From assembly GCF_004364555.1 (NCBI RefSeq), contig NZ_SOAM01000002.1, forward strand, positions 496,001 to 560,000: 64,000 nt of DNA, in the 5' to 3' direction. Positions 1 to 64,000 of this stretch are shown in pieces (position 1 is the stretch's first letter; the number at the start of each line of letters is the position of its first letter). The position numbers and the translations under genes were made by a program. Origin of the DNA: Amnibacterium kyonggiense. GTDB taxonomy: Bacteria; Actinomycetota; Actinomycetes; Actinomycetales; Microbacteriaceae. The notes below the pieces were generated by a model. That model saw only the letters and a list, made by a program, of their open reading frames with translations. It was not told the DNA's origin and ran no database searches.

Positions 1-380
1 AAGGGGCCGGGTGCGGCGTAGGTGCACGCCATCGTCACGGACTTCAGGTCGCCGGGGTGCTTGAGCGCGTACTCCTGCACGATCATCCCGCCCATGGAGA
101 CGCCCATGAGGTGGAAGTCCGTGATGCCGAGCTCGTCGACGAGCGCCTTGGCGTCGTCGGCGAGCAGCTCGGACGTGTACGGGCCGGCGGGCTTCGACGT
201 GGCGCCGACGCCGCGGTTGTCGAAGGTGAGGACGCGGTAGCCCGCTTCGAGGAGGGCGGGGGTCTGGTAGGCCCAGGTCTCCTTCTCGTCGGCGAGGCCG
301 TTGACGAGGACGACGGTGCGGTCGCCCTCGCCTTCGAGTGTGTAGGCGATGTCGATGCCGTTGACGGACGCGGTGGGCAT
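1..380 (-). CDS. alpha/beta hydrolase (C-terminus beyond window)
   Basis: The visible 126 residues form the first half of an alpha/beta-hydrolase fold. There is a beta-strand rich start, a VNGLADEKETW oxyanion-hole-type segment, an FDNRGVG motif and the nucleophile elbow GVSMGG with the catalytic Ser at about residue 93. The pattern resembles 3-oxoadipate enol-lactonase-like or general esterase hydrolases, and the substrate cannot be told. The start codon overlaps the stop of the upstream regulator gene by one base (TGATG), so it is the last visible gene of a peptidase-regulator-hydrolase operon. The Asp and His of the triad lie outside the window. Confidence 0.85.
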   Translation of the reverse strand, partial: MPTASVNGIDIAYTLEGEGDRTVVLVNGLADEKETWAYQTPALLEAGYRVLTFDNRGVGATSKPAGPYTSELLADDAKALVDELGITDFHLMGVSMGGMIVQEYALKHPGDLKSVTMACTYAAPGP

Positions 381-1186
381 CAGGCTCCTTCGGTGGGGGG
401 CGGTTCGGCGGTGGTGGCGGGGGTGGTGCTGGCAGGGCTGGTCGTGCTGGCGGTGGTGCGGTCGTGGAGGTCGTTCAGCAGCTCTTCGGTGAGCGCGAAG
501 TGCTCGCGGGCGAGCTGCGCGGCCCGGTCGGGGTCGCGGTCGAGCACGGCGGCGGCGAGCACGGCGTGCTGCTCGACGGCGCGGCGGCGGACGTCCTCGC
601 TGAAGGGCTCGCCGTGGAACCCGAGGCCGACCTCGTGCTGCAGGCGCATGCTCAGCTCGGCGAGCTGCCGGTTGTGCGTGGCGGCGGCGATCGACTGGTG
701 CACCTCGAGGTCCGCGAGGCGCGAGGCGTTCCGGTCCGTTCCTGCAGCGCCGTAGGCCTCGACGGCGAGGCGGATCCGCTCCTCGTCCTCCGGCACGATC
801 CGCTGCGCCGCGGTCCGGGCGATCTGCTGCTCGACGAGGGAGCGGAAGTCGAGCGTCTCCTGGAGCGTGCCCCAGCTCTCGCCGAGGGCGCGGCGGACGC
901 CGGAGTCGGAGGCCGGGCCCCACTGCGAGACGACGAACGTGCCGCCGGCCCGCCCGCGCTGCACGCGGACGTAGCCGAGTGCGGCGAGGCGGGAGATCGC
1001 CTCCCGGACCGTCGTCTGGCTGACCTCGAGCATCGCGGCGAGCTCCGGGAGGCTCGGCAGCTTCTGGCCGACGACGAACTGCCCGAGCGCGAACGCGGTG
1101 ATGAACCGGTCCGCGATCCGCGCCGCAGCGGTCTCGGCTATGAGGGGGCGGAGCGCGGCGACCTCCGCTCGGCGGCTGTCGCTCAT
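380..1186 (-). CDS. FadR-family (GntR/FCD) transcriptional regulator
   Basis: This 268-residue protein has an N-terminal GntR winged helix (about residues 15-90, with the typical LPSLPELAAMLEVSQTTVREAISRL helix-turn-helix, then a wing ending GGTFV). An all-helical FCD effector domain follows (about 105-240), with conserved Asp/His-containing helices that bind a metal and a small carboxylate in this family. The last 30 residues are a Thr/Ala/Pro-rich tail. Its start overlaps the peptidase stop (ATGA) and its stop overlaps the hydrolase start, so it is cotranscribed with both. It probably represses its own operon through the palindrome at 2465-2487, sensing a carboxylate or amino-acid derivative linked to the peptidase. 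Confidence 0.9.
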   Translation of the reverse strand: MSDSRRAEVAALRPLIAETAAARIADRFITAFALGQFVVGQKLPSLPELAAMLEVSQTTVREAISRLAALGYVRVQRGRAGGTFVVSQWGPASDSGVRRALGESWGTLQETLDFRSLVEQQIARTAAQRIVPEDEERIRLAVEAYGAAGTDRNASRLADLEVHQSIAAATHNRQLAELSMRLQHEVGLGFHGEPFSEDVRRRAVEQHAVLAAAVLDRDPDRAAQLAREHFALTEELLNDLHDRTTASTTSPASTTPATTAEPPPTEGA

Positions 1187-2451
1187 GCGCGCTCCTCCCC
1201 CAGGTAGTCGGCGAGGAAGCGCGCGAGGGTGCGTGCGCCGTCGACGACGCTCGCCAGCTCGACGGCCTCGTCGACCCCGTGCATGTTCTGGACCCGCGGC
1301 CCGTAGGCGAGCGCCGGGATGCCCGCCTGGTTGACGTAGTAGCGCGCGTCCGTGGTCGCGCCGATCGACACCGAGGGCGTCGTGCTGCCGTGCGCGGCCT
1401 CGTGCGCCGCGGCGAAGCGCCGCACGAACGGGTCGTCGGGGTCCTGCGCGTACCGCTCGGCGCGGTAGCCGTTCAGCCGCAGGGTCGGCGGGTGCTCGCC
1501 GAGCCAGGAGTCGTCGTGGGAGGCCGCCGCGATAGCCGTCCGCACCTGCTCGAGCGTCTGCTCGGCGCTCCACGCCGCCGGGTGGCCGACGCGGACGTCG
1601 ATGCGGGCGACTTGCGGCACGCTCGACGCCCACGACCCGGACGTGAACCGGCCGACGTTGACGAGGTAGGGCGACTCGATGTCCGCGAACGCCGGATCGG
1701 GGTCGACGCGGTGATCGGCGTTCATCCGCGTCTCGAGCCACCGCAGCCCGGCGAGCACCGGCTCCGCGGCGAGGATCGGGTTGCCCGATCGACCCGACGC
1801 CTCTGCGTGGCCCGCGCGCCCCTCGATGACGACCTCGATCCAGGCGATCGCGATGCCGGCGAGCAGCAGCTCGAGGTCGGTCGGCTCGAGCAGCACTGCA
1901 GCGTCGGCGGTGACGCCCGCGCGGATGGAGGCGAGCGCGCCGTTGCCGGTGCACTCCTCCTCGATCACGGCGATGAGGGTCAGGTCGCCGCGCTGCCAAC
2001 CGGGCTGCACCTCGTCGAGGGCGCGGATCGCGAGCAAGCACATGGCAAACCCGCACTTCATGTCGCCGGCGCCCCGGCCGAAGAGCCAGCCATCGCGGAC
2101 CTCGGGGGCGAAGGGCGGCGACGTCCAGCCGTCCGCGTCCTCGACGGGCACGACGTCGATGTGTCCGTTCAGCAGCAGGCTGGGCGCGGATGGGTCGCTG
2201 CCGGGGCGCCGCGCGACGAGGTCGTAGCGCCCGGCGTACGACTGCTGCGGGACGCCGGCGAGCGGGTCGGCACCGATGCCCTCGGGGATTGGCAGGCGCT
2301 CGACGGTGAAGCCGAGCTGCTCGAGCGCGGCGGCGAGGACTTCCTCCGCGGCCTGCTCGTGGCCGACCGTGCTGTCCGCGCGGACCAGCTCGGCGAGCAG
2401 CGCGAACACCTCGTTGGCGTGCTGCGCCACGGTCTCGTCGAGCCGGTGCAT
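1183..2451 (-). CDS. M20-family metallopeptidase / deacylase (ArgE/DapE-like)
   Basis: A 422-residue zinc-dependent amidohydrolase or peptidase of the M20 family. The HIDVVPVED motif (metal-binding His, then Asp), GRGAGDMKCG (bridging Asp), IEEECTGNGA (catalytic Glu-Glu) and the lid-dimerisation segment are all present in order, and a late GVDEAV segment is typical of the C-terminal metal ligand region. Members hydrolyse N-acyl amino acids, succinyl-diaminopimelate or dipeptides; the exact substrate is unknown. The ATG at 2451 is chosen because a GGAGG ribosome site precedes it by a few bases; a longer open frame to 2622 crosses the operator and promoter. It is the first gene of a three-gene operon with a FadR-type regulator. 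Confidence 0.88.
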   Translation of the reverse strand: MHRLDETVAQHANEVFALLAELVRADSTVGHEQAAEEVLAAALEQLGFTVERLPIPEGIGADPLAGVPQQSYAGRYDLVARRPGSDPSAPSLLLNGHIDVVPVEDADGWTSPPFAPEVRDGWLFGRGAGDMKCGFAMCLLAIRALDEVQPGWQRGDLTLIAVIEEECTGNGALASIRAGVTADAAVLLEPTDLELLLAGIAIAWIEVVIEGRAGHAEASGRSGNPILAAEPVLAGLRWLETRMNADHRVDPDPAFADIESPYLVNVGRFTSGSWASSVPQVARIDVRVGHPAAWSAEQTLEQVRTAIAAASHDDSWLGEHPPTLRLNGYRAERYAQDPDDPFVRRFAAAHEAAHGSTTPSVSIGATTDARYYVNQAGIPALAYGPRVQNMHGVDEAVELASVVDGARTLARFLADYLGEERA

Positions 2452-2464
2452 CGAACCTCCTGCA

Positions 2465-2487
2465 AAACAACCAGTGGTTGGTTGTTT
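2465..2487 (-). promoter_or_regulatory. perfect palindromic operator, probable FadR-type regulator site
   Basis: Perfect inverted repeat with 9-bp arms (AAACAACCA / TGGTTGTTT) around a 5-bp spacer. It lies 14 bp upstream of the peptidase start codon and directly downstream of a likely -10 box. GntR/FCD regulators bind this type of short palindrome, often with a central TGGT/ACCA core. Assignment to the regulator two genes below it is inferred from position. Confidence 0.72.
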
Positions 2488-2489
2488 GG

Positions 2490-2519
2490 AAGATAGCTCG
2501 TCGGAAGCGCGAAGCGGAA
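2490..2519 (-). promoter_or_regulatory. putative promoter of peptidase operon
   Basis: Read on the minus strand, TATCTT (2495-2490) is a good -10 hexamer. A weak -35 TTCCGC (2519-2514) lies 18 nt before it. The predicted transcription start falls inside the palindrome 2465-2487, so bound regulator would block initiation. Confidence 0.45.
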
Positions 2520-2921
2520 GGGGTGGCACGCCAACGAGATGCGAGCACCACCCGGCCCAGCTGCACACACCCCTCGCGGCACCCCGGGGCCCGCAGCGCT
2601 CAATCCGCGTCCGCTGATCCATGGCGCCCGCCGCGAGCCGTCTCCGGTGCAGATCGGTCCTGAACCAATTAGGCAGGCATCATGGCGTGTCCACCGCGAG
2701 GCCAGTCAGGTTGCATGCAGAGTCGGTGACATGACAGGTCCGCGAGGATGCCGACGCGATCCACGCGCATATCCATCCAGAGACTGCTGGGCGTCCCGAC
2801 GAAACGCGCTGGCCGACCGGAACGGTCAGCGACCACCTTCGTGCGCTGCCGCGTGCGGCCCACCGATTCAGCCCCTCGTTCGTCTGCTCGCAGAGGGACC
2901 AACACGACGAAAGGACCGGCT
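2520..2921. other. intergenic region without recognisable gene
   Basis: About 400 bp between the divergent peptidase operon and the DUF2510 gene. It is less G+C-rich than the surrounding genes. The open frames that cross it lack codon bias and resemble nothing I know. I see no strong repeat, RNA gene or terminator. Confidence 0.4.
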
Positions 2922-3680
2922 TTGGCCGCTCAACCCGCCCCGAATTGGTACGACGATGGATCTGGTCATGAGCGCTGGTGGGACGGTCGCGGCTGGACGC
3001 AGTACACACGTCCTCGCTCCATCGCGGCCGCAGGCGAGGCAGCGACCAGCATGGTCGAGCAGCCTGTTCCTACGGCGGGAGCCACTGCAGCGTCCGGCGA
3101 CGCGACGCCGGGTGACCACAAGTCATCGCTCACCGATGGCGCTGATGATCAGGCCGAGCGCCCGCGCGTTCGCATCAAGGAGTCGAGCAAACGCTTCCTC
3201 GTTCCCTTGATCGTCGGGCTCGTCGCCTTCTTGATCGGTATGGGCGCCGGACACGGGGACGCCGCACCTGCATCAGTCGATCCGACCACAACGCCTGCCT
3301 TCTCGAGGTTGGAGACCGCGCTCTCAGCGATGACGACCGAGCGGGATGACCTCAAGCAGCAGGTCGATGCCGCATCCGCCGAGAAGACCGACCTGGAGAC
3401 TCGCACCGCCGAACTCGATTCCCGAGAGTCCGACCTCGACGCGCAGCAGAAGAAGCTTGATTCACGGTCGAAGAAGCTCGACAAGCGTGAGGCGGAGCTC
3501 GCCAGCTCAAGCGATTCGAGCAGCTCGAGCAGTTCGGATTCGGCCGAGACACAAGCGAAGTCGGTCTATTACGAGAATTGCACCGCTGCTCGGGCGGCTG
3601 GCGCTGCGCCAGTTCGCGCCGGCGACCCCGGTTACTCGCGCAAACTCGATCGAGACGGCGACGGTGTCGGCTGCGAGTGA
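2922..3680 (+). CDS. DUF2510 / Excalibur-domain membrane protein
   Basis: A 252-residue cell-envelope protein. It has a DUF2510 module at residues 7-29 (PNWYDDGS...RWWDGRGWTQYT), a charged linker, one transmembrane helix at about 90-111, a Lys/Glu/Asp-rich coiled coil (about 130-190), a Ser-rich linker and a C-terminal Excalibur calcium-binding module. The last starts YYENCTAAR and ends in the DxDxDGxxCE signature (DRDGDGVGCE). The topology suggests an extracytoplasmic calcium-binding domain held off the membrane by the coiled coil. I chose the TTG at 2922 because AAAGGA lies 6 nt upstream and the conserved DUF2510 starts right after; an open frame reaches back to 2748 without coding character. 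Function is unknown. Confidence 0.8.
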   Translation: MAAQPAPNWYDDGSGHERWWDGRGWTQYTRPRSIAAAGEAATSMVEQPVPTAGATAASGDATPGDHKSSLTDGADDQAERPRVRIKESSKRFLVPLIVGLVAFLIGMGAGHGDAAPASVDPTTTPAFSRLETALSAMTTERDDLKQQVDAASAEKTDLETRTAELDSRESDLDAQQKKLDSRSKKLDKREAELASSSDSSSSSSSDSAETQAKSVYYENCTAARAAGAAPVRAGDPGYSRKLDRDGDGVGCE

Positions 3681-3941
3681 GCTTCGCGTCCCACTGCTCT
3701 CGCGGAAGCTCGCCGCCCCCGCGCGAGGCCGAGCGACGAACGGCATGTACCCCGGCGGCTCGACCCACCGCGACACGGTGATGCGACAGCCCAACCGCGA
3801 CGCGTCTTACGGCCGCCAGGCGGCGTCATCACGTCGAAGCGCATGACGTTTCGCTCGTCCGCACGCACCAGATCGGGGTCCGTGAGAGCGCTGCTGCCCG
3901 TCGATCGCGCGATGTCGACGGGGACTTACTAGCGTTCATGA

Positions 3942-4262
3942 ATGGCTTGGGAGTCCAGCAGCACCGCAATCCGCGCGTTCGTGCACGAGCGGGACTGGTC
4001 CCAGTTCCACTCGCCGGACAATCTCGCGAAGAGCATCGCGATCGAGGCGGGCGAGCTGCTCGAGTGCTACCAGTGGTCCCCCGGGGCCGACCACGCGGAT
4101 GTTCGGCGCGAGCTCGCGGACGTGTTGATCTACTGCCTCCTGCTGGTCGACGAACTGGGCGCGGACGTGGACGAGCTCATCGCCGCGAAGATTCAAGAGA
4201 ACGAGCGCAAGTACCCGGCGGATCGCGCTCGCGGGCGGTCGGCGAAGTATGACCGGCTTTGA
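3942..4262 (+). CDS. MazG-like nucleotide pyrophosphohydrolase
   Basis: A 106-residue all-alpha NTP pyrophosphatase of the MazG/RS21-C6 (dCTPase-like) type. The metal-binding signature is complete: E35-x-x-E38 in the first helix (IEAGELLE) and E57-x-x-D60 in the second (RELADVL). Such enzymes hydrolyse (d)NTPs to the monophosphate and pyrophosphate, acting as house-cleaning or abortive-infection effectors. The stop overlaps the following helicase gene by 14 bp, so the two are translationally coupled and probably act together. Confidence 0.88.
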   Translation: MAWESSSTAIRAFVHERDWSQFHSPDNLAKSIAIEAGELLECYQWSPGADHADVRRELADVLIYCLLLVDELGADVDELIAAKIQENERKYPADRARGRSAKYDRL

Positions 4263-6009
4263 GATAAGCCGCCTCGACTTCCGAGCCGAGGCTGTCCGCG
4301 ATTGGGCAGCGTCGAACGCGCTGCGCACGAACTGGCCAGTGGTCTACGTGCTCGACGGCCGATCCGATGAGGCTCGGTCGAGCGAGGTCGAGGTCTACGT
4401 CGGCGAGACCCTGAACGCGCAAGCGCGCCTCCGGCAACACCTCGAGTCGCGCACCAAGAGCGCGATGCGGTCGGTGCGCGTGATCGTGGATGAGGAGTTC
4501 AACAAGTCCGCAGCCCTCGACCTCGAGTCGTTCCTCATCCGGCACTTCGCGGGCGACGGTCACTTCAGGGTGGCGAATCGGAACGACGGCGTCGTAGATG
4601 CGGCCTACTTCGACCGCGCGAAGTACCAGGAGTCGTTCGAGGCGATCTTCGAAGCTCTGCGAGCGGAGGGTCTCTTCACTCGTGACATCGCCGCCATCGA
4701 GAACGACGACCTGTTCAAGCTGTCGCCCTTCAAAGCGCTGACTGCCGAGCAGACCGAGGCCGTTGAAGGAATCATGCGAGTCGTCGCGGAGCGGCTTCTG
4801 ACTCAAGAGGACTGCACCGTCGTGGTGCGAGGAGCGCCGGGGACGGGCAAGACGATCGTCGGCGTCTTCCTGATGAAGCTGATCGCGGACCTGGGAGCAG
4901 GCGACGCGGTCGACCAGAACGCCGAGAACGAGTCACCGCTGTCATCCCTCTTCTCCTCCGAGGATCGTGTCGCGTACACCGGGCTGGACGTCGGCTTCGT
5001 CATCCCCCAGCAGTCGCTGCGTCGTTCGGTGCAGGAGGTGTTCCGTCGCACCCGCGGGCTGAGTGCGAGCCAGGTCATGTCGCCGTTCACGGCTGCCGAG
5101 CACACGGGAACCTTCGACGTCCTGCTGGTCGACGAGGCGCATCGTCTCAACCGCAGGGCCAGCCAGCCCTCCGGACCCCTCAACAAGCAGTTCGGCGAGA
5201 TCAACCAGAAGCTCTTCGGCGAGGACGACTTCACGAAGACGCAGCTCGACTGGGTGACGGCGAAGAGTCGGATCCGCATCCTGCTCCTCGATGAGCGACA
5301 GTCCGTGATGCCGGCCGATCTTCCGCGCGACGACGTCATGGCCGTCGTCGCGCAGGCGCAACGCGAGGACAGCTACTTCGAGCTGCAGACGCAGATGCGC
5401 GTGCGGGGCGGACGCGACTACGTCGAACACGTCCGCGGGTTACTCGACGTGAGCACGCCAATGTCTACGTTGGAAGCCAGATCTCGGATCCGCGCAACCG
5501 ACTACGAAATCCGATTCTTCGACGACATCAGAGCGCTGCACGACGCGATTCGGGCGCGAGACCGGGAGTACGGGCTGTCCCGGCTGGTGGCTGGTTATGC
5601 GTGGGAGTGGAAGAGCAAGAATGACGCGTCCGCGATGGACATCGAGATCGACGGCTACGGGCTCCAGTGGAACAGGACCGCTGTCGACTGGATCACGTCC
5701 GCCGGGGCGATCGATCAGGTCGGGTCCATCCATACGGTGCAGGGCTACGACCTGAATTACGCCGGCGTGATCATCGGAAACGATCTGAAGATGGATCCCA
5801 CGACCGGCAGGCTCGTCGGCGTTCGCGAGTCCTACTTCGACAAGCGCGGGAAGCAGAACAACAGGTTGCTCGGGATCGAGTACAGCGACGACGACCTCGG
5901 CCGCTACATCGCCGACATCTACGGAGTGCTGCTCACTCGTGGCGTCAGAGGCACCTATCTCTACGTCTCGGACCCTGGCCTGCGGGAATATCTTCAACGA
6001 ACTCTCTAA
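4249..6009 (+). CDS. GIY-YIG nuclease-like / DUF2075 SF1 helicase fusion
   Basis: A 586-residue protein. Residues about 28-110 form a GIY-YIG-like nuclease domain (VVYVLDG...VYVGET, then Arg in ARLRQHL and a conserved Glu in ALDLESFLI). The remainder is a DUF2075/Schlafen-type superfamily 1 ATPase, with Walker A GAPGTGKT at about 195, Walker B LLVDEAH at about 294, an LLLDERQS motif, a QTQMRV arginine motif and a late motif GSIHTVQGYDLNYAGVIIG. Together this predicts an ATP-driven enzyme that moves on and cuts nucleic acid. It overlaps the MazG-like gene by 14 bp. It lies in a less G+C-rich stretch, consistent with acquisition by transfer. Comparable proteins are known in defence islands, but the biological role here is inference. 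Confidence 0.85.
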   Translation: MTGFEISRLDFRAEAVRDWAASNALRTNWPVVYVLDGRSDEARSSEVEVYVGETLNAQARLRQHLESRTKSAMRSVRVIVDEEFNKSAALDLESFLIRHFAGDGHFRVANRNDGVVDAAYFDRAKYQESFEAIFEALRAEGLFTRDIAAIENDDLFKLSPFKALTAEQTEAVEGIMRVVAERLLTQEDCTVVVRGAPGTGKTIVGVFLMKLIADLGAGDAVDQNAENESPLSSLFSSEDRVAYTGLDVGFVIPQQSLRRSVQEVFRRTRGLSASQVMSPFTAAEHTGTFDVLLVDEAHRLNRRASQPSGPLNKQFGEINQKLFGEDDFTKTQLDWVTAKSRIRILLLDERQSVMPADLPRDDVMAVVAQAQREDSYFELQTQMRVRGGRDYVEHVRGLLDVSTPMSTLEARSRIRATDYEIRFFDDIRALHDAIRARDREYGLSRLVAGYAWEWKSKNDASAMDIEIDGYGLQWNRTAVDWITSAGAIDQVGSIHTVQGYDLNYAGVIIGNDLKMDPTTGRLVGVRESYFDKRGKQNNRLLGIEYSDDDLGRYIADIYGVLLTRGVRGTYLYVSDPGLREYLQRTL

Positions 6010-6116
6010 AGGCGCACGAACTCGGGACCGCAAGATCAGTGCCAGAAGGTAATTGCCCGGTGTCGCTCAATCCGAATCAAGGCCCCGGTGGGGTAATGCT
6101 GCCAGAGCTGTCTCGT

Positions 6117-6599
6117 TCAAGCGCGGGTCGCATCCAGCGACGAAAGATCGGCGGCGAACGTGTACTCGGCGCAGCACTCGCCGCCGTCGAGAACCGTGGG
6201 CAGCCACAGCCGTGCGTCGGCCCACATCAGGTCGTACGGCACGCGTGCCGTGTCCACCCATTCCGGCTGCAGCTCGTCGGACGCTTCGGGCTCTCCCGCC
6301 GTCCAGTTCGCGGTGAAGACGTGTGAATCCTGATGCCAGGCCGGCTTCGTCGGGAAGCGGTACCGGTTGATGCCGACCTCGACGACATCGGAGCAGGCGA
6401 CCTGCTCACCCACCTCTTCACGCAGCTCGCGCAGCACTGCGTCAGCGGCATGCTCCCCGGGCTCGAGCTTCCCGCCCGGAGCGACGACCTTCCCCGCGCC
6501 GAGCCCGGTGCGCTTGTGACCGAGCAGCACCTGCCTGCCGCGTGCGGTCGATCGAGTCACGTAGATGACGCACACCTGCTGGATCGACATCACGAGCAC
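6117..6599 (-). CDS. NUDIX hydrolase, MutT/MTH1-like
   Basis: A 160-residue NUDIX protein. The NUDIX box is present as GGKLEPGE followed by seven residues and RELREEVGE; all catalytic glutamates are there, but the last hydrophobic position of the consensus is Glu. The preceding GLGAGKVVAPGG stretch matches the 8-oxo-dGTPase (MTH1) subgroup, suggesting removal of damaged or modified nucleoside triphosphates. The start could be ATG 6599 or the ATG three codons later; neither has a clear ribosome site. It is divergent from the PLD/DUF3427 helicase with only 71 bp between starts, so the two may share a control region. Confidence 0.85.
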   Translation of the reverse strand: MLVMSIQQVCVIYVTRSTARGRQVLLGHKRTGLGAGKVVAPGGKLEPGEHAADAVLRELREEVGEQVACSDVVEVGINRYRFPTKPAWHQDSHVFTANWTAGEPEASDELQPEWVDTARVPYDLMWADARLWLPTVLDGGECCAEYTFAADLSSLDATRA

Positions 6600-6670
6600 G
6601 GTAACGCCGGTCGACGGAGATACGGCGTGCGCGACACGACTCCACGCGACCGCGCTCTTATGGTTCGCGG

Positions 6671-9600
6671 GTGCCTGACGTCGTACCCGGTCTCTACGAA
6701 GCGCTGATCACCGAGGGCCTCGAGCGAGAGCTCTCGAGGATCGATGCGGGGCTCGTGCAGCGCGCCGCCCTCGCGGAGGAGGAAGCGGATCGCGTGATCG
6801 CCGCGCACGTCGCCACCGTGGTCCAACGCGCTCTCGGAGGCGTCGGCGGTGACGAGAAGGAGCGGATTGCGCGCAAGGTCGAGCTCGCCAACGCCCTCAT
6901 CGCTGACATCGCGCGCCGCGACCCGCGCGCTGCCGACGTGACGGATCGGGTTCAACACCACGGCGCGCTTCTCCATGCTGTCGCGGAACCGAGCGCAGGT
7001 CCGTCCGAAGTGCACTTCCCTGTCCGGCCGGAGCTGCCGATGGCCGCGGGCGCACTCCTGGTCAATGGTCGTGGACAGCCACGAGTGGGTCACGAGGTGG
7101 CATCCGAGATGCGGTCGGCGGACAGCGTCGACCTGCTCTGCGCCTTCCTCAAGTGGCACGGCGTCCTGCTCATCGAGGACGCGGTCAAGGACCTCATCGC
7201 TCGCGGGGGACGACTGCGCGTGATCACGACCACCTACATCGGAGCCACCGATCAGAAGGCGGTCGACCGCCTGGTCGCGCTCGGCGCGTCCGTCAAGGTG
7301 TCCTACGACACGCTGGCGACCCGCCTCCACGCGAAGGCTTGGAACTTCCACCGCTCGACGGGTCTCGACACCGCCTACGTGGGGTCGTCGAACCTCTCGC
7401 GCACGGCGATGCTCGACGGCCTCGAGTGGAACGTGCGCATCTCGAGCGCCGAGCAGCCCGCTGTGCTCGAGGCGGTGAGAGCGACGTTCGACGAGTACTG
7501 GGAGGACTCGTCGTTCGAGGCCTACGATCCCGAGCGCGACGGCGAGCGCCTGCAGGCGGCGCTGCAGAAGGAACGGGGCGGAGCGACCTCACTCCCCCTC
7601 GAGATCACGGCACTCGAGGTCGAGGCCCGGCCGTATCAGCGCGAGGTCCTCGAGCAGCTCGACACCGAGCGCCTCGTGCACGACCGATGGCGGAATCTGA
7701 TCGTCATGGCCACCGGCACCGGGAAGACCGTCGTCGCTGCACTCGACTTCAGGCGCCTCCGCGAGCAGGGCCGGGTCCGCCGACTGCTCTTCGTCGCACA
7801 CCGCCAAGAGATTCTGGCCCAGAGTCAGTCGGTCTTTCGGCACGTCCTTCGCGACGGTGCGTTCGGCGAGCTCTACGTCGGTGGTGCGGTGCCGACCGAC
7901 TGGGAAGCGGTGTTCGCATCGGTGCAGTCCCTCGCTCGGATGGATCTGGACCGTCTTCCGCCTGACCACTTCGACGTGGTCATCGTCGACGAGTTCCACC
8001 ACGCCAGCGCGTCGAGCTACCAGCGACTGCTGCGCCACGTGCAGCCGAAAGTCCTCGTCGGCCTGACGGCGACGCCCGAACGGTCGGACGGTCTCGACGT
8101 GCGGTCCTACTTCGACGGACGGGTGGCTGCCGAGTTGCGGCTCTGGGACGCACTCGACCAGCAGTTGCTGGCGCCGTTCCAGTACTTCGGCAGTCACGAC
8201 GACGTCGATCTGAGCAGCATCCGCTGGACGCGCGGGAACTACGACCAGACCGAGCTGGAGAACCTCTACACCGGCAACGACAAACGCGTGCAGCTGGTGC
8301 TGCGACAGGTCGTGGAGAAGATCGCCGAGCCCGGGGAGATGCGCGCGCTCGGATTCTGCGTCAGCGTCGCGCACGCGGAGTTCATGGCTGAGCGGTTCAA
8401 CGCCGCGGGCATTCCGAGCCTGGCACTCTCGGCCAAAAGCCCCTCGGAGGTGCGCAAGACCGCGCTCGCCAACCTCCATGACCGGACGGTCAACGTGATC
8501 TTCACCGTCGACCTCTTCAACGAGGGCATCGATCTGCCGACCATCGACACGATCCTGTTCCTCCGCCCGACCGAGAGCGCGACGATCTTCCTGCAGCAGC
8601 TCGGGCGAGGGCTGCGGCGGTCCGCCGACAAGGCGTGCCTGACCGTCCTCGACTTCATCGGCGGCCAGTCCGCGCAGTTCCGGTTCGACGAGCGCTTCCG
8701 CGCGCTCACCGGGACATCGCGCAAGGAGCTCACCGGACAGGTCGAGGCGGACTTCCCCACCCTGCCCGCGGGCTGCCACATCCAGCTCGACCGCGTCGCG
8801 AAACGAGTCGTCCTGGACAACATCAAGTCGGCGCTGCGGCTCCCCACGAACAGGCTCGCGCAGGAACTGCGGCGGATCGGAGACGTCTCCTTGGCCGAGT
8901 TCCTCGACGCCGCGCAGGTCGAATTGGAGGACGTCTACCGCTCGACCAACGGCGGCTGGACGAAGCTTCGGAGAGAAGCAGGGTTCGACGACACTCCTGC
9001 CACCGACCAGGACCAGGCGCTCGGCCGGCGCATCGGGCGGATGCTGCACGTGGACGACCCTCGACGACTGGCCACACTCAAGCGTCTGGTGGGCACCGCC
9101 TCGACCCTGCAGCCCGAGTCGACGCTCGAGCGGCGCCTGCGCTCCATCGTCGCCACCGATCTCTTCGGACCGGATGCGATTCCGGAGAGCGATCTGGAGA
9201 TCCGTGCTCGGCTCGCGGTACTGCCGTCCCGACGCAGTGAACTCGAGAGCGTGATCCCGCTCCTGAAAGCGCGTCAGTCACGAGTCACGACGCCTGTCGC
9301 CAGCACGCGCGTGCCGTTGCGGGTGCACGCGCGGTACAGCCGAGACGAAGCACTCGCTGCGTTCGGCATGGGGAAGCCGAACAGCGTCCGCGAGGGCGTG
9401 AAGTGGTTGGAGGACGAGCGGGCGGACGTCTTTTTCGTCACGCTCACGAAGGTGGAGGGCCACTACTCCCCCACCACGATGTACGCCGACCGCGCCATCT
9501 CACCCGTCCGTTTCCAGTGGGAGTCGCAGAACCGGACGAGCGTCTCCTCCGAGACCGGGCAGCGGTACATCAACCATCGACAGCTCGGGTCGAGCGTGCA

Positions 9601-9775
9601 CCTCTTCCTCCGCGAGACGAAGAGCCCCGACGGCGATCTCGGCACGCCGCCGTACTTCTACGCGGGGACGATGCAGTACGAGAGTCACAGCGGCGACCGT
9701 CCGATCCGGATCATGTGGCGTCTCGATGAACCGCTGTCGATCGACGTGTTCCAGTCGGCGAGGCTTGCGAGTTGA
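6671..9775 (+). CDS. PLD nuclease / SF2 helicase / DUF3427 protein
   Basis: A 1034-residue protein with, in order: an N-terminal LYEALIT helical segment; a phospholipase-D-type nuclease domain (about 110-270, HAK motif at LHAKAW near 218 and GSSNLS shortly after); an SF2 DEAD/DEAH-like helicase with ATGTGKT (about 347), DEFH (about 438), LTATPERSDG, and a C-terminal helicase lobe with FNEGIDLP and QQLGRGLRR (to about 650); and a C-terminal DUF3427 domain (about 870-1030). Length and order match full-size DUF3427 helicases. It probably loads on, unwinds and cuts foreign or damaged DNA. GTG 6671 is the only plausible start near the conserved N-terminus. No frame damage is seen. Confidence 0.9.
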   Translation: MPDVVPGLYEALITEGLERELSRIDAGLVQRAALAEEEADRVIAAHVATVVQRALGGVGGDEKERIARKVELANALIADIARRDPRAADVTDRVQHHGALLHAVAEPSAGPSEVHFPVRPELPMAAGALLVNGRGQPRVGHEVASEMRSADSVDLLCAFLKWHGVLLIEDAVKDLIARGGRLRVITTTYIGATDQKAVDRLVALGASVKVSYDTLATRLHAKAWNFHRSTGLDTAYVGSSNLSRTAMLDGLEWNVRISSAEQPAVLEAVRATFDEYWEDSSFEAYDPERDGERLQAALQKERGGATSLPLEITALEVEARPYQREVLEQLDTERLVHDRWRNLIVMATGTGKTVVAALDFRRLREQGRVRRLLFVAHRQEILAQSQSVFRHVLRDGAFGELYVGGAVPTDWEAVFASVQSLARMDLDRLPPDHFDVVIVDEFHHASASSYQRLLRHVQPKVLVGLTATPERSDGLDVRSYFDGRVAAELRLWDALDQQLLAPFQYFGSHDDVDLSSIRWTRGNYDQTELENLYTGNDKRVQLVLRQVVEKIAEPGEMRALGFCVSVAHAEFMAERFNAAGIPSLALSAKSPSEVRKTALANLHDRTVNVIFTVDLFNEGIDLPTIDTILFLRPTESATIFLQQLGRGLRRSADKACLTVLDFIGGQSAQFRFDERFRALTGTSRKELTGQVEADFPTLPAGCHIQLDRVAKRVVLDNIKSALRLPTNRLAQELRRIGDVSLAEFLDAAQVELEDVYRSTNGGWTKLRREAGFDDTPATDQDQALGRRIGRMLHVDDPRRLATLKRLVGTASTLQPESTLERRLRSIVATDLFGPDAIPESDLEIRARLAVLPSRRSELESVIPLLKARQSRVTTPVASTRVPLRVHARYSRDEALAAFGMGKPNSVREGVKWLEDERADVFFVTLTKVEGHYSPTTMYADRAISPVRFQWESQNRTSVSSETGQRYINHRQLGSSVHLFLRETKSPDGDLGTPPYFYAGTMQYESHSGDRPIRIMWRLDEPLSIDVFQSARLAS

Positions 9776-9869
9776 TGGCGGATCATCAGCTCTTCGCCTG
9801 CAGGGAGGAGCACTTGCAAGGGGGCATCACGCCTCGATGACTGAACCTGACTAGGAGCGGACCCGTCGG

Positions 9870-10781
9870 TCAGCCGATAAACCGATTGCCCTTGCCTAAG
9901 TTGCACGGCGCGCAAAGAGTTTGAAGATTGTCAGCGACAGTTCGCCCGTCCCTACTCACGGGAATGATGTGGTCGATGTGGAGTTCCGCACCATCTGATC
10001 CTGCTGCGCCACACATCTTGCAGCGGTAGCCGTCTCGCCGAAGGATGTCCGCGCGCAGGGACATCGTCATGAAGCTGCGTTCGCGAGCGCGCAGGGCGGC
10101 GGTGGTCGACTGGCGCGCCCGAGCAGCTTGACCCGCACGGAGTCCCTCATGGAGAGCCTCGAAATCCCACGTCAAGTCGCGTGAGTACGAGTTCTGACCT
10201 TTCGGACTCGTATATGTCACCCGTGCAGCCACCCTCACAGCGGGCACGGGGCGAGGAAGAATCGTCCGATTGAACACCTTCCGTTCGATGGCGACGAACT
10301 GCTCCCGCTTGACCTTGGGATGACTGCTGGTCGCGAGCATGCTCTCGCACTCCCGCTGAATCGTGGTCCGGTACGCCGAATAAAGCTCGAGGGCCCGGAC
10401 TCGAACAGACACCTCGCGCTCGAACCACGACTCGTTCTCTAGGACGGAGACGCCGAGAAAGCGCCCGAGGTCGAATCGGTCGTACTTTCCTTTCGACTCT
10501 GCGCGGTAGCGGTAGATCATGTTGATGGATGAATGACTTACGATGTGCGGCCCGCTCCGCGCGTTCAAATCGATGAGGCGCTTCATTGCGACGCTCGCCT
10601 CGACGACCAACGTCCGGCGATGAGCGGCCCGAATCGCAAGTGCGAGTACGGCGACACAGCCGATAACGACGAGACAGAGAACGAAGAAGCCGGAGCCAGA
10701 AGCAGAAGAATCTGCCGGCGCGCTCGAGAAGTGCTCAGCAGCGTCATACACAACGTAGAGCGCGGGAGTCAAGCTCGTCAA
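9870..10781 (-). CDS. membrane-anchored HNH endonuclease
   Basis: A 303-residue protein. One transmembrane helix lies near the N-terminus (about 31-53), then a charged helical region, then a C-terminal HNH nuclease. The HNH shows RDGYRCKMCG (first CxxC), HIDHIIPVSRDG (catalytic DH), an Asn in DNLQTLC and the second CxxC (CAPCN). The topology puts the nuclease in the cytoplasm next to the membrane, as in several phage-defence effectors that act on incoming DNA. TTG 10781 opens the frame, but TTGACT-like promoter sequence follows it, so the GTG at codon 11 (10751) is an alternative. Base composition is clearly more A/T-rich than neighbours on the right, and it closes the accessory island. Confidence 0.8.
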   Translation of the reverse strand: MTSLTPALYVVYDAAEHFSSAPADSSASGSGFFVLCLVVIGCVAVLALAIRAAHRRTLVVEASVAMKRLIDLNARSGPHIVSHSSINMIYRYRAESKGKYDRFDLGRFLGVSVLENESWFEREVSVRVRALELYSAYRTTIQRECESMLATSSHPKVKREQFVAIERKVFNRTILPRPVPAVRVAARVTYTSPKGQNSYSRDLTWDFEALHEGLRAGQAARARQSTTAALRARERSFMTMSLRADILRRDGYRCKMCGAAGSDGAELHIDHIIPVSRDGRTVADNLQTLCAPCNLGKGNRFIG

Positions 10782-10859
10782 AATCTGTACGCCCCCATCG
10801 AAATCCTTTCAGGCTCGACGCAGGGTAGTTGCAAACATTCCAGGATCGACATCCCCAGA

Positions 10860-11418
10860 TTAGGCGCCCCGGGAATCGGGCAGAGCACCGGGCTCGAGGA
10901 CGTCGATGGCGTCAGCGAGTCGTTCCTCCACGCCCCCCTCGATCCACGGCACTGGCTGCGCCTTGAGCACCTCTCGGAACCGCTCGTACATCCCGTGGCG
11001 GATGTGCTCGCCGTTCCGCAACCCGTCATGCACGAACGGGATCTCATCCCGGGTCGACCTGCACCCACAGCGCTCCGAGGCGCCGTACGAGCTCGGCGCT
11101 GCACTCGTTGCTCGTGAACGCCGCATCGATCGGCTTCGGCAGCAGGCGCTCGATCGCGCGCATGTGCTCGTCCCAGGCGGTCGGCGAGTCGAAGTCGACC
11201 TCCGAGTCGTCGACACCCGCGACGATGTTCGCGTTCGGGTGCTCCTGCTGCAGCCAAGTGAGCCGCGTCTTGAGCGGGTTCGTCTCGGCCGAGTTCACGA
11301 GCAGCTGCACAGTGACCTCGTCGCACTGCCGGAGGGCCTTGCGGATCAAGTTCGAGTAACCGGCGTGCAGCGGGTAGAACTTGCCGAGTGCGAGGCCGTG
11401 GCGGAAGGGCTTGCTCAT
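10860..11418 (-). pseudogene. nadR: nadR-like NMN adenylyltransferase/kinase, internally deleted
   Basis: The first 124 codons (from 11418) encode the N-terminal half of a NadR-like nucleotidyltransferase (HGLALGKFYPLHAGY, then SAELVRRLGALWVQVDPG) and then stop. In another frame the sequence resumes directly with RDEIPFVHDGLRNGEHIRHGMYERF, which is the end of the NadR ribosylnicotinamide-kinase domain, up to the TAA at 10860. The missing middle would have carried the end of the adenylyltransferase and the kinase P-loop. In addition the nucleotidyltransferase signature HxGH reads HAGY. This is therefore a dead gene with a deletion, a frameshift and an active-site change. The pnuC remnant ends at its start (TGATG), as in an intact pnuC-nadR operon. 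Confidence 0.82.
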
Positions 11419-12035
11419 CAGCGCAAGTTGGTCGGGGTGGTCTTGAGGCTCGCTTTGCTCGCGCGACGACCAGCGGGGACTGTGGCGCCCGTCGCAGGGC
11501 GTAACGGCGCCCGTCGCGGTAGCCGCCGATGCAGAGCGCGACGAAGAACAGGTAGAGCGATCCCGTGATCCAGAGCCCCTTCACGGCGTCGACCCCGACC
11601 TAGACGAGACGAACTAGTTCTCGATCCACGGGCGGTCCAGCATGTACTGCCCGACCAGGCTCATGGAGATGGTCGAGGCGTCGGCGAGCTGCGTCGTCGG
11701 GTCGGTGAAGCTCGTGAGTACCCACGTCAGCACGACGGTGCCGAGCACCGCGGCGGCGACGAGCAGCACGATCGCGCGAACCGACGTGCGGGAGGCGAAT
11801 CCCTCCACGATCTCCGGCCCCGGCGAGACCACGCGACCCAGCTCAGGACCCCGAGCACGTGGCAGACGACCCGCGGGCCGGCGTCTGCGTAACGCGCGGC
11901 GCCGATGAACAGCACGATGAGGATGAGCTCGTTCGCGACGCCGATCCGGAGTTCCAACTGATCCGCCGAGCGGCGAGGAACACGCCGAGGGCGAAGCCCC
12001 GCGACTTGGTCCAGTCAGCAGCGACACAGGTGAAC
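11418..12035 (-). pseudogene. pnuC: pnuC-like nicotinamide riboside transporter, multiply frameshifted
   Basis: Pieces of a PnuC transporter occur in order but in different frames. They are GFALGVFLAARRISWN, then RIGVANELILIVLF...YADAGPRVV...VLGVLSWVAW, then TSFTDPTTQLADASTISMSL and VGQYMLDRPWIEN followed by a stop at 11614. Finally VDAVKGLWITGSLYLFFVALCIGGYRD appears (about 11593-11500). The N-terminus is missing and the segment between IEN and VDAVKG is shortened. At least three frame changes are needed to read it through. The old stop probably overlapped the nadR start at 11418-11420. This was once the uptake half of an NAD-precursor salvage pair. Confidence 0.8.
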
Positions 12036-12043
12036 ACCGCGTG

Positions 12044-13438
12044 TCAGCTTGGTCGGTGTTGCCCCGGCGGCAGCGGGAACGAGTCGGCGAGGCGCCCTGA
12101 TCCTCCCGCCCCCGTGAGCGCCACCCGTCCCTCCAACTCGGGGTGCGACCAGTCGTCGTCGAGGGAGGGCAGGCGATCCGGCCCGCAGTGCTCGAGGAGC
12201 GCCGCGAACCAGAACCGGTACGCGGGGTCCGGGTGCTGAGCCGCGTCGAGACCCTCCAGCCGCTCGAGACGGTCCGCGAGCGCCGAGGAGGGCACGGGTT
12301 CGCCACGGCCGTCCGACAGCACGTCCCACCCGGCGGCGTTCGAATACCGGAGTAGATCGCGCTGCGCGCCACCGGCATCGACCGACAGCACGCAGCGCCA
12401 GTAGCCCGCGCCGCCGAACACGAAACGTGCGCGCAGCGCCTCGTAGCCGCGGTCGTGCAGGATCCGGACGGCTTCGAGCAGGCCCCGCTCCGGCGTCGGC
12501 GCGACGCGCCCGAGCGAAGCGGCCGCAGCAGCCACGGCCAGGGCCGTGAGGTCGTCGGACCGGAGACCCGGCCAGCCGTGCACCTCCAGCGTCCACCGGG
12601 CCGGGAACGCGGACGCGCCGTGGACGGCGCCGATCAGTCCCCCGGCGATCGCGGCGACCGTGTCCGTGTCTCCGCCGCCGCGCACGGCCCGCTCGAGCAC
12701 GTCGACCGGCCTGGAGCCGTTCGTGATCGCCGACCACGCCGCCTGCAGCGCGCCGACGACCCAGCCCGACTGCTGGATGTCGCGCGGCTGCATGCGCTTC
12801 GCAGCCGCGATCCAGTCGGACCAGATGGAGCGACGCGGCTCGCGCACGTGCCGCAGCCCGCGCCGGAGGTCGAGCTCCCCGGTCAGCACCGCGTGCCGGA
12901 TGGCGCAGCACCACAGGACGCAGGCGTCACCGGCGTCCGGGTCCGCGTGCGTCAGCTCGCTGACCCGGCGCGCGGCGACGACGAGCTCGCCCTCGTCGTG
13001 GAGGAACGCCAGCGCCAGCGGCGCAGTCCGCATGAGCGAGCCGTTACCGCCCGACCGCCCGGTCCTGCGGGCCTGCTCCCGTGCCGCGGAGCGCAGCGCC
13101 TCCGCGGTGCCGACCTGCCGAGCGGCGTCGAGGGCCGCCCGGGTCTGGTTGCCGACGTCTTTCGCGTCGACGCTCCACTCGAGCCATCGCCCCGCGACGA
13201 CGTCGAGGTCCTGGTCGTTGAACACGCCCCCGCGGGCGGCGACCTCGAGCAGCGGGATCGCCATCGACGTGTCGTCGGTCCACTCCCCCGGCTCCCAGTC
13301 GAACGGCCCGCCGCCGATCATCGACACCTCGGTGCCGTCGGGCAGGGCGGGACCGAACTCGTAGCCGGCGCCGAGGGCGTCGCCGGCGGCCGTGCCGAGG
13401 ACCGCGCCGGCGGCTCGGTCGTCGATCGCTGCGCTCAT
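12044..13438 (-). CDS. ADP-ribosylglycohydrolase family protein
   Basis: A 464-residue protein. Residues about 1-300 are an ADP-ribosylglycohydrolase (DraG/ARH) domain with the di-metal signatures intact: GDALGAGYE near 19-27, WTDDTSM at 53-59 and GGDTDTVAAIAGG near 254-266. This predicts hydrolysis of ADP-ribose from modified proteins or nucleic acid, or from a related ADP-ribosyl compound. The C-terminal 160 residues form an extra domain I do not recognise. The start overlaps the stop of the HD-protein gene (ATGA). Linkage to NrtR, which in its family senses ADP-ribose, fits a role in NAD/ADP-ribose turnover. A degenerate paralogue is the N-terminal part of the protein at 48674-50773. Confidence 0.88.
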   Translation of the reverse strand: MSAAIDDRAAGAVLGTAAGDALGAGYEFGPALPDGTEVSMIGGGPFDWEPGEWTDDTSMAIPLLEVAARGGVFNDQDLDVVAGRWLEWSVDAKDVGNQTRAALDAARQVGTAEALRSAAREQARRTGRSGGNGSLMRTAPLALAFLHDEGELVVAARRVSELTHADPDAGDACVLWCCAIRHAVLTGELDLRRGLRHVREPRRSIWSDWIAAAKRMQPRDIQQSGWVVGALQAAWSAITNGSRPVDVLERAVRGGGDTDTVAAIAGGLIGAVHGASAFPARWTLEVHGWPGLRSDDLTALAVAAAAASLGRVAPTPERGLLEAVRILHDRGYEALRARFVFGGAGYWRCVLSVDAGGAQRDLLRYSNAAGWDVLSDGRGEPVPSSALADRLERLEGLDAAQHPDPAYRFWFAALLEHCGPDRLPSLDDDWSHPELEGRVALTGAGGSGRLADSFPLPPGQHRPS

Positions 13439-14130
13439 GCGTCGTCCTCCAGTGCGCCGAGGGCGCGTCGCGCGTGGGCGTACTTCTCGGCGAGCCGATC
13501 GCGGGTATCGGGATCGAGCAGCGCGGTGCGCTCGGGATCGGTGTTGTCGGCGATGTCCGCGAGCTTCACCTCGCGGGCCAGCGGGTCCGCGGCGATGCGT
13601 GCGGAGTAGTCCACGTCGTCGCCGGTGCGGCTCAGGAGGTCGACGACGCGGATGACGTCCTCGTCGACGCCGGCGATGCGAAGGTCCTCCGATGTCACAT
13701 TGGTGTCCTCGAGCACGTCGTGCAGCCACGCGACCGCCTGTGCTTGCAGGTCGGTGAGCCGCGCCGCCACCCGCTGCGGGTGGGCGATGTAGGGACGCCC
13801 GGCCTTGTCGGTCTGGCCGGCGTGCGCTCGGGTCGCGATCTGCCTGGCGAGCTCGACCTGCTCGAGGAGGTGACGGAGCGCCGGCACGGTGGTCGGGTCG
13901 ACCGCGTCGAACTGCTCCGGTCCGCGTTCGGTCACGACCGCGAAGTCTCGCGCCTTCAGCTGGTCAGCGTCGCCCTCGACCCGGAACAAGTCCGCGTCAC
14001 CGAGCGAGCGGAGCAGCTCGAGCTGGCATCCGCGGCGGACCTCGGCGTACGCGCCGACGTACTCGGGTCGCTCGTCGCGGCTCGAGGCCATGAACAGCCG
14101 GACCACCGCGTGTCCCCAGTGCTCGCTCAT
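13435..14130 (-). CDS. HD-domain phosphohydrolase-like protein
   Basis: A 231-residue protein. The C-terminal half is an HD domain like that of (p)ppGpp hydrolases and related nucleotidases: ATRAHAGQTDKAGRPYIAHPQRV, then the WLHDVLEDT metal motif and VKLADIADNTDPER. The N-terminal 90 residues are a separate unrecognised domain (HWGHAVVRLFMASS start). AAAGGAG lies 7 nt before the ATG. It is the first gene of the leftward operon HD / ADP-ribosylglycohydrolase / pnuC remnant / nadR remnant and is divergent from nrtR, so it is probably under NrtR control. The substrate is unknown; a role in nucleotide or ADP-ribose turnover is inference from context. Confidence 0.8.
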   Translation of the reverse strand: MSEHWGHAVVRLFMASSRDERPEYVGAYAEVRRGCQLELLRSLGDADLFRVEGDADQLKARDFAVVTERGPEQFDAVDPTTVPALRHLLEQVELARQIATRAHAGQTDKAGRPYIAHPQRVAARLTDLQAQAVAWLHDVLEDTNVTSEDLRIAGVDEDVIRVVDLLSRTGDDVDYSARIAADPLAREVKLADIADNTDPERTALLDPDTRDRLAEKYAHARRALGALEDDA

Positions 14131-14166
14131 CCTCGACTCCTTTCGCGCGTCTGCGCTCTAATCGAC

Positions 14167-14201
14167 AAGTTAGCGCGATCGCGCTCGAACTGCAATACAG
14201 T
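14167..14201. promoter_or_regulatory. divergent promoter region with candidate NrtR operator
   Basis: A perfect 14-bp palindrome AGCGCGATCGCGCT (14172-14185) sits between two facing -10 boxes. These are TAACTT on the minus strand (14172-14167) for the HD-protein operon and TACAGT on the plus strand (14196-14201) for nrtR, whose ATG follows after 6 nt (leaderless). This differs from the TTAGTC-type motif known for some NrtR proteins, so assignment rests on position. Confidence 0.5.
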
Positions 14202-14207
14202 CGGTGC

Positions 14208-14840
14208 ATGGTCTTCACCGACTCGTCCGGCCGAGCGCTGACGGACTACCCGCGCCCGTCCGTCGCGGTCGACACGGCCGTCCTCACCGTCGCGGACCGC
14301 CGGCTGCAGGTGGTGCTGGTCGAGTCGGACGGCGAGTTGCGACTCCCGGGCACCTTCCTCCACGAGGGCGAGGTCCTGGCGGACGCGGTGACGCGATCGC
14401 TCGACGAGAAGGCGGGCATCACCGGCATCGACCCGGTCCAGCTGCACGTCTTCGACGCGCTCGGCCGCGACGACCGGGGCTGGGTCCTCTCCGTCGCCCA
14501 CGTCGCCGTCGTCCCGATGACCGCGCTCGACCCGCTCCCCCACCTGACCCCCGTCGACCAGGCGGTCGGCCTCCGGTACGACCACGACCGGATCGTCCGG
14601 CTGGCCGTCGACTGGCTTCGCGACCGCTACCGGGCCACTCCGGACCCGGACGGGCTCCTGCGCGAGGAGTTCACCCTCCGCGATCTGCAGGTGCTGCACG
14701 AGGCGGTCCTCGGCGAACCCGTGATGAAGGACGCGTTCCGACGCGGCATGGTCGACGGCCTCGTCGAGACCGGACGGATGTCGACCGGGACCGTCGGGAA
14801 GCCCGCGCGCCTGTGGCGCCACCGTGATTCGCCCCGGTGA
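14208..14840 (+). CDS. nrtR: NrtR-type NUDIX transcriptional regulator of NAD metabolism
   Basis: A 210-residue protein. It has a NUDIX-like ligand domain (about 15-140) with a degenerate NUDIX box: GTFLHEGEVLADAVTRSLDEKAGI lacks the REL/EE catalytic glutamates. A C-terminal winged helix follows (about 145-210, EEFTLRDLQVLHEAVLGEPVMKDAFRRGM). This is the NrtR architecture; family members are repressors of NAD synthesis/salvage genes that release DNA on binding ADP-ribose. The gene is leaderless (TACAGT 6 nt before ATG). It is divergent from an HD protein, an ADP-ribosylglycohydrolase and the ruined pnuC-nadR genes, which form a coherent ancestral regulon. Confidence 0.87.
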   Translation: MVFTDSSGRALTDYPRPSVAVDTAVLTVADRRLQVVLVESDGELRLPGTFLHEGEVLADAVTRSLDEKAGITGIDPVQLHVFDALGRDDRGWVLSVAHVAVVPMTALDPLPHLTPVDQAVGLRYDHDRIVRLAVDWLRDRYRATPDPDGLLREEFTLRDLQVLHEAVLGEPVMKDAFRRGMVDGLVETGRMSTGTVGKPARLWRHRDSPR

Positions 14841-14917
14841 CGCCTCGCACCTGGACCGGCCTCACCTTCGGGGCGTTCACTGCCCTCATGGACGCGAGCG
14901 GTCAGTAGGAGGTCGAG

Positions 14918-15190
14918 GTGCCGACGCCCGTCGGGCGGCTGCGCTTCGAGGTGCGCATCGGTGACGACGGCAGTGTCGAGGCGAGCTACCACGGCCGTCG
15001 CATCCCCGTGCCCGAGATGCGCACGACTCCGGAGGGCGACGGCCTGCGCGTGGGCTGGACGCAGCAGCTCACCTTCCCCTTCCCTGTCGGCATCACGGTG
15101 GACGCGCTCGTCGTCGGCGACCGTCTCACCGGGACCGCGACCGCCGGCGGCTTCCCGCCCGTGCAGCTGGAGGGCCACCGGGTCGGCTGA
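14918..15190 (+). CDS. small hypothetical protein
   Basis: A 90-residue, beta-strand-rich acidic protein with good codon bias and an AGGAGG ribosome site (14907-14912) before its GTG start. No signal peptide, membrane segment or known motif is visible. It may form a small beta-barrel or lipocalin-like fold from its alternating strands (VEASYHGRRIPVP, LTFPFPVGITVDALVVGDRL). It lies 43 bp before the GH43-like gene. The function is unknown. Confidence 0.6.
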   Translation: MPTPVGRLRFEVRIGDDGSVEASYHGRRIPVPEMRTTPEGDGLRVGWTQQLTFPFPVGITVDALVVGDRLTGTATAGGFPPVQLEGHRVG

Positions 15191-15233
15191 GTTCCGATCC
15201 GGTCCTTGCACCTGCTCGCGGCAGGCTGGTGCG

Positions 15234-16172
15234 GTGCACGACCCCGCCGGCCACCTCCTCGTCCACTTCATCGAGGCCTCAGAGGGGCACGGCGAGCAGG
15301 TCTTCTTCTCGCTGAGCGACGGACCCGACCCGACCCGATGGACGCGGGCGAACGGCAGTCGGCCGGTGCTCGAGTCGCGGATGGGCACGACCGGCGCCCG
15401 CGACCCGTTCGTCGTGCGTGGCGAGGACGGATTCGTGATCCTCGCCACCGACCTGCGCGTGTGGGGCGGCGGGCCGCACCGCTGGGAGGAGTGGACGCGG
15501 ACCGGCAGCCGCTCGCTCCTCGTCTGGCGCTCCCCCGACCTCGTGACCTGGACCGGGCCCGAACTCGTGGAGGTCGCGCCGCCGACCGCCGGCATGGCAT
15601 GGGCGCCGGAGGCGCGCTGGTCGCCGGAGGACGGCGAGTACCGGGTGTCGTGGTCCTCCGCGCTCTACGCCGAGGACGATCCCGAGCACCGCGGGCCCGG
15701 CTACAGCCGCATTCTCGAGGCACGGACCCGCGACTTCCGCACCTTCACCGATCCGGTCGTCGCGCTCGACCACGGCCGACCCGTGATCGACGCGCGCGTC
15801 TACGACATCGGCGGCCGTCGGGTGCGGTTCGCGAAGGAGGAGCCCGGACCCGGCTCGATCTGCGTGTTCCAGGAGGTCGAGACCGCGGACGGTTGGACGC
15901 TCGTCGCCTCCCGCATCGGCACGGACCGGTACGAGCACGTGGAGGGCGCGATGCTCGTCCAGGACCCGCTCCGCCACCGCTGGCTGCTCTGGCTCGACCA
16001 GTACGACCGGATGCCGCAGGGCTTCGTCGCCCACGCCTCCGAGGACCCGCTCTCCGGCGTCTGGCTCCCGCTCGACGACACCGAGTTCCAGGTGCCGCCG
16101 AACACCAAGCACGGCTCGGTGCTGCCGCTGAGCGGAGCCGAGTGGGAGCGGGTGCGGCGCGCATTTCCGTGA
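15234..16172 (+). CDS. glycoside hydrolase family 43-like beta-propeller protein
   Basis: A 312-residue cytoplasmic protein with the repeat pattern of a five-bladed beta-propeller. It shows HLLVHFIEASEGHGEQVFFSLSDG, then GARDPFVVR with the conserved ARDP motif, WAPEARW in the third blade and SWSSALYA. ARDP and WAPE are the family 43/117-type signatures around the catalytic Asp/Glu. A beta-xylosidase or arabinosidase activity is likely but the sugar is unknown. No signal peptide is seen, so it would act on imported oligosaccharides. GTG 15234 is chosen because conserved sequence starts there; the frame extends further back without coding bias. Confidence 0.75.
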   Translation: MHDPAGHLLVHFIEASEGHGEQVFFSLSDGPDPTRWTRANGSRPVLESRMGTTGARDPFVVRGEDGFVILATDLRVWGGGPHRWEEWTRTGSRSLLVWRSPDLVTWTGPELVEVAPPTAGMAWAPEARWSPEDGEYRVSWSSALYAEDDPEHRGPGYSRILEARTRDFRTFTDPVVALDHGRPVIDARVYDIGGRRVRFAKEEPGPGSICVFQEVETADGWTLVASRIGTDRYEHVEGAMLVQDPLRHRWLLWLDQYDRMPQGFVAHASEDPLSGVWLPLDDTEFQVPPNTKHGSVLPLSGAEWERVRRAFP

Positions 16173-16516
16173 ACGTTTGACCGCTGACCTGACCTGCGAC
16201 GGGCTCGCGGAGACCGTGCGGGGTCGATCGGCACCGACGAGATTCCTCTTATTCGAACCTGTCTCTCGTCGGGCCGACGCGAGCGACCACGACGGGGCGC
16301 GCGACGGAATGAACACAGACGTCGTCACCATCGGCGAGCCGAACTCGAACCGAAGCAAAGCCGTCGATGTCGACCAGATTCGTGGGCACGGGATGCTCAG
16401 CTCCGCGGCCATCTCTTGTCGGGCAGACCAATCATCGCCTATGGTCTGCCCGATCTCCTTCGCCGACAGGGCATCAGCATCGCGGCCAGGTGAGGTCCAA
16501 TACCTGAAAGAGATCA
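16173..16516. other. intergenic region without recognisable gene
   Basis: About 340 bp of lower G+C content between the GH43-like gene and the Ltp-repeat remnant. No convincing frame, RNA or repeat is visible. The last 15 bases (GAAAGAG before ATG 16517) provide the ribosome site of the next gene. Confidence 0.4.
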
Positions 16517-17056
16517 ATGCCCAAGCATCTTGCGGGCGCCATCGCGGCCGCCTCGTTGACCATCGCGCTCGTCACCGGCACTGCCCTGTCCGCCGAAGCG
16601 GCCGTACCCCGCTCCTAGCGGAACGCGCTCGCTCAGGCGAAGTCCTACGTCCGCGTCCTGAACATCAGCAAGGCGGACCTTTACGACCAGTTGCACAGTC
16701 GATACGGCGGCCGCTTCTCCGCGAAAGCCGCCCACTACGGCGCGGATCACGTGAAGGCGAATTGGAGCCGCGAGGCGCTCGGTGCCGCTCGGTCCTACGT
16801 CCGGGCCCTGAACATCAGCAAGGCCGGCCTGTCCCGCCAGCTCACCAGCAAGTACGGATCGCAGTTCACGAAGAAGCAGGCGGCCTACGCACTGCGCCAT
16901 GTGAAGGTGGATTACAACAAGGAGGCCCTGGCGGCGGCGAAGGCGTACGAGAAGGAGTTCCACATGTCCGACGCGGAGCTTTTCGACCAGCTGACGAGCG
17001 AGTACGGATCCGAATTCACCGCTTCACAGGCCGAGTACGCCATCAAGCACCTCTGA
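16517..17056 (+). pseudogene. secreted Ltp-repeat (PF07553) protein interrupted by in-frame TAG
   Basis: ATG 16517 opens a clear signal peptide (residues 1 to about 29, AAASLTIALVTGTALSAEAA). After VPRS the frame meets a TAG at 16616-16618 (codon 34), then continues without a shift to the TGA at 17054-17056. It encodes three Ltp repeats of about 47 residues (NALAQAKSYVRVLNISKADL..., GAARSYVRALNISKAGL..., AAAKAYEKEFHMSDAEL...). Homologous repeats often begin S-Q-R-N-A-L, so the stop probably arose by CAG to TAG. Ltp proteins are surface lipoproteins or secreted proteins, one of which blocks phage DNA injection in Streptococcus. No lipobox Cys is visible here. The nonsense codon should cut off all repeats unless it is read through. 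Confidence 0.8.
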
Positions 17057-17151
17057 CGATCGATCCGGAGGAGTCGGGCCCGGACATCATCTGCACCGCC
17101 GTCGGTGCGGTAGCCGTTCGACCGGAGCCCGGTCCCCCGTACGGTCATCAG

Positions 17152-17721
17152 GTGACCATCCCCTCGGAAGACGCGTTCGCCCGCATCGAGCACGAGCGGG
17201 ACCGCAGCTCCTCCCGTCCCCTCGGCGACCTCAGGCGAGCCGAGGGCGAGCGCCGTCTCGAAGGCTTCGAGGTCTGGCTGACGGCAGGCGAGACGCTCGC
17301 CGAGAAGGCGATCGCGGCGATCGACACCGGTGACGAGGAGCGGGCTGAGCGACTGGCGCGCCGGATCATCGCGCTGCCGGTCATCGACGAGAGCACGCCG
17401 TCCGGCTTGATGGCCGTCAGCGTCCTGCTCATGAACGAAATCGTCGACCCGTCGTTCGAGGGCGGCGAGGGACGCGGGTTCCTCGACCTTCCGCTCCGAC
17501 TGCTGCCGACGCTCGACGAGCCGGCCGCCGACGCACTCCGTTACGCACTCGCCGCGATCACCGCCTACGAGCTGCCGGCGGCGGTGCGGGACCGGATCCG
17601 GGCCGTCACCTTGCCCGAGCGCCGGTTCGACCCGCCGTTCGCCGGCGTATCGGATGAGCAGCTGCCGGCAGCGGTGATCGCCGCCCTTCGGCTCGTCCTG
17701 CGCCTGCGCGCGGAGGACTGA
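17152..17721 (+). CDS. hypothetical helical protein
   Basis: A 189-residue protein, acidic and Arg/Glu/Ala-rich, mostly helical with heptad-like helices, and without signal peptide, membrane segment or known catalytic motif. Strong GC3 codon bias supports it. The GTG 17152 is chosen because the frame further upstream runs through the Ltp-repeat gene as an overlapping shadow. It is convergent with the beta-helix gene. I do not recognise the family. Confidence 0.6.
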   Translation: MTIPSEDAFARIEHERDRSSSRPLGDLRRAEGERRLEGFEVWLTAGETLAEKAIAAIDTGDEERAERLARRIIALPVIDESTPSGLMAVSVLLMNEIVDPSFEGGEGRGFLDLPLRLLPTLDEPAADALRYALAAITAYELPAAVRDRIRAVTLPERRFDPPFAGVSDEQLPAAVIAALRLVLRLRAED

Positions 17722-17763
17722 GACCAGCCCGCCGGGCGGACCGCCGCTGGGTCGTCTGCGCCC

Positions 17764-20313
17764 TCAGCCGTACCGGACGTCGAGCCCGGAGTCCGGGATA
17801 GAACCGGCTCCCTGCACGACGAGCCCACTCCACTCGCCCGCGATCGGCGTCGACGCGCTGCCATCGCCGTTCAGGTCCCCGCCGACCGAGTCGTCGGCGA
17901 CCGTCGTCATGATCGCCGGCTCGGAGTCGGTCCCGGTCGTCGCGACGGCACCTCGGACGAAGACGTGCTCGATGTCGTCCGAGTGCACGCTCCGCTCCAC
18001 CTTGAGCACGGATCCGGCCGGCAGGGACAAGGTGTGCCCGGCAGTCACTGTGAGCGCCGTGTCCGGATCGGTGCTGGGGCCCGGATCAGCCACGTCAGAG
18101 AACGGCCAGAACGCGGACGACAGGACGTAGTGCCAGGAGTCCGAGGGCAGCGTCCAGTCCTCCTGCAGCGACCCGCCGATGGCGAACGCCCGCTGCCCCG
18201 CGCCGGACATCGAGTTGCCGGTGAGGAAGGAGGGGCGCAGAGCCGCATCCCAGATCTGGATCGCGTAGGTCGGCTCGACCCCGGCGGTATGCGGCACGAG
18301 ATCACCGACCTCGTTGTCCTCCACCACGATCGGGGTGCTCGCGGGGTCCGCATTCTCGGAGAGGACGACGAGCGGACCGCCGGTGATCACGTCGTGCCGC
18401 ACGACCAGTCGAGCTGTCGGATCGTCCTGCGCCGACGAACGATGCACCGAGAGACCGCCCTCGAGCGTGGACCGCTCGATGTCCGCGGACCCGCGCCGGA
18501 CGGAGTCCGAGTACTCGGAATGCAGCAGCTGCGAGTCGGTGACGTCGGCTGTGCCCTCGAACGCGCTCAGGTCGAGCTGCGCGTAGTCGATCCGGGCCCA
18601 GGAGAGCTCGACCACCCCGCCGAAGCGTGCCGTCACCCCGACCCAGCTCCCCGTGGACGGAACGTCCCCGACACTCGTCGGGAGTCCTGCCGAATCGTCG
18701 TCCGCCGACGTGAGGACCGCCGGCGCAGAGGGCGTCCCCGTGACCGCGAGGTCTCCGGACACCCACAATGCGGCGCGATCCGCCATCTTCAGCGTCGCCC
18801 CCGCCGGAACGCGAAGACGCACTCCAGGAGCGACCTCGAGCATCCCGCCGCCGCAGCATTCGCCATCGATCACGAACTGCGGACCGGTCGTGGGGACCGT
18901 CCAGTCCTCGACGAGCGTCCCGCTCAGGGCGATCGCGTTCACGCTGTCGCCGACGATCTCGTTCCCGGTGAGGTTCGACGGTCGCAGAGCCTGATCCACG
19001 ATGAGCATCGGGTAGACCGTGCCGGACTCCGTCGAATGCTGCAGGGGTCCCGGGCTGTCCACGTCGCTGATCCGGTTGCCCTCGACGACGACGGGTGGCG
19101 CCGTCGAGGAAGTGTTCCGCGACGACACGAAGAGGGGCCCGCCGGTCAGCACGTCGTTCGTGATGATGAGCGGGTCTCCATCAGTGCTCGGTGCGTCGGG
19201 TCGCCATGCCTCCACGCCGCCGTCGACTGCCGACCGCTCGAGTGTGAAGCCCCCCTGGCGGATGCGCAGACCGTCGGCAGAGCGGCGCATGGTCGAGTCC
19301 CTGATCGAGATCGAGTCCGCCGCTCCAGCGGTGCTGACGGCTCGCGTCGTGTCCGACACCTCGGTGTGCTGCAGCGAGATGGTCGCGCCGGCCAGCGCCA
19401 CGAGACCGGCCCAGTCTCCGGCGGCCGGGACCGGTGCGGACGACTCGATGGTCACCGGGGCGCTCGCGGTGCCGAGTGCCTGCAAGCTGCCCGCGACCTG
19501 GATCGTGGAGCCGGGGTCGACCAGGATCCGGGTGCCTGGCGCGAGCGACAACGTGCCGACCGTCACGACACCCGAGAGGCGGTACTCGTCGGCGTCGGCG
19601 GGCGACCAGGCGCCGCTGACCGTTCCGCCGTCGAAGGTCTGCACCGCCGACGCCGCTCCGACGACGGGGGTCGGTGCGGCCGTCCGGGTCGTCGTCACTC
19701 GACCGGCCCGCGACGCGCGCACCGAGGCGGTGATGCGACTGCCGAGCTGAGCGGCTCCCACCACAAGCGTGTCGTCGGCGGCTCCCGCGATCTGCCGCCC
19801 GTCCGCGAACCAGCGGTACTCGAGCCTCGCCGCCGGGGACCACGCTGTCGCATTCGTCAGCGACAGCGTGCCGCCGACCGCTGCCCGACCTCGGAGCGCA
19901 GGCGCGGAGACCGAGTCGAACGGCTGCAGGATCGAAGCCGTGCGGACGCTCGTCCGCGTGACGGCAGCGAACCCGGCACGGTGGCCGGACACCGCGACGG
20001 TGAGCCGCTTTCCGGCATCGCGACGCGCGAGCCGGTACCGGCTCCCGGTCGCCCCTGCGATCACGGTGCCGTTCCTCCGCCACTGGAACGTCCATGAGCT
20101 CGGAGTGGGCGCCCACCGCGCCGGTCGCGCGGTCAGCACCGCTCCGACGGTGGTCGTCCCGGTGATCACGGGCCGATCCGCGTGCCCGAAGGTGCGGCTG
20201 TGCCCGGCCGCGAACGCGCTGGTCGGGCCGAGCAGCAGCACAACGGCCACGGCCGCGGCGAGGGCCGAGAGGATCACGCCGCGATCGCGACCACGCCTCG
20301 TGGTGCGCTCCAT
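17764..20313 (-). CDS. secreted beta-helix protein with N-terminal Ig-like repeats
   Basis: An 849-residue exported protein. A signal peptide (residues 1 to about 35, ILSALAAAVAVVLLLGPTSAFAA) is followed by two Ig-like repeats of about 85 residues typical of actinobacterial surface proteins (PVITGTTTVGAVLTARPARW...WQWRRNGTVIAGAT; APALRGRAAVGGTLSL...YRWFADGRQIAG). A long right-handed parallel beta-helix then carries repeated turns such as ITNDVLTGGPLFV and VRHDVITGGPLVV. The helix region itself looks duplicated: three similar blocks each pass through LxPGTRIxV/AG, a T-A-P-V-x-I/L-T/E segment and a TGN motif. No sortase signal is visible. A polysaccharide-binding or lyase role is possible. GGAGGAG precedes the ATG. 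Confidence 0.75.
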   Translation of the reverse strand: MERTTRRGRDRGVILSALAAAVAVVLLLGPTSAFAAGHSRTFGHADRPVITGTTTVGAVLTARPARWAPTPSSWTFQWRRNGTVIAGATGSRYRLARRDAGKRLTVAVSGHRAGFAAVTRTSVRTASILQPFDSVSAPALRGRAAVGGTLSLTNATAWSPAARLEYRWFADGRQIAGAADDTLVVGAAQLGSRITASVRASRAGRVTTTRTAAPTPVVGAASAVQTFDGGTVSGAWSPADADEYRLSGVVTVGTLSLAPGTRILVDPGSTIQVAGSLQALGTASAPVTIESSAPVPAAGDWAGLVALAGATISLQHTEVSDTTRAVSTAGAADSISIRDSTMRRSADGLRIRQGGFTLERSAVDGGVEAWRPDAPSTDGDPLIITNDVLTGGPLFVSSRNTSSTAPPVVVEGNRISDVDSPGPLQHSTESGTVYPMLIVDQALRPSNLTGNEIVGDSVNAIALSGTLVEDWTVPTTGPQFVIDGECCGGGMLEVAPGVRLRVPAGATLKMADRAALWVSGDLAVTGTPSAPAVLTSADDDSAGLPTSVGDVPSTGSWVGVTARFGGVVELSWARIDYAQLDLSAFEGTADVTDSQLLHSEYSDSVRRGSADIERSTLEGGLSVHRSSAQDDPTARLVVRHDVITGGPLVVLSENADPASTPIVVEDNEVGDLVPHTAGVEPTYAIQIWDAALRPSFLTGNSMSGAGQRAFAIGGSLQEDWTLPSDSWHYVLSSAFWPFSDVADPGPSTDPDTALTVTAGHTLSLPAGSVLKVERSVHSDDIEHVFVRGAVATTGTDSEPAIMTTVADDSVGGDLNGDGSASTPIAGEWSGLVVQGAGSIPDSGLDVRYG

Positions 20314-20561
20314 CCCAGCTCCTCCGCATCAGCGCGACGCCTGGCCGCCCATCGGATCGTGTCACTCGGGCCGCCATCCACCGCCGAGGTCTCGGGTCGT
20401 GTTCATGCACGGCGGATGACCGCGTCGGGGTCGCAGGCGGGCCCCCGCACCGCTGGCTTCGTCCGTGCGGGCGGGCGACGGGCGGGTCGCTCCATGCGGC
20501 CGGACCGCTCGAACCGGCGCGCGCTTGCCGCGATCCTGGACGCCACCGACGCGTACGAGGT

Positions 20562-20577
20562 TCGTATTCGTGTTCGA
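20562..20577 (+). promoter_or_regulatory. degenerate LexA (SOS) box upstream of DUF222-HNH gene
   Basis: TCGTAT-TCGT-GTTCGA matches the actinobacterial SOS-box consensus TCGAAC-N4-GTTCGA at 10 of 12 arm positions (right arm perfect). It lies 33 bp before the start codon. DUF222/13E12-type genes in mycobacteria are known to carry LexA boxes. Confidence 0.42.
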
Positions 20578-20610
20578 ACCTCTGTCGGTGGCAGGTGGTG
20601 GGATGCTCGC

Positions 20611-21945
20611 ATGTCGGAACCCACTGACGACGGCGGAAACCCACCGCCCGAGAACCCCTACGCGGCGCTCGACGATCGCGAACAGCTCTTCACGGCGTCG
20701 CTGCAGCACGCGAACCGGCTCGTGAACACGGCAGCCGCGGTGCGACTGCAGGTCATGCTCGCCGGGCTCGAGGCGATGCTGCTCGAGGAGCAGGAGCAGA
20801 CCCGGAGGATGCCGTCACCGGACGACCCGGTCGTGACGTGCTTCCTGATGCATCAGGCGAACGAGCTGCGCGTGACCCGCTTCGGCGTGCAGCGGCGGCT
20901 GGAAGCCGCACGGATCCTCCGCGACCACATGCCCAGGACCTGGGCGGTGTTCCTGGACGGCCTCGCCTCCGAGGACGCCGTCGTGGTCGCGGGAACCCAG
21001 GCGATCGGGCTGCCAGCGCAGCACTTCGACGCCTTCGACGAACGCGCCGCCGAACTGGTGCAGACCGAACGCGCGACCGCGGTCGAGCGCCTCCTCAGCG
21101 ATCTGCGGGACGAGCTCGATCCGGAGCTGACGACCGAGCAGCACAAGGAGGCGACCAACCGGCGGACCGTGCGGGCACGCGCGACCAAGGACGGCCAGGG
21201 GGTGCTGGAGATCCACTCCACCGCCGCAGACATCGCCGCCGCGTACGACCGGATCCGCAAGCACGCCGTGGCCGCGCACGGGCGGGAGGGCGAATGCCGC
21301 ACCCTCGGCGCGCTGATGGCCGACTGCGCCGTCGACGCCGTCCTCACCGGGAGCATGCGGGGCCCTGCCGACGGCGGCCCGTCCTATCCCTTCGAGCGGC
21401 TCGGTGAGACGGAGGAGTCCGGGGACGTGACCCGGAAGCTGATCGACGCGACGATCACCGTGGTCATCCCCGCCGACACGGCCACCGGCGCCGGCGACGC
21501 ACCGGCCCGGATCTCCGGGATGGGCACGATCGACGCGGAGACCGCGCGCACGCTCGTCGCGCACACCGCGACCTGGACCCGCGCGGTGGTCGATCCCGTC
21601 GACGACGTGATCCTGCGGTTCGACTCGCACGAGCGGTACATCCCCGCCGGGTTGAAGCGGTTGCTGCACCTGCGGCAACCGACCTGCGGGTGCGGATGCG
21701 GACTCCCCGCCCATCGGGCGGACATCGACCACATCCAGCCGTTCGAGCACGACGGCCGCACCCGCCAGGAGAACCTCCACGTCCTCTGCCGCAGGAGTCA
21801 TCTGGCGAGGCATTCCGGGTTCGCCGACGTCACCATCGACGAGGACGGCACCCCGCTCTGGCGCAACAAGTGGGGTGGCGTGCAGCGGATGAAGACCGGC
21901 CTGCGCATCCGCAGCGTCGACGAGACGGAGGTCACCCCGTTCTGA
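20611..21945 (+). CDS. DUF222 HNH endonuclease (13E12-repeat family)
   Basis: A 444-residue protein with the usual layout of this actinobacterial multi-copy family. A helical DUF222 region (about 20-300) contains LRVTRFGVQRRLEAA and the DPELTTEQHKEATNRRTVRARATKDG segment. The C-terminal HNH nuclease shows CGCGCGLPAHRADIDHIQPFEHDGRT...ENLHVLCRRSH. The DUF222 part is uncharacterised; the HNH probably nicks or cuts DNA. ATG 20611 matches the family's usual N-terminus; the open frame upstream to 20182 is non-coding. A degenerate SOS box upstream suggests damage induction. Many copies per genome are typical, so it is not necessarily a mobile insert here. Confidence 0.9.
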   Translation: MSEPTDDGGNPPPENPYAALDDREQLFTASLQHANRLVNTAAAVRLQVMLAGLEAMLLEEQEQTRRMPSPDDPVVTCFLMHQANELRVTRFGVQRRLEAARILRDHMPRTWAVFLDGLASEDAVVVAGTQAIGLPAQHFDAFDERAAELVQTERATAVERLLSDLRDELDPELTTEQHKEATNRRTVRARATKDGQGVLEIHSTAADIAAAYDRIRKHAVAAHGREGECRTLGALMADCAVDAVLTGSMRGPADGGPSYPFERLGETEESGDVTRKLIDATITVVIPADTATGAGDAPARISGMGTIDAETARTLVAHTATWTRAVVDPVDDVILRFDSHERYIPAGLKRLLHLRQPTCGCGCGLPAHRADIDHIQPFEHDGRTRQENLHVLCRRSHLARHSGFADVTIDEDGTPLWRNKWGGVQRMKTGLRIRSVDETEVTPF

Positions 21946-21980
21946 CTCGAAGACGACTCGGGAGATCAGGTCTCAGCGCC

Positions 21981-22511
21981 TCAGGCGCCGCCCCGTGACG
22001 CGCGAAGCTGCGCCATGAAGGCGTCCATGTTCTGCAGTGCCCGCTGCAGCTCGGGCGAGTCCTTCGCCTTCTGCTCGAGCCGCCGGCGCTCGGACTCCGC
22101 CTTGCTGCGACGGACGGCGGTCCTCGACCTCCACACGGCCTGGCGCACCGCCTCGTAGGAGGCGGTTTCGCGCACACCGAGACGCCGATCGATCCACTGC
22201 GCCAGCTGCCATGCGAGATCAGCACGGACGACGCGGTCCCGCAGATCGCTCCCGTGCCACCGGGGCTCATCGAGGAAGAACGGAAGGAAGTCGAGGACGG
22301 CCCGCGGTGCGACCGATGCGGCCGCCGCATCCTGCCGATGCGGGCGGTCCGACGTCTGGGCTCGCGCCGCGGCTCCCGGATCGACCTCGGCCAGGTGGTC
22401 GGCGATGCAGGCCAGCAGATCCGCATGCGCACGCTCGACGCGATCAAGTCGCTTGCCGGTCAGCGTTGGCCCGGTGTTGAGAAAGAAGTGGATGAGCATG
22501 CCGTCCGCCAT
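21981..22511 (-). CDS. hypothetical helical protein, paralogue of 33713-34180
   Basis: A 176-residue, mainly helical protein. The stretch LTGKRLDRVERAHADLLACIADHL and the later VLDFLPFFLDEPRWHGSDLRDRV align with the protein at 33713-34180 (VTGRRLERLEHAERDLLACLDEH; VLLLLPLFLEESQWQGLEYEDRV). The two are therefore members of one family that I cannot name. The C-terminal 50 residues are a charged Arg/Lys/Glu helix absent from the paralogue. No signal or membrane segment is present. The start is uncertain: ATG 22511 or the ATG four codons later. Confidence 0.6.
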   Translation of the reverse strand: MADGMLIHFFLNTGPTLTGKRLDRVERAHADLLACIADHLAEVDPGAAARAQTSDRPHRQDAAAASVAPRAVLDFLPFFLDEPRWHGSDLRDRVVRADLAWQLAQWIDRRLGVRETASYEAVRQAVWRSRTAVRRSKAESERRRLEQKAKDSPELQRALQNMDAFMAQLRASRGGA

Positions 22512-22746
22512 CGGACGGAGCGGGATCACGGGGGCCACGCGGTCACTGTTCCGCCGACCTCTGACAGCCCGAGACGGCGGCAGCTCGCGCTCGGTGCCGC
22601 CGATGAGCACTCGGCGCGAGCCGGGGCTCGACGCCGACGCGCCGACGAGGTCACCACTTCGGGGGGTTGTCCGCCATCCTGGCGGGGTGCAGCCTTCGCG
22701 GGACCGGACCACCCGATCCGGTCTCCGCCTCCCCCAAGGCCTCTTC

Positions 22747-22890
22747 ATGACCCCCTCCCCAGTCCTGACGCTCGTCGACCCCGCTTCGCAGCGCCGAGCG
22801 CACCTCCGCCAGCGCGCCCTCTCGATCGCCGTCGGCGCGGTGATCGCCGGTGTGAGCGCCGTGCCGCTCGCCCTCGCACTCGGCCACTGA
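22747..22890 (+). CDS. small single-span membrane protein (47 aa)
   Basis: The predicted peptide starts MTPSPVLTLVDPASQRR, then has a basic patch and one transmembrane helix (about residues 27-46, SIAVGAVIAGVSAVPLALAL). An AAGG element lies about 8 nt before the ATG. It sits immediately before the PPOX-family gene in the same orientation. Length and hydrophobic pattern look real, but there is no family evidence. Confidence 0.45.
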   Translation: MTPSPVLTLVDPASQRRAHLRQRALSIAVGAVIAGVSAVPLALALGH

Positions 22891-22912
22891 CCCCCGGCGT
22901 AGCGTGGCTCGC

Positions 22913-23560
22913 ATGAGCACGACGGACGTGGCGCCCTGGACCGAGGTCGACACCCTGGACGCGCTCGTCGCGCTGATCGGTGAGCCCGGCGAGCGCGCGA
23001 AGAGCAAGAGCCGCCCCGCACTGGTCGACGTCGACCGGGCGTGGCTCGCGGCGTCGCCGTTCTGCATGATGGCGACCGCCGACGCCGAGGGGCGGTGCGA
23101 CGCCTCCCCCAAGGGCGACCCGGCCGGGCAGCTCGCGCACGTCATCGACGACCGGACCATCGCCATCGCGGAGCGGCCCGGCAACAAGCGGGCCGACGGG
23201 TACCGGAACATCCTCGCGAACCCGCACGTCGGGCTGACCTTCTTCATCCCCGGCCGCGGCGACACGCTCCGGATCAACGGCCGCGCGCGGCTCGTGTCGG
23301 ACGCCCCGTTCTTCGACGAGCTGATCGTGAAGGGGCACCGGCCGCTGCTCGCGGTCGTCGTCGACATCGAGGACGTGTTCTTCCACTGCGCGAAGGCGTT
23401 CATGCGGTCGGGCCTCTGGAACCCGGAGACCTGGGACCCCAACGGCCTCGTCCCGCGCCGCGCGGTGCTCGCGAAGCAGGTCGAACCCGACGAGCGCACG
23501 GTCGAGCAGCTCGACGAGTACTACCGGCCCGAGAACTACGGCGCCGGTCTGTACGCCTGA
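22913..23560 (+). CDS. pyridoxamine 5'-phosphate oxidase-family flavoprotein
   Basis: A 215-residue split-barrel protein of the FMN-dependent PPOX type. FCMMATADAEGRCDASPKGDPAG is the first-strand signature. Further matches are ERPGNKRADGYRNILANPHVGLTFFIPGRGDTLRINGRARLV and the C-terminal VFFHCAKAFMRSGLW. This is the subgroup represented by MSMEG_1061-like proteins, predicted to bind FMN or F420 and reduce small molecules; the substrate is unknown. The start is leaderless: TAGCGT (22900-22905) lies 7 nt before ATG 22913. Confidence 0.85.
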   Translation: MSTTDVAPWTEVDTLDALVALIGEPGERAKSKSRPALVDVDRAWLAASPFCMMATADAEGRCDASPKGDPAGQLAHVIDDRTIAIAERPGNKRADGYRNILANPHVGLTFFIPGRGDTLRINGRARLVSDAPFFDELIVKGHRPLLAVVVDIEDVFFHCAKAFMRSGLWNPETWDPNGLVPRRAVLAKQVEPDERTVEQLDEYYRPENYGAGLYA

Positions 23561-23599
23561 GCGCCTGGCCGTCCCCGAGCCTGGTCCGGCGCCACCGGG

Positions 23600-25153
23600 C
23601 TACTCGGCGAGCACCGCGTCCGGCTCGTCGGCCGGCCGCGAGGACAGCAGCGCGTTCGCCCTCCGGGTCGGCGCTCCCAGGGCCCAGAACAGCACGCCCA
23701 CGCCGATGAACACGAGGACGGGGATCAGCTCCGTGGCGAGGTACAGGCCGGCCTCGCTCGCCTTCCAGCCGTCGGGCCGGTAGTCGGCGCCGAACCAGGC
23801 GAACGGCGCGCCCGGCGCGATGAGCTGCAGGACCGTGAAGGCGAGCAGGACCATCAGGAGGACGGTCAGCGGCCGGTGGAACGGCATCCGGTACGGGCGC
23901 TGCGCATCCGGCATCGTCCGGCGCAGCTTCCACAGCGCGGGATAGATGAGCAGATAGCTGATCAGGGTCGTCGAGATCGTGACGCCGAGCACCGCGCCGA
24001 AGAACTTCGCCGCGCTGCCCTGCGTGATCACCTGGGCGAGCACGAGGACGAGCGTCGAGACGATGCCGCTGAACACGTTCACCCGCACCGGGGTGCCGAG
24101 GCGCGCATTCAGCACGCCGAGGAAGCGGGGCGCGGCGCCGTCGTAGCCGGAGACCGCGAGCGCCCGGTCGGAGCCCATGATCCAGGTGACGCCGGAGGTG
24201 AGCACGCAGAGCACGAACAGCACCGCGCCGAGGTCGCCGAGCAGCTGCCCGAGGCCGGTGAGCGTGGCGGTGCCGTCGGCGGTGACGGAGCCGCCGTAGA
24301 CCGTGAACACGCTCTTCATCGCGTCCACGAGGCCACCGAAGTTCGTCACCTTGTCCGCCGGCAGCACGAGGAGGATCCCGAGGATCGGCACCGCGTAGAG
24401 GAGGAACGAGGCGATCGCGGAGCGGAGGATCGCGAACGGCACATCGCGCTTCGGGTCCCGCATCTCCTCCCCCGCCGCGGACGGCAGCTCGAAGCCGACG
24501 TAGTTGAACAGCAGCACGCCGACGAGGGCGACGAACCCGCCCATCGTGGGCGCGAAGGACGACGCGCCGAGGCCGTGGAAGCCGTGCTCGGCGGCGTAGA
24601 GGACGACGGAGACCGTGAACAGGCCGAGCAGGAGGAACCGGGCGAACGCGCCGACGGTGGTGATCCACTTGCCGATCCGGAACGACAGGACCGCGGCGAG
24701 CACCGCGATCCAGATGAACACGATCGAGATCACGAGCACGGCGGGCGTGCTGAACGCGTCGCCGCCGTTGAAGAACACCTGCAGGGCCGCAACCGCGCTG
24801 ATCGCGAGCGTCCCGCCGAGCCACACCGGGTTCGTCACCCAGTAGAGGAAGTTGTTGATCGCGCCCGCGAGGTGGCCGAAGGCCATGCGCGTCCACAGGT
24901 AGGGGCCGCCCTCCTGGGGGAAGGCGCTCCCGAGCTCCGCGAAGAGCAGGGCCTGCGGCACGAAGAAGACGACGGCCAGCACGACCATCCAGGTGAACGC
25001 CTCGCCGCCGGCTCCGGCGACGGAGGCGATCGTGTCGACGCCGACGATCGTGCAGATGAGGAAGAACAGGATGTCGAAGCGGCCGAAGTGCCGCTGCAGC
25101 TTCGCGGACTCCTCAGCGGCGGGCGCGACGCCCGGCTCGATCGCAGCGGTCAC
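23600..25153 (-). CDS. APC-superfamily amino acid permease
   Basis: A 517-residue integral membrane transporter with about 12 transmembrane helices. The first helix carries the APC substrate motif (FFLICTIVGVDTIASVAGAGGEAFTW), and the GFELPSAAGEEMRDPKRDVP loop is typical of family helix 6-7. The last helices end in TRRANALLSSRP. The substrate is probably an amino acid or polyamine taken up with protons. GTG 25153 follows an AAGGAGA ribosome site. A very long open frame joins it with upstream sequence to 27628, but that is chance lack of stops in G+C-rich DNA. Confidence 0.88.
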   Translation of the reverse strand: MTAAIEPGVAPAAEESAKLQRHFGRFDILFFLICTIVGVDTIASVAGAGGEAFTWMVVLAVVFFVPQALLFAELGSAFPQEGGPYLWTRMAFGHLAGAINNFLYWVTNPVWLGGTLAISAVAALQVFFNGGDAFSTPAVLVISIVFIWIAVLAAVLSFRIGKWITTVGAFARFLLLGLFTVSVVLYAAEHGFHGLGASSFAPTMGGFVALVGVLLFNYVGFELPSAAGEEMRDPKRDVPFAILRSAIASFLLYAVPILGILLVLPADKVTNFGGLVDAMKSVFTVYGGSVTADGTATLTGLGQLLGDLGAVLFVLCVLTSGVTWIMGSDRALAVSGYDGAAPRFLGVLNARLGTPVRVNVFSGIVSTLVLVLAQVITQGSAAKFFGAVLGVTISTTLISYLLIYPALWKLRRTMPDAQRPYRMPFHRPLTVLLMVLLAFTVLQLIAPGAPFAWFGADYRPDGWKASEAGLYLATELIPVLVFIGVGVLFWALGAPTRRANALLSSRPADEPDAVLAE

Positions 25154-25218
25154 CGTGGTCGTCTCCTTCCGGCGCGACGCGCCTGGCGGGATGGTCCTCC
25201 CACCGCGTTTCGGCGGTG

Positions 25219-25992
25219 TTACCGAACCGCGTGTCGGGCCGCGAGCGCTGCGGACCAGGCCTCCCGATTGGCCTCGGTGGCGGTCCGGGGGTCGTCGACG
25301 GGCGGCCGGCCGACGTCGAGCGCGTCGAGCCACCGTCGGTCGCGGTGCAGGCGGTCGAGGGCGTCCGCACCGGGTGCGCCGTGTCCCGGCACCACGAGCG
25401 CGGCCCGCGCCGCCAACGGCTCGATCGCGTCGAGTCCCCTGCGGTAGGCGGCGCCGAGCGGGTCGTCGTCCGCGAGCAGCGGGACCTCGACGTCGCTGAG
25501 CAGGTCGCCGGCCACGAGCACCCGGCCGCGCGGGATCCACAGCGACGCGTGCCCCGAGGCATGCGCATCGGTGACGACCACGTGCACCGCGGGACCGGTC
25601 CACGGAATGCGGCTCCGGACTGGGGTGATCGGCGGCGCCGTACGGAACGTGACCGGGGCGAATCCCGGGCCGAGCTCGTCGAGCATCGCGACCCGATCCG
25701 CGGAGGCGGTGGGCGCGGACGCCCATCGCCGCGCGGCGCCGAACGAGGGGTGCCAGAGCAGGTGGTCGTAGTGGGCGTGGGTCGCGACGACGCCCTCCAC
25801 GGTCAGCCCGAGGGCAGCGAGGTCGGCGGCGAGCGCATCGAGCTCGTCCGGCGTCCACCCGGGGTCGACGAGCAGCGCACGGCGTCCCAGGCCGATCAGG
25901 ACGACGCTGCTCTGCCGGTCGCGTCGACTCGTCGCGACGAGCACGTCCGGCGCCGCGGGCCGCAGGCGGCGGAGGATCCCGGAGGCGCGCAT
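25219..25992 (-). CDS. MBL-fold metallohydrolase
   Basis: A 257-residue metallo-beta-lactamase-fold hydrolase. The strand DPGWTPDEL ends with the metal-ligand region. THAHYDHLLWHP is the HxHxDH motif, GHASLWIPRGRVLVAGDLLSD supplies the next His/Asp and VVPGHGAPG the last His. Glyoxalase-II-like or lactonase activity is possible; the substrate is unknown. A CAGCAT hexamer 6 nt before the ATG suggests a leaderless message. The gene is divergent from the small HTH protein at 26062. Confidence 0.82.
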   Translation of the reverse strand: MRASGILRRLRPAAPDVLVATSRRDRQSSVVLIGLGRRALLVDPGWTPDELDALAADLAALGLTVEGVVATHAHYDHLLWHPSFGAARRWASAPTASADRVAMLDELGPGFAPVTFRTAPPITPVRSRIPWTGPAVHVVVTDAHASGHASLWIPRGRVLVAGDLLSDVEVPLLADDDPLGAAYRRGLDAIEPLAARAALVVPGHGAPGADALDRLHRDRRWLDALDVGRPPVDDPRTATEANREAWSAALAARHAVR

Positions 25993-26061
25993 CGCCCGAT
26001 GCTGGCACGCGCTCGAGCACTCCCGGCAGCGGTGTCGCCGCGCGCCAATACACTCGCGGGC

Positions 26062-26397
26062 GTGGCCGACCACACCACCCCGGCGGACCTCGAGCGCGAG
26101 CTCGGCATCGACCAGAAGCGCATCCGCCACTACCTGCGCCAGCGCTACGGCAACCTGCCCGCCTACACCGACAACTGGCACCTGAACCAGCGGGCCGCGG
26201 AGGACGTGCGGCTGCACTTCCACGCGGAGTCGGAGGCGCTCCGCGCGTCCGGCGCCGTCCTGCCCGCGATGACGGAGCCCGACCCGGGGCCGACGCTCTT
26301 CCGCGACGCGACCGGGAGCACGACCTACGACGCTGCCGGCAACCTCGTCTACCTCCCGAGCGCCGAGGAGCTCCGGCATCGCCCTGCCGGCGACTGA
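26062..26397 (+). CDS. small protein with helix-turn-helix-like N-terminus
   Basis: A 111-residue protein. Residues 5-45 (TPADLERELGIDQKRIRHYLRQRYG) look like a tri-helical DNA-binding or adaptor module, and the C-terminal half is less ordered and acidic. It is probably leaderless, with TACACT (26049-26054) 7 nt before the GTG start. Its stop is followed at once by the next MBL-fold gene. No family name can be assigned. Confidence 0.65.
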   Translation: MADHTTPADLERELGIDQKRIRHYLRQRYGNLPAYTDNWHLNQRAAEDVRLHFHAESEALRASGAVLPAMTEPDPGPTLFRDATGSTTYDAAGNLVYLPSAEELRHRPAGD

Positions 26398-26467
26398 TCT
26401 CGGCCTCCGGAGCTCGGGTGCCGCCGATCCGGCGCTGCGGGTCGCCTGGCACGACGCGGACACGGTC

Positions 26468-27193
26468 GTGCTGCGGCAGGGCGCGTCGACGCACTTCGAG
26501 GCGCCGTTCCTGTTCCTCCTGCTCGGGCGGGAACGGGCGCTGCTGCTCGACACCGGTGCGACCGCGGATCCGGAGGTCCTCCCGCTTCGGGCGACGATCG
26601 ACCACCTGCTCGCGACGTGGGTCGAACGGAACGGTGTCGAGGGGTCGTACCCGCTCGTCGTCGCGCATTCCCACGCGCACGACGACCACGTCGCGGGCGA
26701 CGGGCAGTTCGCGGATCGGTCGGACACGACGGTGCTCGGGCACGACGCGGCGGCGGTGGCGGGGTTCTTCGGGTTCGACGACGGACGGGCCGCGTTCGAG
26801 CTCGGCGGGCGGACGCTCGAGGTGCTCGCGACGCCCGGGCACGAGGCCGCCGCCATCACGGTCTTCGATCCGATGACGGGGTGGCTGCTGACCGGCGACA
26901 TCGTGTACCCGGGACGGCTGTACATCGAGGACGACGTCGCGTTCGCGCGGTCGCTCGACGTGCTCGTCGAGTTCGCGCGCACCCGTCCGGTGACGGCGGT
27001 GCTCGGCTGCCATGTCGAGATGTCGACGGCGACCGGCGTCGACTTCCCGGCCGGCACGATCGAGCAGCCGGACGAGCTGCCGCTCGCGCTCGCACCGGAG
27101 CGACTCGAGGCGATCCGCGGAGCGGCGCACCAGGCGATCGGTCGCCCGGGCCGGCACGTGCTCGACGACGTCGTGCTCGTCAACCGCGTCTAG
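26468..27193 (+). CDS. MBL-fold metallohydrolase (start uncertain)
   Basis: A metallo-beta-lactamase-fold enzyme (241 residues from GTG 26468) with LLLDTGATAD, the metal motif HSHAHDDHVAGD, TPGHEAAAITVFDP, LLTGDIVYPG and a late GCHVEMS. Conserved-looking sequence (LRVAWHDADTVVLRQG) continues upstream of the GTG in frame to about 26396. No ATG, GTG or TTG occurs there, only a CTG at 26384 overlapping the preceding gene. The true start may therefore be non-canonical, or the N-terminus may be slightly shortened. Its stop overlaps the convergent SDR gene's stop. Confidence 0.75.
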   Translation: MLRQGASTHFEAPFLFLLLGRERALLLDTGATADPEVLPLRATIDHLLATWVERNGVEGSYPLVVAHSHAHDDHVAGDGQFADRSDTTVLGHDAAAVAGFFGFDDGRAAFELGGRTLEVLATPGHEAAAITVFDPMTGWLLTGDIVYPGRLYIEDDVAFARSLDVLVEFARTRPVTAVLGCHVEMSTATGVDFPAGTIEQPDELPLALAPERLEAIRGAAHQAIGRPGRHVLDDVVLVNRV

Positions 27194-27981
27194 CCCGGCA
27201 GCCGCTGCTCCGCGACGCCGTTCCCGCCGTCGACGACGATCGTCTGGCCCGTGACGTAGGAGGCGCCCGGCGAGCAGAGCCAGGCGATGACGGAGGCGAC
27301 CTCCTCCGCGGTCCCGCTGCGGCCGGCGGGCACGAGGCGGCCCTCGGCGGCCTCCGACTCCAGCTGCGAGCCCGTTGCGATCCAGCCGGGCGCGACCGCG
27401 TTCGCGGTGATGCCGCGCGGCGCCTCGTCCACCGCGAGCGCGCGGACCAGGCCCGCCATGCCGGCCTTCGCGGCGGCGTAGGTCACATCGGCGCGCGACG
27501 CCATGACGGGGCCGGTGACGCTGCTCACCATGACCACCCGACCCCACCCGGCCCGGCGCATGCCCGGGACGGCGGCGCGGGTCAGGAGGAAGGCGCTCGT
27601 CAGGTTCTGCCGGAGGCCCGCCTCCCACAGCGCCGGGTCGACGGTGACGTCGCCGCTCGGCATGTCCTCGCCCGTCGCCACCATCCCGGCGTTGTTGACG
27701 AGGATCGCGGGTGCCGTCGACCAGGAGTCCGCGAACGCCGCGACGGCGTCCGCGTCGTCGAGCCGGACCACGGCGCCCTCCGCCTCGACGCGTGCCGCGC
27801 GGAGCTCGGCGACCCGGTCGTGGATCCGGTCCGTCGTCGCGGTGACGAGCACACGGGCACCGAGCCGCCCGAGCGCGAGCGCGGACGCGAAGCCGATGCC
27901 GGTCGGGCTGCCCGCACCGGACACGACCGCGGTACGGCCGGAGAGGTCGAGCGCACTGGGAAGCGGGAGGACGGCAGCCAC
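27190..27981 (-). CDS. short-chain dehydrogenase/reductase (SDR)
   Basis: A 263-residue classical SDR with the Rossmann motif TAVVSGAGSPTGIGFASAL, LVNNAGMVA, catalytic Ser in VMVSSVTG and YAAAK (YxxxK). GWIATG and the C-terminal GQTIVVDGGNG are typical of 3-oxoacyl-ACP reductase-like members. It uses NAD(P)H on an unknown carbonyl or alcohol. GTG 27981 is chosen because TAGCGT lies 7 nt upstream (leaderless); GTG 27990 is the alternative. The last bases overlap the convergent MBL gene. Confidence 0.87.
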   Translation of the reverse strand: MAAVLPLPSALDLSGRTAVVSGAGSPTGIGFASALALGRLGARVLVTATTDRIHDRVAELRAARVEAEGAVVRLDDADAVAAFADSWSTAPAILVNNAGMVATGEDMPSGDVTVDPALWEAGLRQNLTSAFLLTRAAVPGMRRAGWGRVVMVSSVTGPVMASRADVTYAAAKAGMAGLVRALAVDEAPRGITANAVAPGWIATGSQLESEAAEGRLVPAGRSGTAEEVASVIAWLCSPGASYVTGQTIVVDGGNGVAEQRLPG

Positions 27982-28073
27982 GACGGGCACGCTAGCCGCG
28001 CTCCGCCGGGTCCCATCCTGAGCAAGCGCCGCCAGCCGGTCGGCGCGCCTGGCGCGGCGTCGGCGGCCACCCC

Positions 28074-28126
28074 TAGGTTCGGGCGCGTTGGCAACGGAGC
28101 CGACCCACCCCACGTCCGTCGGCTCC
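28074..28126 (+). promoter_or_regulatory. putative amylase promoter and leader hairpin
   Basis: TAGGTT (28074-28079) is a plausible -10 box. The predicted leader contains a hairpin with 9-bp perfect arms (GGAGCCGAC 28096-28104 / GTCGGCTCC 28118-28126) shortly before the GAGGAGG ribosome site of the amylase gene. It could stabilise the mRNA or modulate translation. No clear -35 is seen. Confidence 0.4.
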
Positions 28127-28149
28127 TTCACCTCGATGAGGAGGATCCG

Positions 28150-29736
28150 ATGAACACGCCCGCTCCCCCGCCGAAGCCCTTTTGGCGACGCCGGCGCGCG
28201 CGAGCCGCGGTGGCCGCGGCAGCCGTGCTCGCCGCCGGGGCGCTCACGACGTCGCTCGTGCTGCCCGCGACGGCCTCGCCCGACCGCCCGAGGAGCAGCG
28301 CGACGCCCGTGCTCGCGAACCTCTTCGAGTGGAACTGGCCGTCCGTCGCGAAGGAGTGCACGACCCAGCTCGGGCCCGCCGGCTACAAGGGCGTGCAGGT
28401 CGCGCCGCCCCAGGACTCGACGAAGCGCACGGCGACCGGCAACGGCGCCGACGTGCTCCACCCGTGGTGGGAGGTCTACCAGCCCGCCGACTACGCGCTC
28501 ACGAGCCGGATGGGCACCGAGTCCCAGTTCAAGGCGATGGTGAAGACGTGCCGCGCCGCCGGCGTGAAGGTCTACGTCGACGCGGTCATCAACCACATGA
28601 CCGGGCAGGGCACCACCTCATACGGCGGCGCGACCTTCACGAAGTACTCCTACCCGGGCATCTACGGGCCGAGCGACTTCCACAGCTACCCGGGGAACTG
28701 CCCGGTGCCGCCCGCGGCCGGGTCGAGCGACCGCGAGGGCAGCATCCGCGACTTCAACGACTACCGGCAGGTGTTCGACTGCGAGCTGGTGGGCCTCTCC
28801 GACCTGAACACGGGGTCGTCGAAGGTGCGGAACACGCTCGCGGCGTACCTGAACAAGCTGCTCTCCTACGGCGTCTCCGGGTTCCGGGTCGACGCCGCGA
28901 AGCACATCGGGCAGACGGACCTGACCGCGATCGAGTCGAGGCTGCACCGGACGGTGGACGGCACCCGCCCGTACGTCGCCCTCGAGGTCGGCGCGGGCAG
29001 CCCGGGCCGTCTGAGTGCCGCGGCGTTCACCGGGCAAGGGCAGGTGCTCGGCTTCGACTACGCCTCCGCGCTGCAGAGCGCGTTCCAGTCGTACGACGAC
29101 GGCACCAGGCCGCGCAACGACGGCGACGTCGGGTCACTGAAGGTGTTCGGCGAGGCGTCCGGCCTGCTGCCGAGCGCCGACGAGCTCGTGTTCGTGCAGA
29201 ACCACGACACCGAGCGCAACGGCTCGACGCTCAACTACAAGGCCCCGAACAACCTGATCGCGACGCAGTTCATGCTCGCGTACCCGTACGGGACGCCGCA
29301 GGTCTACGCCGGCTTCACGTTCGGCTCGGACACGAACCAGTCGCCGCCCTCGAACGCCGACGGGTTCATCACGGACACGGACTGCAGCAGCACCGCCTGG
29401 AACTGCACGGACCGGCAGCTCGGGGTGAAGGGCATGGTCGGCTTCCACAACCGGGTCGGGCAGGCGCCGGTACGGAACTGGACGGACGACGGGGTGAACT
29501 TCGCGGCGTTCAGCCGCGGGAACCTCGGCTTCTTCGCGATGAACAACGAGACGACCTCGGTCACGAGGACGGTGCGGACCGGACTGCCGGCCGGCCGGTA
29601 CTGCGACGTGATCCACGGCGTCACGCACCGCGGAACCTGCTCGGGCCCGACGGTGCGGGTCAACGGGCGGGGGCTCGCGACGATCACGGTCGGCTCGTAC
29701 GACGCGGTCGCCTTCACGCGGAGCGATCGCCTCTGA
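28150..29736 (+). CDS. secreted alpha-amylase (GH13)
   Basis: A 528-residue exported starch-degrading enzyme. A twin-arginine-like basic start (FWRRRRARAA) precedes a hydrophobic signal helix (about 18-42). The GH13 barrel shows DAVINHMT (region I), GFRVDAAKH with the nucleophile Asp at about 246 (region II), ALEVGAG with the acid/base Glu at about 279 (region III) and FVQNHDTERN with the transition-state Asp at about 353 (region IV). The C-terminal 80 residues form the amylase beta-domain; no starch-binding CBM is seen. It resembles Streptomyces alpha-amylases. GAGGAGG precedes the ATG, and a long hairpin follows the stop. Confidence 0.92.
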   Translation: MNTPAPPPKPFWRRRRARAAVAAAAVLAAGALTTSLVLPATASPDRPRSSATPVLANLFEWNWPSVAKECTTQLGPAGYKGVQVAPPQDSTKRTATGNGADVLHPWWEVYQPADYALTSRMGTESQFKAMVKTCRAAGVKVYVDAVINHMTGQGTTSYGGATFTKYSYPGIYGPSDFHSYPGNCPVPPAAGSSDREGSIRDFNDYRQVFDCELVGLSDLNTGSSKVRNTLAAYLNKLLSYGVSGFRVDAAKHIGQTDLTAIESRLHRTVDGTRPYVALEVGAGSPGRLSAAAFTGQGQVLGFDYASALQSAFQSYDDGTRPRNDGDVGSLKVFGEASGLLPSADELVFVQNHDTERNGSTLNYKAPNNLIATQFMLAYPYGTPQVYAGFTFGSDTNQSPPSNADGFITDTDCSSTAWNCTDRQLGVKGMVGFHNRVGQAPVRNWTDDGVNFAAFSRGNLGFFAMNNETTSVTRTVRTGLPAGRYCDVIHGVTHRGTCSGPTVRVNGRGLATITVGSYDAVAFTRSDRL

Positions 29737-29748
29737 CCCTCCTGCAGT

Positions 29749-29795
29749 GATCCCCGACCAGCGCGCCCGGATCCGGGCCGCACTGGTCGGGGATC
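29749..29795. terminator. long near-perfect hairpin after amylase
   Basis: A 47-bp near-palindrome: GATCCCCGACCAG and its complement CTGGTCGGGGATC form a 13-bp outer stem. The inner sequence GCCCGG/CCGGGC continues the stem with a mismatch and a bulge. No T-run follows, as is usual for actinobacterial terminators. It lies 12 bp after the amylase stop. Confidence 0.65.
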
Positions 29796-29824
29796 GCCGC
29801 ATGAAGCCCGGCTACGGTGCCGGG

Positions 29825-30115
29825 ATGCCGACCGAGGACGCCCACTGGTTCGTGGTGGACGGCCGACGCTGGCGGAGGACCGACCCGGCGCTGCCGGAGG
29901 ACGTCGCCGCCGCCCTGCGGTCGCACCTCGGCTCCGCGCGGGCGACCGTCGGTGCCGCGTCGCGCCGCGGGGACGACGACGCGGTCGCTGCCGCGCGTCG
30001 CCGGGTCGGCATCGCGAAGCACGGCCTCGGCGAGCGCGGGCCGAAGTGGTGGGAGGAGCCGGTCGAGGCGCGCGTGCAGCGGGCGCGGGAGGCGCTGACG
30101 GAGTTGGAGGACTGA
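29825..30115 (+). CDS. small conserved cytoplasmic protein
   Basis: A 96-residue protein starting MPTEDAHWFVVDGRRWRRTDP, followed by helical Arg/Ala-rich sequence and GERGPKWWEEPVEARV. The pattern (a WFVVDGRRWRR strand pair, then helices) looks like a small conserved protein common in high-G+C actinobacteria, but no function is known to me. Leaderless start: TACGGT (29813-29818) 6 nt before the ATG. An ATG-containing frame extends upstream to 29747 through the hairpin and is not used here. Confidence 0.7.
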   Translation: MPTEDAHWFVVDGRRWRRTDPALPEDVAAALRSHLGSARATVGAASRRGDDDAVAAARRRVGIAKHGLGERGPKWWEEPVEARVQRAREALTELED

Positions 30116-30117
30116 CC

Positions 30118-30717
30118 TCAGCCCTTCGGCGTGCTCCCGGCCGTCGGTGCCGTCGAGGTCGTCGGCGGTACCGCGATGACCGTGGTGGACGGCGAAGGCG
30201 ACGGCGCCGTTGCGGGCGGCACCGGCGGTACGGGCGGGGTCGACTGCCGCACGCGGGCGAGCTCCTGCGTCCCGCGATTGGCGAGCCCGGCGGCCAGCGC
30301 ACCGGACAGCCCGGCGACGACGAGCGCGGACTTCGCGAACCCGATCCGGTTGCCGAGCCCGCGCCAGACGGCGATGCCGACGAACAGGCCGGCCGTGTTC
30401 CCGGCGGCGGCCGCGGCGCCGAGCAGGCCGACGCCCCGGCCGGCCGTGCGCGCCGAGGCCACGGCCTCGCGGCGGGCGTTCCCGAGCTCCTCCCGCAGCA
30501 ACGCCGACACGTTCTGCCCGACGCCCCCGACCGCGCCGCCGATCGCCGCGGCAGCCGCCCGCTGGGCGAGGTGCGCGGGGTTGCCGTCGCCCGCGCTGCG
30601 CGCCGCCCCGATCTCCTGCCGTACACGATCGCCCACCTCGTGGCCGACGCCTTGCACCAGCCCGCGGAGCAGGGAGGGGCGCTTCTCGGCGTCGGATCCG
30701 GTGTCGCTGTCGGCCAT
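30118..30717 (-). CDS. hypothetical membrane protein with Pro/Thr-rich tail
   Basis: A 199-residue protein. An amphipathic N-terminal half has glycine-rich helices (AAAAIGGAVGGVGQNV, GLLGAAAAAGNTAGLFVGIAVW). Two probable membrane-spanning glycine-zipper segments lie at about 105-130 and 140-160, then a disordered tail of Pro, Ser and Thr (TPPVPPVPPATAPSPSPS). It could be a small phage-holin-like or membrane-stress protein, but nothing firm can be said. An upstream in-frame ATG at 30735 is possible. Its stop is 2 bp from the end of the convergent gene. Confidence 0.6.
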   Translation of the reverse strand: MADSDTGSDAEKRPSLLRGLVQGVGHEVGDRVRQEIGAARSAGDGNPAHLAQRAAAAAIGGAVGGVGQNVSALLREELGNARREAVASARTAGRGVGLLGAAAAAGNTAGLFVGIAVWRGLGNRIGFAKSALVVAGLSGALAAGLANRGTQELARVRQSTPPVPPVPPATAPSPSPSTTVIAVPPTTSTAPTAGSTPKG

Positions 30718-30765
30718 CCGCCAACGATGGAGCATCCGCCGGGGAGCGGCGTGAGAGCGCCGGGG

Positions 30766-31266
30766 TCAGCGGCGGAGGTTCGCGAAGGGCAGGACGCCGT
30801 AGCGGTCGACGAAGTCGCCGAGCATGCGCGACTCCACGACGCCCGGGTCCTCATCGGTGACGTTCCAAGCGACCAGGAGGTCGTCGCGGTCGGCCAGCTG
30901 CCAGACGTAGCGGCCGCCCCAGTGCTTCGCGGCACCCCCGGCGCCGTGCACGACGTACTCGTCGAGCCGCTTCTGCAGGCCGCGCTTGCCGCCAGAGCGC
31001 TGCGTCGCCTTGCCGATGTAGACGACCTCCGGGCCCGGCACCCACTTCTTCGCGAGGACCTCCGCGGACACGGCGGCCGCGGTGCCGTTCCGCGGGCCGG
31101 CCGCGCTCTCGGCGAGGAACTCGGGCTCGCCGTGGGCCGTCCGCAGGACCACGTAGACGCCCGGTGCGGCGGGGACGTCGGCGGTCCGGAGGGCGGCGAA
31201 CGGCACGAAGCCGCGGAACCCGCCCTCCTCGAGGGCCTGTCGGGACCAGGGCTGCGCGTCGGACAT
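30766..31266 (-). CDS. stand-alone GIY-YIG-like protein
   Basis: A 166-residue protein with GIY-YIG-type signatures. PGVYVVLRT supplies the first strand, PEVVYIGKAT the second motif, an Arg-containing helix follows (GLQKRLDEYVVHG), and DPGVVESRMLGDF supplies the conserved Glu. The spacing between the two strands is unusually long (about 40 residues, EPEFLAESAAGPRNG), so it is a divergent member. GAGGAG lies before the ATG. It could be a small DNA nuclease; its domain type is shared with the helicase fusion at 4249-6009. Confidence 0.72.
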   Translation of the reverse strand: MSDAQPWSRQALEEGGFRGFVPFAALRTADVPAAPGVYVVLRTAHGEPEFLAESAAGPRNGTAAAVSAEVLAKKWVPGPEVVYIGKATQRSGGKRGLQKRLDEYVVHGAGGAAKHWGGRYVWQLADRDDLLVAWNVTDEDPGVVESRMLGDFVDRYGVLPFANLRR

Positions 31267-31452
31267 GGGTGCTCCTCGGGGCTCAGGGCCGGAGGACGGC
31301 GGCGGCCGCATCCGGCCGCGATGACGTTCGGCGACCGACAGGCCGCCTGCAGCACAGTCTCCGGTGCGGCCCCCGTCCGAGGGGTACGACACGCAGCGCT
31401 CGCGCGAGGTGCCGCGCACCCGCGCCGACGCGCCACCTCCTAGGCTCCCGCC

Positions 31453-31923
31453 GTGGCGCTGTTCAAGTCCCAGGAGGAACGCGAGGAGGACGCCCGCCGC
31501 CGGGCCGAGGAGGAGCGGCAGGAGGCGGCGCGCCTCGAGGAGCGCCGCCGCGCGGCGGCCGAGGCGGCGTTCGCGCACACGCCGATCGGCCGGGCGCGGA
31601 CCGCGTTCCGTCGCGGCGACCGCTACTTCCAGGCGGAGCTCGAGGTCAGCTCGCTCACCGGCGAGGCCTCCATGTTCGGGTCGTCCGAGAACGAGATCAC
31701 CCGGCGCGACGAGGAGCCCGACCTGCTCGGCCGCATCGAGGACGAGGGCTGGCGCCTCGAGCACGCCGGCTACGTGTTCGTCGAGACCGGCTCCACGTCG
31801 ACCGACCGCGTGTTCCTCAGCGGCCAGGGCACGGTGACTCGCGGCGTCGTGACGGGCGTGTACCTGTTCCGCCGCGCGGAGCCGGCCGGAGGCGCCGAGG
31901 TCAGTCCGTCGCCGGGTCGGTGA
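31453..31923 (+). CDS. hypothetical protein with charged coiled-coil start
   Basis: A 156-residue protein. Residues 6-45 are a highly charged Glu/Arg coiled coil (EEREEDARRRAEEERQEAARL). The rest is a compact alpha/beta domain with GEASMFGSSENE, LLGRIEDEGWRLEHAGYVFVETG and GVVTGVYLFRR. It is found alone with a leaderless GTG start (TAGGCT 6 nt upstream). The last 23 bp overlap the convergent hydrolase gene. Function is unknown. Confidence 0.7.
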   Translation: MALFKSQEEREEDARRRAEEERQEAARLEERRRAAAEAAFAHTPIGRARTAFRRGDRYFQAELEVSSLTGEASMFGSSENEITRRDEEPDLLGRIEDEGWRLEHAGYVFVETGSTSTDRVFLSGQGTVTRGVVTGVYLFRRAEPAGGAEVSPSPGR

Positions 31924-32641
31924 GGAACGCCGCGAGGTCCTCCGTGATCGCCGTGCGCACGGCGGCATCACCGATCGTGGGCGTGCCGTCGCCCGGCTGC
32001 TTCCCGTAGTCGCCGAACTGCGCGTGCACGGCGCCGTCGATGGTGTCGAGGCGCGCGTCCGCGGGCAGGAGGTGCCGCGCCGCGGCGATCTTGGTCGGCG
32101 TGCTCAGCCCGTCGCGGCTCCCCGCGATGCTGAGGACGGGGATCCGCCGCTGCGACAGGTCCGCGGCACAGTAGGAGCCGAGCAGCACGAGGCCGTCCGC
32201 CTGCCCGTCGGCGGCGTACTGGCACGCGCGCACCCCGCCGAGCGAGTGCCCGCCCACGAGCCACCGCTGGACGGCGGGGTCGTACCGCTCGAAGTCGCGG
32301 AGCGGCCGTTCCTCCAGGATCGCGAAGTTGAGCCGGGGTCGGACGATCACGATCCCGACGCCGCGGTCCGCGATGCCGGAGAGCTTCCAGGCGTACGCCG
32401 CGGCGTCGACGCGCGCGCCGGCGAGGAACACGAGGCCGATCCCCGTCGGGCGCTCCGGCGTCAGGACGACGGCGTCGCCGCGGTCGCGGTAGTGGACGGC
32501 CGGATCCGCCTCGACGGCCGCGAGCGGTCCGGGCTCGGCCTCCATCGGGTGCTCCGCCCACACGACGGCGCCGATCGTGGCGATCACACCGGCGGCCAGC
32601 GCGAGAACGCCGACCCGGCGGACGACGCGGCGCGTGCGCAT
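31901..32641 (-). CDS. exported/membrane-anchored alpha/beta hydrolase
   Basis: A 246-residue alpha/beta hydrolase. The N-terminus is a signal anchor (RVGVLALAAGVIATIGAVVWA). The fold shows LVFLAGARVDAAAY (oxyanion loop), the nucleophile elbow GGHSLGG, SIAGSRDGLS with the Asp and DGAVHAQFGDYG with the His. It probably acts as an esterase or lipase-like enzyme outside the cytoplasm. Its start overlaps the stop of the secreted HExxH protein gene (TGATG), so the pair is cotranscribed. Confidence 0.82.
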   Translation of the reverse strand: MRTRRVVRRVGVLALAAGVIATIGAVVWAEHPMEAEPGPLAAVEADPAVHYRDRGDAVVLTPERPTGIGLVFLAGARVDAAAYAWKLSGIADRGVGIVIVRPRLNFAILEERPLRDFERYDPAVQRWLVGGHSLGGVRACQYAADGQADGLVLLGSYCAADLSQRRIPVLSIAGSRDGLSTPTKIAAARHLLPADARLDTIDGAVHAQFGDYGKQPGDGTPTIGDAAVRTAITEDLAAFLTDPATD

Positions 32642-33624
32642 CAGTACCGGTGACCGTGCAGGAGGCGCTTCCCGGCGGCGAGCTCGGCCGCCGTGCAGTA
32701 CCCGCCGTAGCCGAGGTACCCGCCCGGGTTCACGGCCTGCGCGCCGCAGTCCGCCGCGTGCTCGACGGGCGTGATCCGCGCGTCCGGGCTCTCGAGCGGA
32801 TACGGCGTCGCGGTATCGGCCGGCGCCGTCCAGTCGGCGAAGCGGGTCGCCGCGGCGGCCTCCATGCGCTGCCAGCCCGCGGAGGTGCCGCCGTAGTTCA
32901 GCCACTGCCGCTCGTGGGAGCACTCGTGCAGGGCGACGGCGCGGACGTCGATCGGCCGGTAGCCGCGGACGGCGCCGTCGATGCGGAGCAGGAGCGCGCC
33001 GGTGCTGAAGTCGCCGGCCTTCGACGCGAGCGAGCCGACGTGCACGGCGGTCGCCGGGCAGTACGGCCGCACGGTCGTCCAGATCGACTTCGCCAAGCCG
33101 GTGTAGCGGCGCTGGTTCTCGACGACGACGTGCACGACGCGGCTGACGGAGGAGCCGCTGACCGTGCCGGCGGCGGTCGAGTACGGCGCGGAGCGGAGCC
33201 GGTAGGCGACCGTGCGCTTCGTCGCCTTCGTGGAGAAGGCCGGGGTGCGGACGACGAGCCCGTGGTCGGTCACGGACACCGTCGCGGTCGTGGTCGTCCA
33301 GCGGCCCGAGCCGATGCGGCGCTGCAGGGTGAGCCGCGGCTTCGCGCGCTCGCCCGTCCAGCGGACGGAGAACGAGCCGGTCAGCACGAGGCGGCCGCCG
33401 TTGCCGACGGTCGACGTCGTGCGGTTCCCGCCGCCGTCGAACGCGAGCGCGCCGAGCCGGTACTGCGTCACGCCGGCGGCGGGCGCCGCGGTCGCGGAGC
33501 GGAGCGCCGGGGCGGCCTCCGCGCCCGTCGCGACGCCGACCGCACCGACCAGCGCGCAGACGAGCGTCACGATCGCGGCGAACCGCGCGCGGCGTCGGGC
33601 GTGCGGGCGGCGGAGCTCGGGCAT
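32641..33624 (-). CDS. secreted protein with HExxH motif (putative metalloprotease)
   Basis: A 327-residue exported protein. It has a signal peptide (about 15-38, IVTLVCALVGAVGVATGAEAA), then a beta-rich region (about 45-180, with WTGERAKPRLTLQRR and VVHVVVENQRR). The C-terminal domain carries ALHECSHERQW (zincin HExxH, His/Glu/His at about 228-233). A later EHAADCGAQAVNPGGYLGYGGYC could supply a third ligand and disulfides. Zinc-metalloprotease activity is the best guess. It is followed with a one-base overlap by an exported alpha/beta hydrolase. Confidence 0.7.
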   Translation of the reverse strand: MPELRRPHARRRARFAAIVTLVCALVGAVGVATGAEAAPALRSATAAPAAGVTQYRLGALAFDGGGNRTTSTVGNGGRLVLTGSFSVRWTGERAKPRLTLQRRIGSGRWTTTTATVSVTDHGLVVRTPAFSTKATKRTVAYRLRSAPYSTAAGTVSGSSVSRVVHVVVENQRRYTGLAKSIWTTVRPYCPATAVHVGSLASKAGDFSTGALLLRIDGAVRGYRPIDVRAVALHECSHERQWLNYGGTSAGWQRMEAAAATRFADWTAPADTATPYPLESPDARITPVEHAADCGAQAVNPGGYLGYGGYCTAAELAAGKRLLHGHRY

Positions 33625-33712
33625 CGGTCGATCCCACCCGACGGGGGCACCCGGACGACAGCCCGCGTTCGAGTGCCGTGGACGCCGGAGGACCGGCCGG
33701 TGCCGACCGCGA

Positions 33713-34180
33713 TCAGTGCCGGCGCATCGCCTCGCGCTCCTGGCGGAGCATCCACACCGCGTGCTCGACGGTGGCCTCGACGGTCCAGACCGCGGCGCCG
33801 GCCTCCGGCCCGCGCAGCTCCGGCAGCCGCGCGATGCCGTACGCGAGCGGTTCGGCGAGGCGGATGCGCAGCACCCGGTCCTCGTACTCGAGGCCCTGCC
33901 ACTGCGACTCCTCGAGGAACAGCGGGAGGAGCAGCAGCACCGCGTCCGCCTGCGCGACGCGCGCGGCGGCGTGCTCCGCGTCGAACTGCCGCTCGAGCGC
34001 GAGGAGGGCGAGCTCCTGCTCGGTCAGGACGAGGGAGGCGTGCTCGTCGAGGCAGGCGAGCAGGTCCCGCTCGGCGTGCTCGAGCCGTTCCAGGCGGCGA
34101 CCGGTGACGCCGCGGCGCTCGCCCGCGAAGAAGCGCCGGATCACCTCGTCCGACCTCGGCACGCCCCGCACACCCGGCAT
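33713..34180 (-). CDS. hypothetical helical protein, paralogue of 21981-22511
   Basis: A 155-residue protein sharing two conserved blocks with the gene at 21981-22511: VTGRRLERLEHAERDLLACLDEH and VLLLLPLFLEESQWQGLEYEDRV. It lacks the charged C-terminal helix of that paralogue. It is mainly helical with no signal or membrane segment. ATG 34180 is used; GTG 34198 is an alternative with GGAGGG directly before it but too close. Function is unknown. Confidence 0.6.
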   Translation of the reverse strand: MPGVRGVPRSDEVIRRFFAGERRGVTGRRLERLEHAERDLLACLDEHASLVLTEQELALLALERQFDAEHAAARVAQADAVLLLLPLFLEESQWQGLEYEDRVLRIRLAEPLAYGIARLPELRGPEAGAAVWTVEATVEHAVWMLRQEREAMRRH

Positions 34181-34240
34181 GGGTCGAGTCTCGCTCACCC
34201 CTCCGACGACGTCACCCAGGGTGCACGGACAGCCGCGTGC

Positions 34241-34894
34241 TCAGGCCGGCGCGCCTGCCGGCAGGCCGAGCGCGGGCAGCACGACGCCGTCGATGAGGCT
34301 GATCAGGTACTCCCGGTCGACCGGCTTGCGCTGCACGAGCGTGCGGTAGGCGACCATCGACGGGCTGATGTGCGCGACCGTGTCGACGTCGACGCGCGGC
34401 GAGACCTCGCCGCGTGCGATGGCACGCTCGATGAGCGCCCGGTTCAGCCGCGCACGGGGCTCGGTGATCGCCTCGTTCACCGCGTCCGCGAGGCCGGGGT
34501 CGCGCGACAGCATCGAGACGACGGCGCCCATGACGCGCATCTTCCGCTCCGCCTCCTCCATCGAGTGCGGGCGGATGAGTGCGACGAGGTCGCCGCGGAG
34601 GGTGCCGGTGTCGGGCAGGTCCTCGATGCGCGACTGCGCCTGCTTCATGCAGGTCACGGCGTCGATGACGAGGTCGGCCTTCGACGGCCAACGGCGGTAC
34701 AGCGTCGCCTTCCCGGCCTTGGCGCGGGCGGCGACCAGGTCCATCGACATCGCGTCGTAGCCGGTCTCCGCGAGCACGTCGAGCGCCGCGTCGAGGATCT
34801 CGGGGTCGCGCGTGTGGTCGCGCTTGCGGCCGAGGCGGTGGCCTCCGTCGTCCTCGGTCTGCTCGGAGAGCGGGACGGTGTCGAGCTGCGTCAT
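34241..34894 (-). CDS. TetR-family repressor
   Basis: A 217-residue TetR regulator. The HTH lies at about 30-75 (ILDAALDVLAETGYDAMSMDLVAARAKAGKATLYRRWPSKADL), and the ligand-binding helical C-terminal domain follows (TetR_C type with MRVMGAVVSMLSRDPGLADAV). It is divergent from an EmrB/QacA-type exporter gene with an excellent palindrome in between, so it most likely represses that exporter and itself and is released by a toxic substrate. AGGAGG precedes the ATG by about 10 nt. Confidence 0.92.
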   Translation of the reverse strand: MTQLDTVPLSEQTEDDGGHRLGRKRDHTRDPEILDAALDVLAETGYDAMSMDLVAARAKAGKATLYRRWPSKADLVIDAVTCMKQAQSRIEDLPDTGTLRGDLVALIRPHSMEEAERKMRVMGAVVSMLSRDPGLADAVNEAITEPRARLNRALIERAIARGEVSPRVDVDTVAHISPSMVAYRTLVQRKPVDREYLISLIDGVVLPALGLPAGAPA

Positions 34895-34962
34895 CGCGGC
34901 TGGTCCTCCTGTTCGCCTCGGAGTGTACGCCCGATCCGACACGGGCGAGTTCTGGAACTCAC

Positions 34963-34992
34963 CATATCCGGAACTGATGGGTTCCGTATATG
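34963..34992. promoter_or_regulatory. inverted-repeat operator between tetR-type gene and exporter
   Basis: 12-bp arms CATATCCGGAAC / GTTCCGTATATG with one mismatch and a 6-bp spacer TGATGG. Right after it, 10 bp before the exporter ATG, lies TATATG as a possible -10 overlapping the right arm. Position and symmetry fit a TetR operator. Confidence 0.78.
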
Positions 34993-35002
34993 CTCCTCAT
35001 CC

Positions 35003-36526
35003 ATGACCTCCCTCCCCCAGGCCGCGACAGCGGAACCGCCCTCCTCGAAGCGCTGGTGGACGCTCGCCGTCGTCGCGCTCGCGCAGCTGATGGTCGTGCT
35101 CGACGCGACCGTCGTGAACATCGCGCTGCCGTCGGCCCAGGCCGACCTCGGCTTCTCGAACGCGGACCGCCAGTGGGTGGTGACCGCGTACTCGCTCGCG
35201 TTCGGCAGCCTCCTGCTGCTCGGCGGCCGCCTCGGCGACCTCGTCGGCCGCAAGCGGATGTTCGTCATCGGGCTCGTCGGCTTCGCGCTCGCGTCCGCGC
35301 TCGGCGGCGCCGCGCCGACGTTCGGCGTGCTCATCGCCGCCCGCGCCCTGCAGGGCGTCTTCGGCGCGATGCTCGCCCCGACCGCCCTCGCCGTCCTCAC
35401 GACCACGTTCACGATCCCGAAGGAGCGCGCCCGCGCGTTCGGCGTCTTCGGCGCCCTCGCGGGTGCCGGCGGCGCGATCGGGCTGCTGCTCGGCGGCCTC
35501 CTGACGCAGAGCCTCGACTGGCGCTGGAACCTCTACATCAACGACGTGATCGCGGTCGTCGCCGTGATCGGCGCCGTGTTCCTCGTCCCGAACCTGCAGC
35601 GCCAGGGGCCGCGGCCGAAGCTCGACGTGCCCGGCACGCTGCTCGTCTCCGCCGGCCTGTTCAGCCTGGTCTTCGGGTTCTCCAACGCGGAGTCCGACGG
35701 GTGGGACTCCCCCGCCAGCTGGGCCTTCCTCGCCGCGGCCGGCGTGCTGCTGATCGTGTTCGTGGTCTGGCAGACGCGGGCCTCGCACCCGCTGCTGCCC
35801 CTCGCGATCCTCCGGGACCGCAACCGCGCCGCCGCGTACTCGTCGGTCATGATCGCCGGAGCCGGCATGTTCGGCGTCTTCCTGTTCGTCACCTACTACG
35901 TCCAGGCGACGCTGCACTACTCGCCGATCCAGACCGGGGTCGCGTTCCTGCCGATGATCGGCATGCTCGTGCTCGCCGCGCAGCTCGGCACGAACCTGTT
36001 CGTCCCGCGCTTCGGCCCGAAGGTCATGGTCCCGATCGGGATGCTGCTCGCGATGACGGCGATGCTGTTCTTCACACGGCTCGACGTGCACACGGCGTAC
36101 GCACCCGGGCTGCTCGTGCCGCTCATGCTGATGGGCGCCGGGATGGGCTCGATCATGCCCGCCTCGATGCAGACCGCGACGCTCGGCGTCGATCGGCAGT
36201 ACGCCGGCGTGGCGGGCGCGCTCGTGAACACGAGCCAGCAGGTCGGCGGCTCGATCAGCACCGCCCTGCTGAACACGCTCGCGGCGACCGCGGTGACCGA
36301 CTGGGTCACGTCCCACGCGCCCGCCACCGCGGCGACCGCCGCGGAGGCCGCCGTGCACGGCTACGCCACCGCGTACTGGTGGTGCGCGGCGTTCTTCGCG
36401 GGCGGAGCGGTCCTCGCCGCGGTCGTGTTCCGCCGCCGCAACCAGGGCCTCGCGCTCCACACGGCGCACCAGCACGCCGCGCCGGCCGCCGACGCGCGAC
36501 CGGTCCCGGAGGCCGTCGGCGCCTGA
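35003..36526 (+). CDS. MFS multidrug exporter (EmrB/QacA, DHA2 type)
   Basis: A 507-residue transporter with about 14 transmembrane helices. The DHA2 signatures are LMVVLDATVVNIALPSAQADL in the first helix, GGRLGDLVGRKRMF in the loop between helices 2 and 3, LQGVFGAMLAPTALAVL in helix 4 and AGGAIGLLLGG in helix 5 (motif C). It expels drugs or metabolites using the proton gradient. It is controlled by the divergent TetR regulator through the palindrome just upstream. A strong hairpin follows the stop. Confidence 0.93.
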   Translation: MTSLPQAATAEPPSSKRWWTLAVVALAQLMVVLDATVVNIALPSAQADLGFSNADRQWVVTAYSLAFGSLLLLGGRLGDLVGRKRMFVIGLVGFALASALGGAAPTFGVLIAARALQGVFGAMLAPTALAVLTTTFTIPKERARAFGVFGALAGAGGAIGLLLGGLLTQSLDWRWNLYINDVIAVVAVIGAVFLVPNLQRQGPRPKLDVPGTLLVSAGLFSLVFGFSNAESDGWDSPASWAFLAAAGVLLIVFVVWQTRASHPLLPLAILRDRNRAAAYSSVMIAGAGMFGVFLFVTYYVQATLHYSPIQTGVAFLPMIGMLVLAAQLGTNLFVPRFGPKVMVPIGMLLAMTAMLFFTRLDVHTAYAPGLLVPLMLMGAGMGSIMPASMQTATLGVDRQYAGVAGALVNTSQQVGGSISTALLNTLAATAVTDWVTSHAPATAATAAEAAVHGYATAYWWCAAFFAGGAVLAAVVFRRRNQGLALHTAHQHAAPAADARPVPEAVGA

Positions 36527-36538
36527 GCGCACCTCCCG

Positions 36539-36584
36539 GAGGGCCTCCTCCGCCCGGTCAGCGGACCGAGCGGAGGAGGCCCTC
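36539..36584. terminator. 15-bp stem hairpin between convergent genes
   Basis: Perfect 15-bp arms GAGGGCCTCCTCCGC (36539-36553) and GCGGAGGAGGCCCTC (36570-36584) with a 16-nt loop. It begins 13 bp after the exporter stop, and its right arm lies inside the last codons of the convergent epimerase-like gene (EGLLR). It could terminate both transcripts. No T-run is present. Confidence 0.7.
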
Positions 36585-37472
36585 GGCCGTGGAGGCGACG
36601 CTCGGCGACCAGCCGAGCTCCTCCTTCGCCCGCGCGGTCGCCATCGGGATGCTCGAGCGCCGGAGCGCGTCGACGTACGGCAGCGCCCGGAACACCGTGT
36701 CCGGCACGCGGAGCGGCGCGGGAGCGCCGACGGCCCGCGCCGCGGCGTCGAAGAAGTCGTTCCAGCCCGTCGCGCGGTCGTCGCCCACGTTGTAGGACCT
36801 GCCCGGCCTGCCGCGCTCGAGGGCGGCGACGGTCGCGGCCGCCGCGTCGGGCACGAAGACGTAGGAGTGCACGCCTCCCCCGCTCCGCGGCACCGGCAGC
36901 GCCCGGCGGTGCAGCAGCCGCGCGAGCGGTCCGATCGAGTCCGGGCCGTAGAACAGCCCGTACCGGAGCGCGACGCCCTCGATGCCGGGCGTCGATCGGG
37001 TCAGGCGCTCCGCCGCCTTCAGCGCCTCGATGATCGGCCGGAGCCGCGGCTCGGTGCGGCCCGGCACCGCGAAGGGCGCGCCCTCCGCGATCGGCTCCGG
37101 CCCGCGCGGGACGAAGCCGTAGCCGCCGAGGAACGACTGCGTCACCATCCGCGTCGCGCCGACGGCCTCCGCGAGGCGCAGGAGGTGCGACGTGCCGACC
37201 GTCCGCAGCCGGTTCGTCGCGTCGAGGTCGCGGTACCGCAGCGGGATCCCGCGGATGGCGGTCAGCTCGTGGATCACCGCATCCGCGCGGACGCCCTTCG
37301 CGGCGGCGAGGAGCGCGTCGTGGTCGAGGACGTCCGCGACGACCGCGCCGGACCAGCCGAGGCCCTCCACGGGTCGGCGGCTGATGCCGATCACCTCGTG
37401 CCCGCGCGCGAGCAGCTGCTCGACGAGCGGCCGGCCCACGGTGCCGGTCGCGCCGGCGACGATGACCCGCAT
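36558..37472 (-). CDS. NAD-dependent epimerase/dehydratase-family protein
   Basis: A 304-residue extended SDR. The N-terminal Rossmann motif is VIVAGATGTVGRPLVEQLLARG. The catalytic Tyr region is not the standard YxxxK; GGYGFVPRG appears in its place. Further matches are GVALRYGLFYGP and the C-terminal substrate region SYNVGDDRATGWNDF. It probably acts as an NAD(P)-dependent reductase or epimerase on a sugar nucleotide or similar compound; the substrate is unknown. ATG 37472 is used because the Rossmann strand starts directly after it. Confidence 0.82.
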   Translation of the reverse strand: MRVIVAGATGTVGRPLVEQLLARGHEVIGISRRPVEGLGWSGAVVADVLDHDALLAAAKGVRADAVIHELTAIRGIPLRYRDLDATNRLRTVGTSHLLRLAEAVGATRMVTQSFLGGYGFVPRGPEPIAEGAPFAVPGRTEPRLRPIIEALKAAERLTRSTPGIEGVALRYGLFYGPDSIGPLARLLHRRALPVPRSGGGVHSYVFVPDAAAATVAALERGRPGRSYNVGDDRATGWNDFFDAAARAVGAPAPLRVPDTVFRALPYVDALRRSSIPMATARAKEELGWSPSVASTAEGLLRSVR

Positions 37473-37505
37473 CGCTCGACTCTGCCACCGCCGAACCGCT
37501 CGTTG

Positions 37506-37586
37506 CACGGATCAGGACGGATCGGCCGACACGCCGTTCGCTGAGGTCCCCGCTACGGCGTGTCGGCCCGTTCGTCCTGATCCGTG
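37506..37586. terminator. branched palindromic element downstream of csn operon
   Basis: Nested inverted repeat. The outer stem is CACGGATCAGGACG (37506-37519) / CGTCCTGATCCGTG (37573-37586). The inner stem is GGCCGACACGCCGT (37524-37537) / ACGGCGTGTCGGCC (37555-37568). Both are perfect 14-bp stems, separated by a 4-by-4 internal loop and closed by a 17-nt loop. It starts 5 bp after the stop of the kinase gene. A related element with the CGGCGTGTCGG core occurs at 45055-45124. Confidence 0.72.
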
Positions 37587-37591
37587 AAATC

Positions 37592-38581
37592 TCAGCGGGA
37601 GGGGAGGGCGGCGACGACCTCGTCCCGGGCCACGGTCAGCGCCTCGGGCGGGGCGCCCGCCGCCTCGAGGGCGAGCAGGGCGGCCCCGACGACGGGCGGC
37701 TCGACGACCCAGGTCGGACGGGCGAGCGGCGCACGCTCGGCGAGCCCCGCGACGACGCCGGCGACCAGCCGCGGCGACCGGCCCGCGAGCACGCTGCCGC
37801 CGAGCACGACCGGCAGCGGGGTGGACTGGAGGTCCAGGCGGCGCAGGAGGACGTCGGCCATCACGACGACCTCCTCGGCCTGCCGGTCCACGACCGACGC
37901 GGCGACCGCGTCCCCGGCCTCCGCGGCCGCGAACAGGGCGGGCGTCAGGTCGTTGAGCGCCTCCCGCGGGATGCGGCCGAAGTGGAGCCCCTCGACCACC
38001 GCGCGGACGGTCGCCGTGCCGAACGCGCCCGTCACCACCTCGCGGAGGGCGGTCGCCGGGCCGCGGCCGTCCTCCGCGCGGATCGCGTGCCACAGCGCGG
38101 CGGGGCCGAGGCCGGAGCCGCCACCCCAGTCGCCGGAGATCTCGCCGAGCGCCGGGAAGCGCGCGGAGGCGCCGTCGGCGCGGACGCCGATCGCGTTGAT
38201 GCCGGTCCCGCAGACGACGGCGACCGCGTCCTTCGCCGCGGTGCCCGCGCGCAGCAGGGCGAAGAGGTCGTTCTCCGCGGTCAGCGGGGCGAGCGCCGTC
38301 CAGTGCTGGAGCCGCCGCCGGGCCTCGGCGAGCTCCTCCTGCAGGTCGAGGCCGGCCAGGTAGACGTGCTGGAGGAGCACGGTCCGGTCGGACGCCGCCG
38401 CGAGCACCGCGGCCCGCAGCCGGTCGAGCTCCTCGCGCACCGGCGGCCAGCCGGCCACCTGCGGGTTCCCGCCGCGGCCGCGCTCGTGGGCGAGCACGCG
38501 GCCGTCGAGGCCGATCGCGAGCACGTCCGTCTTCGACCCGCCCCCGTCGGCGGCGAGCACGACGGGCGCGGCGGCGCTCAC
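37592..38581 (-). CDS. csnK: BadF/BcrA-type N-acetylglucosamine/glucosamine kinase
   Basis: A 329-residue ASKHA-fold kinase. The phosphate-1 motif is VVLAADGGGSKTDVLAIGL, with the adenosine/phosphate-2 region VAVVCGTGINAIGV and SGDWGGGSGLG between them; VVLGGSVLAG follows in the C-terminal half. It matches the BadF/BadG ATPase family that phosphorylates N-acetylglucosamine and related amino sugars. Start GTG overlaps the stop of the GH4 gene (GTGA). It is the last gene of the chitosan operon and corresponds to CsnK of the Streptomyces csnR-K operon; assignment as glucosamine/chitosan-oligomer kinase rests on family plus gene order. Confidence 0.85.
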   Translation of the reverse strand: MSAAAPVVLAADGGGSKTDVLAIGLDGRVLAHERGRGGNPQVAGWPPVREELDRLRAAVLAAASDRTVLLQHVYLAGLDLQEELAEARRRLQHWTALAPLTAENDLFALLRAGTAAKDAVAVVCGTGINAIGVRADGASARFPALGEISGDWGGGSGLGPAALWHAIRAEDGRGPATALREVVTGAFGTATVRAVVEGLHFGRIPREALNDLTPALFAAAEAGDAVAASVVDRQAEEVVVMADVLLRRLDLQSTPLPVVLGGSVLAGRSPRLVAGVVAGLAERAPLARPTWVVEPPVVGAALLALEAAGAPPEALTVARDEVVAALPSR

Positions 38582-39849
38582 GCCCACGCGAGGTGCCGCG
38601 CGTTCGCCGCGAGCAGCAGGTCGGTCAGGCGCTCGGCCCGGTCGAAGTCCCGGACGAGCGGGTGCGCCCACATCGCGTGCAGCACGCGGTCCCGCCCACC
38701 GTGCTTCGCGGCGTCGAGCGCGAGCCGCTCGTACCCGGCGACGTCCGCGATCAGCGATCGGACGTCGTCGGCGAGCGGCGCCACCGGCAGCGGCACCGCA
38801 CCGTCCGCGGTGACCCGGCTCGGCACCTCGATCACGTGGTCGTCCGGCAGGAACGGGAGGATCCCGTCGTTCCGCACGTCGAGCACCTGCACGTCGCCGC
38901 GGTCGGTCGTGAGCGAGACGAGCAGGTCGATCGCCGCCTCCGAGTAGAAGGCGCCGCCGCGGCGCTCGAGCTCCTCCGGCTTCGTGTCGATCGCCGGGTC
39001 CCCGTACTTGGCGAGCAGCGCGCGCTCCACCTCCTGCACCACCTGCGCCCGGGTCGGCTCGCGGAGCTGCTCGCGGAGCACCTCCTCGTGCGCGTAGTAG
39101 TAGCGGAGGTAGTAGGAGGGCACCGCCTGCTGGAGGGTGAGCAGCGGCGCGGGCAGCTCGACCTCCTCGGCGAGGTCGGTCAGGTCCTCGGCGAGCAGCT
39201 CCGGCAGCACGTCGCCGCGGCCGTCGACGTGGACGCCGAGCTCCCACGTGAGGTGGTTGAGGCCGACGTGGTCGAGCCGCACGGCCGACGGTGCGACGTC
39301 GAACCGCGCGGCGAAGCGGCGCTGGAAGCCGATCGCGACGTTGCAGAGCCCGACGGCGCGGTGGCCCTCCGACAGCAGGGCCCGGGTCACGATGCCGACC
39401 GGGTTCGTGAAGTCGACGATCCACGCGCCGGGCTTCGCGTAGCGCCGCACGGCCTCCGCCGCCTCGAGCACCACCGGCACGGTCCGCAGCGCCTTCGCGA
39501 ACCCGCCCGGGCCCGTGGTCTCCTGCCCGATGACGCCCGCCTCGTGGGGCCAGGTCTCGTCCCCGTGCCGCGCGTCCTGCCCGCCGACCCGCAGCTGGAA
39601 CAGCACCGCGTCGGCGCCCGCGACGCCGGCGACGAGGTCGTCGGTCGCGTGGACCGTGCCCGGATGGCCGCCGCGGGCGAACATCCGCTGCGCCATGCCG
39701 CCGACGAGGCGGCGGCGCTCCTCCGACGGGTCGACGAGCCACAGCTCGTCCAACGGCAGCACGTCGCGGTGGCGGAGGAAGCCGTCGATCAGCTCCGGTG
39801 TGTACGTCGACCCGCCGCCGACGATCGCGAGCTTCATGCCAGTGGTCAT
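38578..39849 (-). CDS. csnH: GH4 6-phospho-beta-glucosidase-like glycosidase
   Basis: A 423-residue NAD-dependent family 4 glycosidase. The dinucleotide motif LAIVGGGSTYTPELIDG lies at the N-terminus. The metal/catalytic segments are VDFTNPVGIVT and GLCNVAIGFQ, and HVGLNHLTW marks the sugar-binding core. The family uses NAD+ and Mn2+ and a redox mechanism on (often phosphorylated) glycosides. I take ATG 39849, overlapping the upstream permease stop (ATGA), rather than the internal ATG at 39837. Position fits CsnH, the cytoplasmic enzyme that splits imported chitosan oligosaccharides. Confidence 0.85.
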   Translation of the reverse strand: MTTGMKLAIVGGGSTYTPELIDGFLRHRDVLPLDELWLVDPSEERRRLVGGMAQRMFARGGHPGTVHATDDLVAGVAGADAVLFQLRVGGQDARHGDETWPHEAGVIGQETTGPGGFAKALRTVPVVLEAAEAVRRYAKPGAWIVDFTNPVGIVTRALLSEGHRAVGLCNVAIGFQRRFAARFDVAPSAVRLDHVGLNHLTWELGVHVDGRGDVLPELLAEDLTDLAEEVELPAPLLTLQQAVPSYYLRYYYAHEEVLREQLREPTRAQVVQEVERALLAKYGDPAIDTKPEELERRGGAFYSEAAIDLLVSLTTDRGDVQVLDVRNDGILPFLPDDHVIEVPSRVTADGAVPLPVAPLADDVRSLIADVAGYERLALDAAKHGGRDRVLHAMWAHPLVRDFDRAERLTDLLLAANARHLAWA

Positions 39850-40718
39850 CCCTTCACCCCGGTGAGCGCGATGCCTTCGACGAAGGCCTTCTGCGCGAAG
39901 AAGAAGATGACGACGACCGGGATCGTGATGATCACCGTCATCGCCATCGTGATGCTCCAGTCCGTGCCGTGCACGCCGCGGAACGTGGCGAGCCCGTAGG
40001 CGATCGGCCAGGAGGCGCTGTTCTCGCTCGTGTACAGCAGCGGGCCGTAGTAGTCGTTCCACGAGTTGAAGAACAGGAAGATCGCGGCCGCCGCGATGCC
40101 CGGCCGCGCCATGGGCAGCACGACGCGCCACAGCACGCCCCACTCCCCGCACCCGTCGACCCGGGCGGCGTCCGCGAACTCCGCCGGCAGGGTCAGGAAG
40201 AACTGGCGCATCAGGAAGATCGAGAACGCGTCGCCGAGCAGGTTCGGCAGGATGAGCGGCCACAGCGTGCCCGTGAGGTGGAGCTGCGACCAGAAGACGT
40301 ACACCGGCACCGCGGTCACCTGCGGCGGCAGCAGCATCGCGACGACGATCGCCGTGAACAGGAGGCCCGCGCCGCGGAACCGCACCGTGGCGAGCGCGTA
40401 CGCGGCCGGCACGGACGACACGAGCATGAACACCGTCGAGAGCACGGCGTAGAGCGCGGAGTTCCCGAACCACTGCGCCAGCGGCACGGTCCGGAACACG
40501 CGGACGTAGTTCCCCCAGTCCCACACCTTCGGGATGATCGACGCGGTCAGCGCCTGCTGGCTCGTCATCAGCGACGTCAGCACGACGAACACGACCGGCG
40601 CGAGCGCGAGGACCGCGAGCGCGACGAGCGCCGCGTGCTCCGCGATCCAGACGAGCGCGCGCCTCCCCCGCCCCGACGCCGGCTGCACGCGCGGCCGGGC
40701 GGTCACGACGGCGGTCAC
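39846..40718 (-). CDS. csnG: ABC sugar-importer permease, MalG type
   Basis: A 290-residue inner-membrane permease with about six transmembrane helices. It carries the EAA loop typical of binding-protein-dependent importers (EFADAARVDGCGEWGVLWRVVLPMARPG). GTGA overlaps at both ends couple it to the other permease and the GH4 gene. It pairs with the upstream permease and the lipoprotein as a carbohydrate-uptake-type importer (CUT1); no ATPase gene is in the operon, so a shared MsiK-like ATPase is expected, as in Streptomyces. Confidence 0.88.
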   Translation of the reverse strand: MTAVVTARPRVQPASGRGRRALVWIAEHAALVALAVLALAPVVFVVLTSLMTSQQALTASIIPKVWDWGNYVRVFRTVPLAQWFGNSALYAVLSTVFMLVSSVPAAYALATVRFRGAGLLFTAIVVAMLLPPQVTAVPVYVFWSQLHLTGTLWPLILPNLLGDAFSIFLMRQFFLTLPAEFADAARVDGCGEWGVLWRVVLPMARPGIAAAAIFLFFNSWNDYYGPLLYTSENSASWPIAYGLATFRGVHGTDWSITMAMTVIITIPVVVIFFFAQKAFVEGIALTGVKG

Positions 40719-41677
40719 GACGCCATCCGGAACACACTGATGCGACGCATCGTGAGCCCGAGCAGCACGGCTGAGATCACGAACAGCACGACGGCCATCG
40801 CGGACGCGTAGCCGAGCTGGTACTCAGCGAAGCCGTGCGCGTAGAGGTACTCGGTGTAGGTCAGGAGCGACTGGTTCGGGTAGCCGAGCCCGGTCGCCGT
40901 GCCCTGGCCGACCGTCGCCTTGCCGCTCGCGACGCCGGAGGCGACGGCCGCCTCCGTGAAGTACTGCAGCGCGGCGATCACCCCGGTCACGACGGCGAAG
41001 CCGATGACCGGCGCGATCGTCGGGAGGGTGATGAACCGCACCTTCTGCACGCCGCTCGCGCCGTCGAGGCCCGCGGCCTCGTAGAGGTCGCGCGGCACGT
41101 CGAGCATCGCGGCGAGGAAGACGATCATCAGGTCGCCGGTCACCCAGACGCCCAGGATCACGAGCGACGGCTTGGCGAGCGCCGGGTCGTTGAACCAGAG
41201 CGGGCTCTGGATGCCGAACGCCTGCAGCACGGTCGCGACCGGGCCGGTGCCGGGGTTGAACAGGAAGACGAACGCGACGACGGAGGCGACCGGCGGCACG
41301 AGCGCGGGCAGGTAGAGCAGCGTGCGCCAGACGCCGGAGCCGCGCCGGACGCGGGCGAGCAGCCCGGCGACGAGCATCGCGCACACCGTCCGCACCGGGA
41401 CCAGGATCACGACGAACCAGAGCGTGTTCAGCGCCGCCGTGCCGACGTCCGGGTCCTGCGTGAAGAGGTACGTGTAGTTCAGCAGTCCGACGAACTGCGG
41501 CGCGGAGAGCAGGTCGAAGCGGGTGAAGGACAGCAGCACGCTGACGACCAGCGGAAGGCCGAAGAAGAGCACCAGGCCCGCGATCGCCGGAGCGAGCATC
41601 ACGAGCGCGGTCCGCCGACGGCGCCCCTCGAGGGAGCGCCGCCGCGGCCGCCGGACGGCGGCGACGGTCACGGTCAC
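40715..41677 (-). CDS. csnF: ABC sugar-importer permease, MalF type
   Basis: A 320-residue permease, six helices, N-terminal basic tail (VRRPRRRS), and an EAA-type motif LYEAAGLDGASGVQKVRFITLPTIAPV. GTG 41677 overlaps the binding-protein stop (GTGA); a second in-frame GTG occurs two codons later. It forms the channel with the MalG-type partner for import of chitosan oligosaccharides, by analogy with CsnF. Confidence 0.88.
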   Translation of the reverse strand: MTVTVAAVRRPRRRSLEGRRRRTALVMLAPAIAGLVLFFGLPLVVSVLLSFTRFDLLSAPQFVGLLNYTYLFTQDPDVGTAALNTLWFVVILVPVRTVCAMLVAGLLARVRRGSGVWRTLLYLPALVPPVASVVAFVFLFNPGTGPVATVLQAFGIQSPLWFNDPALAKPSLVILGVWVTGDLMIVFLAAMLDVPRDLYEAAGLDGASGVQKVRFITLPTIAPVIGFAVVTGVIAALQYFTEAAVASGVASGKATVGQGTATGLGYPNQSLLTYTEYLYAHGFAEYQLGYASAMAVVLFVISAVLLGLTMRRISVFRMAS

Positions 41678-42993
41678 GGCCCGCTCAGCGCGTTCGCGTC
41701 GTCGATGGTCGAGTCGAGCTTCTTCAGGATCGCGTCCAGGTCGCCGCCGTGGGTCTGGTAGTCGTCCCACGACTCCTCGAAGTCGTTCAGGTACGCGGCG
41801 CCGTTCTTGCTCGCGGGCGACGTGATCGTCCTCGGGTTCTTCGCCGCGTCGACGAAGGTCTTGTACTGGTCGCCCACCTGCAGGTCGGACGAGTTCAGGG
41901 CGGAGGTCAGGGTCGGCACGTTCTTCAGCCCGTTGCCGAGCAGCACCTGCGTCCTGGTGTCGAGCGCGAGGTACTTCAGCAGCGCCCACGCGGCCTCGGG
42001 GTTCGTGGCGCCCTTGCCGATGCCCGCGATGTTGCCGGTGATGTAGGTCGCCCCGTACATGTCGGTGTGGTTCGACGCGGTCGGGAACGGCGCGGTCGCG
42101 TACTGCACGTCCGCCTTGTCGGAGGCGATGAAGGCGGTGCGCCACTCGCCGTCGAGCACCATGGCGATCCGCCCCTTCTCGAACGGGGTGTCGGCGGCGA
42201 ACTCCTGGCCGAGGCCGGCGGTGAAGCGCTGCAGCTTGGCGTAGCCGATCCTGTCGACGAAGCCCTTCTGCCACTGCATCAGGGCCTTCCAGTCGGCCGA
42301 CTTCCCGATGACCGAGTCCTCCTTCGCGTCGAGGAACTTCCCGTCGATGATCGCCGAGAAGTGCTGCGGGGTGTTCTCCTGGAAGCCCATGAGCGGGTTG
42401 AAGCCGAGGGTCTTGATCGAGCCGTCCGGGTTGTAGGTCGTCAGCTTCAGCGCGTCCGCCTCGAGCTCGTCGAGCGTCTTCGGCGGCGTGCTGATGCCCG
42501 CCTTCTGCAGCAGGTCCGTGTTCATGTAGAGCGCGGTCGCGTCGGAGAGCACCGGCAGCACGCACCGCTTGCCCTTGTACTGCGTGTAGGAGCGGACCGC
42601 TGCGGGCAGCGAGCCGAGGTCCACGCGGTCGCGCGCGATGTACGGCTTCAGATCGCGGAACGCCCCGGTCGAGCAGAACGTGCCGACGATGTCCGTCGAG
42701 TACGACAGCCCGAGGTCGATCGGCTGGCCGGCGCTGATCGCCTTCTGCAGCTTCTCGTCGTCCTGCCCGTCGTGGATGACGACGTGGACCTTCGGGTTCG
42801 CCTTCTCGAACGCCGTGACCGCCGTCTTCAGCACGCCCGCCTCGCGGCCGGTGAAGAAGTGCCAGAAGGAGACGGTGCCCTGCACGGTCGTCGGCGCCTT
42901 CGAGGCGATGGCGTCGCCGCCTCCCGTGCTGCAGCCGGCGAGGAGGAGGACGGCGGCGGCCGCGACCGCGGCGGCTGCTCGGATGCGGGTCAC
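41674..42993 (-). CDS. csnE: ABC sugar-binding lipoprotein
   Basis: A 439-residue extracytoplasmic solute-binding protein of the carbohydrate-uptake type. The signal peptide ends in the lipobox LLAGC (Cys21), so it is lipid-anchored. The mature part begins TVQGTVSFWHFFTGREAG, typical of family 1 sugar-binding proteins. GTG 42993 overlaps the regulator's stop (GTGA). Within the operon it would capture chitosan oligosaccharides released by the secreted chitosanase; it corresponds to CsnE. Confidence 0.88.
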   Translation of the reverse strand: MTRIRAAAAVAAAAVLLLAGCSTGGGDAIASKAPTTVQGTVSFWHFFTGREAGVLKTAVTAFEKANPKVHVVIHDGQDDEKLQKAISAGQPIDLGLSYSTDIVGTFCSTGAFRDLKPYIARDRVDLGSLPAAVRSYTQYKGKRCVLPVLSDATALYMNTDLLQKAGISTPPKTLDELEADALKLTTYNPDGSIKTLGFNPLMGFQENTPQHFSAIIDGKFLDAKEDSVIGKSADWKALMQWQKGFVDRIGYAKLQRFTAGLGQEFAADTPFEKGRIAMVLDGEWRTAFIASDKADVQYATAPFPTASNHTDMYGATYITGNIAGIGKGATNPEAAWALLKYLALDTRTQVLLGNGLKNVPTLTSALNSSDLQVGDQYKTFVDAAKNPRTITSPASKNGAAYLNDFEESWDDYQTHGGDLDAILKKLDSTIDDANALSGP

Positions 42994-44135
42994 TGCTGGG
43001 CCTCGATTCGGGAGGGGGCGGGGGTGTCCAGGCGGCCGACGGCCGCCTGCATCGTGCTGAGGACGTGGGCGCGGAGCCGGTGGCGGACGCCCTCGAGGAC
43101 GGGCGCGACGACGACCTGCGGCGGCACGACCGCGGCGACCCAGCGCGTCCGGTCCCTGAGCCAGCGCGCGGTCGCGGCCGCGAGCGGGGCGCCGCCCGCG
43201 ATGCCCGTCGGCCCGTGGAGGACCACGAGGGCCGGATCCGCGACGGCGAGCGCCGGGAGCAGCGCGGTGCCGACGCGCGCCGCGAGCGCGCGGTGGAAGG
43301 GGTGGTCCGCGTCGACGGTCGCGGGGTCGGCGACGTCGTGCTCGCGCTGCAGGTCCTCGACCGCGCCGCGGGAGACGAGGTCGCCGATCTCCGCGCCGTC
43401 GGCCTGCAGGTAGCCGATCTCGCCGGCGGCTCCGGAGGCGCCGGTGTGCACGACGCCGCCGAAGTCGAGCGCGAGGCCGACGCCGTCGGCGAGCTGGAGG
43501 AGGGCGAAGCTGCCGGCCTCCCGGCCCGCGCCGGTCGCCCGCTCCGCGACGGCAGCGAGGTTCGCGTCGTTCTCGAGCAGCACGGGCACCCCGAGCCGCT
43601 CGCCGAGGGTCGCGGCGACCGCGTGCCGCGGCCAGCCCGGCATGTCCTCGATGAAGGTGAGCGAGTCGCTCGCATGGTCGACCGCGGCCTGCAGGCCGAC
43701 GCCGATCGCCACGATCGCGTCCTCGTCCACCCCGGCGGCCGAGCAGGCGCGGGCGACGGCGGCCTGCAGCATCTCGTCGGCGGGCGCGAGCACCTCCGCC
43801 TCCGTCATGATGTGCAGCGCGACGGGGAAGGCCGGACCCGCGACGTCGACGACGACCGAGCGGACCGTGCGGCCCTCGATGTCGACGGCGACCGAGCGGA
43901 AGCGGTCGGTGGTGAGCTCGTGGACGGTCGCGTTCGGGCCGCGGTTACCGGTCCGCTCCCCCGCCTCCCGCAGCAGCCCGGCGGCCTCGAGGCGGCGGAG
44001 CATCTCGGCCGCGGTCGGCTTGCTGAGGCCGGACGCGCGCGCGAGCTCGTTGCGGCTCATCGGCCCGTGCTCGAGCAGCAGCGCGACGGCCGCCTGGTCG
44101 TTGAGGACGCGGAGGGAGCCGGGCGTCCCGGGCAT
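42990..44135 (-). CDS. csnR: ROK-family repressor (CsnR-like)
   Basis: A 381-residue ROK regulator. The N-terminal winged helix (about 5-65, LLEHGPMSRNELARASGLSKPTAAEMLRRL) is followed by a ROK sugar-kinase-like domain with LLENDANLAAVAE and DGVGLALDFGGVVHTGASGAAGEIGY. The zinc-binding CxCGxxGC motif of true ROK kinases is absent, as expected of a regulator. ATG 44135 is used; a TTG at 44147 overlaps the chitosanase stop (TTGA) and is a reasonable alternative. It probably represses the chitosanase-importer operon and is released by chitosan oligomers, as CsnR is in Streptomyces. Confidence 0.87.
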   Translation of the reverse strand: MPGTPGSLRVLNDQAAVALLLEHGPMSRNELARASGLSKPTAAEMLRRLEAAGLLREAGERTGNRGPNATVHELTTDRFRSVAVDIEGRTVRSVVVDVAGPAFPVALHIMTEAEVLAPADEMLQAAVARACSAAGVDEDAIVAIGVGLQAAVDHASDSLTFIEDMPGWPRHAVAATLGERLGVPVLLENDANLAAVAERATGAGREAGSFALLQLADGVGLALDFGGVVHTGASGAAGEIGYLQADGAEIGDLVSRGAVEDLQREHDVADPATVDADHPFHRALAARVGTALLPALAVADPALVVLHGPTGIAGGAPLAAATARWLRDRTRWVAAVVPPQVVVAPVLEGVRHRLRAHVLSTMQAAVGRLDTPAPSRIEAQQ

Positions 44136-44143
44136 CGGGGCGC

Positions 44144-44983
44144 TCAACGGACCACCGGGTCCGTCAGGATCGCCCAGGGGTCGCCGTACGTGTGCCAGCG
44201 CAGCGGCGGGCGCAGGCCCCAGTCGTGCGCGGCGAGGAACACCGCCTGCTCGTCGTCGACGCGGCTCGTGTCGGAGTGCGCCTCCTCGGTCCGCATGATC
44301 GTCTTCCGGTGCTCGAGGAACACGTGGAGGAAGTGCTGCTCGCTGCCGCCGGCGAGCGGCGTCCTCGCGTGCCGCTGCACCCAGGCGCGCATGCCGCCGA
44401 ACGACAGCGGGTCGTCGCCCGGGCCGTGCATGACCATCGCGTCGTAGTAGACGAACTGCCCGAGCGTGGAGAGGCCGTCCCGCTTCGCCGCGCGCACGGC
44501 CGGGTCGAAGTAGACGCGGTCGCGTTCGTCGTCCTGCGCCCGCTGGAACCGCGGGTCGGCCGCCGCGCGGTGCCATGCCGCGACGAAGGCGTCGCCGAGC
44601 CCCGCATGCGAGTCGGTGCCGTTCACCCGCTCGAGCGCGGGGATGAAGCGGGCCAGCGGGTTGGCGGGCTCGGCCGCCGTGTACGCGCGGACGACCTCGA
44701 GCATGTCGCCGGTCCCGCTGCAGAAGCCGATGATGCCGCCGGTGTAGCCGCGGCCGTCCCCGATGTCCTCGATGTAGGTGAACTGCGCCCGCCAGTCCAG
44801 CGAGGAGTTCTCCGCGCTGGAGACGAGCTCCATCGCGATCTCCTTCTCGACCGGCGCGGTCAGGCCGGGGCCGCGGGCGCCGGCGTGGAGGTGGACCGGT
44901 GTGCAGGCGAGCGCCATGGAGGGCACGGCGACGAGGACGGCGACGGTCGTCAGCACTGCGGCGACGATGCGGCGATGCGGCAT
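44144..44983 (-). CDS. csn: secreted GH46 chitosanase
   Basis: A 279-residue exported chitosanase. A signal peptide (residues 1-26, IVAAVLTTVAVLVAVPSMALA) is followed by the GH46 fold. VSSAENSSLDW holds the acid Glu58, and EDIGDGRGYTGGIIGFCSGTGDM holds Asp76. The 18-residue Glu-Asp spacing equals Glu22/Asp40 of the Streptomyces N174 enzyme. GTDSHAGLG and DERDRVYFDPAVR are further family blocks. It cuts chitosan (beta-1,4-glucosamine polymer) outside the cell. It is the first gene of the importer operon. Leaderless: TACGGT lies 7 nt before ATG 44983; an upstream TTG at 45004 is possible but less likely. Confidence 0.93.
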   Translation of the reverse strand: MPHRRIVAAVLTTVAVLVAVPSMALACTPVHLHAGARGPGLTAPVEKEIAMELVSSAENSSLDWRAQFTYIEDIGDGRGYTGGIIGFCSGTGDMLEVVRAYTAAEPANPLARFIPALERVNGTDSHAGLGDAFVAAWHRAAADPRFQRAQDDERDRVYFDPAVRAAKRDGLSTLGQFVYYDAMVMHGPGDDPLSFGGMRAWVQRHARTPLAGGSEQHFLHVFLEHRKTIMRTEEAHSDTSRVDDEQAVFLAAHDWGLRPPLRWHTYGDPWAILTDPVVR

Positions 44984-44990
44984 GGCGGCG

Positions 44991-45029
44991 ACCGTAACAG
45001 CCAACCGTCCTTCCGGTAAGACTGTTTAC
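44991..45029 (-). promoter_or_regulatory. promoter of the chitosan operon with candidate ROK operator
   Basis: Minus-strand -10 TACGGT (44996-44991) and a -35-like TTACCG (45019-45014) 17 nt upstream. An A/T-rich element with inverted GTAA...TTAC (45016-45029) covers the -35. ROK operators are often A/T-rich imperfect palindromes, so this is a plausible CsnR site but arms are only 4 bp. Confidence 0.42.
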
Positions 45030-45054
45030 AGAAGCGAAACATCCGCCCGCGCAA

Positions 45055-45124
45055 CAGCGCGAACTTGCCACTTGTCGACCCCGGCAGCGGCGTGTCGGGG
45101 CCGAGAAGTGGCAAGTCCGCGCTG
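45055..45124. terminator. branched palindromic element downstream of the MFS gene
   Basis: Outer arms of 19 bp (45055-45073 and 45106-45124, 18 of 19 paired, core ACTTGCCACTT/AAGTGGCAAGT). An inner CCCCG/CGGGG stem surrounds a CGGCGTGT loop. It lies 15 bp after the stop of the leftward MFS exporter. It resembles the element at 37506-37586 in design and in its CGGCGTGTCGG core. Confidence 0.7.
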
Positions 45125-45139
45125 GGGCGGCCGCTGCGG

Positions 45140-46663
45140 TCAGGCCGCGGGGGTCGCCTCCGGCCGCCGCGCCTCGCTCGGCGCCCCGCCGCCGCGGCGA
45201 CCGACCTGCTTCGGCAGGGTGAAGACGAGGAGGAACGCGACCACGGCGAACGCGGCGCTGACCAGCAGCGCGGAGGCCGCGCTCGTGCCGAAGGCGTTCG
45301 CGACGTCCGTCGAGGTCGGGCGGCGGCCGGCCGGGAAGGAGAGCGTCCCGAAGAACACGCTGCCGATCACCGCGATGCCGATCGCGGAGCCGATCCGCTG
45401 CATCGTCGAGATGACGCCGCTCGCGGCGCCCGCCTCCGATGGGTCGACGGTCGCGACGATGAACTGCACGTTCGGCGCGATGAAGAAGCCGCTGCCGACG
45501 CCGGCCACGAGCAGCGGACCGAGCAGGTCCCAGTTCGTGAGGTCCGGCGCGGGGACGAGCAGCAGCACGAGCCACACGCCGAGGAGGCCGAGCGCGACCA
45601 TCCCGGCCCCGAGCACGAGCACCCGGCGGCCGATCGCCGCCGCGAGGCGCGTGCTCTGCGAGGCGCCGATGATGCTGCCGATCGCGAACGGGATCGAGAC
45701 CAGGCCGGACTCGAGGGCGGTGTGGCCCAGCCCCGACTGCCAGAGCAGCGAGATCGAGAAGAAGATGCTGACGAAGGCGGCGAAGTAGACGAGCGCGAGC
45801 AGCGTGCCGCCGGTGAACGCGGGGTGCGAGAAGAGGTGGGGCGGCACGAGCGCGGTGCGACCGCGTGCGACGACGCGCCGCTCCCAGAGGGCGAACAGGA
45901 CGAGCAGCACCAGGCCGCCCGCGATCGAGAGGTACGTCCAGAGCGGCCACTTCAGGTCCTGGCCCTCGATGAGCGGCACGAGGATCGCGGACAGCGCCGC
46001 GGTGACGAGCAGCAGCCCGACGAGGTCGACGCCCGCCGACGCGGAGGCCTGCTTCGGGCTGTTCGGAACCAGCGCCGCGGTCGCGATCAGCGCGACGATG
46101 CCGATCGGGAGGTTCACGAAGAAGACGTAGCGCCAGCCCTCGTCCCGACCGAAGGCCTCGATGAGCAGGCCGCCCAGCACCGGACCGATCGCCGACGAGA
46201 CGCCGAGCACGGCGCCGAACACCGCGAACGCCTTGCCGCGGACGCGACCCGAGAACAGCAGCTGGATGTACGCGGAGACCGCGGGCAGGTAGAGGCCGCC
46301 GGCGAGGCCCTGCACGACGCGGGAGACGACGAGCTGCGCGTCGGTCTGCGAGAGCCCGCAGGCGACGCTCGCCGCGACGAACAGCACGAGACCGCTGAAG
46401 AAGACCCACTTGTGGCCGAAGCGGTCGCCGAGCCGTCCGGCCGGGATCAGCGCGAGGCCGAACGCGAGCGAGTAGCCGGAGATGATCCACGACAGCGTCG
46501 CCTCGGAGGCGTCGATGCTCGTGCGGATCGAGGGCAGGGCGACGTTCACGATGGTGGCGTCGATGAGGGACATCACGGCGCCGAGGAGGATCACGGCGAA
46601 CGCGATCCAGGCGCGGCGGGGCGCGACCTGGATCGTGCCCATGGCGGGGGCGGAAGCGGACAT
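45140..46663 (-). CDS. MFS multidrug exporter (DHA2 type)
   Basis: A 507-residue transporter with about 14 transmembrane helices. LMSLIDATIVNVALPSI-type sequence in helix 1 (GAVMSLIDATIVNVALPSI), GRLGDRFGHKWVF in the 2-3 loop and SSAIGPVLGGLL (motif C) place it in DHA2/EmrB. It is a homologue of the exporter at 35003-36526. Its ATG lies one base after the stop of the PadR regulator gene, so regulator and pump share one message. The palindromic element at 45055-45124 follows as terminator. Confidence 0.92.
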   Translation of the reverse strand: MSASAPAMGTIQVAPRRAWIAFAVILLGAVMSLIDATIVNVALPSIRTSIDASEATLSWIISGYSLAFGLALIPAGRLGDRFGHKWVFFSGLVLFVAASVACGLSQTDAQLVVSRVVQGLAGGLYLPAVSAYIQLLFSGRVRGKAFAVFGAVLGVSSAIGPVLGGLLIEAFGRDEGWRYVFFVNLPIGIVALIATAALVPNSPKQASASAGVDLVGLLLVTAALSAILVPLIEGQDLKWPLWTYLSIAGGLVLLVLFALWERRVVARGRTALVPPHLFSHPAFTGGTLLALVYFAAFVSIFFSISLLWQSGLGHTALESGLVSIPFAIGSIIGASQSTRLAAAIGRRVLVLGAGMVALGLLGVWLVLLLVPAPDLTNWDLLGPLLVAGVGSGFFIAPNVQFIVATVDPSEAGAASGVISTMQRIGSAIGIAVIGSVFFGTLSFPAGRRPTSTDVANAFGTSAASALLVSAAFAVVAFLLVFTLPKQVGRRGGGAPSEARRPEATPAA

Positions 46664-46664
46664 G

Positions 46665-47228
46665 TCAGTCGGGCTCTCTGGTGTGTTCGGCCCGCACGAT
46701 GGCGGGGAGGTCGGCGAGCAGGGAGTCGAGCCAGTCGAGCTCGGCCTGCAGTCGGTAGGTCTGGTGCGCCATCACGTGGCGCTCGGTGAGGTTGAGGTAC
46801 TGGTCGACGTGCTCGAGGCGCGCCGCGTGCTGCTCGGCGGCGGCCGCGACGGTCGCCCGTCGGGAGCGCAGCAGGTCCGGCAGCTCGCCCGCGAGGTCCT
46901 TGCCGACCCGCGCGAGGACCAGGTCGAACGGGTCCGGCCGCAGCGAGAACTCCGACAGCATCTCGAGGCGGAGGTGGTCGAGCGCGATGCGCCCCGCCTC
47001 CGTGATCCCGACGACCTGCCGCTCCGGCCGGGCGCCCTCGCGCTCGGTGCGGACGGGCTCGACGAGCTCCTCCGCGAGCATGCGGTTCAGCGCGCCGTAG
47101 ATGCCGCCGACCCGGAAGTCGGTCCACATGTGCACGTGCTCCTTCTCGGCGAGGAGCCGGAGCTGGTGCCCGTGCATCGGTCCCCGCTCGGCGAGCGCGC
47201 CGAGGATGAAGACGCGGATGGAGGACAT
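46665..47228 (-). CDS. PadR-family regulator
   Basis: A 187-residue PadR regulator. The winged helix at residues 1-85 shows IRVFILGALAERGPMHGHQLRLLAE, then GGIYGALNRMLAEELV and ERQVVGITEAG. A C-terminal helical dimerisation domain follows (about 100-180). It is directly upstream of the MFS pump and likely represses the pair in response to a drug substrate. A short palindrome overlaps its start codon. Confidence 0.9.
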   Translation of the reverse strand: MSSIRVFILGALAERGPMHGHQLRLLAEKEHVHMWTDFRVGGIYGALNRMLAEELVEPVRTEREGARPERQVVGITEAGRIALDHLRLEMLSEFSLRPDPFDLVLARVGKDLAGELPDLLRSRRATVAAAAEQHAARLEHVDQYLNLTERHVMAHQTYRLQAELDWLDSLLADLPAIVRAEHTREPD

Positions 47229-47244
47229 GCGATCAGTCTCGCAT
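47227..47244. promoter_or_regulatory. candidate PadR autoregulatory palindrome
   Basis: Perfect 6-bp arms ATGCGA / TCGCAT with 6-bp spacer, overlapping the start codon of the PadR gene. PadR operators commonly have ATG(N)CAT-type symmetry. Role inferred from position. Confidence 0.45.
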
Positions 47245-47278
47245 GACTAATCCTGTGAGATCGAGGCGAACGTCCCCG

Positions 47279-47488
47279 TCAGCGGGTCGGGCGGCGGCGC
47301 CTCCGCAGCGCGAGCACGATGAGCACGATCCCGACGATGGCGACGACGAGGCCGATCGCGAGCCAGGTGCGGTCCCCCGTCATGAAGCTGCCGGGGATCA
47401 GGTTCAGCCCCTGACCGGTCCAGACCGCGCCGGTCACCAGCGCGATCAGCCCGAGGACGAGGAACGCGATGCGGGCGGGGCGGCTCAT
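47279..47488 (-). CDS. small two-span membrane protein
   Basis: A 69-residue protein with two transmembrane helices (about 6-26 and 44-62) and a basic C-terminal tail (LRRRRRPTR). The central loop QGLNLIPGSFMTGDRTWLAIG is strongly conserved among actinobacterial proteins of this size as I recall them. Leaderless start: TACCGT lies 7 nt before ATG 47488. Function is unknown. Confidence 0.72.
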   Translation of the reverse strand: MSRPARIAFLVLGLIALVTGAVWTGQGLNLIPGSFMTGDRTWLAIGLVVAIVGIVLIVLALRRRRRPTR

Positions 47489-47636
47489 GGGCGTCACGGT
47501 AGCGGCGGGCGCTGCGCGGCGCCCTGTCAGGCGCGCCGCCGCCCGACCCCCGCATCGAGGGGCGGCAGCATCGCCGCGGTCACCGGCGCTCGCGACGGCC
47601 GGCGTGCTCGTGGCCGGCGGCCGCCGCTGACCCCGG

Positions 47637-48653
47637 TCAGAGGCGGACGAGCATCTTCCCGACGTTGCCGCCCCGCATGAGGTCGAGGAACGCGTCGACG
47701 GCGTGGTCGAGCCCGTCGCGGACCGTCTCGTCCGACACGATGCGTCCGTCCCGCACCCAGGGCCCGACCTCGGCGACGAAGTCGGGCCAGCGGTGGAGGT
47801 GGTTCGGGGTCGTCCAGCCGCGCAGCGTCAGCCCGCGGGTGATGATGGTGAACAGGTTGTCCGGACCGGGGGCGCGGTGCTCGTCGTTGTACGTGGCGAT
47901 CGACCCGCACAGCGCCGCGCGACCGCCGTCGTTGAAGACCTCCAGCGCCGCCTCGAGGTGGTCGCCGCCCACGTTGTCGAAGTAGACGTCGATGCCCTCG
48001 CCCTGCTCGGTGCCGGTCGCGGCCACGAGCTGCTGCCGGATCGGGGCGGCCCGGTAGTCGAGCGCCGTGTCGAAGCCGTACCGCTCGGTCAGGAGGCGCG
48101 CCTTCTCCGGCCCGCCCGCGGACCCGATCGTGCGCGAGGCGCCCTTGAGCTTCGCGATCTGCCCGGCGGCGGAGCCGACCGCGCCGGCGGCGCCCGACAC
48201 GAACACCACGTCGCCCTCGTGCACCGAAGCGATGTCGGTGAGCCCGAGCCAGGCGGCGAAGCCCGTCCCGCCGAGCACGCCCAAGTACGCGGAGGCGGGG
48301 ACGCCCTCCTGCTCCGTCACGCGCCGGAAGCTCCGCGCCGGCGCCTGCGCGACGTCCCGCCAGCCGAGGTCGTGCTGCACGAGGTCGCCCTCCGCGAACC
48401 CGTCCGCGCGGGACGCGACGACCCGGCCCAGCGCCGCGCCGGTCAGCGCCTCCCCGAGCTCGAACGGCGGCACGTAGCTGCGGCCCGCGTTCATCCGCCC
48501 GCGCATGTACGGGTCGACCGACATCAGCTCGTTCGCGACGCGCACCTCGCCGTCCTGCAGCTCGGGCAGCGGGACCACGACGGTGCGGAAGTCGTCGTGG
48601 CCGGGCCACCCGGTCGGACGGCGGGCGAGGTGGATCTGCGTGCTGTCGGTCAC
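47637..48653 (-). CDS. NADPH-dependent medium-chain oxidoreductase (CurA/PTGR-like)
   Basis: A 338-residue MDR-family reductase of the prostaglandin-reductase/CurA type. It has the N-terminal LARRPTGWPGHDDF and MSVDPYMRGRMN, then the Rossmann motif VFVSGAAGAVGSAAGQIAKLKGA, DVYFDNVGGDHLEAAL and the C-terminal GGNVGKMLV. It is zinc-independent and uses NADPH to reduce alpha,beta-unsaturated ketones or aldehydes. ATG 48653 is used. A TAGCGT box nearby suggests an almost leaderless message, possibly starting at the GTG one codon earlier. Confidence 0.88.
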   Translation of the reverse strand: MTDSTQIHLARRPTGWPGHDDFRTVVVPLPELQDGEVRVANELMSVDPYMRGRMNAGRSYVPPFELGEALTGAALGRVVASRADGFAEGDLVQHDLGWRDVAQAPARSFRRVTEQEGVPASAYLGVLGGTGFAAWLGLTDIASVHEGDVVFVSGAAGAVGSAAGQIAKLKGASRTIGSAGGPEKARLLTERYGFDTALDYRAAPIRQQLVAATGTEQGEGIDVYFDNVGGDHLEAALEVFNDGGRAALCGSIATYNDEHRAPGPDNLFTIITRGLTLRGWTTPNHLHRWPDFVAEVGPWVRDGRIVSDETVRDGLDHAVDAFLDLMRGGNVGKMLVRL

Positions 48654-48673
48654 GCCGCGACGCTACGCCGCCC

Positions 48674-50773
48674 CTACCTCGCGAGACGCCAGAGCCCGTC
48701 CGCGGACGGCGCGAGCCGGCCCTCCTCCCGCAGATGCGCGGCGATCCGGCGGAGGTCGTGCTGCCACGTCACCTCGAGGTCGCCCGCGCGGCGGAGCTCG
48801 TCGCCGTGCAGCCGCTGGACGTCCCGGGCGACCTGGACCGGCGACGCCGAACCGGCGTGCACGCGGAGCGACTCGAGCAGCCACGCGGTGAGCGCGGGCC
48901 GGCCCGCGGTGCGGTCGCGCGAACGCGCGGGCGCGGTCGCGGACGCCCGGCGACCGGTCCGCTCCGGCGCGACGAGGTGGTCGACGAGTGCCGCCCAGTC
49001 CGCGACGGCGGGGTCGCCGAGGCGCACCCGTTCGCCCGGGAAGCCGTCCGCGTCCTGCGCTCCGCGGCCGTCCTGGCCGCCGTCGACGAGGAGGGCGTCC
49101 CGCGGCAGCACCGCCCGATCGGCGAGCACGAGGCGCCGGTGGGCGGGGTTCGGCCTGCCGGCGTCGTCGGCCTCGAGGGCGCCGAAGTGGAGGGCGACCC
49201 AGTCGAGCCGCTGCTGCCACGCCGACGACCCGGGCCACGGCGGGGGTGCGAGGAGGCGCGCGTCGTAGACCTCCGCGAGCCGGGCGAACCCCGCGATCGC
49301 GCCGGGGAGCGGGTCGGCGAGGCCGATGATCCCCGGCGTCTCGTCGGGCCGGCCGACCTGCGCGGAGGCGGGCAGCCGCCGGACGCCGGACGCGAGGTCG
49401 ATCACGGCGGTGTCGAGGTCGACGAGCAGCAGCCGCTTCGGGGGCTCGGCGGCGAAGGCCTCGCCGATGCGCAGCACCGCCTCCTCGAGGAACGGCGCCG
49501 GGGCGGCGTCGGGCAGCGCGGCAGCGACGTCCTCCAGCGCCCGGGAGGGCGCGACGCCGCGGTGGACCGCGGCGTACAGGGCGCCGACGGCCGGCGTGCG
49601 GCTGCGGCCCTCCGCGCCGTGCACGAGCACCCGCCGGCCCTCCGCGCGCAGCGCCGCGATCGTGTCCACGGCGTCCTGAAGCACCAGGTCGAGGTTCGGG
49701 TTCCGGCCCGGCTGGTCGACGAGCCAGAACGCGACCCGCTCGCGATCGGTCTGCCGCCGGCCGATCCGGCACAGCGCGACGACCGCGTCGACGTCGGGCG
49801 GGAGGTCGTCGAGCGCCGCGAGCGAGCCGAGCAGCACGCCGTCGTCGTGCGGGTGCGGCACGAGCACGCCTGGCCCGACGGGGCGGACGCGGTCCACGGC
49901 GGGCCAGCCCGTGCCGTCGCCGAGGCCGCCGTTCGCCGCGAGCACCGCGGCGCGGGTCAGGTCCTCGGCGCTCAGGCCGGGCCACCCGTGCAGCGCGCGG
50001 CGCCAGGCGGCCGGGACGGCGGACGCGCCCCAGCGGGCGCCGAGGAGGGACCCCGCGAGCGCGGCGACGGACGGCCCGAGCGGCGCGGCGGCCTCGAGCG
50101 CCGCCCGGAGGTGCGCCCCGGGCCGCTCGTCCGGCACCGGCGTCGACCGCACGACCGACCACGCCGCCTGCAGCAGCCCGACCGCGCCGTGCTCGGGCTC
50201 GTCGCCCGCCTCCGCCGCGTCGACGCGCGCCGACCAGATCGCGCGGCGGTCCTCCGGCAGCACACCGAGGCCGCCGCGGAGGTCGAGCTCCCCCGCGCGG
50301 ACGGCCAGGTGGATCGCGGCCGACCACAGGGCGCACGCCTCGCCGACCTCCGGATCCGGCTGCGTCAGCGCGGCGATGCGCGCCGCGCTGCGGGCGAGGC
50401 CGCTCGCGGTCGGCGACGGGAGGAAGCCGAGCGCGACCGGCGCGGTCCGCAGCAGCGCGCCGCCGTCGTCCGCGCCCGTGACGATGCGGGCGGCGCCCCG
50501 GGCCGCGGCCGCGGTCGGCTCCCGGAGGGATCGGAGGACGGCGGTCGTCGGTGCGCCGAGGTCCTCCCCGTCCTCGACGAGGTCCGCCCAGGCGGCGACG
50601 ACCCGGTCCTGGGTCGACTCGTCCGTCAGGGACTCGCCCGCAGCGACGGCGGTCAGGACGGGGACCGCCGCAGCCGTCGCCGCGCCCCAGCCGCTCCCAC
50701 CGCGGCCGAGCGCATCGCCGACCGCCAGGCCCAGCACCGCGCCCGCGGCGCGGTCGTCCGTCGTGCTGCTCAT
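48674..50773 (-). CDS. four-domain fusion: ARH-like, PTP-like, HAD nucleotidase, winged helix
   Basis: A 699-residue protein. Residues 1 to about 300 align with the ADP-ribosylglycohydrolase at 12044-13438 (RAAGAVLGLAVGDALG, LLRTAPVALGF, ALHGWPGLSAEDLTRAAVLAA). Both metal signatures are lost: WTDDTSM is replaced by GWGAATA and GGDTDT by PLGPSV. Residues about 330-440 are a phosphatase-like domain whose loop reads HGAEGRSRT, with Gly386 where the catalytic Cys should be. Residues about 445-600 are a 5'(3')-deoxyribonucleotidase-like HAD domain with an intact DLD (452-454) and ETPGIIGLADPLPGAI. The last 75 residues are a winged helix. Likely a regulatory or sensor protein with perhaps one active domain. 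Confidence 0.82.
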   Translation of the reverse strand: MSSTTDDRAAGAVLGLAVGDALGRGGSGWGAATAAAVPVLTAVAAGESLTDESTQDRVVAAWADLVEDGEDLGAPTTAVLRSLREPTAAAARGAARIVTGADDGGALLRTAPVALGFLPSPTASGLARSAARIAALTQPDPEVGEACALWSAAIHLAVRAGELDLRGGLGVLPEDRRAIWSARVDAAEAGDEPEHGAVGLLQAAWSVVRSTPVPDERPGAHLRAALEAAAPLGPSVAALAGSLLGARWGASAVPAAWRRALHGWPGLSAEDLTRAAVLAANGGLGDGTGWPAVDRVRPVGPGVLVPHPHDDGVLLGSLAALDDLPPDVDAVVALCRIGRRQTDRERVAFWLVDQPGRNPNLDLVLQDAVDTIAALRAEGRRVLVHGAEGRSRTPAVGALYAAVHRGVAPSRALEDVAAALPDAAPAPFLEEAVLRIGEAFAAEPPKRLLLVDLDTAVIDLASGVRRLPASAQVGRPDETPGIIGLADPLPGAIAGFARLAEVYDARLLAPPPWPGSSAWQQRLDWVALHFGALEADDAGRPNPAHRRLVLADRAVLPRDALLVDGGQDGRGAQDADGFPGERVRLGDPAVADWAALVDHLVAPERTGRRASATAPARSRDRTAGRPALTAWLLESLRVHAGSASPVQVARDVQRLHGDELRRAGDLEVTWQHDLRRIAAHLREEGRLAPSADGLWRLAR

Positions 50774-50869
50774 CGGCGCTCCGCCACACCCCGACTCTGG
50801 CGTGTCGCGCGCACCCGCGGGGCAGCGGGCCCGGCGCGCCGCCCAGGCGACGCACGGCAGGATGTCGGC

Positions 50870-51775
50870 ATGCGCGCAGTCGTGTACGAGCAGTACGGCG
50901 GGCCCGAGGTCCTCGAGATCACGGAGGTCGACGAGCCGCACGCGCGACCCGGCACGGTCCGCATCGCGGTGCACGCCGGCGGCGTCAACGCGGCGGACTG
51001 GAAGATCCGGTCCGGCGCATTCAGCGGCGGCAAGCCTCTCGCCGCCCCGGCGATCGTCGGGCTCGACGCGGCCGGTGTCGTCGACGAGGTCGGCGAGGGC
51101 GTCACCGGCGTCGAGGTCGGCGACCGGGTGTTCGGCTCCGGACGCGGCACCTTCGCCGAGCACGCCGTCCTGACCGACTGGGCTCCGCTGCCCCGCCACG
51201 TGTCGTTCGCGGAGGGCGCCGCGACGCCGGTCCCGATGGACACCGCGGTCCGCGTGCTCGAGGCCGTCCACGCGAGCGCCGGCGACACGCTCGTGATCTC
51301 GGGCGCGGCCGGCGGCGTCGGCACCGTGCTCATCCAGCTCGCCCGCGCGGACGGGCTCATCGTCATCGGCACCGCGAGCGCCGCGAACCTCGAGTACGTC
51401 GAGGCGCTCGGCGCCCTCGCCACGACCTACGACGAGGGCTGGGTCGAGCGCGTGCGCGAGCTCGCGGTGGCCGAGGTCAACGTCGCAGCCGACCTCGCCG
51501 GCGCCGGCGTCCTCCCGCAGCTCATCGAGCTCACCGGCGACCCGAGCCGCGTGGTGACCATCGCCGACGGCCGGGCGGCCGAGCTCGGCGTGCGGTTCAC
51601 CTCCGGCGGCGGCGACAAGAGCGCCGCGCTGCAGCAGGCGTCCCGGCTGCTCGACTCCGGGGACCTCCGCGTGATCGTCGAGCAGACCTTCCCGCTCGCC
51701 CAGACGCCGGAGGCGCAGCGCCTCAGCGAGCTCGGCCACGTCCGCGGCCGCGCGGTGGTCGAGATCGACCGATGA
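50870..51775 (+). CDS. zinc-independent NADP-dependent quinone oxidoreductase-like
   Basis: A 301-residue MDR-family enzyme: N-terminal GroES-like domain (YEQYGGPEVLEITEVDEP, AGGVNAADWKIRSG, DAAGVVDEVGEGVTGVEVGDRVFG) and a nucleotide domain with LVISGAAGGVGTVLIQLARA. It resembles NADPH:quinone or enone reductases. CAGGAT lies 6 nt before the ATG, suggesting a leaderless message. Its stop overlaps the start of the DUF2255 gene. Confidence 0.87.
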   Translation: MRAVVYEQYGGPEVLEITEVDEPHARPGTVRIAVHAGGVNAADWKIRSGAFSGGKPLAAPAIVGLDAAGVVDEVGEGVTGVEVGDRVFGSGRGTFAEHAVLTDWAPLPRHVSFAEGAATPVPMDTAVRVLEAVHASAGDTLVISGAAGGVGTVLIQLARADGLIVIGTASAANLEYVEALGALATTYDEGWVERVRELAVAEVNVAADLAGAGVLPQLIELTGDPSRVVTIADGRAAELGVRFTSGGGDKSAALQQASRLLDSGDLRVIVEQTFPLAQTPEAQRLSELGHVRGRAVVEIDR

Positions 51776-52140
51776 CCTGGACCGAGCAGGAGCTCGCCGA
51801 CGTCGGCGCCGCGGACGAGCTGCGGATCGCGGCCCGGCGGGAGGACGGCACGCTGCGTCCCGCGGTGACGATCTGGGCGGTCCGCGCGGGCGACGCGCTC
51901 TACGTCCGGTCCGCGTACGGCCGCGGCAACGGCTGGTTCCGGCGCGCGCTCGCCACGCACGAGGGCCGCGTCGACGCGGGCGGCGTGAGGAAGGACGTGC
52001 GCTTCGAGGAGGTGCCGGCCGACGAGCACGAGGCGGTGGACGCCGCGTACCACGCGAAGTACGACCACTACCCGAAGCAGTACGTCGACCCGGTCGTCTC
52101 CCCCGAGTCGTGGGCGGCCACGCTGCGGCTGCTCGCCTGA
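51772..52140 (+). CDS. DUF2255-family protein
   Basis: A 122-residue protein. Its blocks are WTEQELADVGAADELRIAARR, TIWAVRAGDALYVRSAYGRGNGWFRRAL and EVDAAYHAKYDHYP-like sequence near the end (AAYHAKYDHYPKQYVDPV). This is the DUF2255 split-barrel-type family, related to flavin-binding barrels. The ATG overlaps the oxidoreductase stop (ATGA), so the two proteins probably cooperate in one reductive step. Confidence 0.85.
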   Translation: MTWTEQELADVGAADELRIAARREDGTLRPAVTIWAVRAGDALYVRSAYGRGNGWFRRALATHEGRVDAGGVRKDVRFEEVPADEHEAVDAAYHAKYDHYPKQYVDPVVSPESWAATLRLLA

Positions 52141-52143
52141 CGC

Positions 52144-52172
52144 TTGCCCGTGTCGGCGCCGGTTCCTACTGT
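52144..52172 (+). promoter_or_regulatory. promoter of the heterodimeric ABC exporter operon
   Basis: TTGCCC (52144-52149), 17-bp spacer, TACTGT (52167-52172): close to the housekeeping sigma consensus for both boxes and spacing. It starts 4 bp after the DUF2255 stop. A GGAGAGGGG ribosome site at 52190-52198 precedes GTG 52206. Confidence 0.72.
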
Positions 52173-52205
52173 GGGCGGGTGCCGACGACGGAGAGGGGCT
52201 GAGCC

Positions 52206-53942
52206 GTGCTCGGACGGGTGCTCGTGCGCTTCCTCCGGCCGTACTGGACGCTGATCGCCGGCGTCGTCGTCTTCCAGGCCGGCCAGTCGATCGCCTCGCT
52301 CGCGCTGCCGAGCCTCAACGCGACGATCATCGACGAGGGCGTCGCGAAGGGCGACACCGGCACGATCCTCCGGGTCGGCCTCGTCATGCTCGTGGTCACC
52401 GTCGCGCAGATCGCGTGCTCCGTCGTCGCGGTGTGGTTCGGCTCGCGCGCCGCGATGGCGTTCGGGCGGGACGTGCGGCTCGCGGTGTTCGACCGGGTCG
52501 GTGCGTTCTCGGAGCGGGAGGTCGCCCGGTTCGGCGCCCCGTCGCTCATCACCCGCACCACGAACGACGTGCAGCAGGTGCAGATGCTCGTGCTGATGAC
52601 GTGCACCATGCTCGTCGCGACGCCGATCCTCGCCGTCGGCGGCATCGTCTTCGCACTGCGGGAGGACGTCGGGCTCTCCTGGATCGTCGTCGTCGCGGTG
52701 CCGGTCCTGCTGCTCGGGGTGGGGCTCGTCATCTCCCGGATGTCGCCGCAGTTCGAGCTGATGCAGGTGCGGATCGACGGCGTGAACCGCGTCCTCCGCG
52801 AGCAGCTCACCGGCATCCGCGTCATCCGCGCCTTCGTGCGCGAGCCCGTCGAGACGGCGCGGTTCGAGGAGGCGAACCGCGCGGTCACCGAGACCGCGGT
52901 CCGCGCCGGCCGCTGGTTCGCGGTGATGTTCCCGTTCGTGATGCTCGTGCTCAACGTCTCGAGCGTCGCCGTCATCTGGTTCGGCGCCTTCCGCATCGAC
53001 GACGGCAGCCTCCAGGTCGGCCAGCTGACGGCGTTCCTCAGCTACCTCGTCCAGATCCTCATGGCGGTGATGCTCGCCACGTTCCTCGCGGTGATCCTGC
53101 CCCGGGCGAACGTGTCCGCGAAGCGGATCGGGGAGGTGCTGGAGACCGTCTCGAGCGTGCTCGCGCCCGAGGCGCCGCAGCCGATCGCCGCGGCTGACGG
53201 CACGGTCGAGCTGCTCGCGGCGGCCTTCGCCTACCCCGGCGCCGAGCAGCCGGTCCTGCACGAGGTCTCGCTGCACGCCCGTCCCGGCGAGACCGTCGCC
53301 ATCATCGGCAGCACCGGCGCGGGCAAGACGACGCTCGTGAACCTGCTCCCCCGCCTCTTCGACGCCACCGGCGGCACGGTGGTCGTCGACGGCACCGACG
53401 TCCGGCAGCTCGACCCCGAGCTGCTGTGGTCCCGCATCGGGCTCGTCCCGCAGCGCGCGTTCCTGTTCAGCGGCACGGTCGCGTCGAACCTCCGCTACGG
53501 CGACCCGGACGCGACCGACGAGCAGCTCTGGGCGGCGCTGGCCACGGCGCAGGCGGAGGACTTCGTGCGCGCCATGCCGGAGGGGCTCGAGGCGCCGATC
53601 GCCCAGGGCGGCACGAACGTGTCCGGCGGCCAGCGGCAGCGGCTCGCGATCGCGCGGGCGCTCGTGAAGCGGCCGCCGATCCTCGTCTTCGACGACGCGT
53701 TCTCCGCGCTCGACACCGGGACGGACGCGCGCCTCCGCGCCGCCCTCGACCGGGACTTCGCCGACGCGACGCGGATCGTCGTCGCGCAGCGCATCTCCAC
53801 GATCACGGGCGCCGACCGCATCGTGGTCCTCGAGGCGGGCCGGGTCGTCGCGACCGGCACGCACGAGGAGCTGCTGCGCACCTCCCCCGAGTACGCGGAG
53901 ATCGTCACGAGCCAGCTCGCCGCGCAGGAGGCGTCCGCATGA
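52206..53942 (+). CDS. ABC multidrug exporter half-transporter A
   Basis: A 578-residue ABC exporter subunit with six transmembrane helices (residues 1-320) and an ATP-binding domain. Its motifs are Walker [10 protein letters not shown], signature VSGGQRQRL and Walker [13 protein letters not shown]. The residue after the Walker B Asp is Asp rather than the catalytic Glu, as in the degenerate site of heterodimeric exporters such as BmrC/TM287. It overlaps the partner gene by ATGA and should form one heterodimer with it to expel drugs or lipids. Confidence 0.92.
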
Positions 53943-55915
53943 GCGGCACGCGCCCGCAGCCCGCCGTCGCGGCCCGCAGCGCGGCACCGCCCGGTGCCCG
54001 GCGCGGCGGGCCCGGCGGCATGGGGATGGGCATGCCCGCCGAGAAGGCCATGCGGTTCGGTCCGTCCGCCCGGCGGCTGCTCGGCCGCCTCGCGCCCGAA
54101 CGGGTCGGCGTCGCCGTCGTCCTCGTGCTCGGCGTGATCAGCGTGGTGCTGACGGTGCTCGGGCCGCGCCTGCTCGGCGAGGCGACGAACCTCGTGTTCG
54201 CCGGCGTGCTCTCGAAGGACCTGCCGCCGGGCACGACGAAGGCGGAGGTCCTCGCGCAGCTCGAGCGGCAGGGCGAGGGCGCGCGCGCCGACCTCCTCCG
54301 GCCGCTCCCCATCGACCCGGGGCACGGCATCGACTTCCGCGCCCTCGGCATGCTGCTCATGCTCGTCCTCGGGCTCTACCTCGTCGCCTCGCTGTTCTCG
54401 TTCCTCCAGGGCTTCCTGCTGAACGCGATCACGCAGCGGACCGTGTTCGGCCTGCGGGCGGACGCGGAGGCGAAGCTGCACCGGCTGCCGCTCGCCTACT
54501 TCGACCGCGTGCCGCGCGGCGAGCTGCTGAGCCGCGTCACGAACGACCTCGACAACGTGCAGCAGTCGCTGCAGCAGACGCTGAGCCAGGCCGTGAACTC
54601 GGTACTCACCGTGATCGGCGTGCTGGTCATGATGTTCGTGATCTCGCCGGTGCTCGCGGTCGTCGCGCTGATCACCGTGCCGCTGACGGTGTTCGTCACG
54701 ACGCGGATCGCGAAGCGGTCGCAGCCGCTGTTCGTGCAGCAGTGGACGAGCACCGGCGCGCTGAACGCGCAGATCGAGGAGGCGTACAGCGGCCACGCGC
54801 TCGTGAAGGTCTTCGGCCGGCAGCGCGAGGTCGCGGAGCACTTCCAGGCGAAGAACGAGGAGCTGTACCGCGCCTCCTTCGGCGCCCAGTTCGTCAGCGG
54901 CCTGATCATGCCGGCGACGATGTTCATCGGGAACCTCGTCTACGTCGTCGTCGCGGTCGTCGGCGGGGTGCTCGTCGCGGGCGGGTCGCTGTCCCTCGGC
55001 GGCGTGCAGGCGTTCATCCAGTACTCGCGGCAGTTCACGCAGCCGCTCAGCCAGCTCGGGTCGATGGCGAACCTGCTGCAGTCCGGCGTCGCATCCGCGG
55101 AGCGGGTGTTCGACCTGCTCGACGCGGACGAGCAGTCGCCGGACCCGTCGCCCGCGATCGTGCCGGAGCACCCGGCCGGCCGGCTCGCGTTCGAGCACGT
55201 CGCGTTCTCCTACGACCCGGAGAAGCCGCTCATCCGGGACCTGTCGCTCGTCGCCGAACCGGGCAGCACGATCGCGATCGTCGGCCCGACGGGCGCGGGC
55301 AAGACGACGCTCGTCGGGCTGATGGAGCGGTTCTACGAGGTCGACGGCGGCCGGATCACCCTCGACGGCGTCGACGTCGCGGACATGGCGCGCTCGGCCC
55401 TCCGGTCGCGGATGGGCATGGTGCTGCAGGACACGTGGCTGTTCGCGGGCACGATCCGCGACAACATCGCGTACGGGCGCCCCGGCGCGACGGGGGACGA
55501 GATCCAGGCGGCCGCCCGCGCGGCGTACGTCGACCGCTTCGTGCACGCGCTGCCCGACGGGTACGACACCCTGCTCGACGACGAGGGCGGGAACGTGTCG
55601 GCGGGCGAGAAGCAGCTGATCACGATCGCCCGCGCCTTCCTCGCGCGGCCGTCGGTGCTGATCCTCGACGAGGCGACGAGCTCGGTCGACACGAGGACCG
55701 AGCTGCTCGTGCAGCAGGCGATGAGCGCCCTCCGACGCGACCGGACGAGCTTCGTCATCGCGCACCGGCTCTCCACGATCCGCGACGCGGACCTGATCCT
55801 CGTCATGGAGCACGGCGACATCGTCGAGCAGGGCACGCACGAGGAACTGCTCGCCGCGACCGGCGCCTACGCACGCCTCTACGAGGCCCAGTTCGCAGCC
55901 GCGATCGAGGACTGA
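53939..55915 (+). CDS. ABC multidrug exporter half-transporter B
   Basis: A 658-residue ABC exporter subunit. A disordered Gly/Pro-rich N-terminus ([11 protein letters not shown]) precedes six transmembrane helices with an extra extracellular loop (about residues 90-130). The ATPase has Walker [10 protein letters not shown], a changed signature (VSAGEKQ instead of LSGGQ) and Walker [12 protein letters not shown] with the catalytic Glu. This combination complements subunit A: one consensus and one degenerate ATP site, as in heterodimeric exporters. Start overlaps the previous stop (ATGA). Confidence 0.92.
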
Positions 55916-55941
55916 CGCCCTCGGCTCGACCGCCAGACCCA

Positions 55942-55982
55942 CGGTGGTCGAGGTGCGAGCGAAGCCGGCCTCCAGACCACCG
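55942..55982. repeat. REP-like interspersed palindrome
   Basis: CGGTGGTC (55942-55949) pairs with GACCACCG (55975-55982). The intervening GAGGTGCGAGCGAAGCC is the core of a short repeat that I have met scattered between genes in Microbacteriaceae. It lies between the convergent ABC exporter and HxlR genes and may act as terminator. Confidence 0.5.
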
Positions 55983-55992
55983 GCGGCGGGGA

Positions 55993-56340
55993 TCAGGGCT
56001 CCCAGCGGCGGCCGTACTCCTGGAGCGGCTGGAGGGACGCGAGGAGGTCGCGGCCGCGCGCGGAGAGGCGGTACCGCACGGTCACGGGCGTGGTCGGCTC
56101 GACGAGCCGGTCGATGAGGCCGCCGTGCTCGAGCTCCTTGAGGCGCACCGCGAGCATCCGGTCCGACAGCCCGTCGACGGTCGCGACGATCTCGCTGAAG
56201 CGGGTGGCGCCGCGGGACAGCGCGAGCATGATCCCGCTGCTCCACCGCCGCCCGACGAGCTCCACGATCGACGTCGCCCGGCGGCACTGCTCGTCGTCGA
56301 CGGTCTCCCAGCCGGTCAGGGTCCGATCCGCTCCAGTCAC
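55993..56340 (-). CDS. HxlR-family regulator
   Basis: A 115-residue winged-helix regulator of the HxlR/DUF24 type. It has a Cys in the first helix region (DEQCRRATSIVELVGRRWSSGIML), the HTH RFSEIVATVDGLSDRMLAVRLKELEHGGLI and a wing ending VRYRLSARG. That single N-terminal Cys19 is in the position used for thiol/quinone sensing in YodB and QorR. Leaderless: TACGAT (56352-56347) 6 nt before GTG. It faces the LLM/FAD fusion gene across a palindrome and probably controls it and itself in response to oxidants or quinones. Confidence 0.9.
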   Translation of the reverse strand: MTGADRTLTGWETVDDEQCRRATSIVELVGRRWSSGIMLALSRGATRFSEIVATVDGLSDRMLAVRLKELEHGGLIDRLVEPTTPVTVRYRLSARGRDLLASLQPLQEYGRRWEP

Positions 56341-56346
56341 TTCTCC

Positions 56347-56398
56347 ATCGTAAGCGACTTACGCCGTCGTTGACGCATCGCGAACCCCTGCCGATGCT
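56347..56398. promoter_or_regulatory. divergent promoters with HxlR-type operator
   Basis: Perfect palindrome CGTAAG-CGA-CTTACG (56349-56363), the GTAAG(N3)CTTAC form used by HxlR/YodB-type regulators. It overlaps the regulator's own -10 (TACGAT) and lies 7 bp upstream of TTGACG (56370-56375). After a 17-bp spacer, GATGCT (56393-56398) follows as the -10 for the divergent flavoenzyme, whose ATG 56406 comes 7 nt later. Confidence 0.7.
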
Positions 56399-56405
56399 GG
56401 CGGGC

Positions 56406-58643
56406 ATGGTCGACTACGGGCACCCCCTCCGGTTCGGTTCCTTCATCACGCCGTCGGCGACGGCGCCGCAGCGGGTCGTCGACCTCGCGGTGCGGAGCGA
56501 GGAGGTCGGGCTCGACCTCGTGACGTTCCAGGACCACCCGTACCAGCCGGCCTTCCTCGACACGTGGACGCTGCTGTCCTGGGTCGCCGCGCGCACGGAG
56601 CGCATCCACCTCTCGGGCAACGTGCTCAACCTGCCGCTGCGCATCCCGTCCGTGCTCGCGAGCTCGGCCGCGAGCCTCGACCTGCTCTCGGGCGGTCGGG
56701 TCGAGCTCGGCCTCGGCGCGGGCGGCTTCTGGGACGCGATCGCGGCGATGGGCGTGCCGAAGCTGACGCCCGGCGAGAGCGTCAGCGCGCTGTCGGAGGC
56801 GATCGACGTGATCCGCGGCCGCTGGGACGCCGCCGACCGGTCGGTGCTGCGCGCGGGCGGCGACCTCCACCGGGTCGACGGCGCGAAGCGCGGGCCCGCG
56901 CCCGCCCACGCGATCCCGATCTGGGTCGGTGCGCGCGGCCCCCGGATGCTGCGCCTCATCGGGACGAAGGGCGACGGCTGGCTCCCCTCGCTCCCCTGGC
57001 TGCAGCCCGGCGACCTCGCCCGCGGCCAGGCGATCATCGACGGGGCCGCGCAGGCCGCAGGCCGCGATCCGCGCGAGGTCGTCCGGCTCCTCAACATCGA
57101 CGCGGACACGGGCGCCGACGAGCTCGTCGCCCTCGCGCTCGAGGACGGCATCAGCACGTTCATCCTCCCGACGGATGACACGGCGGCCCTCGAGCGCTTC
57201 GCGACGGAGGTCGTGCCCGCGGTCCGCGAGCAGGTCGGCGCCGTACGCGCCGAGCGCGGCACGACGGCGGGCCGCGCCCGCGGCGCGGTCGCGCTCGCGA
57301 AGCGGCGGCCGGGCATCGAGTACGACGGCCTGCCCGCCGCGCTCGCCGAGACGGCGGTGGAGCCCGGCGACCAGGGGTACGCGCGGTACACGTCGAGCTA
57401 CCTGCGCGGCGGTGCACCCGGCCTGATCCTCCGGCCCCGCACGGTGGAGGAGGTGCAGGAGGCGGTGCGCTTCGCGGGCCGCCACCGACACCTCCCGCTC
57501 GGAATCTTCAGCGCGGGCCACGGGCTGTCCGGCCGGTCCTTGAATCGGGACGGCCTGGTCGTCGACGTCGGCACGCTCCGCTCGATCGAGGTGCTCGACG
57601 CGGCAGCCGGGCTCGTGCGCATCGAGCCCGGCGCCCTCTGGGTGGAGGTCGCGGAGGCGCTCGAGCCGCTCGGGCTGGCGATCACGAGCGGCGACTACGG
57701 CGGGGTGGGCGTCGGCGGGCTCGCGACCGCCGGCGGGGTCGGCTGGTTCGCCCGCGAGCACGGGTTGACGATCGACCGCATCCGCGCCGTCGAGGTGGTG
57801 CTCGCCGACGGCTCGTTCGTCCGCGCGACCGCGACGGAGCATCCCGATCTCTTCTGGGCGATGCGCGGGGCGGGCGCGAACTTCGGCGTGGCCGTCGCGT
57901 TCGAGTTCGAGGCGGCGCGGGTCGGCACGATCGCCTTCGCGCAGCTCGCCTTCGACGTGGCGGACACCGCCGCGTTCCTCGAGGGCTGGGGCGCAGCGAT
58001 GGAGGCCGCGGACCGCAGCGTGACCGGCGAGATCATCATCGGCCGCGGCGGCCGCAGCGCCCAGGCGATGCTCGTGGTCGACCACGACGACCCGGACACC
58101 GTCCTCGAGGGGCTGCAGCCATTCGCGGCGATCGCGCCGCTCGTCGACTCGTCCGTCGCGCTCACCTCCTACGCCGGGCTGATGCGGGCGATGGTGAGCG
58201 ACGCCCCGCAGCAGGGGCGGGGCGAGCCCCGGTCGCACTCCGGCAACGTCCCGCACCTCACCCCGGCCGTCAGTCGCGCGCTCGCGGCGCTCATCGACTC
58301 GGGCTCGTCGTACTTCTTCTCGCTGCGCGCCCTCGGCGGCGCGGTGGCCGACGTCCCCGCGGCGGCGACGGCCTTCGCGGGCCGCGACGCGAACTTCACC
58401 GTCGCCGCGTTCGGCAGCCCGGACACCGAGTTCGACGCGCGCTGGCGCGAGCTGCTGCCCGTCCTGGACGGCATGTACCTGAGCTTCGAGTCCGACACCG
58501 GTCCGGAGGTCGTCGCCCGCGCCTTCCCGCCGGCGCACCTCGCGCGCCTCCGGGCGCTCAAGGCGACGTACGACCCGGCCGCGCTGTTCCGCGACAACTT
58601 CTTCATCGCGCCCGAGGAGCGGGAGGAGTCCGCGGTCGCCTGA
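56406..58643 (+). CDS. LLM-class flavin monooxygenase fused to FAD-linked oxidase
   Basis: A 745-residue two-domain enzyme. Residues 1 to about 280 are a luciferase-like (LLM) TIM-barrel oxidoreductase (LRFGSFITPSATAPQRVVDLAVRSEEVG, IHLSGNVLNLPLRIPSVLASSAASLDLLSGGRVELGLGAG). Residues about 310-745 are an FAD-binding PCMH/BBE-type oxidase (GLILRPRTVEEVQEAVRFA, SAGHGLSGRSLNRDGLVVDVG, CGGVGVGGLATAGG-like GVGVGGLATAGGVGWF, C-terminal YDPAALFRDNFFIAP). No obvious linker break or frameshift is seen. ATG 56406 matches the usual LLM N-terminus and sits 7 nt after a -10 box; TTG 56370 would be part of the -35. The HxlR regulator is divergent, suggesting redox or quinone induction. Confidence 0.85.
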   Translation: MVDYGHPLRFGSFITPSATAPQRVVDLAVRSEEVGLDLVTFQDHPYQPAFLDTWTLLSWVAARTERIHLSGNVLNLPLRIPSVLASSAASLDLLSGGRVELGLGAGGFWDAIAAMGVPKLTPGESVSALSEAIDVIRGRWDAADRSVLRAGGDLHRVDGAKRGPAPAHAIPIWVGARGPRMLRLIGTKGDGWLPSLPWLQPGDLARGQAIIDGAAQAAGRDPREVVRLLNIDADTGADELVALALEDGISTFILPTDDTAALERFATEVVPAVREQVGAVRAERGTTAGRARGAVALAKRRPGIEYDGLPAALAETAVEPGDQGYARYTSSYLRGGAPGLILRPRTVEEVQEAVRFAGRHRHLPLGIFSAGHGLSGRSLNRDGLVVDVGTLRSIEVLDAAAGLVRIEPGALWVEVAEALEPLGLAITSGDYGGVGVGGLATAGGVGWFAREHGLTIDRIRAVEVVLADGSFVRATATEHPDLFWAMRGAGANFGVAVAFEFEAARVGTIAFAQLAFDVADTAAFLEGWGAAMEAADRSVTGEIIIGRGGRSAQAMLVVDHDDPDTVLEGLQPFAAIAPLVDSSVALTSYAGLMRAMVSDAPQQGRGEPRSHSGNVPHLTPAVSRALAALIDSGSSYFFSLRALGGAVADVPAAATAFAGRDANFTVAAFGSPDTEFDARWRELLPVLDGMYLSFESDTGPEVVARAFPPAHLARLRALKATYDPAALFRDNFFIAPEEREESAVA

Positions 58644-58682
58644 TCCGCTGGCGGCGACGGTGCCCGCCGCTAGCCTCGCGGA

Positions 58683-61600
58683 GTGACGGATCGGCCGCTG
58701 GTTCGGGTGCTCGGCTCCGTGCGCGCGACCGACCGGTCGGGCGGCGACAGCGCGCCCGCCGGCGCGATGCCCCGCCGGCTCCTCCTCGCGCTGGCGCTCG
58801 CCGGCGCGGAAGGGCGGAGCGTCGGCGCGCTGACGGACGACCTGTGGCCGGACGACCCGCCGCGCAACCCGCGGGCCGCGATCCAGATGCTCGTCTCACG
58901 CGTCCGCGCGACCGCGGCGGACGGACTTCTCGAGTCCACCGTCACCGGTTACCGCGTCATCGCCTCGGACCTCGCGCTCGCGGAGCGGGCCGGCGCCGCT
59001 GGAGCCGAGGAGGCCCTGGCCCTCTGGAGGGGTGAGCCGGGCGCCGACCTCGATCAGGACGCGCTGGCCGACGAGCTCCTCGAGCGGGCGACTCGGGCGC
59101 GGGTGCGCCTGCTCCGCCTCGCCGGGCAGCGGCTGCTCGACGAGGGCCGACCCGCCGCCGCGGTGCCGCTGCTCGAGCGCCTCGTCGAAGCGCTGCCGCT
59201 CGACGGCCCGGCGACCGCGCTGCTCATGCGCGCCGCCGCGGACGACGGCCGCGTCGACGCGGCGCTCGGCGCCTTCGCCGCCCACCGCGAGCGCGTCGCC
59301 GACGCCCTCGGGGCCGACCCCGACCCGGACCTCGTCCGCCTGAACACCGCGCTGCTCCGGACGCAGGCATCGCCCACGTCCGCCGAGCTCGTGGGCGTCC
59401 GCGCGGCGACGACGCCGCTCCTCGGCCGCGAGCCGGACCTGGTGCTCCTCGGGACGACCGTGCCCGCGCACCGGCTCACGTCGATCGTCGGTACCGGCGG
59501 CCTCGGCAAGACGCGGCTCGCGCACGAGACCGCACTCCGCCTCGCGGACCGGTACGAGCGCATCGTCTTCGCCGAGCTCGCGGGCGCGCAGGAGGATGCC
59601 GACGTCGAGCTCGTGGTCGGCGCCGCCGTCGGCGCCCGGCCGGTCCAGCGCGCCCGGCGCCTGGCGGAGGTGCTGCCGCCCGACCTGCCGACCCGCACCC
59701 GGGAGGCGCTCGCGGCGCGTCGGACGCTGCTCGTGCTCGACAACTGCGAGCACGTCGTCGACGCGGCGGCGTCCCTCACCGCCGACCTGCTCGGCGCCGT
59801 GCCGGGGCTCACCGTGCTCACCACGAGCCGGGTGCCCCTCCTGCTCCCGGGTGAGGCGGTCGTCGCTCCGCGGCCGCTCGACGCGGATACGGACGCGGCA
59901 GCGCTCTTCATCGCCCGGGCGACAGCGGCGCGGCCGGGCGTCTCGCTCGACCTCGCCCTCGTCGAGCGGGTCTGCTCCCGCCTCGACGGGCTGCCGCTCG
60001 CCATCGAACTCGCGGCGGCGCGCCTCCGGTCGATGGCGCTGCCCGAGCTGGACGCGCGGCTGGCCGACCGCTTCGCGGTGCTCGTGGGCGGGGACCGCAC
60101 CGCGCCCGACCGCCACCGCACCCTCCTCGCGGTCATCGAGTGGAGCCGTCGGCTCCTCTCCCCCGCCGCCGCCGACGCCCTGACCGCGCTCGCGGTCTTC
60201 CCGGACGGCTTCACCGCCTCGGCGGCCGATGCGCTGCTCGGCACCGACGCCGCCGAGCTCCTCACCGAGCTCGTGGACCAGTCGCTGCTCACCGTCGGCG
60301 AGGCACGGCCGGGTCGGAGCCGGTACCGCATGCTCGAGACCGTCCGCGAGTACGGGCTGCGGGAGCTGCGGGACACGGGTCGACTCACCGACGCCCTCGC
60401 CCGGTTCGACGCCTGGGCCGTCCGCTTCGCGCGGGCGACCTCGCCCGGCCTGCTCGCCGGCCTCGACCCGAGGGCCGCGGGCGCGGTCGCCGAGGAGGAG
60501 GAGACGCTGCTCGCGATCGTCCGGCGGGACGCGCGCACCGAGGCGGCCGTCGCTGCGCTCGCCCTGCTCACCGAGTCGTGGCTGTACCGCGGCGAGTTCG
60601 AGCCGATCGCCGGGGTGCTCCCCGCCCTGCTCGAGGCCGGCCGGGTCCCGCCGGCGTCGCCCGACGCGGTGGCCGAGACGGTTCGAGCCCTCGCCATCGG
60701 CACCTCGGTCGCGCTCATCGCCTCGAGCCCCGAGGCGCTCCGCGCGCTCGCGCTCCTCCGCCGCGTGGTGCGCCGCGCGGACGTGTCGCCCGGGTTCTGG
60801 ACGGTCTTCGCGCGCGAGCTCCTGCTCAGCCCGGACTTCACCGCGGGCGTCGGCGCGCTCGACGCCCTCTCCGCCGACCCGGACCCGCTCGTCGCCGCGT
60901 TCGCGCTCATGATGCGCTCGCAGCTCGCCGAGAACGCGGGCCGGCTCGACGCGGCGCTGGACGACCTGACCGCTGCCGACGCGATCACGACGCGGCACGG
61001 CTACACGTGGCTCCGTCACCTCGGCCGGATCAACATCGCCTCGCTCCGCAGCCAGCGCGGGGAGGCCGCCGCCGCGCTCGCGGTCGCCCTCCGGACGCAG
61101 CGGGAGATCGAGGAGCTCGGCGTGGAGACCGACGTGCGGCAGCTCGAGTGGCTGGTCGCCGCCTGCCGCCTGTCGATCGGCGAGGTGGACGAGGCCGAGC
61201 GCGGCTTCGAGCGCCTCGCCGAGTCCCGCGGCCGGGGCGGCGCGGAGGACGAGGCGGACAACCGCGTGCTGGCGGCCGCGGGGCTCGCGGAGGTCGCGAC
61301 GGTGCGGCGGGACGTGCCCCTCGCGCTCGCCCGTTGGGACGAGGTGCTGGCGATCCAGGCGCGATCCGGCTCCCCCTGGCGGCTGCTCGCCGCTGGCGGG
61401 GCGCTCGCGGCCCGGGTGGAGCTCGGCGTCCCGGTCGCCGACCTCGCCGTGCCGTACCGCCGGCTGCGCACGCGGCTCATCGCGGTCGCCCGGCTGCAGA
61501 GCGCCCGCATCGACGCGCCCGTCACGGGCTCAGGGCTCGTCGGCCTCGCGGCCGCCCTCCGTCCCGTCGACCCGGAGGCGGCGCGGGGGCTGCTCCGGCT

Positions 61601-61751
61601 CGGCGTCGCACTCGCCGCGCGGCGGGACCTGCCCTCAGTCGCGCGCGCCCTGGCCGGGGTCGCGCCCGCCGAGCCGCCCGGGCCGGGCGCCGCAGCGCGG
61701 GTGATCGCGCTGCTGCGATCACCCGCGGTGCGACGCGGACCGGGCGGCTGA
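58683..61751 (+). CDS. BTAD/NB-ARC-type transcriptional regulator (SARP/AfsR-like)
   Basis: A 1022-residue regulator. The N-terminal OmpR-type winged helix (about 1-98, VRVLGSVRA...LLLALALAGAEGRSVGALTDDLWPDDPPRNPRAAIQMLVSRVR) is followed by a BTAD domain (about 100-245, LERATRARVRLLRLAGQ...AAHRERVADALGADPDPDL). An NB-ARC-like ATPase comes next, with P-loop VGTGGLGKT at about 270, Walker B LLVLDNCEH at about 348 and LDGLPLAIELAAARLRSM. The C-terminal half is TPR-like. Leaderless GTG: TAGCCT 6 nt upstream. It is convergent with the DrrAB-type exporter operon, whose promoter carries three 11-bp-phased repeats, the expected target. Confidence 0.9.
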   Translation: MTDRPLVRVLGSVRATDRSGGDSAPAGAMPRRLLLALALAGAEGRSVGALTDDLWPDDPPRNPRAAIQMLVSRVRATAADGLLESTVTGYRVIASDLALAERAGAAGAEEALALWRGEPGADLDQDALADELLERATRARVRLLRLAGQRLLDEGRPAAAVPLLERLVEALPLDGPATALLMRAAADDGRVDAALGAFAAHRERVADALGADPDPDLVRLNTALLRTQASPTSAELVGVRAATTPLLGREPDLVLLGTTVPAHRLTSIVGTGGLGKTRLAHETALRLADRYERIVFAELAGAQEDADVELVVGAAVGARPVQRARRLAEVLPPDLPTRTREALAARRTLLVLDNCEHVVDAAASLTADLLGAVPGLTVLTTSRVPLLLPGEAVVAPRPLDADTDAAALFIARATAARPGVSLDLALVERVCSRLDGLPLAIELAAARLRSMALPELDARLADRFAVLVGGDRTAPDRHRTLLAVIEWSRRLLSPAAADALTALAVFPDGFTASAADALLGTDAAELLTELVDQSLLTVGEARPGRSRYRMLETVREYGLRELRDTGRLTDALARFDAWAVRFARATSPGLLAGLDPRAAGAVAEEEETLLAIVRRDARTEAAVAALALLTESWLYRGEFEPIAGVLPALLEAGRVPPASPDAVAETVRALAIGTSVALIASSPEALRALALLRRVVRRADVSPGFWTVFARELLLSPDFTAGVGALDALSADPDPLVAAFALMMRSQLAENAGRLDAALDDLTAADAITTRHGYTWLRHLGRINIASLRSQRGEAAAALAVALRTQREIEELGVETDVRQLEWLVAACRLSIGEVDEAERGFERLAESRGRGGAEDEADNRVLAAAGLAEVATVRRDVPLALARWDEVLAIQARSGSPWRLLAAGGALAARVELGVPVADLAVPYRRLRTRLIAVARLQSARIDAPVTGSGLVGLAAALRPVDPEAARGLLRLGVALAARRDLPSVARALAGVAPAEPPGPGAAARVIALLRSPAVRRGPGG

Positions 61752-61761
61752 GGGGCCGGGC

Positions 61762-62568
61762 TCAGGCCTTGCGCATGTAGGCCCGCACGGTGAGCGGCGC
61801 GAAGACCGCGACGACCACTGCGGCGCCGAGCAGCGACAGCCACACGTCGCCCGTCACCTGCTGCTCGTTCACCATCGTCCGCACGGCGGTGATGAGGTGC
61901 GAGACGGGGTTGATCTCCGCGAAGACCTTGAGCGGCTCGGGCAGCGTCCCCGTCGGCACGAAGGCGTTCGAGAGGAACGTGAGCGGGAACAGCACGAGGA
62001 ACGAGATGCCCTGCACGGAGCCCGCGGTGCGGGCGAGCATGCCGAAGAGCGCGAAGATCCAGCTGAGCGACCAGGCGACGACGATCACGAGCAGGCCCGC
62101 CGCGACGGTCCACCCGAGGTGGTCGAACACCTGGTGATAGCCCATGGTCCCGCCGACCACGAAGGTGATCGTCGTCGCGATGGCGTAGCGGACGGTGTCG
62201 GCGAGCAGGGCGCCGGCGAGCGGGGCGATCCGGGCGATCGGGAGGGACCGGAACCGGTCGAACACGCCCTTGTCCATGTCCTCCCGCAGCTGCACCCCGG
62301 TGACGACGGAGCCGGTGATGACCGTCTGCACGAGGATGCCCGGGATCAGCGTGGGCAGGTACTTCGTGACATCGCCGGAGATCGCGCCGCCGAAGATGTA
62401 GGCGAACATCACCGTGAAGATGATCGGCTGGAGCGTCACGTCGAAGAGCTGCTCAGGGGTGCGCCGCACCTTGAGCAGGCCGCGGTAGGCCATCGTCAGC
62501 GACTGGCCGACGATGCGGGTGATGCCGTTCCGCGGCTGCGCCGCGGCGATGGATGCGACGGCGGTCAT
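61762..62568 (-). CDS. DrrB-type ABC-2 exporter permease
   Basis: A 268-residue membrane protein with six helices of the ABC-2 type (RTPEQLFDVTLQPIIFTVMFAYIFGGAI, then FLVLFPLTFLSNAFVPTGTLPEPLKVFAEINPVSH and VNEQQVTGD). The latter block is the DrrB/daunorubicin-resistance permease signature. It exports hydrophobic molecules (antibiotics or lipids) together with the adjacent ATPase. Start ATG 62568 overlaps the ATPase stop (ATGA). Confidence 0.92.
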   Translation of the reverse strand: MTAVASIAAAQPRNGITRIVGQSLTMAYRGLLKVRRTPEQLFDVTLQPIIFTVMFAYIFGGAISGDVTKYLPTLIPGILVQTVITGSVVTGVQLREDMDKGVFDRFRSLPIARIAPLAGALLADTVRYAIATTITFVVGGTMGYHQVFDHLGWTVAAGLLVIVVAWSLSWIFALFGMLARTAGSVQGISFLVLFPLTFLSNAFVPTGTLPEPLKVFAEINPVSHLITAVRTMVNEQQVTGDVWLSLLGAAVVVAVFAPLTVRAYMRKA

Positions 62569-63563
62569 GCCATCACCTCGTCCTTCTCGGCCGTCTCGGC
62601 CGCGTCGTCCTGGTCGGCCCCGTGGCCGGTGATGGCGAGGAAGACCTCGTCGAGCGTGGGCTTCTGCACGCCGAACTCGGCGAGCCGGATGCCCGCGTCC
62701 CGCAGGTCCACGAGCAGATCGGTGACCCGGTCCGGGTCCTGGAGCGGCACGGTGAGCCAGGCGCGCTCGGCGCTCGCCACGGGCTGCACGCCGACGCGAG
62801 CACGGATGCGCGCCTCGGCGACCGCGAGGTCGGCCGGCTCCACGAGCCGGAGCTGCAGGGAGGCGGTGCCGACGGACGCCTTGAGGTCGTCGGAGGTGCC
62901 CTCCGCGACGACCCGACCGCGGTCGATGACGGCGATCCGGTCGGCGAGCTGGTCGGCCTCGTCGAGGTACTGCGTGGTGAGCAGGACCGTCGAGCCGGTC
63001 TGCACGAGCTCCCGGATCGTGTCCCACATCTGCGCCCGTGTGCGGGGGTCGAGCCCCGTGGTCGGCTCGTCGAGGAAGATCAGGGGCGGCTGGGCGATGA
63101 GACTCGCCGCGAGGTCGAGCCGGCGCCGCATGCCGCCGGAGAACTTCTTCAGCGGGCGCTTCGCCGCCTCGGTGAGGGAGAACCGGTCGAGCAGGTCGAC
63201 GGCCTTCGCCCTGGCCTGCTTGCCGGAGAGGCCGAGCAGCCGCCCGAACACGACGAGGTTCTCGGTGGCGGACAGCGTCTCGTCGACCGAGGCGTACTGC
63301 CCCGTCACGCCGATCAGGCCGCGCACGGTGGCGGCCTCCTTGACGACGTCGTGGCCGAGCACGCGGGCCGACCCGCCGTCCGGCTTCAGCAGGGTGGCGA
63401 GCATGGAGATGGTGGTGGTCTTCCCGGCGCCGTTCGGGCCGAGGACGCCGTAGACGCTGCCCGGCTGCACGACGAGGTCGACGCCGTCGACGGCGCGGTT
63501 GTCGCCGAAGACCTTGACGAGGCCGACCGCCTCGATGGCGGGTGCGGTGGTTGAGGTGGACAT
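62565..63563 (-). CDS. DrrA-type ABC exporter ATPase
   Basis: A 332-residue ATPase with Walker A GPNGAGKTT (about 43-51), signature FSGGMRRRL (about 140), Walker B LIFLDEPTTGLD (about 160) and a DrrA-type C-terminal extension (TLDEVFLAITGHG, the CREEM-like motif region). It powers the DrrB-type permease encoded next. No ribosome site is present. CACAGT 7 nt before the ATG suggests a leaderless message whose promoter overlaps three GTGTGAGC direct repeats, so the operon is probably activated by the adjacent BTAD regulator. Confidence 0.93.
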   Translation of the reverse strand: MSTSTTAPAIEAVGLVKVFGDNRAVDGVDLVVQPGSVYGVLGPNGAGKTTTISMLATLLKPDGGSARVLGHDVVKEAATVRGLIGVTGQYASVDETLSATENLVVFGRLLGLSGKQARAKAVDLLDRFSLTEAAKRPLKKFSGGMRRRLDLAASLIAQPPLIFLDEPTTGLDPRTRAQMWDTIRELVQTGSTVLLTTQYLDEADQLADRIAVIDRGRVVAEGTSDDLKASVGTASLQLRLVEPADLAVAEARIRARVGVQPVASAERAWLTVPLQDPDRVTDLLVDLRDAGIRLAEFGVQKPTLDEVFLAITGHGADQDDAAETAEKDEVMA

Positions 63564-63570
63564 GGGAGGA

Positions 63571-63615
63571 ACTGTGCCGACAGTCGCTCACACGGCGCTC
63601 ACACCCCGCTCACAC
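63571..63615 (-). promoter_or_regulatory. SARP-type direct repeats and promoter of DrrAB operon
   Basis: On the coding (minus) strand GTGTGAGC occurs three times at exact 11-bp steps (63615-63608, 63604-63597, 63593-63586). After 9 nt follows CACAGT (63576-63571) as -10, then 7 nt to the ATG. Direct heptamer-like repeats phased at one helical turn just upstream of the -10 are the recognised binding pattern of SARP/BTAD activators. Confidence 0.78.
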
Positions 63616-63711
63616 GCCCCGTGGGCGCGCTCGACCGGCGTCCAGTCCCGCCGACGCTCCTCCCCAGGTCCTGATCCGACCGCTGTCGGTGGCCGCGCCT
63701 ACGGTGCTCGG

Positions 63712-64000
63712 ATGTTCCTCTCCGGCGGCGTCGCGGTGCTGTCGGCCACCGATCTCACGAACGCGACCGTCTGCGAGTGGTCCGTGCTCCGTCGCCTCGA
63801 CGCGCGGCTCGGCCGCGTCGAGGCCGTGCCGGATCCGGTCGACGCCCTCCGAGACCGGGCCGCGCGGCTCGGCGACGCGCACGAGGAGCGCCAGCTCGCT
63901 GCCTACCGCGCGCAGCACGGCGACGCGGTCGTCGAGATCGAGCGCCCGGCGGACTCCCGCGACGTCGATGCCCTGCGGGCGGCGCAGGACCGCACGCTCG
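63712..64000 (+). CDS. RecB-like nuclease (TM0106-type), C-terminus beyond window
   Basis: The first 96 residues are visible: MFLSGGVAVLSATDLTNATVCEWSVLRRLDARLGRV, then LGDAHEERQLAAYRAQHGDAVVEIERP. The SATDLTNATVCEW and LGDAHE motifs match the start of TM0106-family RecB-like nucleases, which carry an N-terminal Cys and end in an ATPase/helicase region. It probably processes DNA in repair or defence. Leaderless: TACGGT (63700-63705) 6 nt before the ATG. Confidence 0.72.
   Translation, partial: MFLSGGVAVLSATDLTNATVCEWSVLRRLDARLGRVEAVPDPVDALRDRAARLGDAHEERQLAAYRAQHGDAVVEIERPADSRDVDALRAAQDRTL

Follow-up and report, generated by a model that had tools for sequence, protein, structure and literature searches.

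DNA evidence for an AfsR-like large SARP as the probable dedicated switch of a single DrrAB-type exporter in actinobacteria

SARPs are known mainly as activators of antibiotic production, and the locus described here raises the question of what such a regulator does beside a DrrAB-type exporter. In the window, by which we mean the whole 64-kb stretch of Amnibacterium kyonggiense DNA that was analysed, the gene of a BTAD protein converges on a drrAB operon, and the original prediction held that three phased repeats ahead of drrA link the two into a self-contained module.

Read on the minus strand from 63615 to 63561, the DNA in front of drrA runs GTGTGAGC-GGG-GTGTGAGC-GCC-GTGTGAGC-gactgtcgg-CACAGT-tcctccc-ATG. 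The distal (63608..63615), middle (63597..63604) and proximal (63586..63593) copies of GTGTGAGC, all on the minus strand, follow each other in steps of exactly 11 bp, and 9 nt separate the proximal copy from the −10-like hexamer CACAGT (63571..63576, minus strand), which itself lies 7 nt ahead of the drrA ATG (63563–63561). The three perfect repeats that had been claimed are present and were even understated: since the triple match also begins at 63585, the repeat unit is the 9-mer GTGTGAGCG. No SD-like GGAGG was found between the hexamer and the ATG, so that the proposed leaderless start of drrA is consistent with this geometry.

Within the window, this array is the sole case of an 8-mer repeated identically three times at 11-bp steps, and none of 100 first-order Markov windows contained such an arrangement. 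Doublets under looser matching are no rarity, the two-repeat pattern with up to 3 mismatches giving 3 matches in the window where 1.14 were expected. At up to 2 mismatches, two repeats recovered the drrA array and two weak sites in the 3.7-Mb genome, and C4:82966 of the same genome carries a GYGTGAGC doublet with 1 mismatch. When two repeats and the hexamer were sought together, allowing up to 3 mismatches, the drrA array was the sole genome match, and the reversed control pattern gave 1 match.

The gene behind this promoter, drrA (62565..63563, minus strand), encodes a 332-residue ABC ATPase that scores 364 bits against TIGR01188 (cut-off 312.45), placing it among the DrrA-type exporter ATPases, and 31.3 bits against PF13732, the DrrA1-3 C-terminal domain (cut-off 27.4). 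The ATG of the drrB-type permease gene (61762..62568, minus strand; PF01061) overlaps the drrA stop codon by 4 nt, and its product stays under the cut-offs of both TIGR00025 and TIGR01247. The stop codons of drrB and of the convergent regulator gene are 10 nt apart (61745–61770), and no intrinsic terminator was found in 58400–64000, so the two convergent transcripts may overlap.

The convergent gene (58683..61751, plus strand) encodes a 1022-residue protein with the build of a large SARP. An N-terminal OmpR-type winged helix (residues about 8–95, 58704..58967, plus strand, placed by alignment to AfsR) is followed by a BTAD domain (residues 105–225, 58995..59357, plus strand), which scores 69.2 bits against PF03704; both AfsR and EmbR share this order by sequence and fold. 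The approximately 1000-residue layout of large SARPs, with a central NB-ARC/NOD part and a C-terminal TPR-type part, is reproduced in length, in fold and in a structure model (pLDDT 86.1, pTM 0.63), whose helices at residues 568–1011 form a putative sensor part (60384..61715, plus strand). The NB-ARC/TPR architecture that had been predicted holds by fold, as Foldseek placed the STAND-TPR structure 6mfv first, with Apaf-1 also among the top folds and the AfsR SARP domain at rank 12, and by the helical model; it does not hold by Pfam, where NB-ARC reaches 21.3 bits, just below the cut-off of 23.5, and no TPR family matched at E 0.001. Among 25 aligned sequences, W55, P60, R73 and R75 are invariant and stand opposite the AfsR DNA-contact residues W74, P79, R92 and R94; other contact positions have changed, T88 and K95 of AfsR being M69 and A76 here. 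The fourth mark of the family, direct repeats of 11 bp (or 22 bp) with a short and constant spacing to the −10, is found at drrA. Against the AfsR equivalog model NF053617 the protein scores 61.9 bits (cut-off 1430), and judged by its sequence it is AfsR-like and not AfsR. A PF03704 search of the genome returned a single match, the regulator convergent to drrAB, which extends to the whole genome the earlier claim that it is the only BTAD protein in the window; this genome has one BTAD match and one such promoter. A 757-residue ORF at 56370–58643 (plus strand), a luciferase-like monooxygenase fused to an FAD-binding oxidoreductase domain, ends 39 nt before the regulator start and among the loci searched matches only Amnibacterium setariae (L016/L097, 90% identity).

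How far the pair travels together was surveyed in 142 loci that encode a regulator relative: the best 80 named genome contigs out of 567 encoding one, the locus of the window itself, a further locus from the genus and 60 from the family. The best 80 include Amnibacterium, Oerskovia, Frondihabitans, Rhodococcus, Skermania, Williamsia, Pseudonocardia, Actinomadura, Glycomyces and Streptomyces, and the sampled loci are related to one another. A DrrA gene converges on the regulator gene in 129 of the 142. Among the remaining 13, one locus (L123) carries drrA in the same direction with an array just before it, in another (L042) the contig stops after drrB, and the other 11 lack both an array and a DrrA gene adjacent to the regulator. 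Clustering of the neighbouring proteins put the regulator in 128 loci, DrrA in 124, a 274-residue cluster in the drrB position in 44 and the next cluster in 32, the clusters of 25–32 loci being Streptomyces-type loci as judged by example ids. No third gene common across lineages was found near the pair within the short flanks that were available (about 1.5 kb on one side for the 60 family loci), and the self-contained module therefore fits, the regulator and the exporter being all that is common across lineages within these flanks. The best reading is that the drrAB unit lies outside any conserved biosynthetic cluster. One locus titled Kitasatospora arboriphila closely resembles that of Williamsia muralis (L040, L023; same match coordinates) and is perhaps a mislabelled or contaminated record.

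A search of related genomes for the repeats had been suggested together with the original prediction, and it bore the repeats out. Counting triples by identity in at least 6 of 8 columns and using no motif model, we found 11-bp triples upstream of drrA in 81 of 129 loci, and at twelve other periods between 8 and 20 in 0–8 of 129. Controls at period 11 gave 3 triples in 1290 shuffles, none in 129 regulator upstreams, 3 in 3741 random tiles and 2 in 619 upstreams of other long ORFs; of these last two, one (L136) seems to be a drrA array seen from the opposite side and the other (L079) is a different repeat. After thinning to 38 loci whose DrrA proteins are less than 80% identical, 23 of 38 retained triples, with 0–2 at periods 9, 10, 12 and 13. 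That the repeats are a neutral tandem duplication or low-complexity DNA, as slippage can create short tandem units, is an explanation to which we give next to no weight, because the 11-bp phase and the 9-nt spacing are kept across lineages despite different words and random tiles of the same loci so rarely yield a triple.

The arrays vary in detail. The drrA upstreams of L117 and L118 carry longer arrays of 8 and 6 phased units by matrix, and in L034, L081, L085, L177, L179 and L181 the middle unit is degenerate, leaving two good repeats 22 bp apart. The different repeat of L079, CAAGAACCCG, also at 11-bp steps, occurs in several copies at about 14740–14850 (plus strand) upstream of an ORF that by eye resembles an MFS transporter, and perhaps marks another SARP-exporter pair.

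The relation of the array to the promoter is as well kept as the phase. Of 116 arrays placed without using the hexamer, 13 of 129 loci scoring below 18 having been left out, 112 have nAnnnT separated from the last 8-bp core by exactly 9 nt, 89 have C as the first base of the hexamer and 98 contain three repeats; in the thinned set the 9-nt spacing to nAnnnT is found in 31 of 32. The start codon in the drrA frame lies 6–7 nt past the hexamer, the leaderless geometry, in 56 of the 116, at least 16 nt past it in 50, and at other distances in 10. Array and hexamer together, scored with a matrix trained on these same loci, passed a score of 8 at 119 of 128 drrA upstreams; among 126 regulator upstreams none passed, and among 2423 tiles 10 did. 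L152 was dropped from this count because its stretch ends inside drrA, and 3 regulator upstreams were too short. Most of the 9 drrA upstreams under the threshold show degenerate repeats or a variant hexamer by eye (L051, L068, L034, L081, L085, L142). A scan of 4.27 Mb on both strands for three repeats plus hexamer returned 104 matches at drrA and 3 others, namely the window's own array and two further drrA-upstream arrays (L105, L123). Autoregulation was considered and rejected, as a score of 8 is reached by none of the 126 regulator upstreams and a score of 6 by just 1 of them.

This geometry also bears on the direction of control. As the array overlaps the promoter, the regulator might bind it and yet repress drrAB until released by a ligand, and a negatively acting SARP, Atr32, is reported in PMC10972967. 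Against such repression, which we hold to be unlikely, stands the spacing to a weak CAnnnT −10, which equals that of SARP-activated afsS, and a search of 58400–64000 turned up no sigma-70-type promoter that has a −35; on these two grounds an activator is expected.

The array could in principle belong to the exporter gene alone, or to another factor, and the distribution of the regulator separates these cases. Among 398 family genomes, 85 have the regulator (E up to 1e-60), and every one of them also has the DrrA orthologue (E up to 1e-120), which is present in 91 genomes overall. Of the six genomes with the orthologue alone at these cut-offs, five show no regulator match and no array in the stretch analysed; the sixth, G379, has an imperfect array and a convergent gene for a diverged NB-ARC protein with no Pfam match to BTAD. 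Three exporter-only loci (L165 4138–4776, L166 5535–5993, L167 5677–6450) encode a small Clp_N-domain protein immediately upstream of drrA, the other two having been read by eye, and these proteins look as if another type of regulator had taken over the exporter.

For a held-out comparison we used 40 of 69 DrrA matches across the phylum, from 37 of 63 genomes. At score 6, arrays were present in 7 of 9 loci with a convergent regulator and in 0 of 31 without (Fisher p 2e-6); the nine had been chosen knowing that a regulator was nearby, their promoters not being known, and in DNA none of their best matches to the training loci exceeds 78% identity. Stricter cuts left 6 of 9 at score 8 and 5 of 9 at score 10, with 0 of 31 without regulator throughout, and the low-scoring L174, L177 and L179 show degenerate or 22-bp-spaced repeats by eye. 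The held-out counts, together with the lack of arrays at the five regulator-less orthologues, place the array with the regulator and not with the pump, and the proposed link between BTAD protein and exporter is thereby supported: the repeats are conserved and tied to the presence of the regulator.

The same counts weigh on a second candidate, another factor using 11-nt repeats such as PhoP, beside which the SARP-type regulator would be a mere neighbour. PhoP uses a PHO box of 11-nt direct repeats, and the plus-strand unit GCTCACAC at 11-nt steps resembles a PHO-box direct repeat. We nevertheless regard this as very unlikely: the arrays follow the regulator (7 of 9 against 0 of 31, and none at the five orthologues lacking it), the repeat word varies by lineage where a conserved global factor should keep one word, and two repeats with hexamer occur just once in the genome.

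The variation in the word is considerable, with GTGTGAGC, TGTCGGTG, GTGAAACC and GTGTCAGC among the operator words that differ by lineage. GTGTGAGC is shared by Amnibacterium, Glycomyces and some Actinomadura, other Actinomadura use GTGAAAGC or CTGAAACC, Streptomyces uses TGTCGGTG, and the word types GTGTCAGC, GTGTAAGC and GTGACAGC belong to family loci and Oerskovia. Doublets of GYGTGAGC with at most 1 mismatch also occur in genus genomes without regulator (G002, G004, G006), and neither DrrA nor regulator is present at the three such loci that were read (L159, L161 and L162). The Streptomyces members mostly have G at the sixth place of the word together with G at the position of AfsR S91, a pairing that probably reflects a single event. 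The aligned helices of 129 regulators were inspected by eye for a simple code pairing residues with bases. In partial Mantel tests that allow for DrrA and NB-ARC distance, operator word and HTH were only weakly linked, with r 0.13 (n=112), and r 0.20 (n=77) without Streptomyces-like words; the p of 0.002 in each is the smallest possible with 499 permutations. As this link is weak, no recognition code is claimed. On the sensor side, the C-terminal part of the regulator is its least conserved part, with a median pairwise identity of 23% where the NB-ARC part reaches 50% and DrrA 52%, and this divergence would fit, without proving, a sensor that tracks changing ligands.

Taken as a mechanism, we consider it highly probable that an AfsR-like STAND large SARP activates one DrrAB exporter in a one-regulator/one-exporter unit. 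A signal would be sensed through the NB-ARC ATPase and the helical C-terminal part of the regulator, which would then bind side by side to the 11-bp phased direct repeats covering the −35 region of the drrA promoter and recruit RNA polymerase to the CAnnnT −10 element, 9 nt downstream of the repeats. Transcription would start at or next to the drrA ATG, switching on the overlapping drrAB genes, and both the ligand and the exported substrate are presumed in this scheme. More tentatively, and with a little less confidence than doubt, we suggest that the unit represents a widespread actinobacterial NLR-like (STAND) switch for one exporter, whose fast-diverging helical sensor would recognise lineage-specific toxic molecules and turn on a conserved DrrAB pump, the operator word co-diversifying with the recognition helix. 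If true, the switch family would amount to a natural catalogue of how SARPs recognise DNA, with every member at hand as a reporter for its ligand.

Since the pump promoter keeps phased repeats at a fixed distance, regulator and exporter can be tested as a dedicated switch. DNA evidence ties a large SARP to a single exporter in many actinobacterial lineages, providing a genome-reading rule that links sensor to target and more than 100 natural regulator/operator pairs as data on how SARPs choose their repeat word. The unit also offers a simple reporter to find what STAND sensors respond to and what DrrAB pumps export.

The closest known relative is the AfsR-afsS system of Streptomyces coelicolor, with which the regulator shares the SARP domain, NB-ARC/NOD and TPR-like part (E 3.6e-16; Foldseek TM 0.67 on the AfsR chain length). 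According to PMC10936776, AfsR binds 11-bp direct repeats at afsS, contacting the first 8 bp of each, ahead of a −10 CACTGT, close to the CACAGT at drrA; for SARP promoters in general the same paper puts the −10 8 bp beyond the 3′ repeat, whereas our 9 nt are counted from the 8-bp core. AfsR differs in that its regulation is global and its afs box at afsS has two repeats, the drrA unit having mostly three repeats and an exporter as target. PimR-pimM (SARP-LAL), described in PMC5930380, likewise has a three-repeat main operator and a unique target gene; there, however, the operator does not overlap the −35 box, the target is another regulator and the C-terminal half is of guanylate cyclase/LAL type. 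On the exporter side, the DrrAB and Otr(C) ABC exporters resemble the present one through DrrA, a member of family TIGR01188 above cut-off, but the DrrB and Otr(C) models stay under their cut-offs for the window protein. A SARP acting on drrAB-type resistance genes is itself reportedly known, as DnrI is said to bind drrAB in Streptomyces peucetius (attributed to Prija et al., 2017); DnrI belongs to the daunorubicin cluster, whereas here regulator and exporter alone are common across lineages in the short flanks. A stand-alone, widely conserved regulator/exporter unit with lineage-specific words was not found in the titles and abstracts of openly accessible journal papers among the matches listed. 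SARPs, 11-bp repeats, three-repeat operators as in PimR and a SARP on drrAB as in DnrI are thus already known, and what is new among the papers listed is the widespread stand-alone unit of regulator and exporter.
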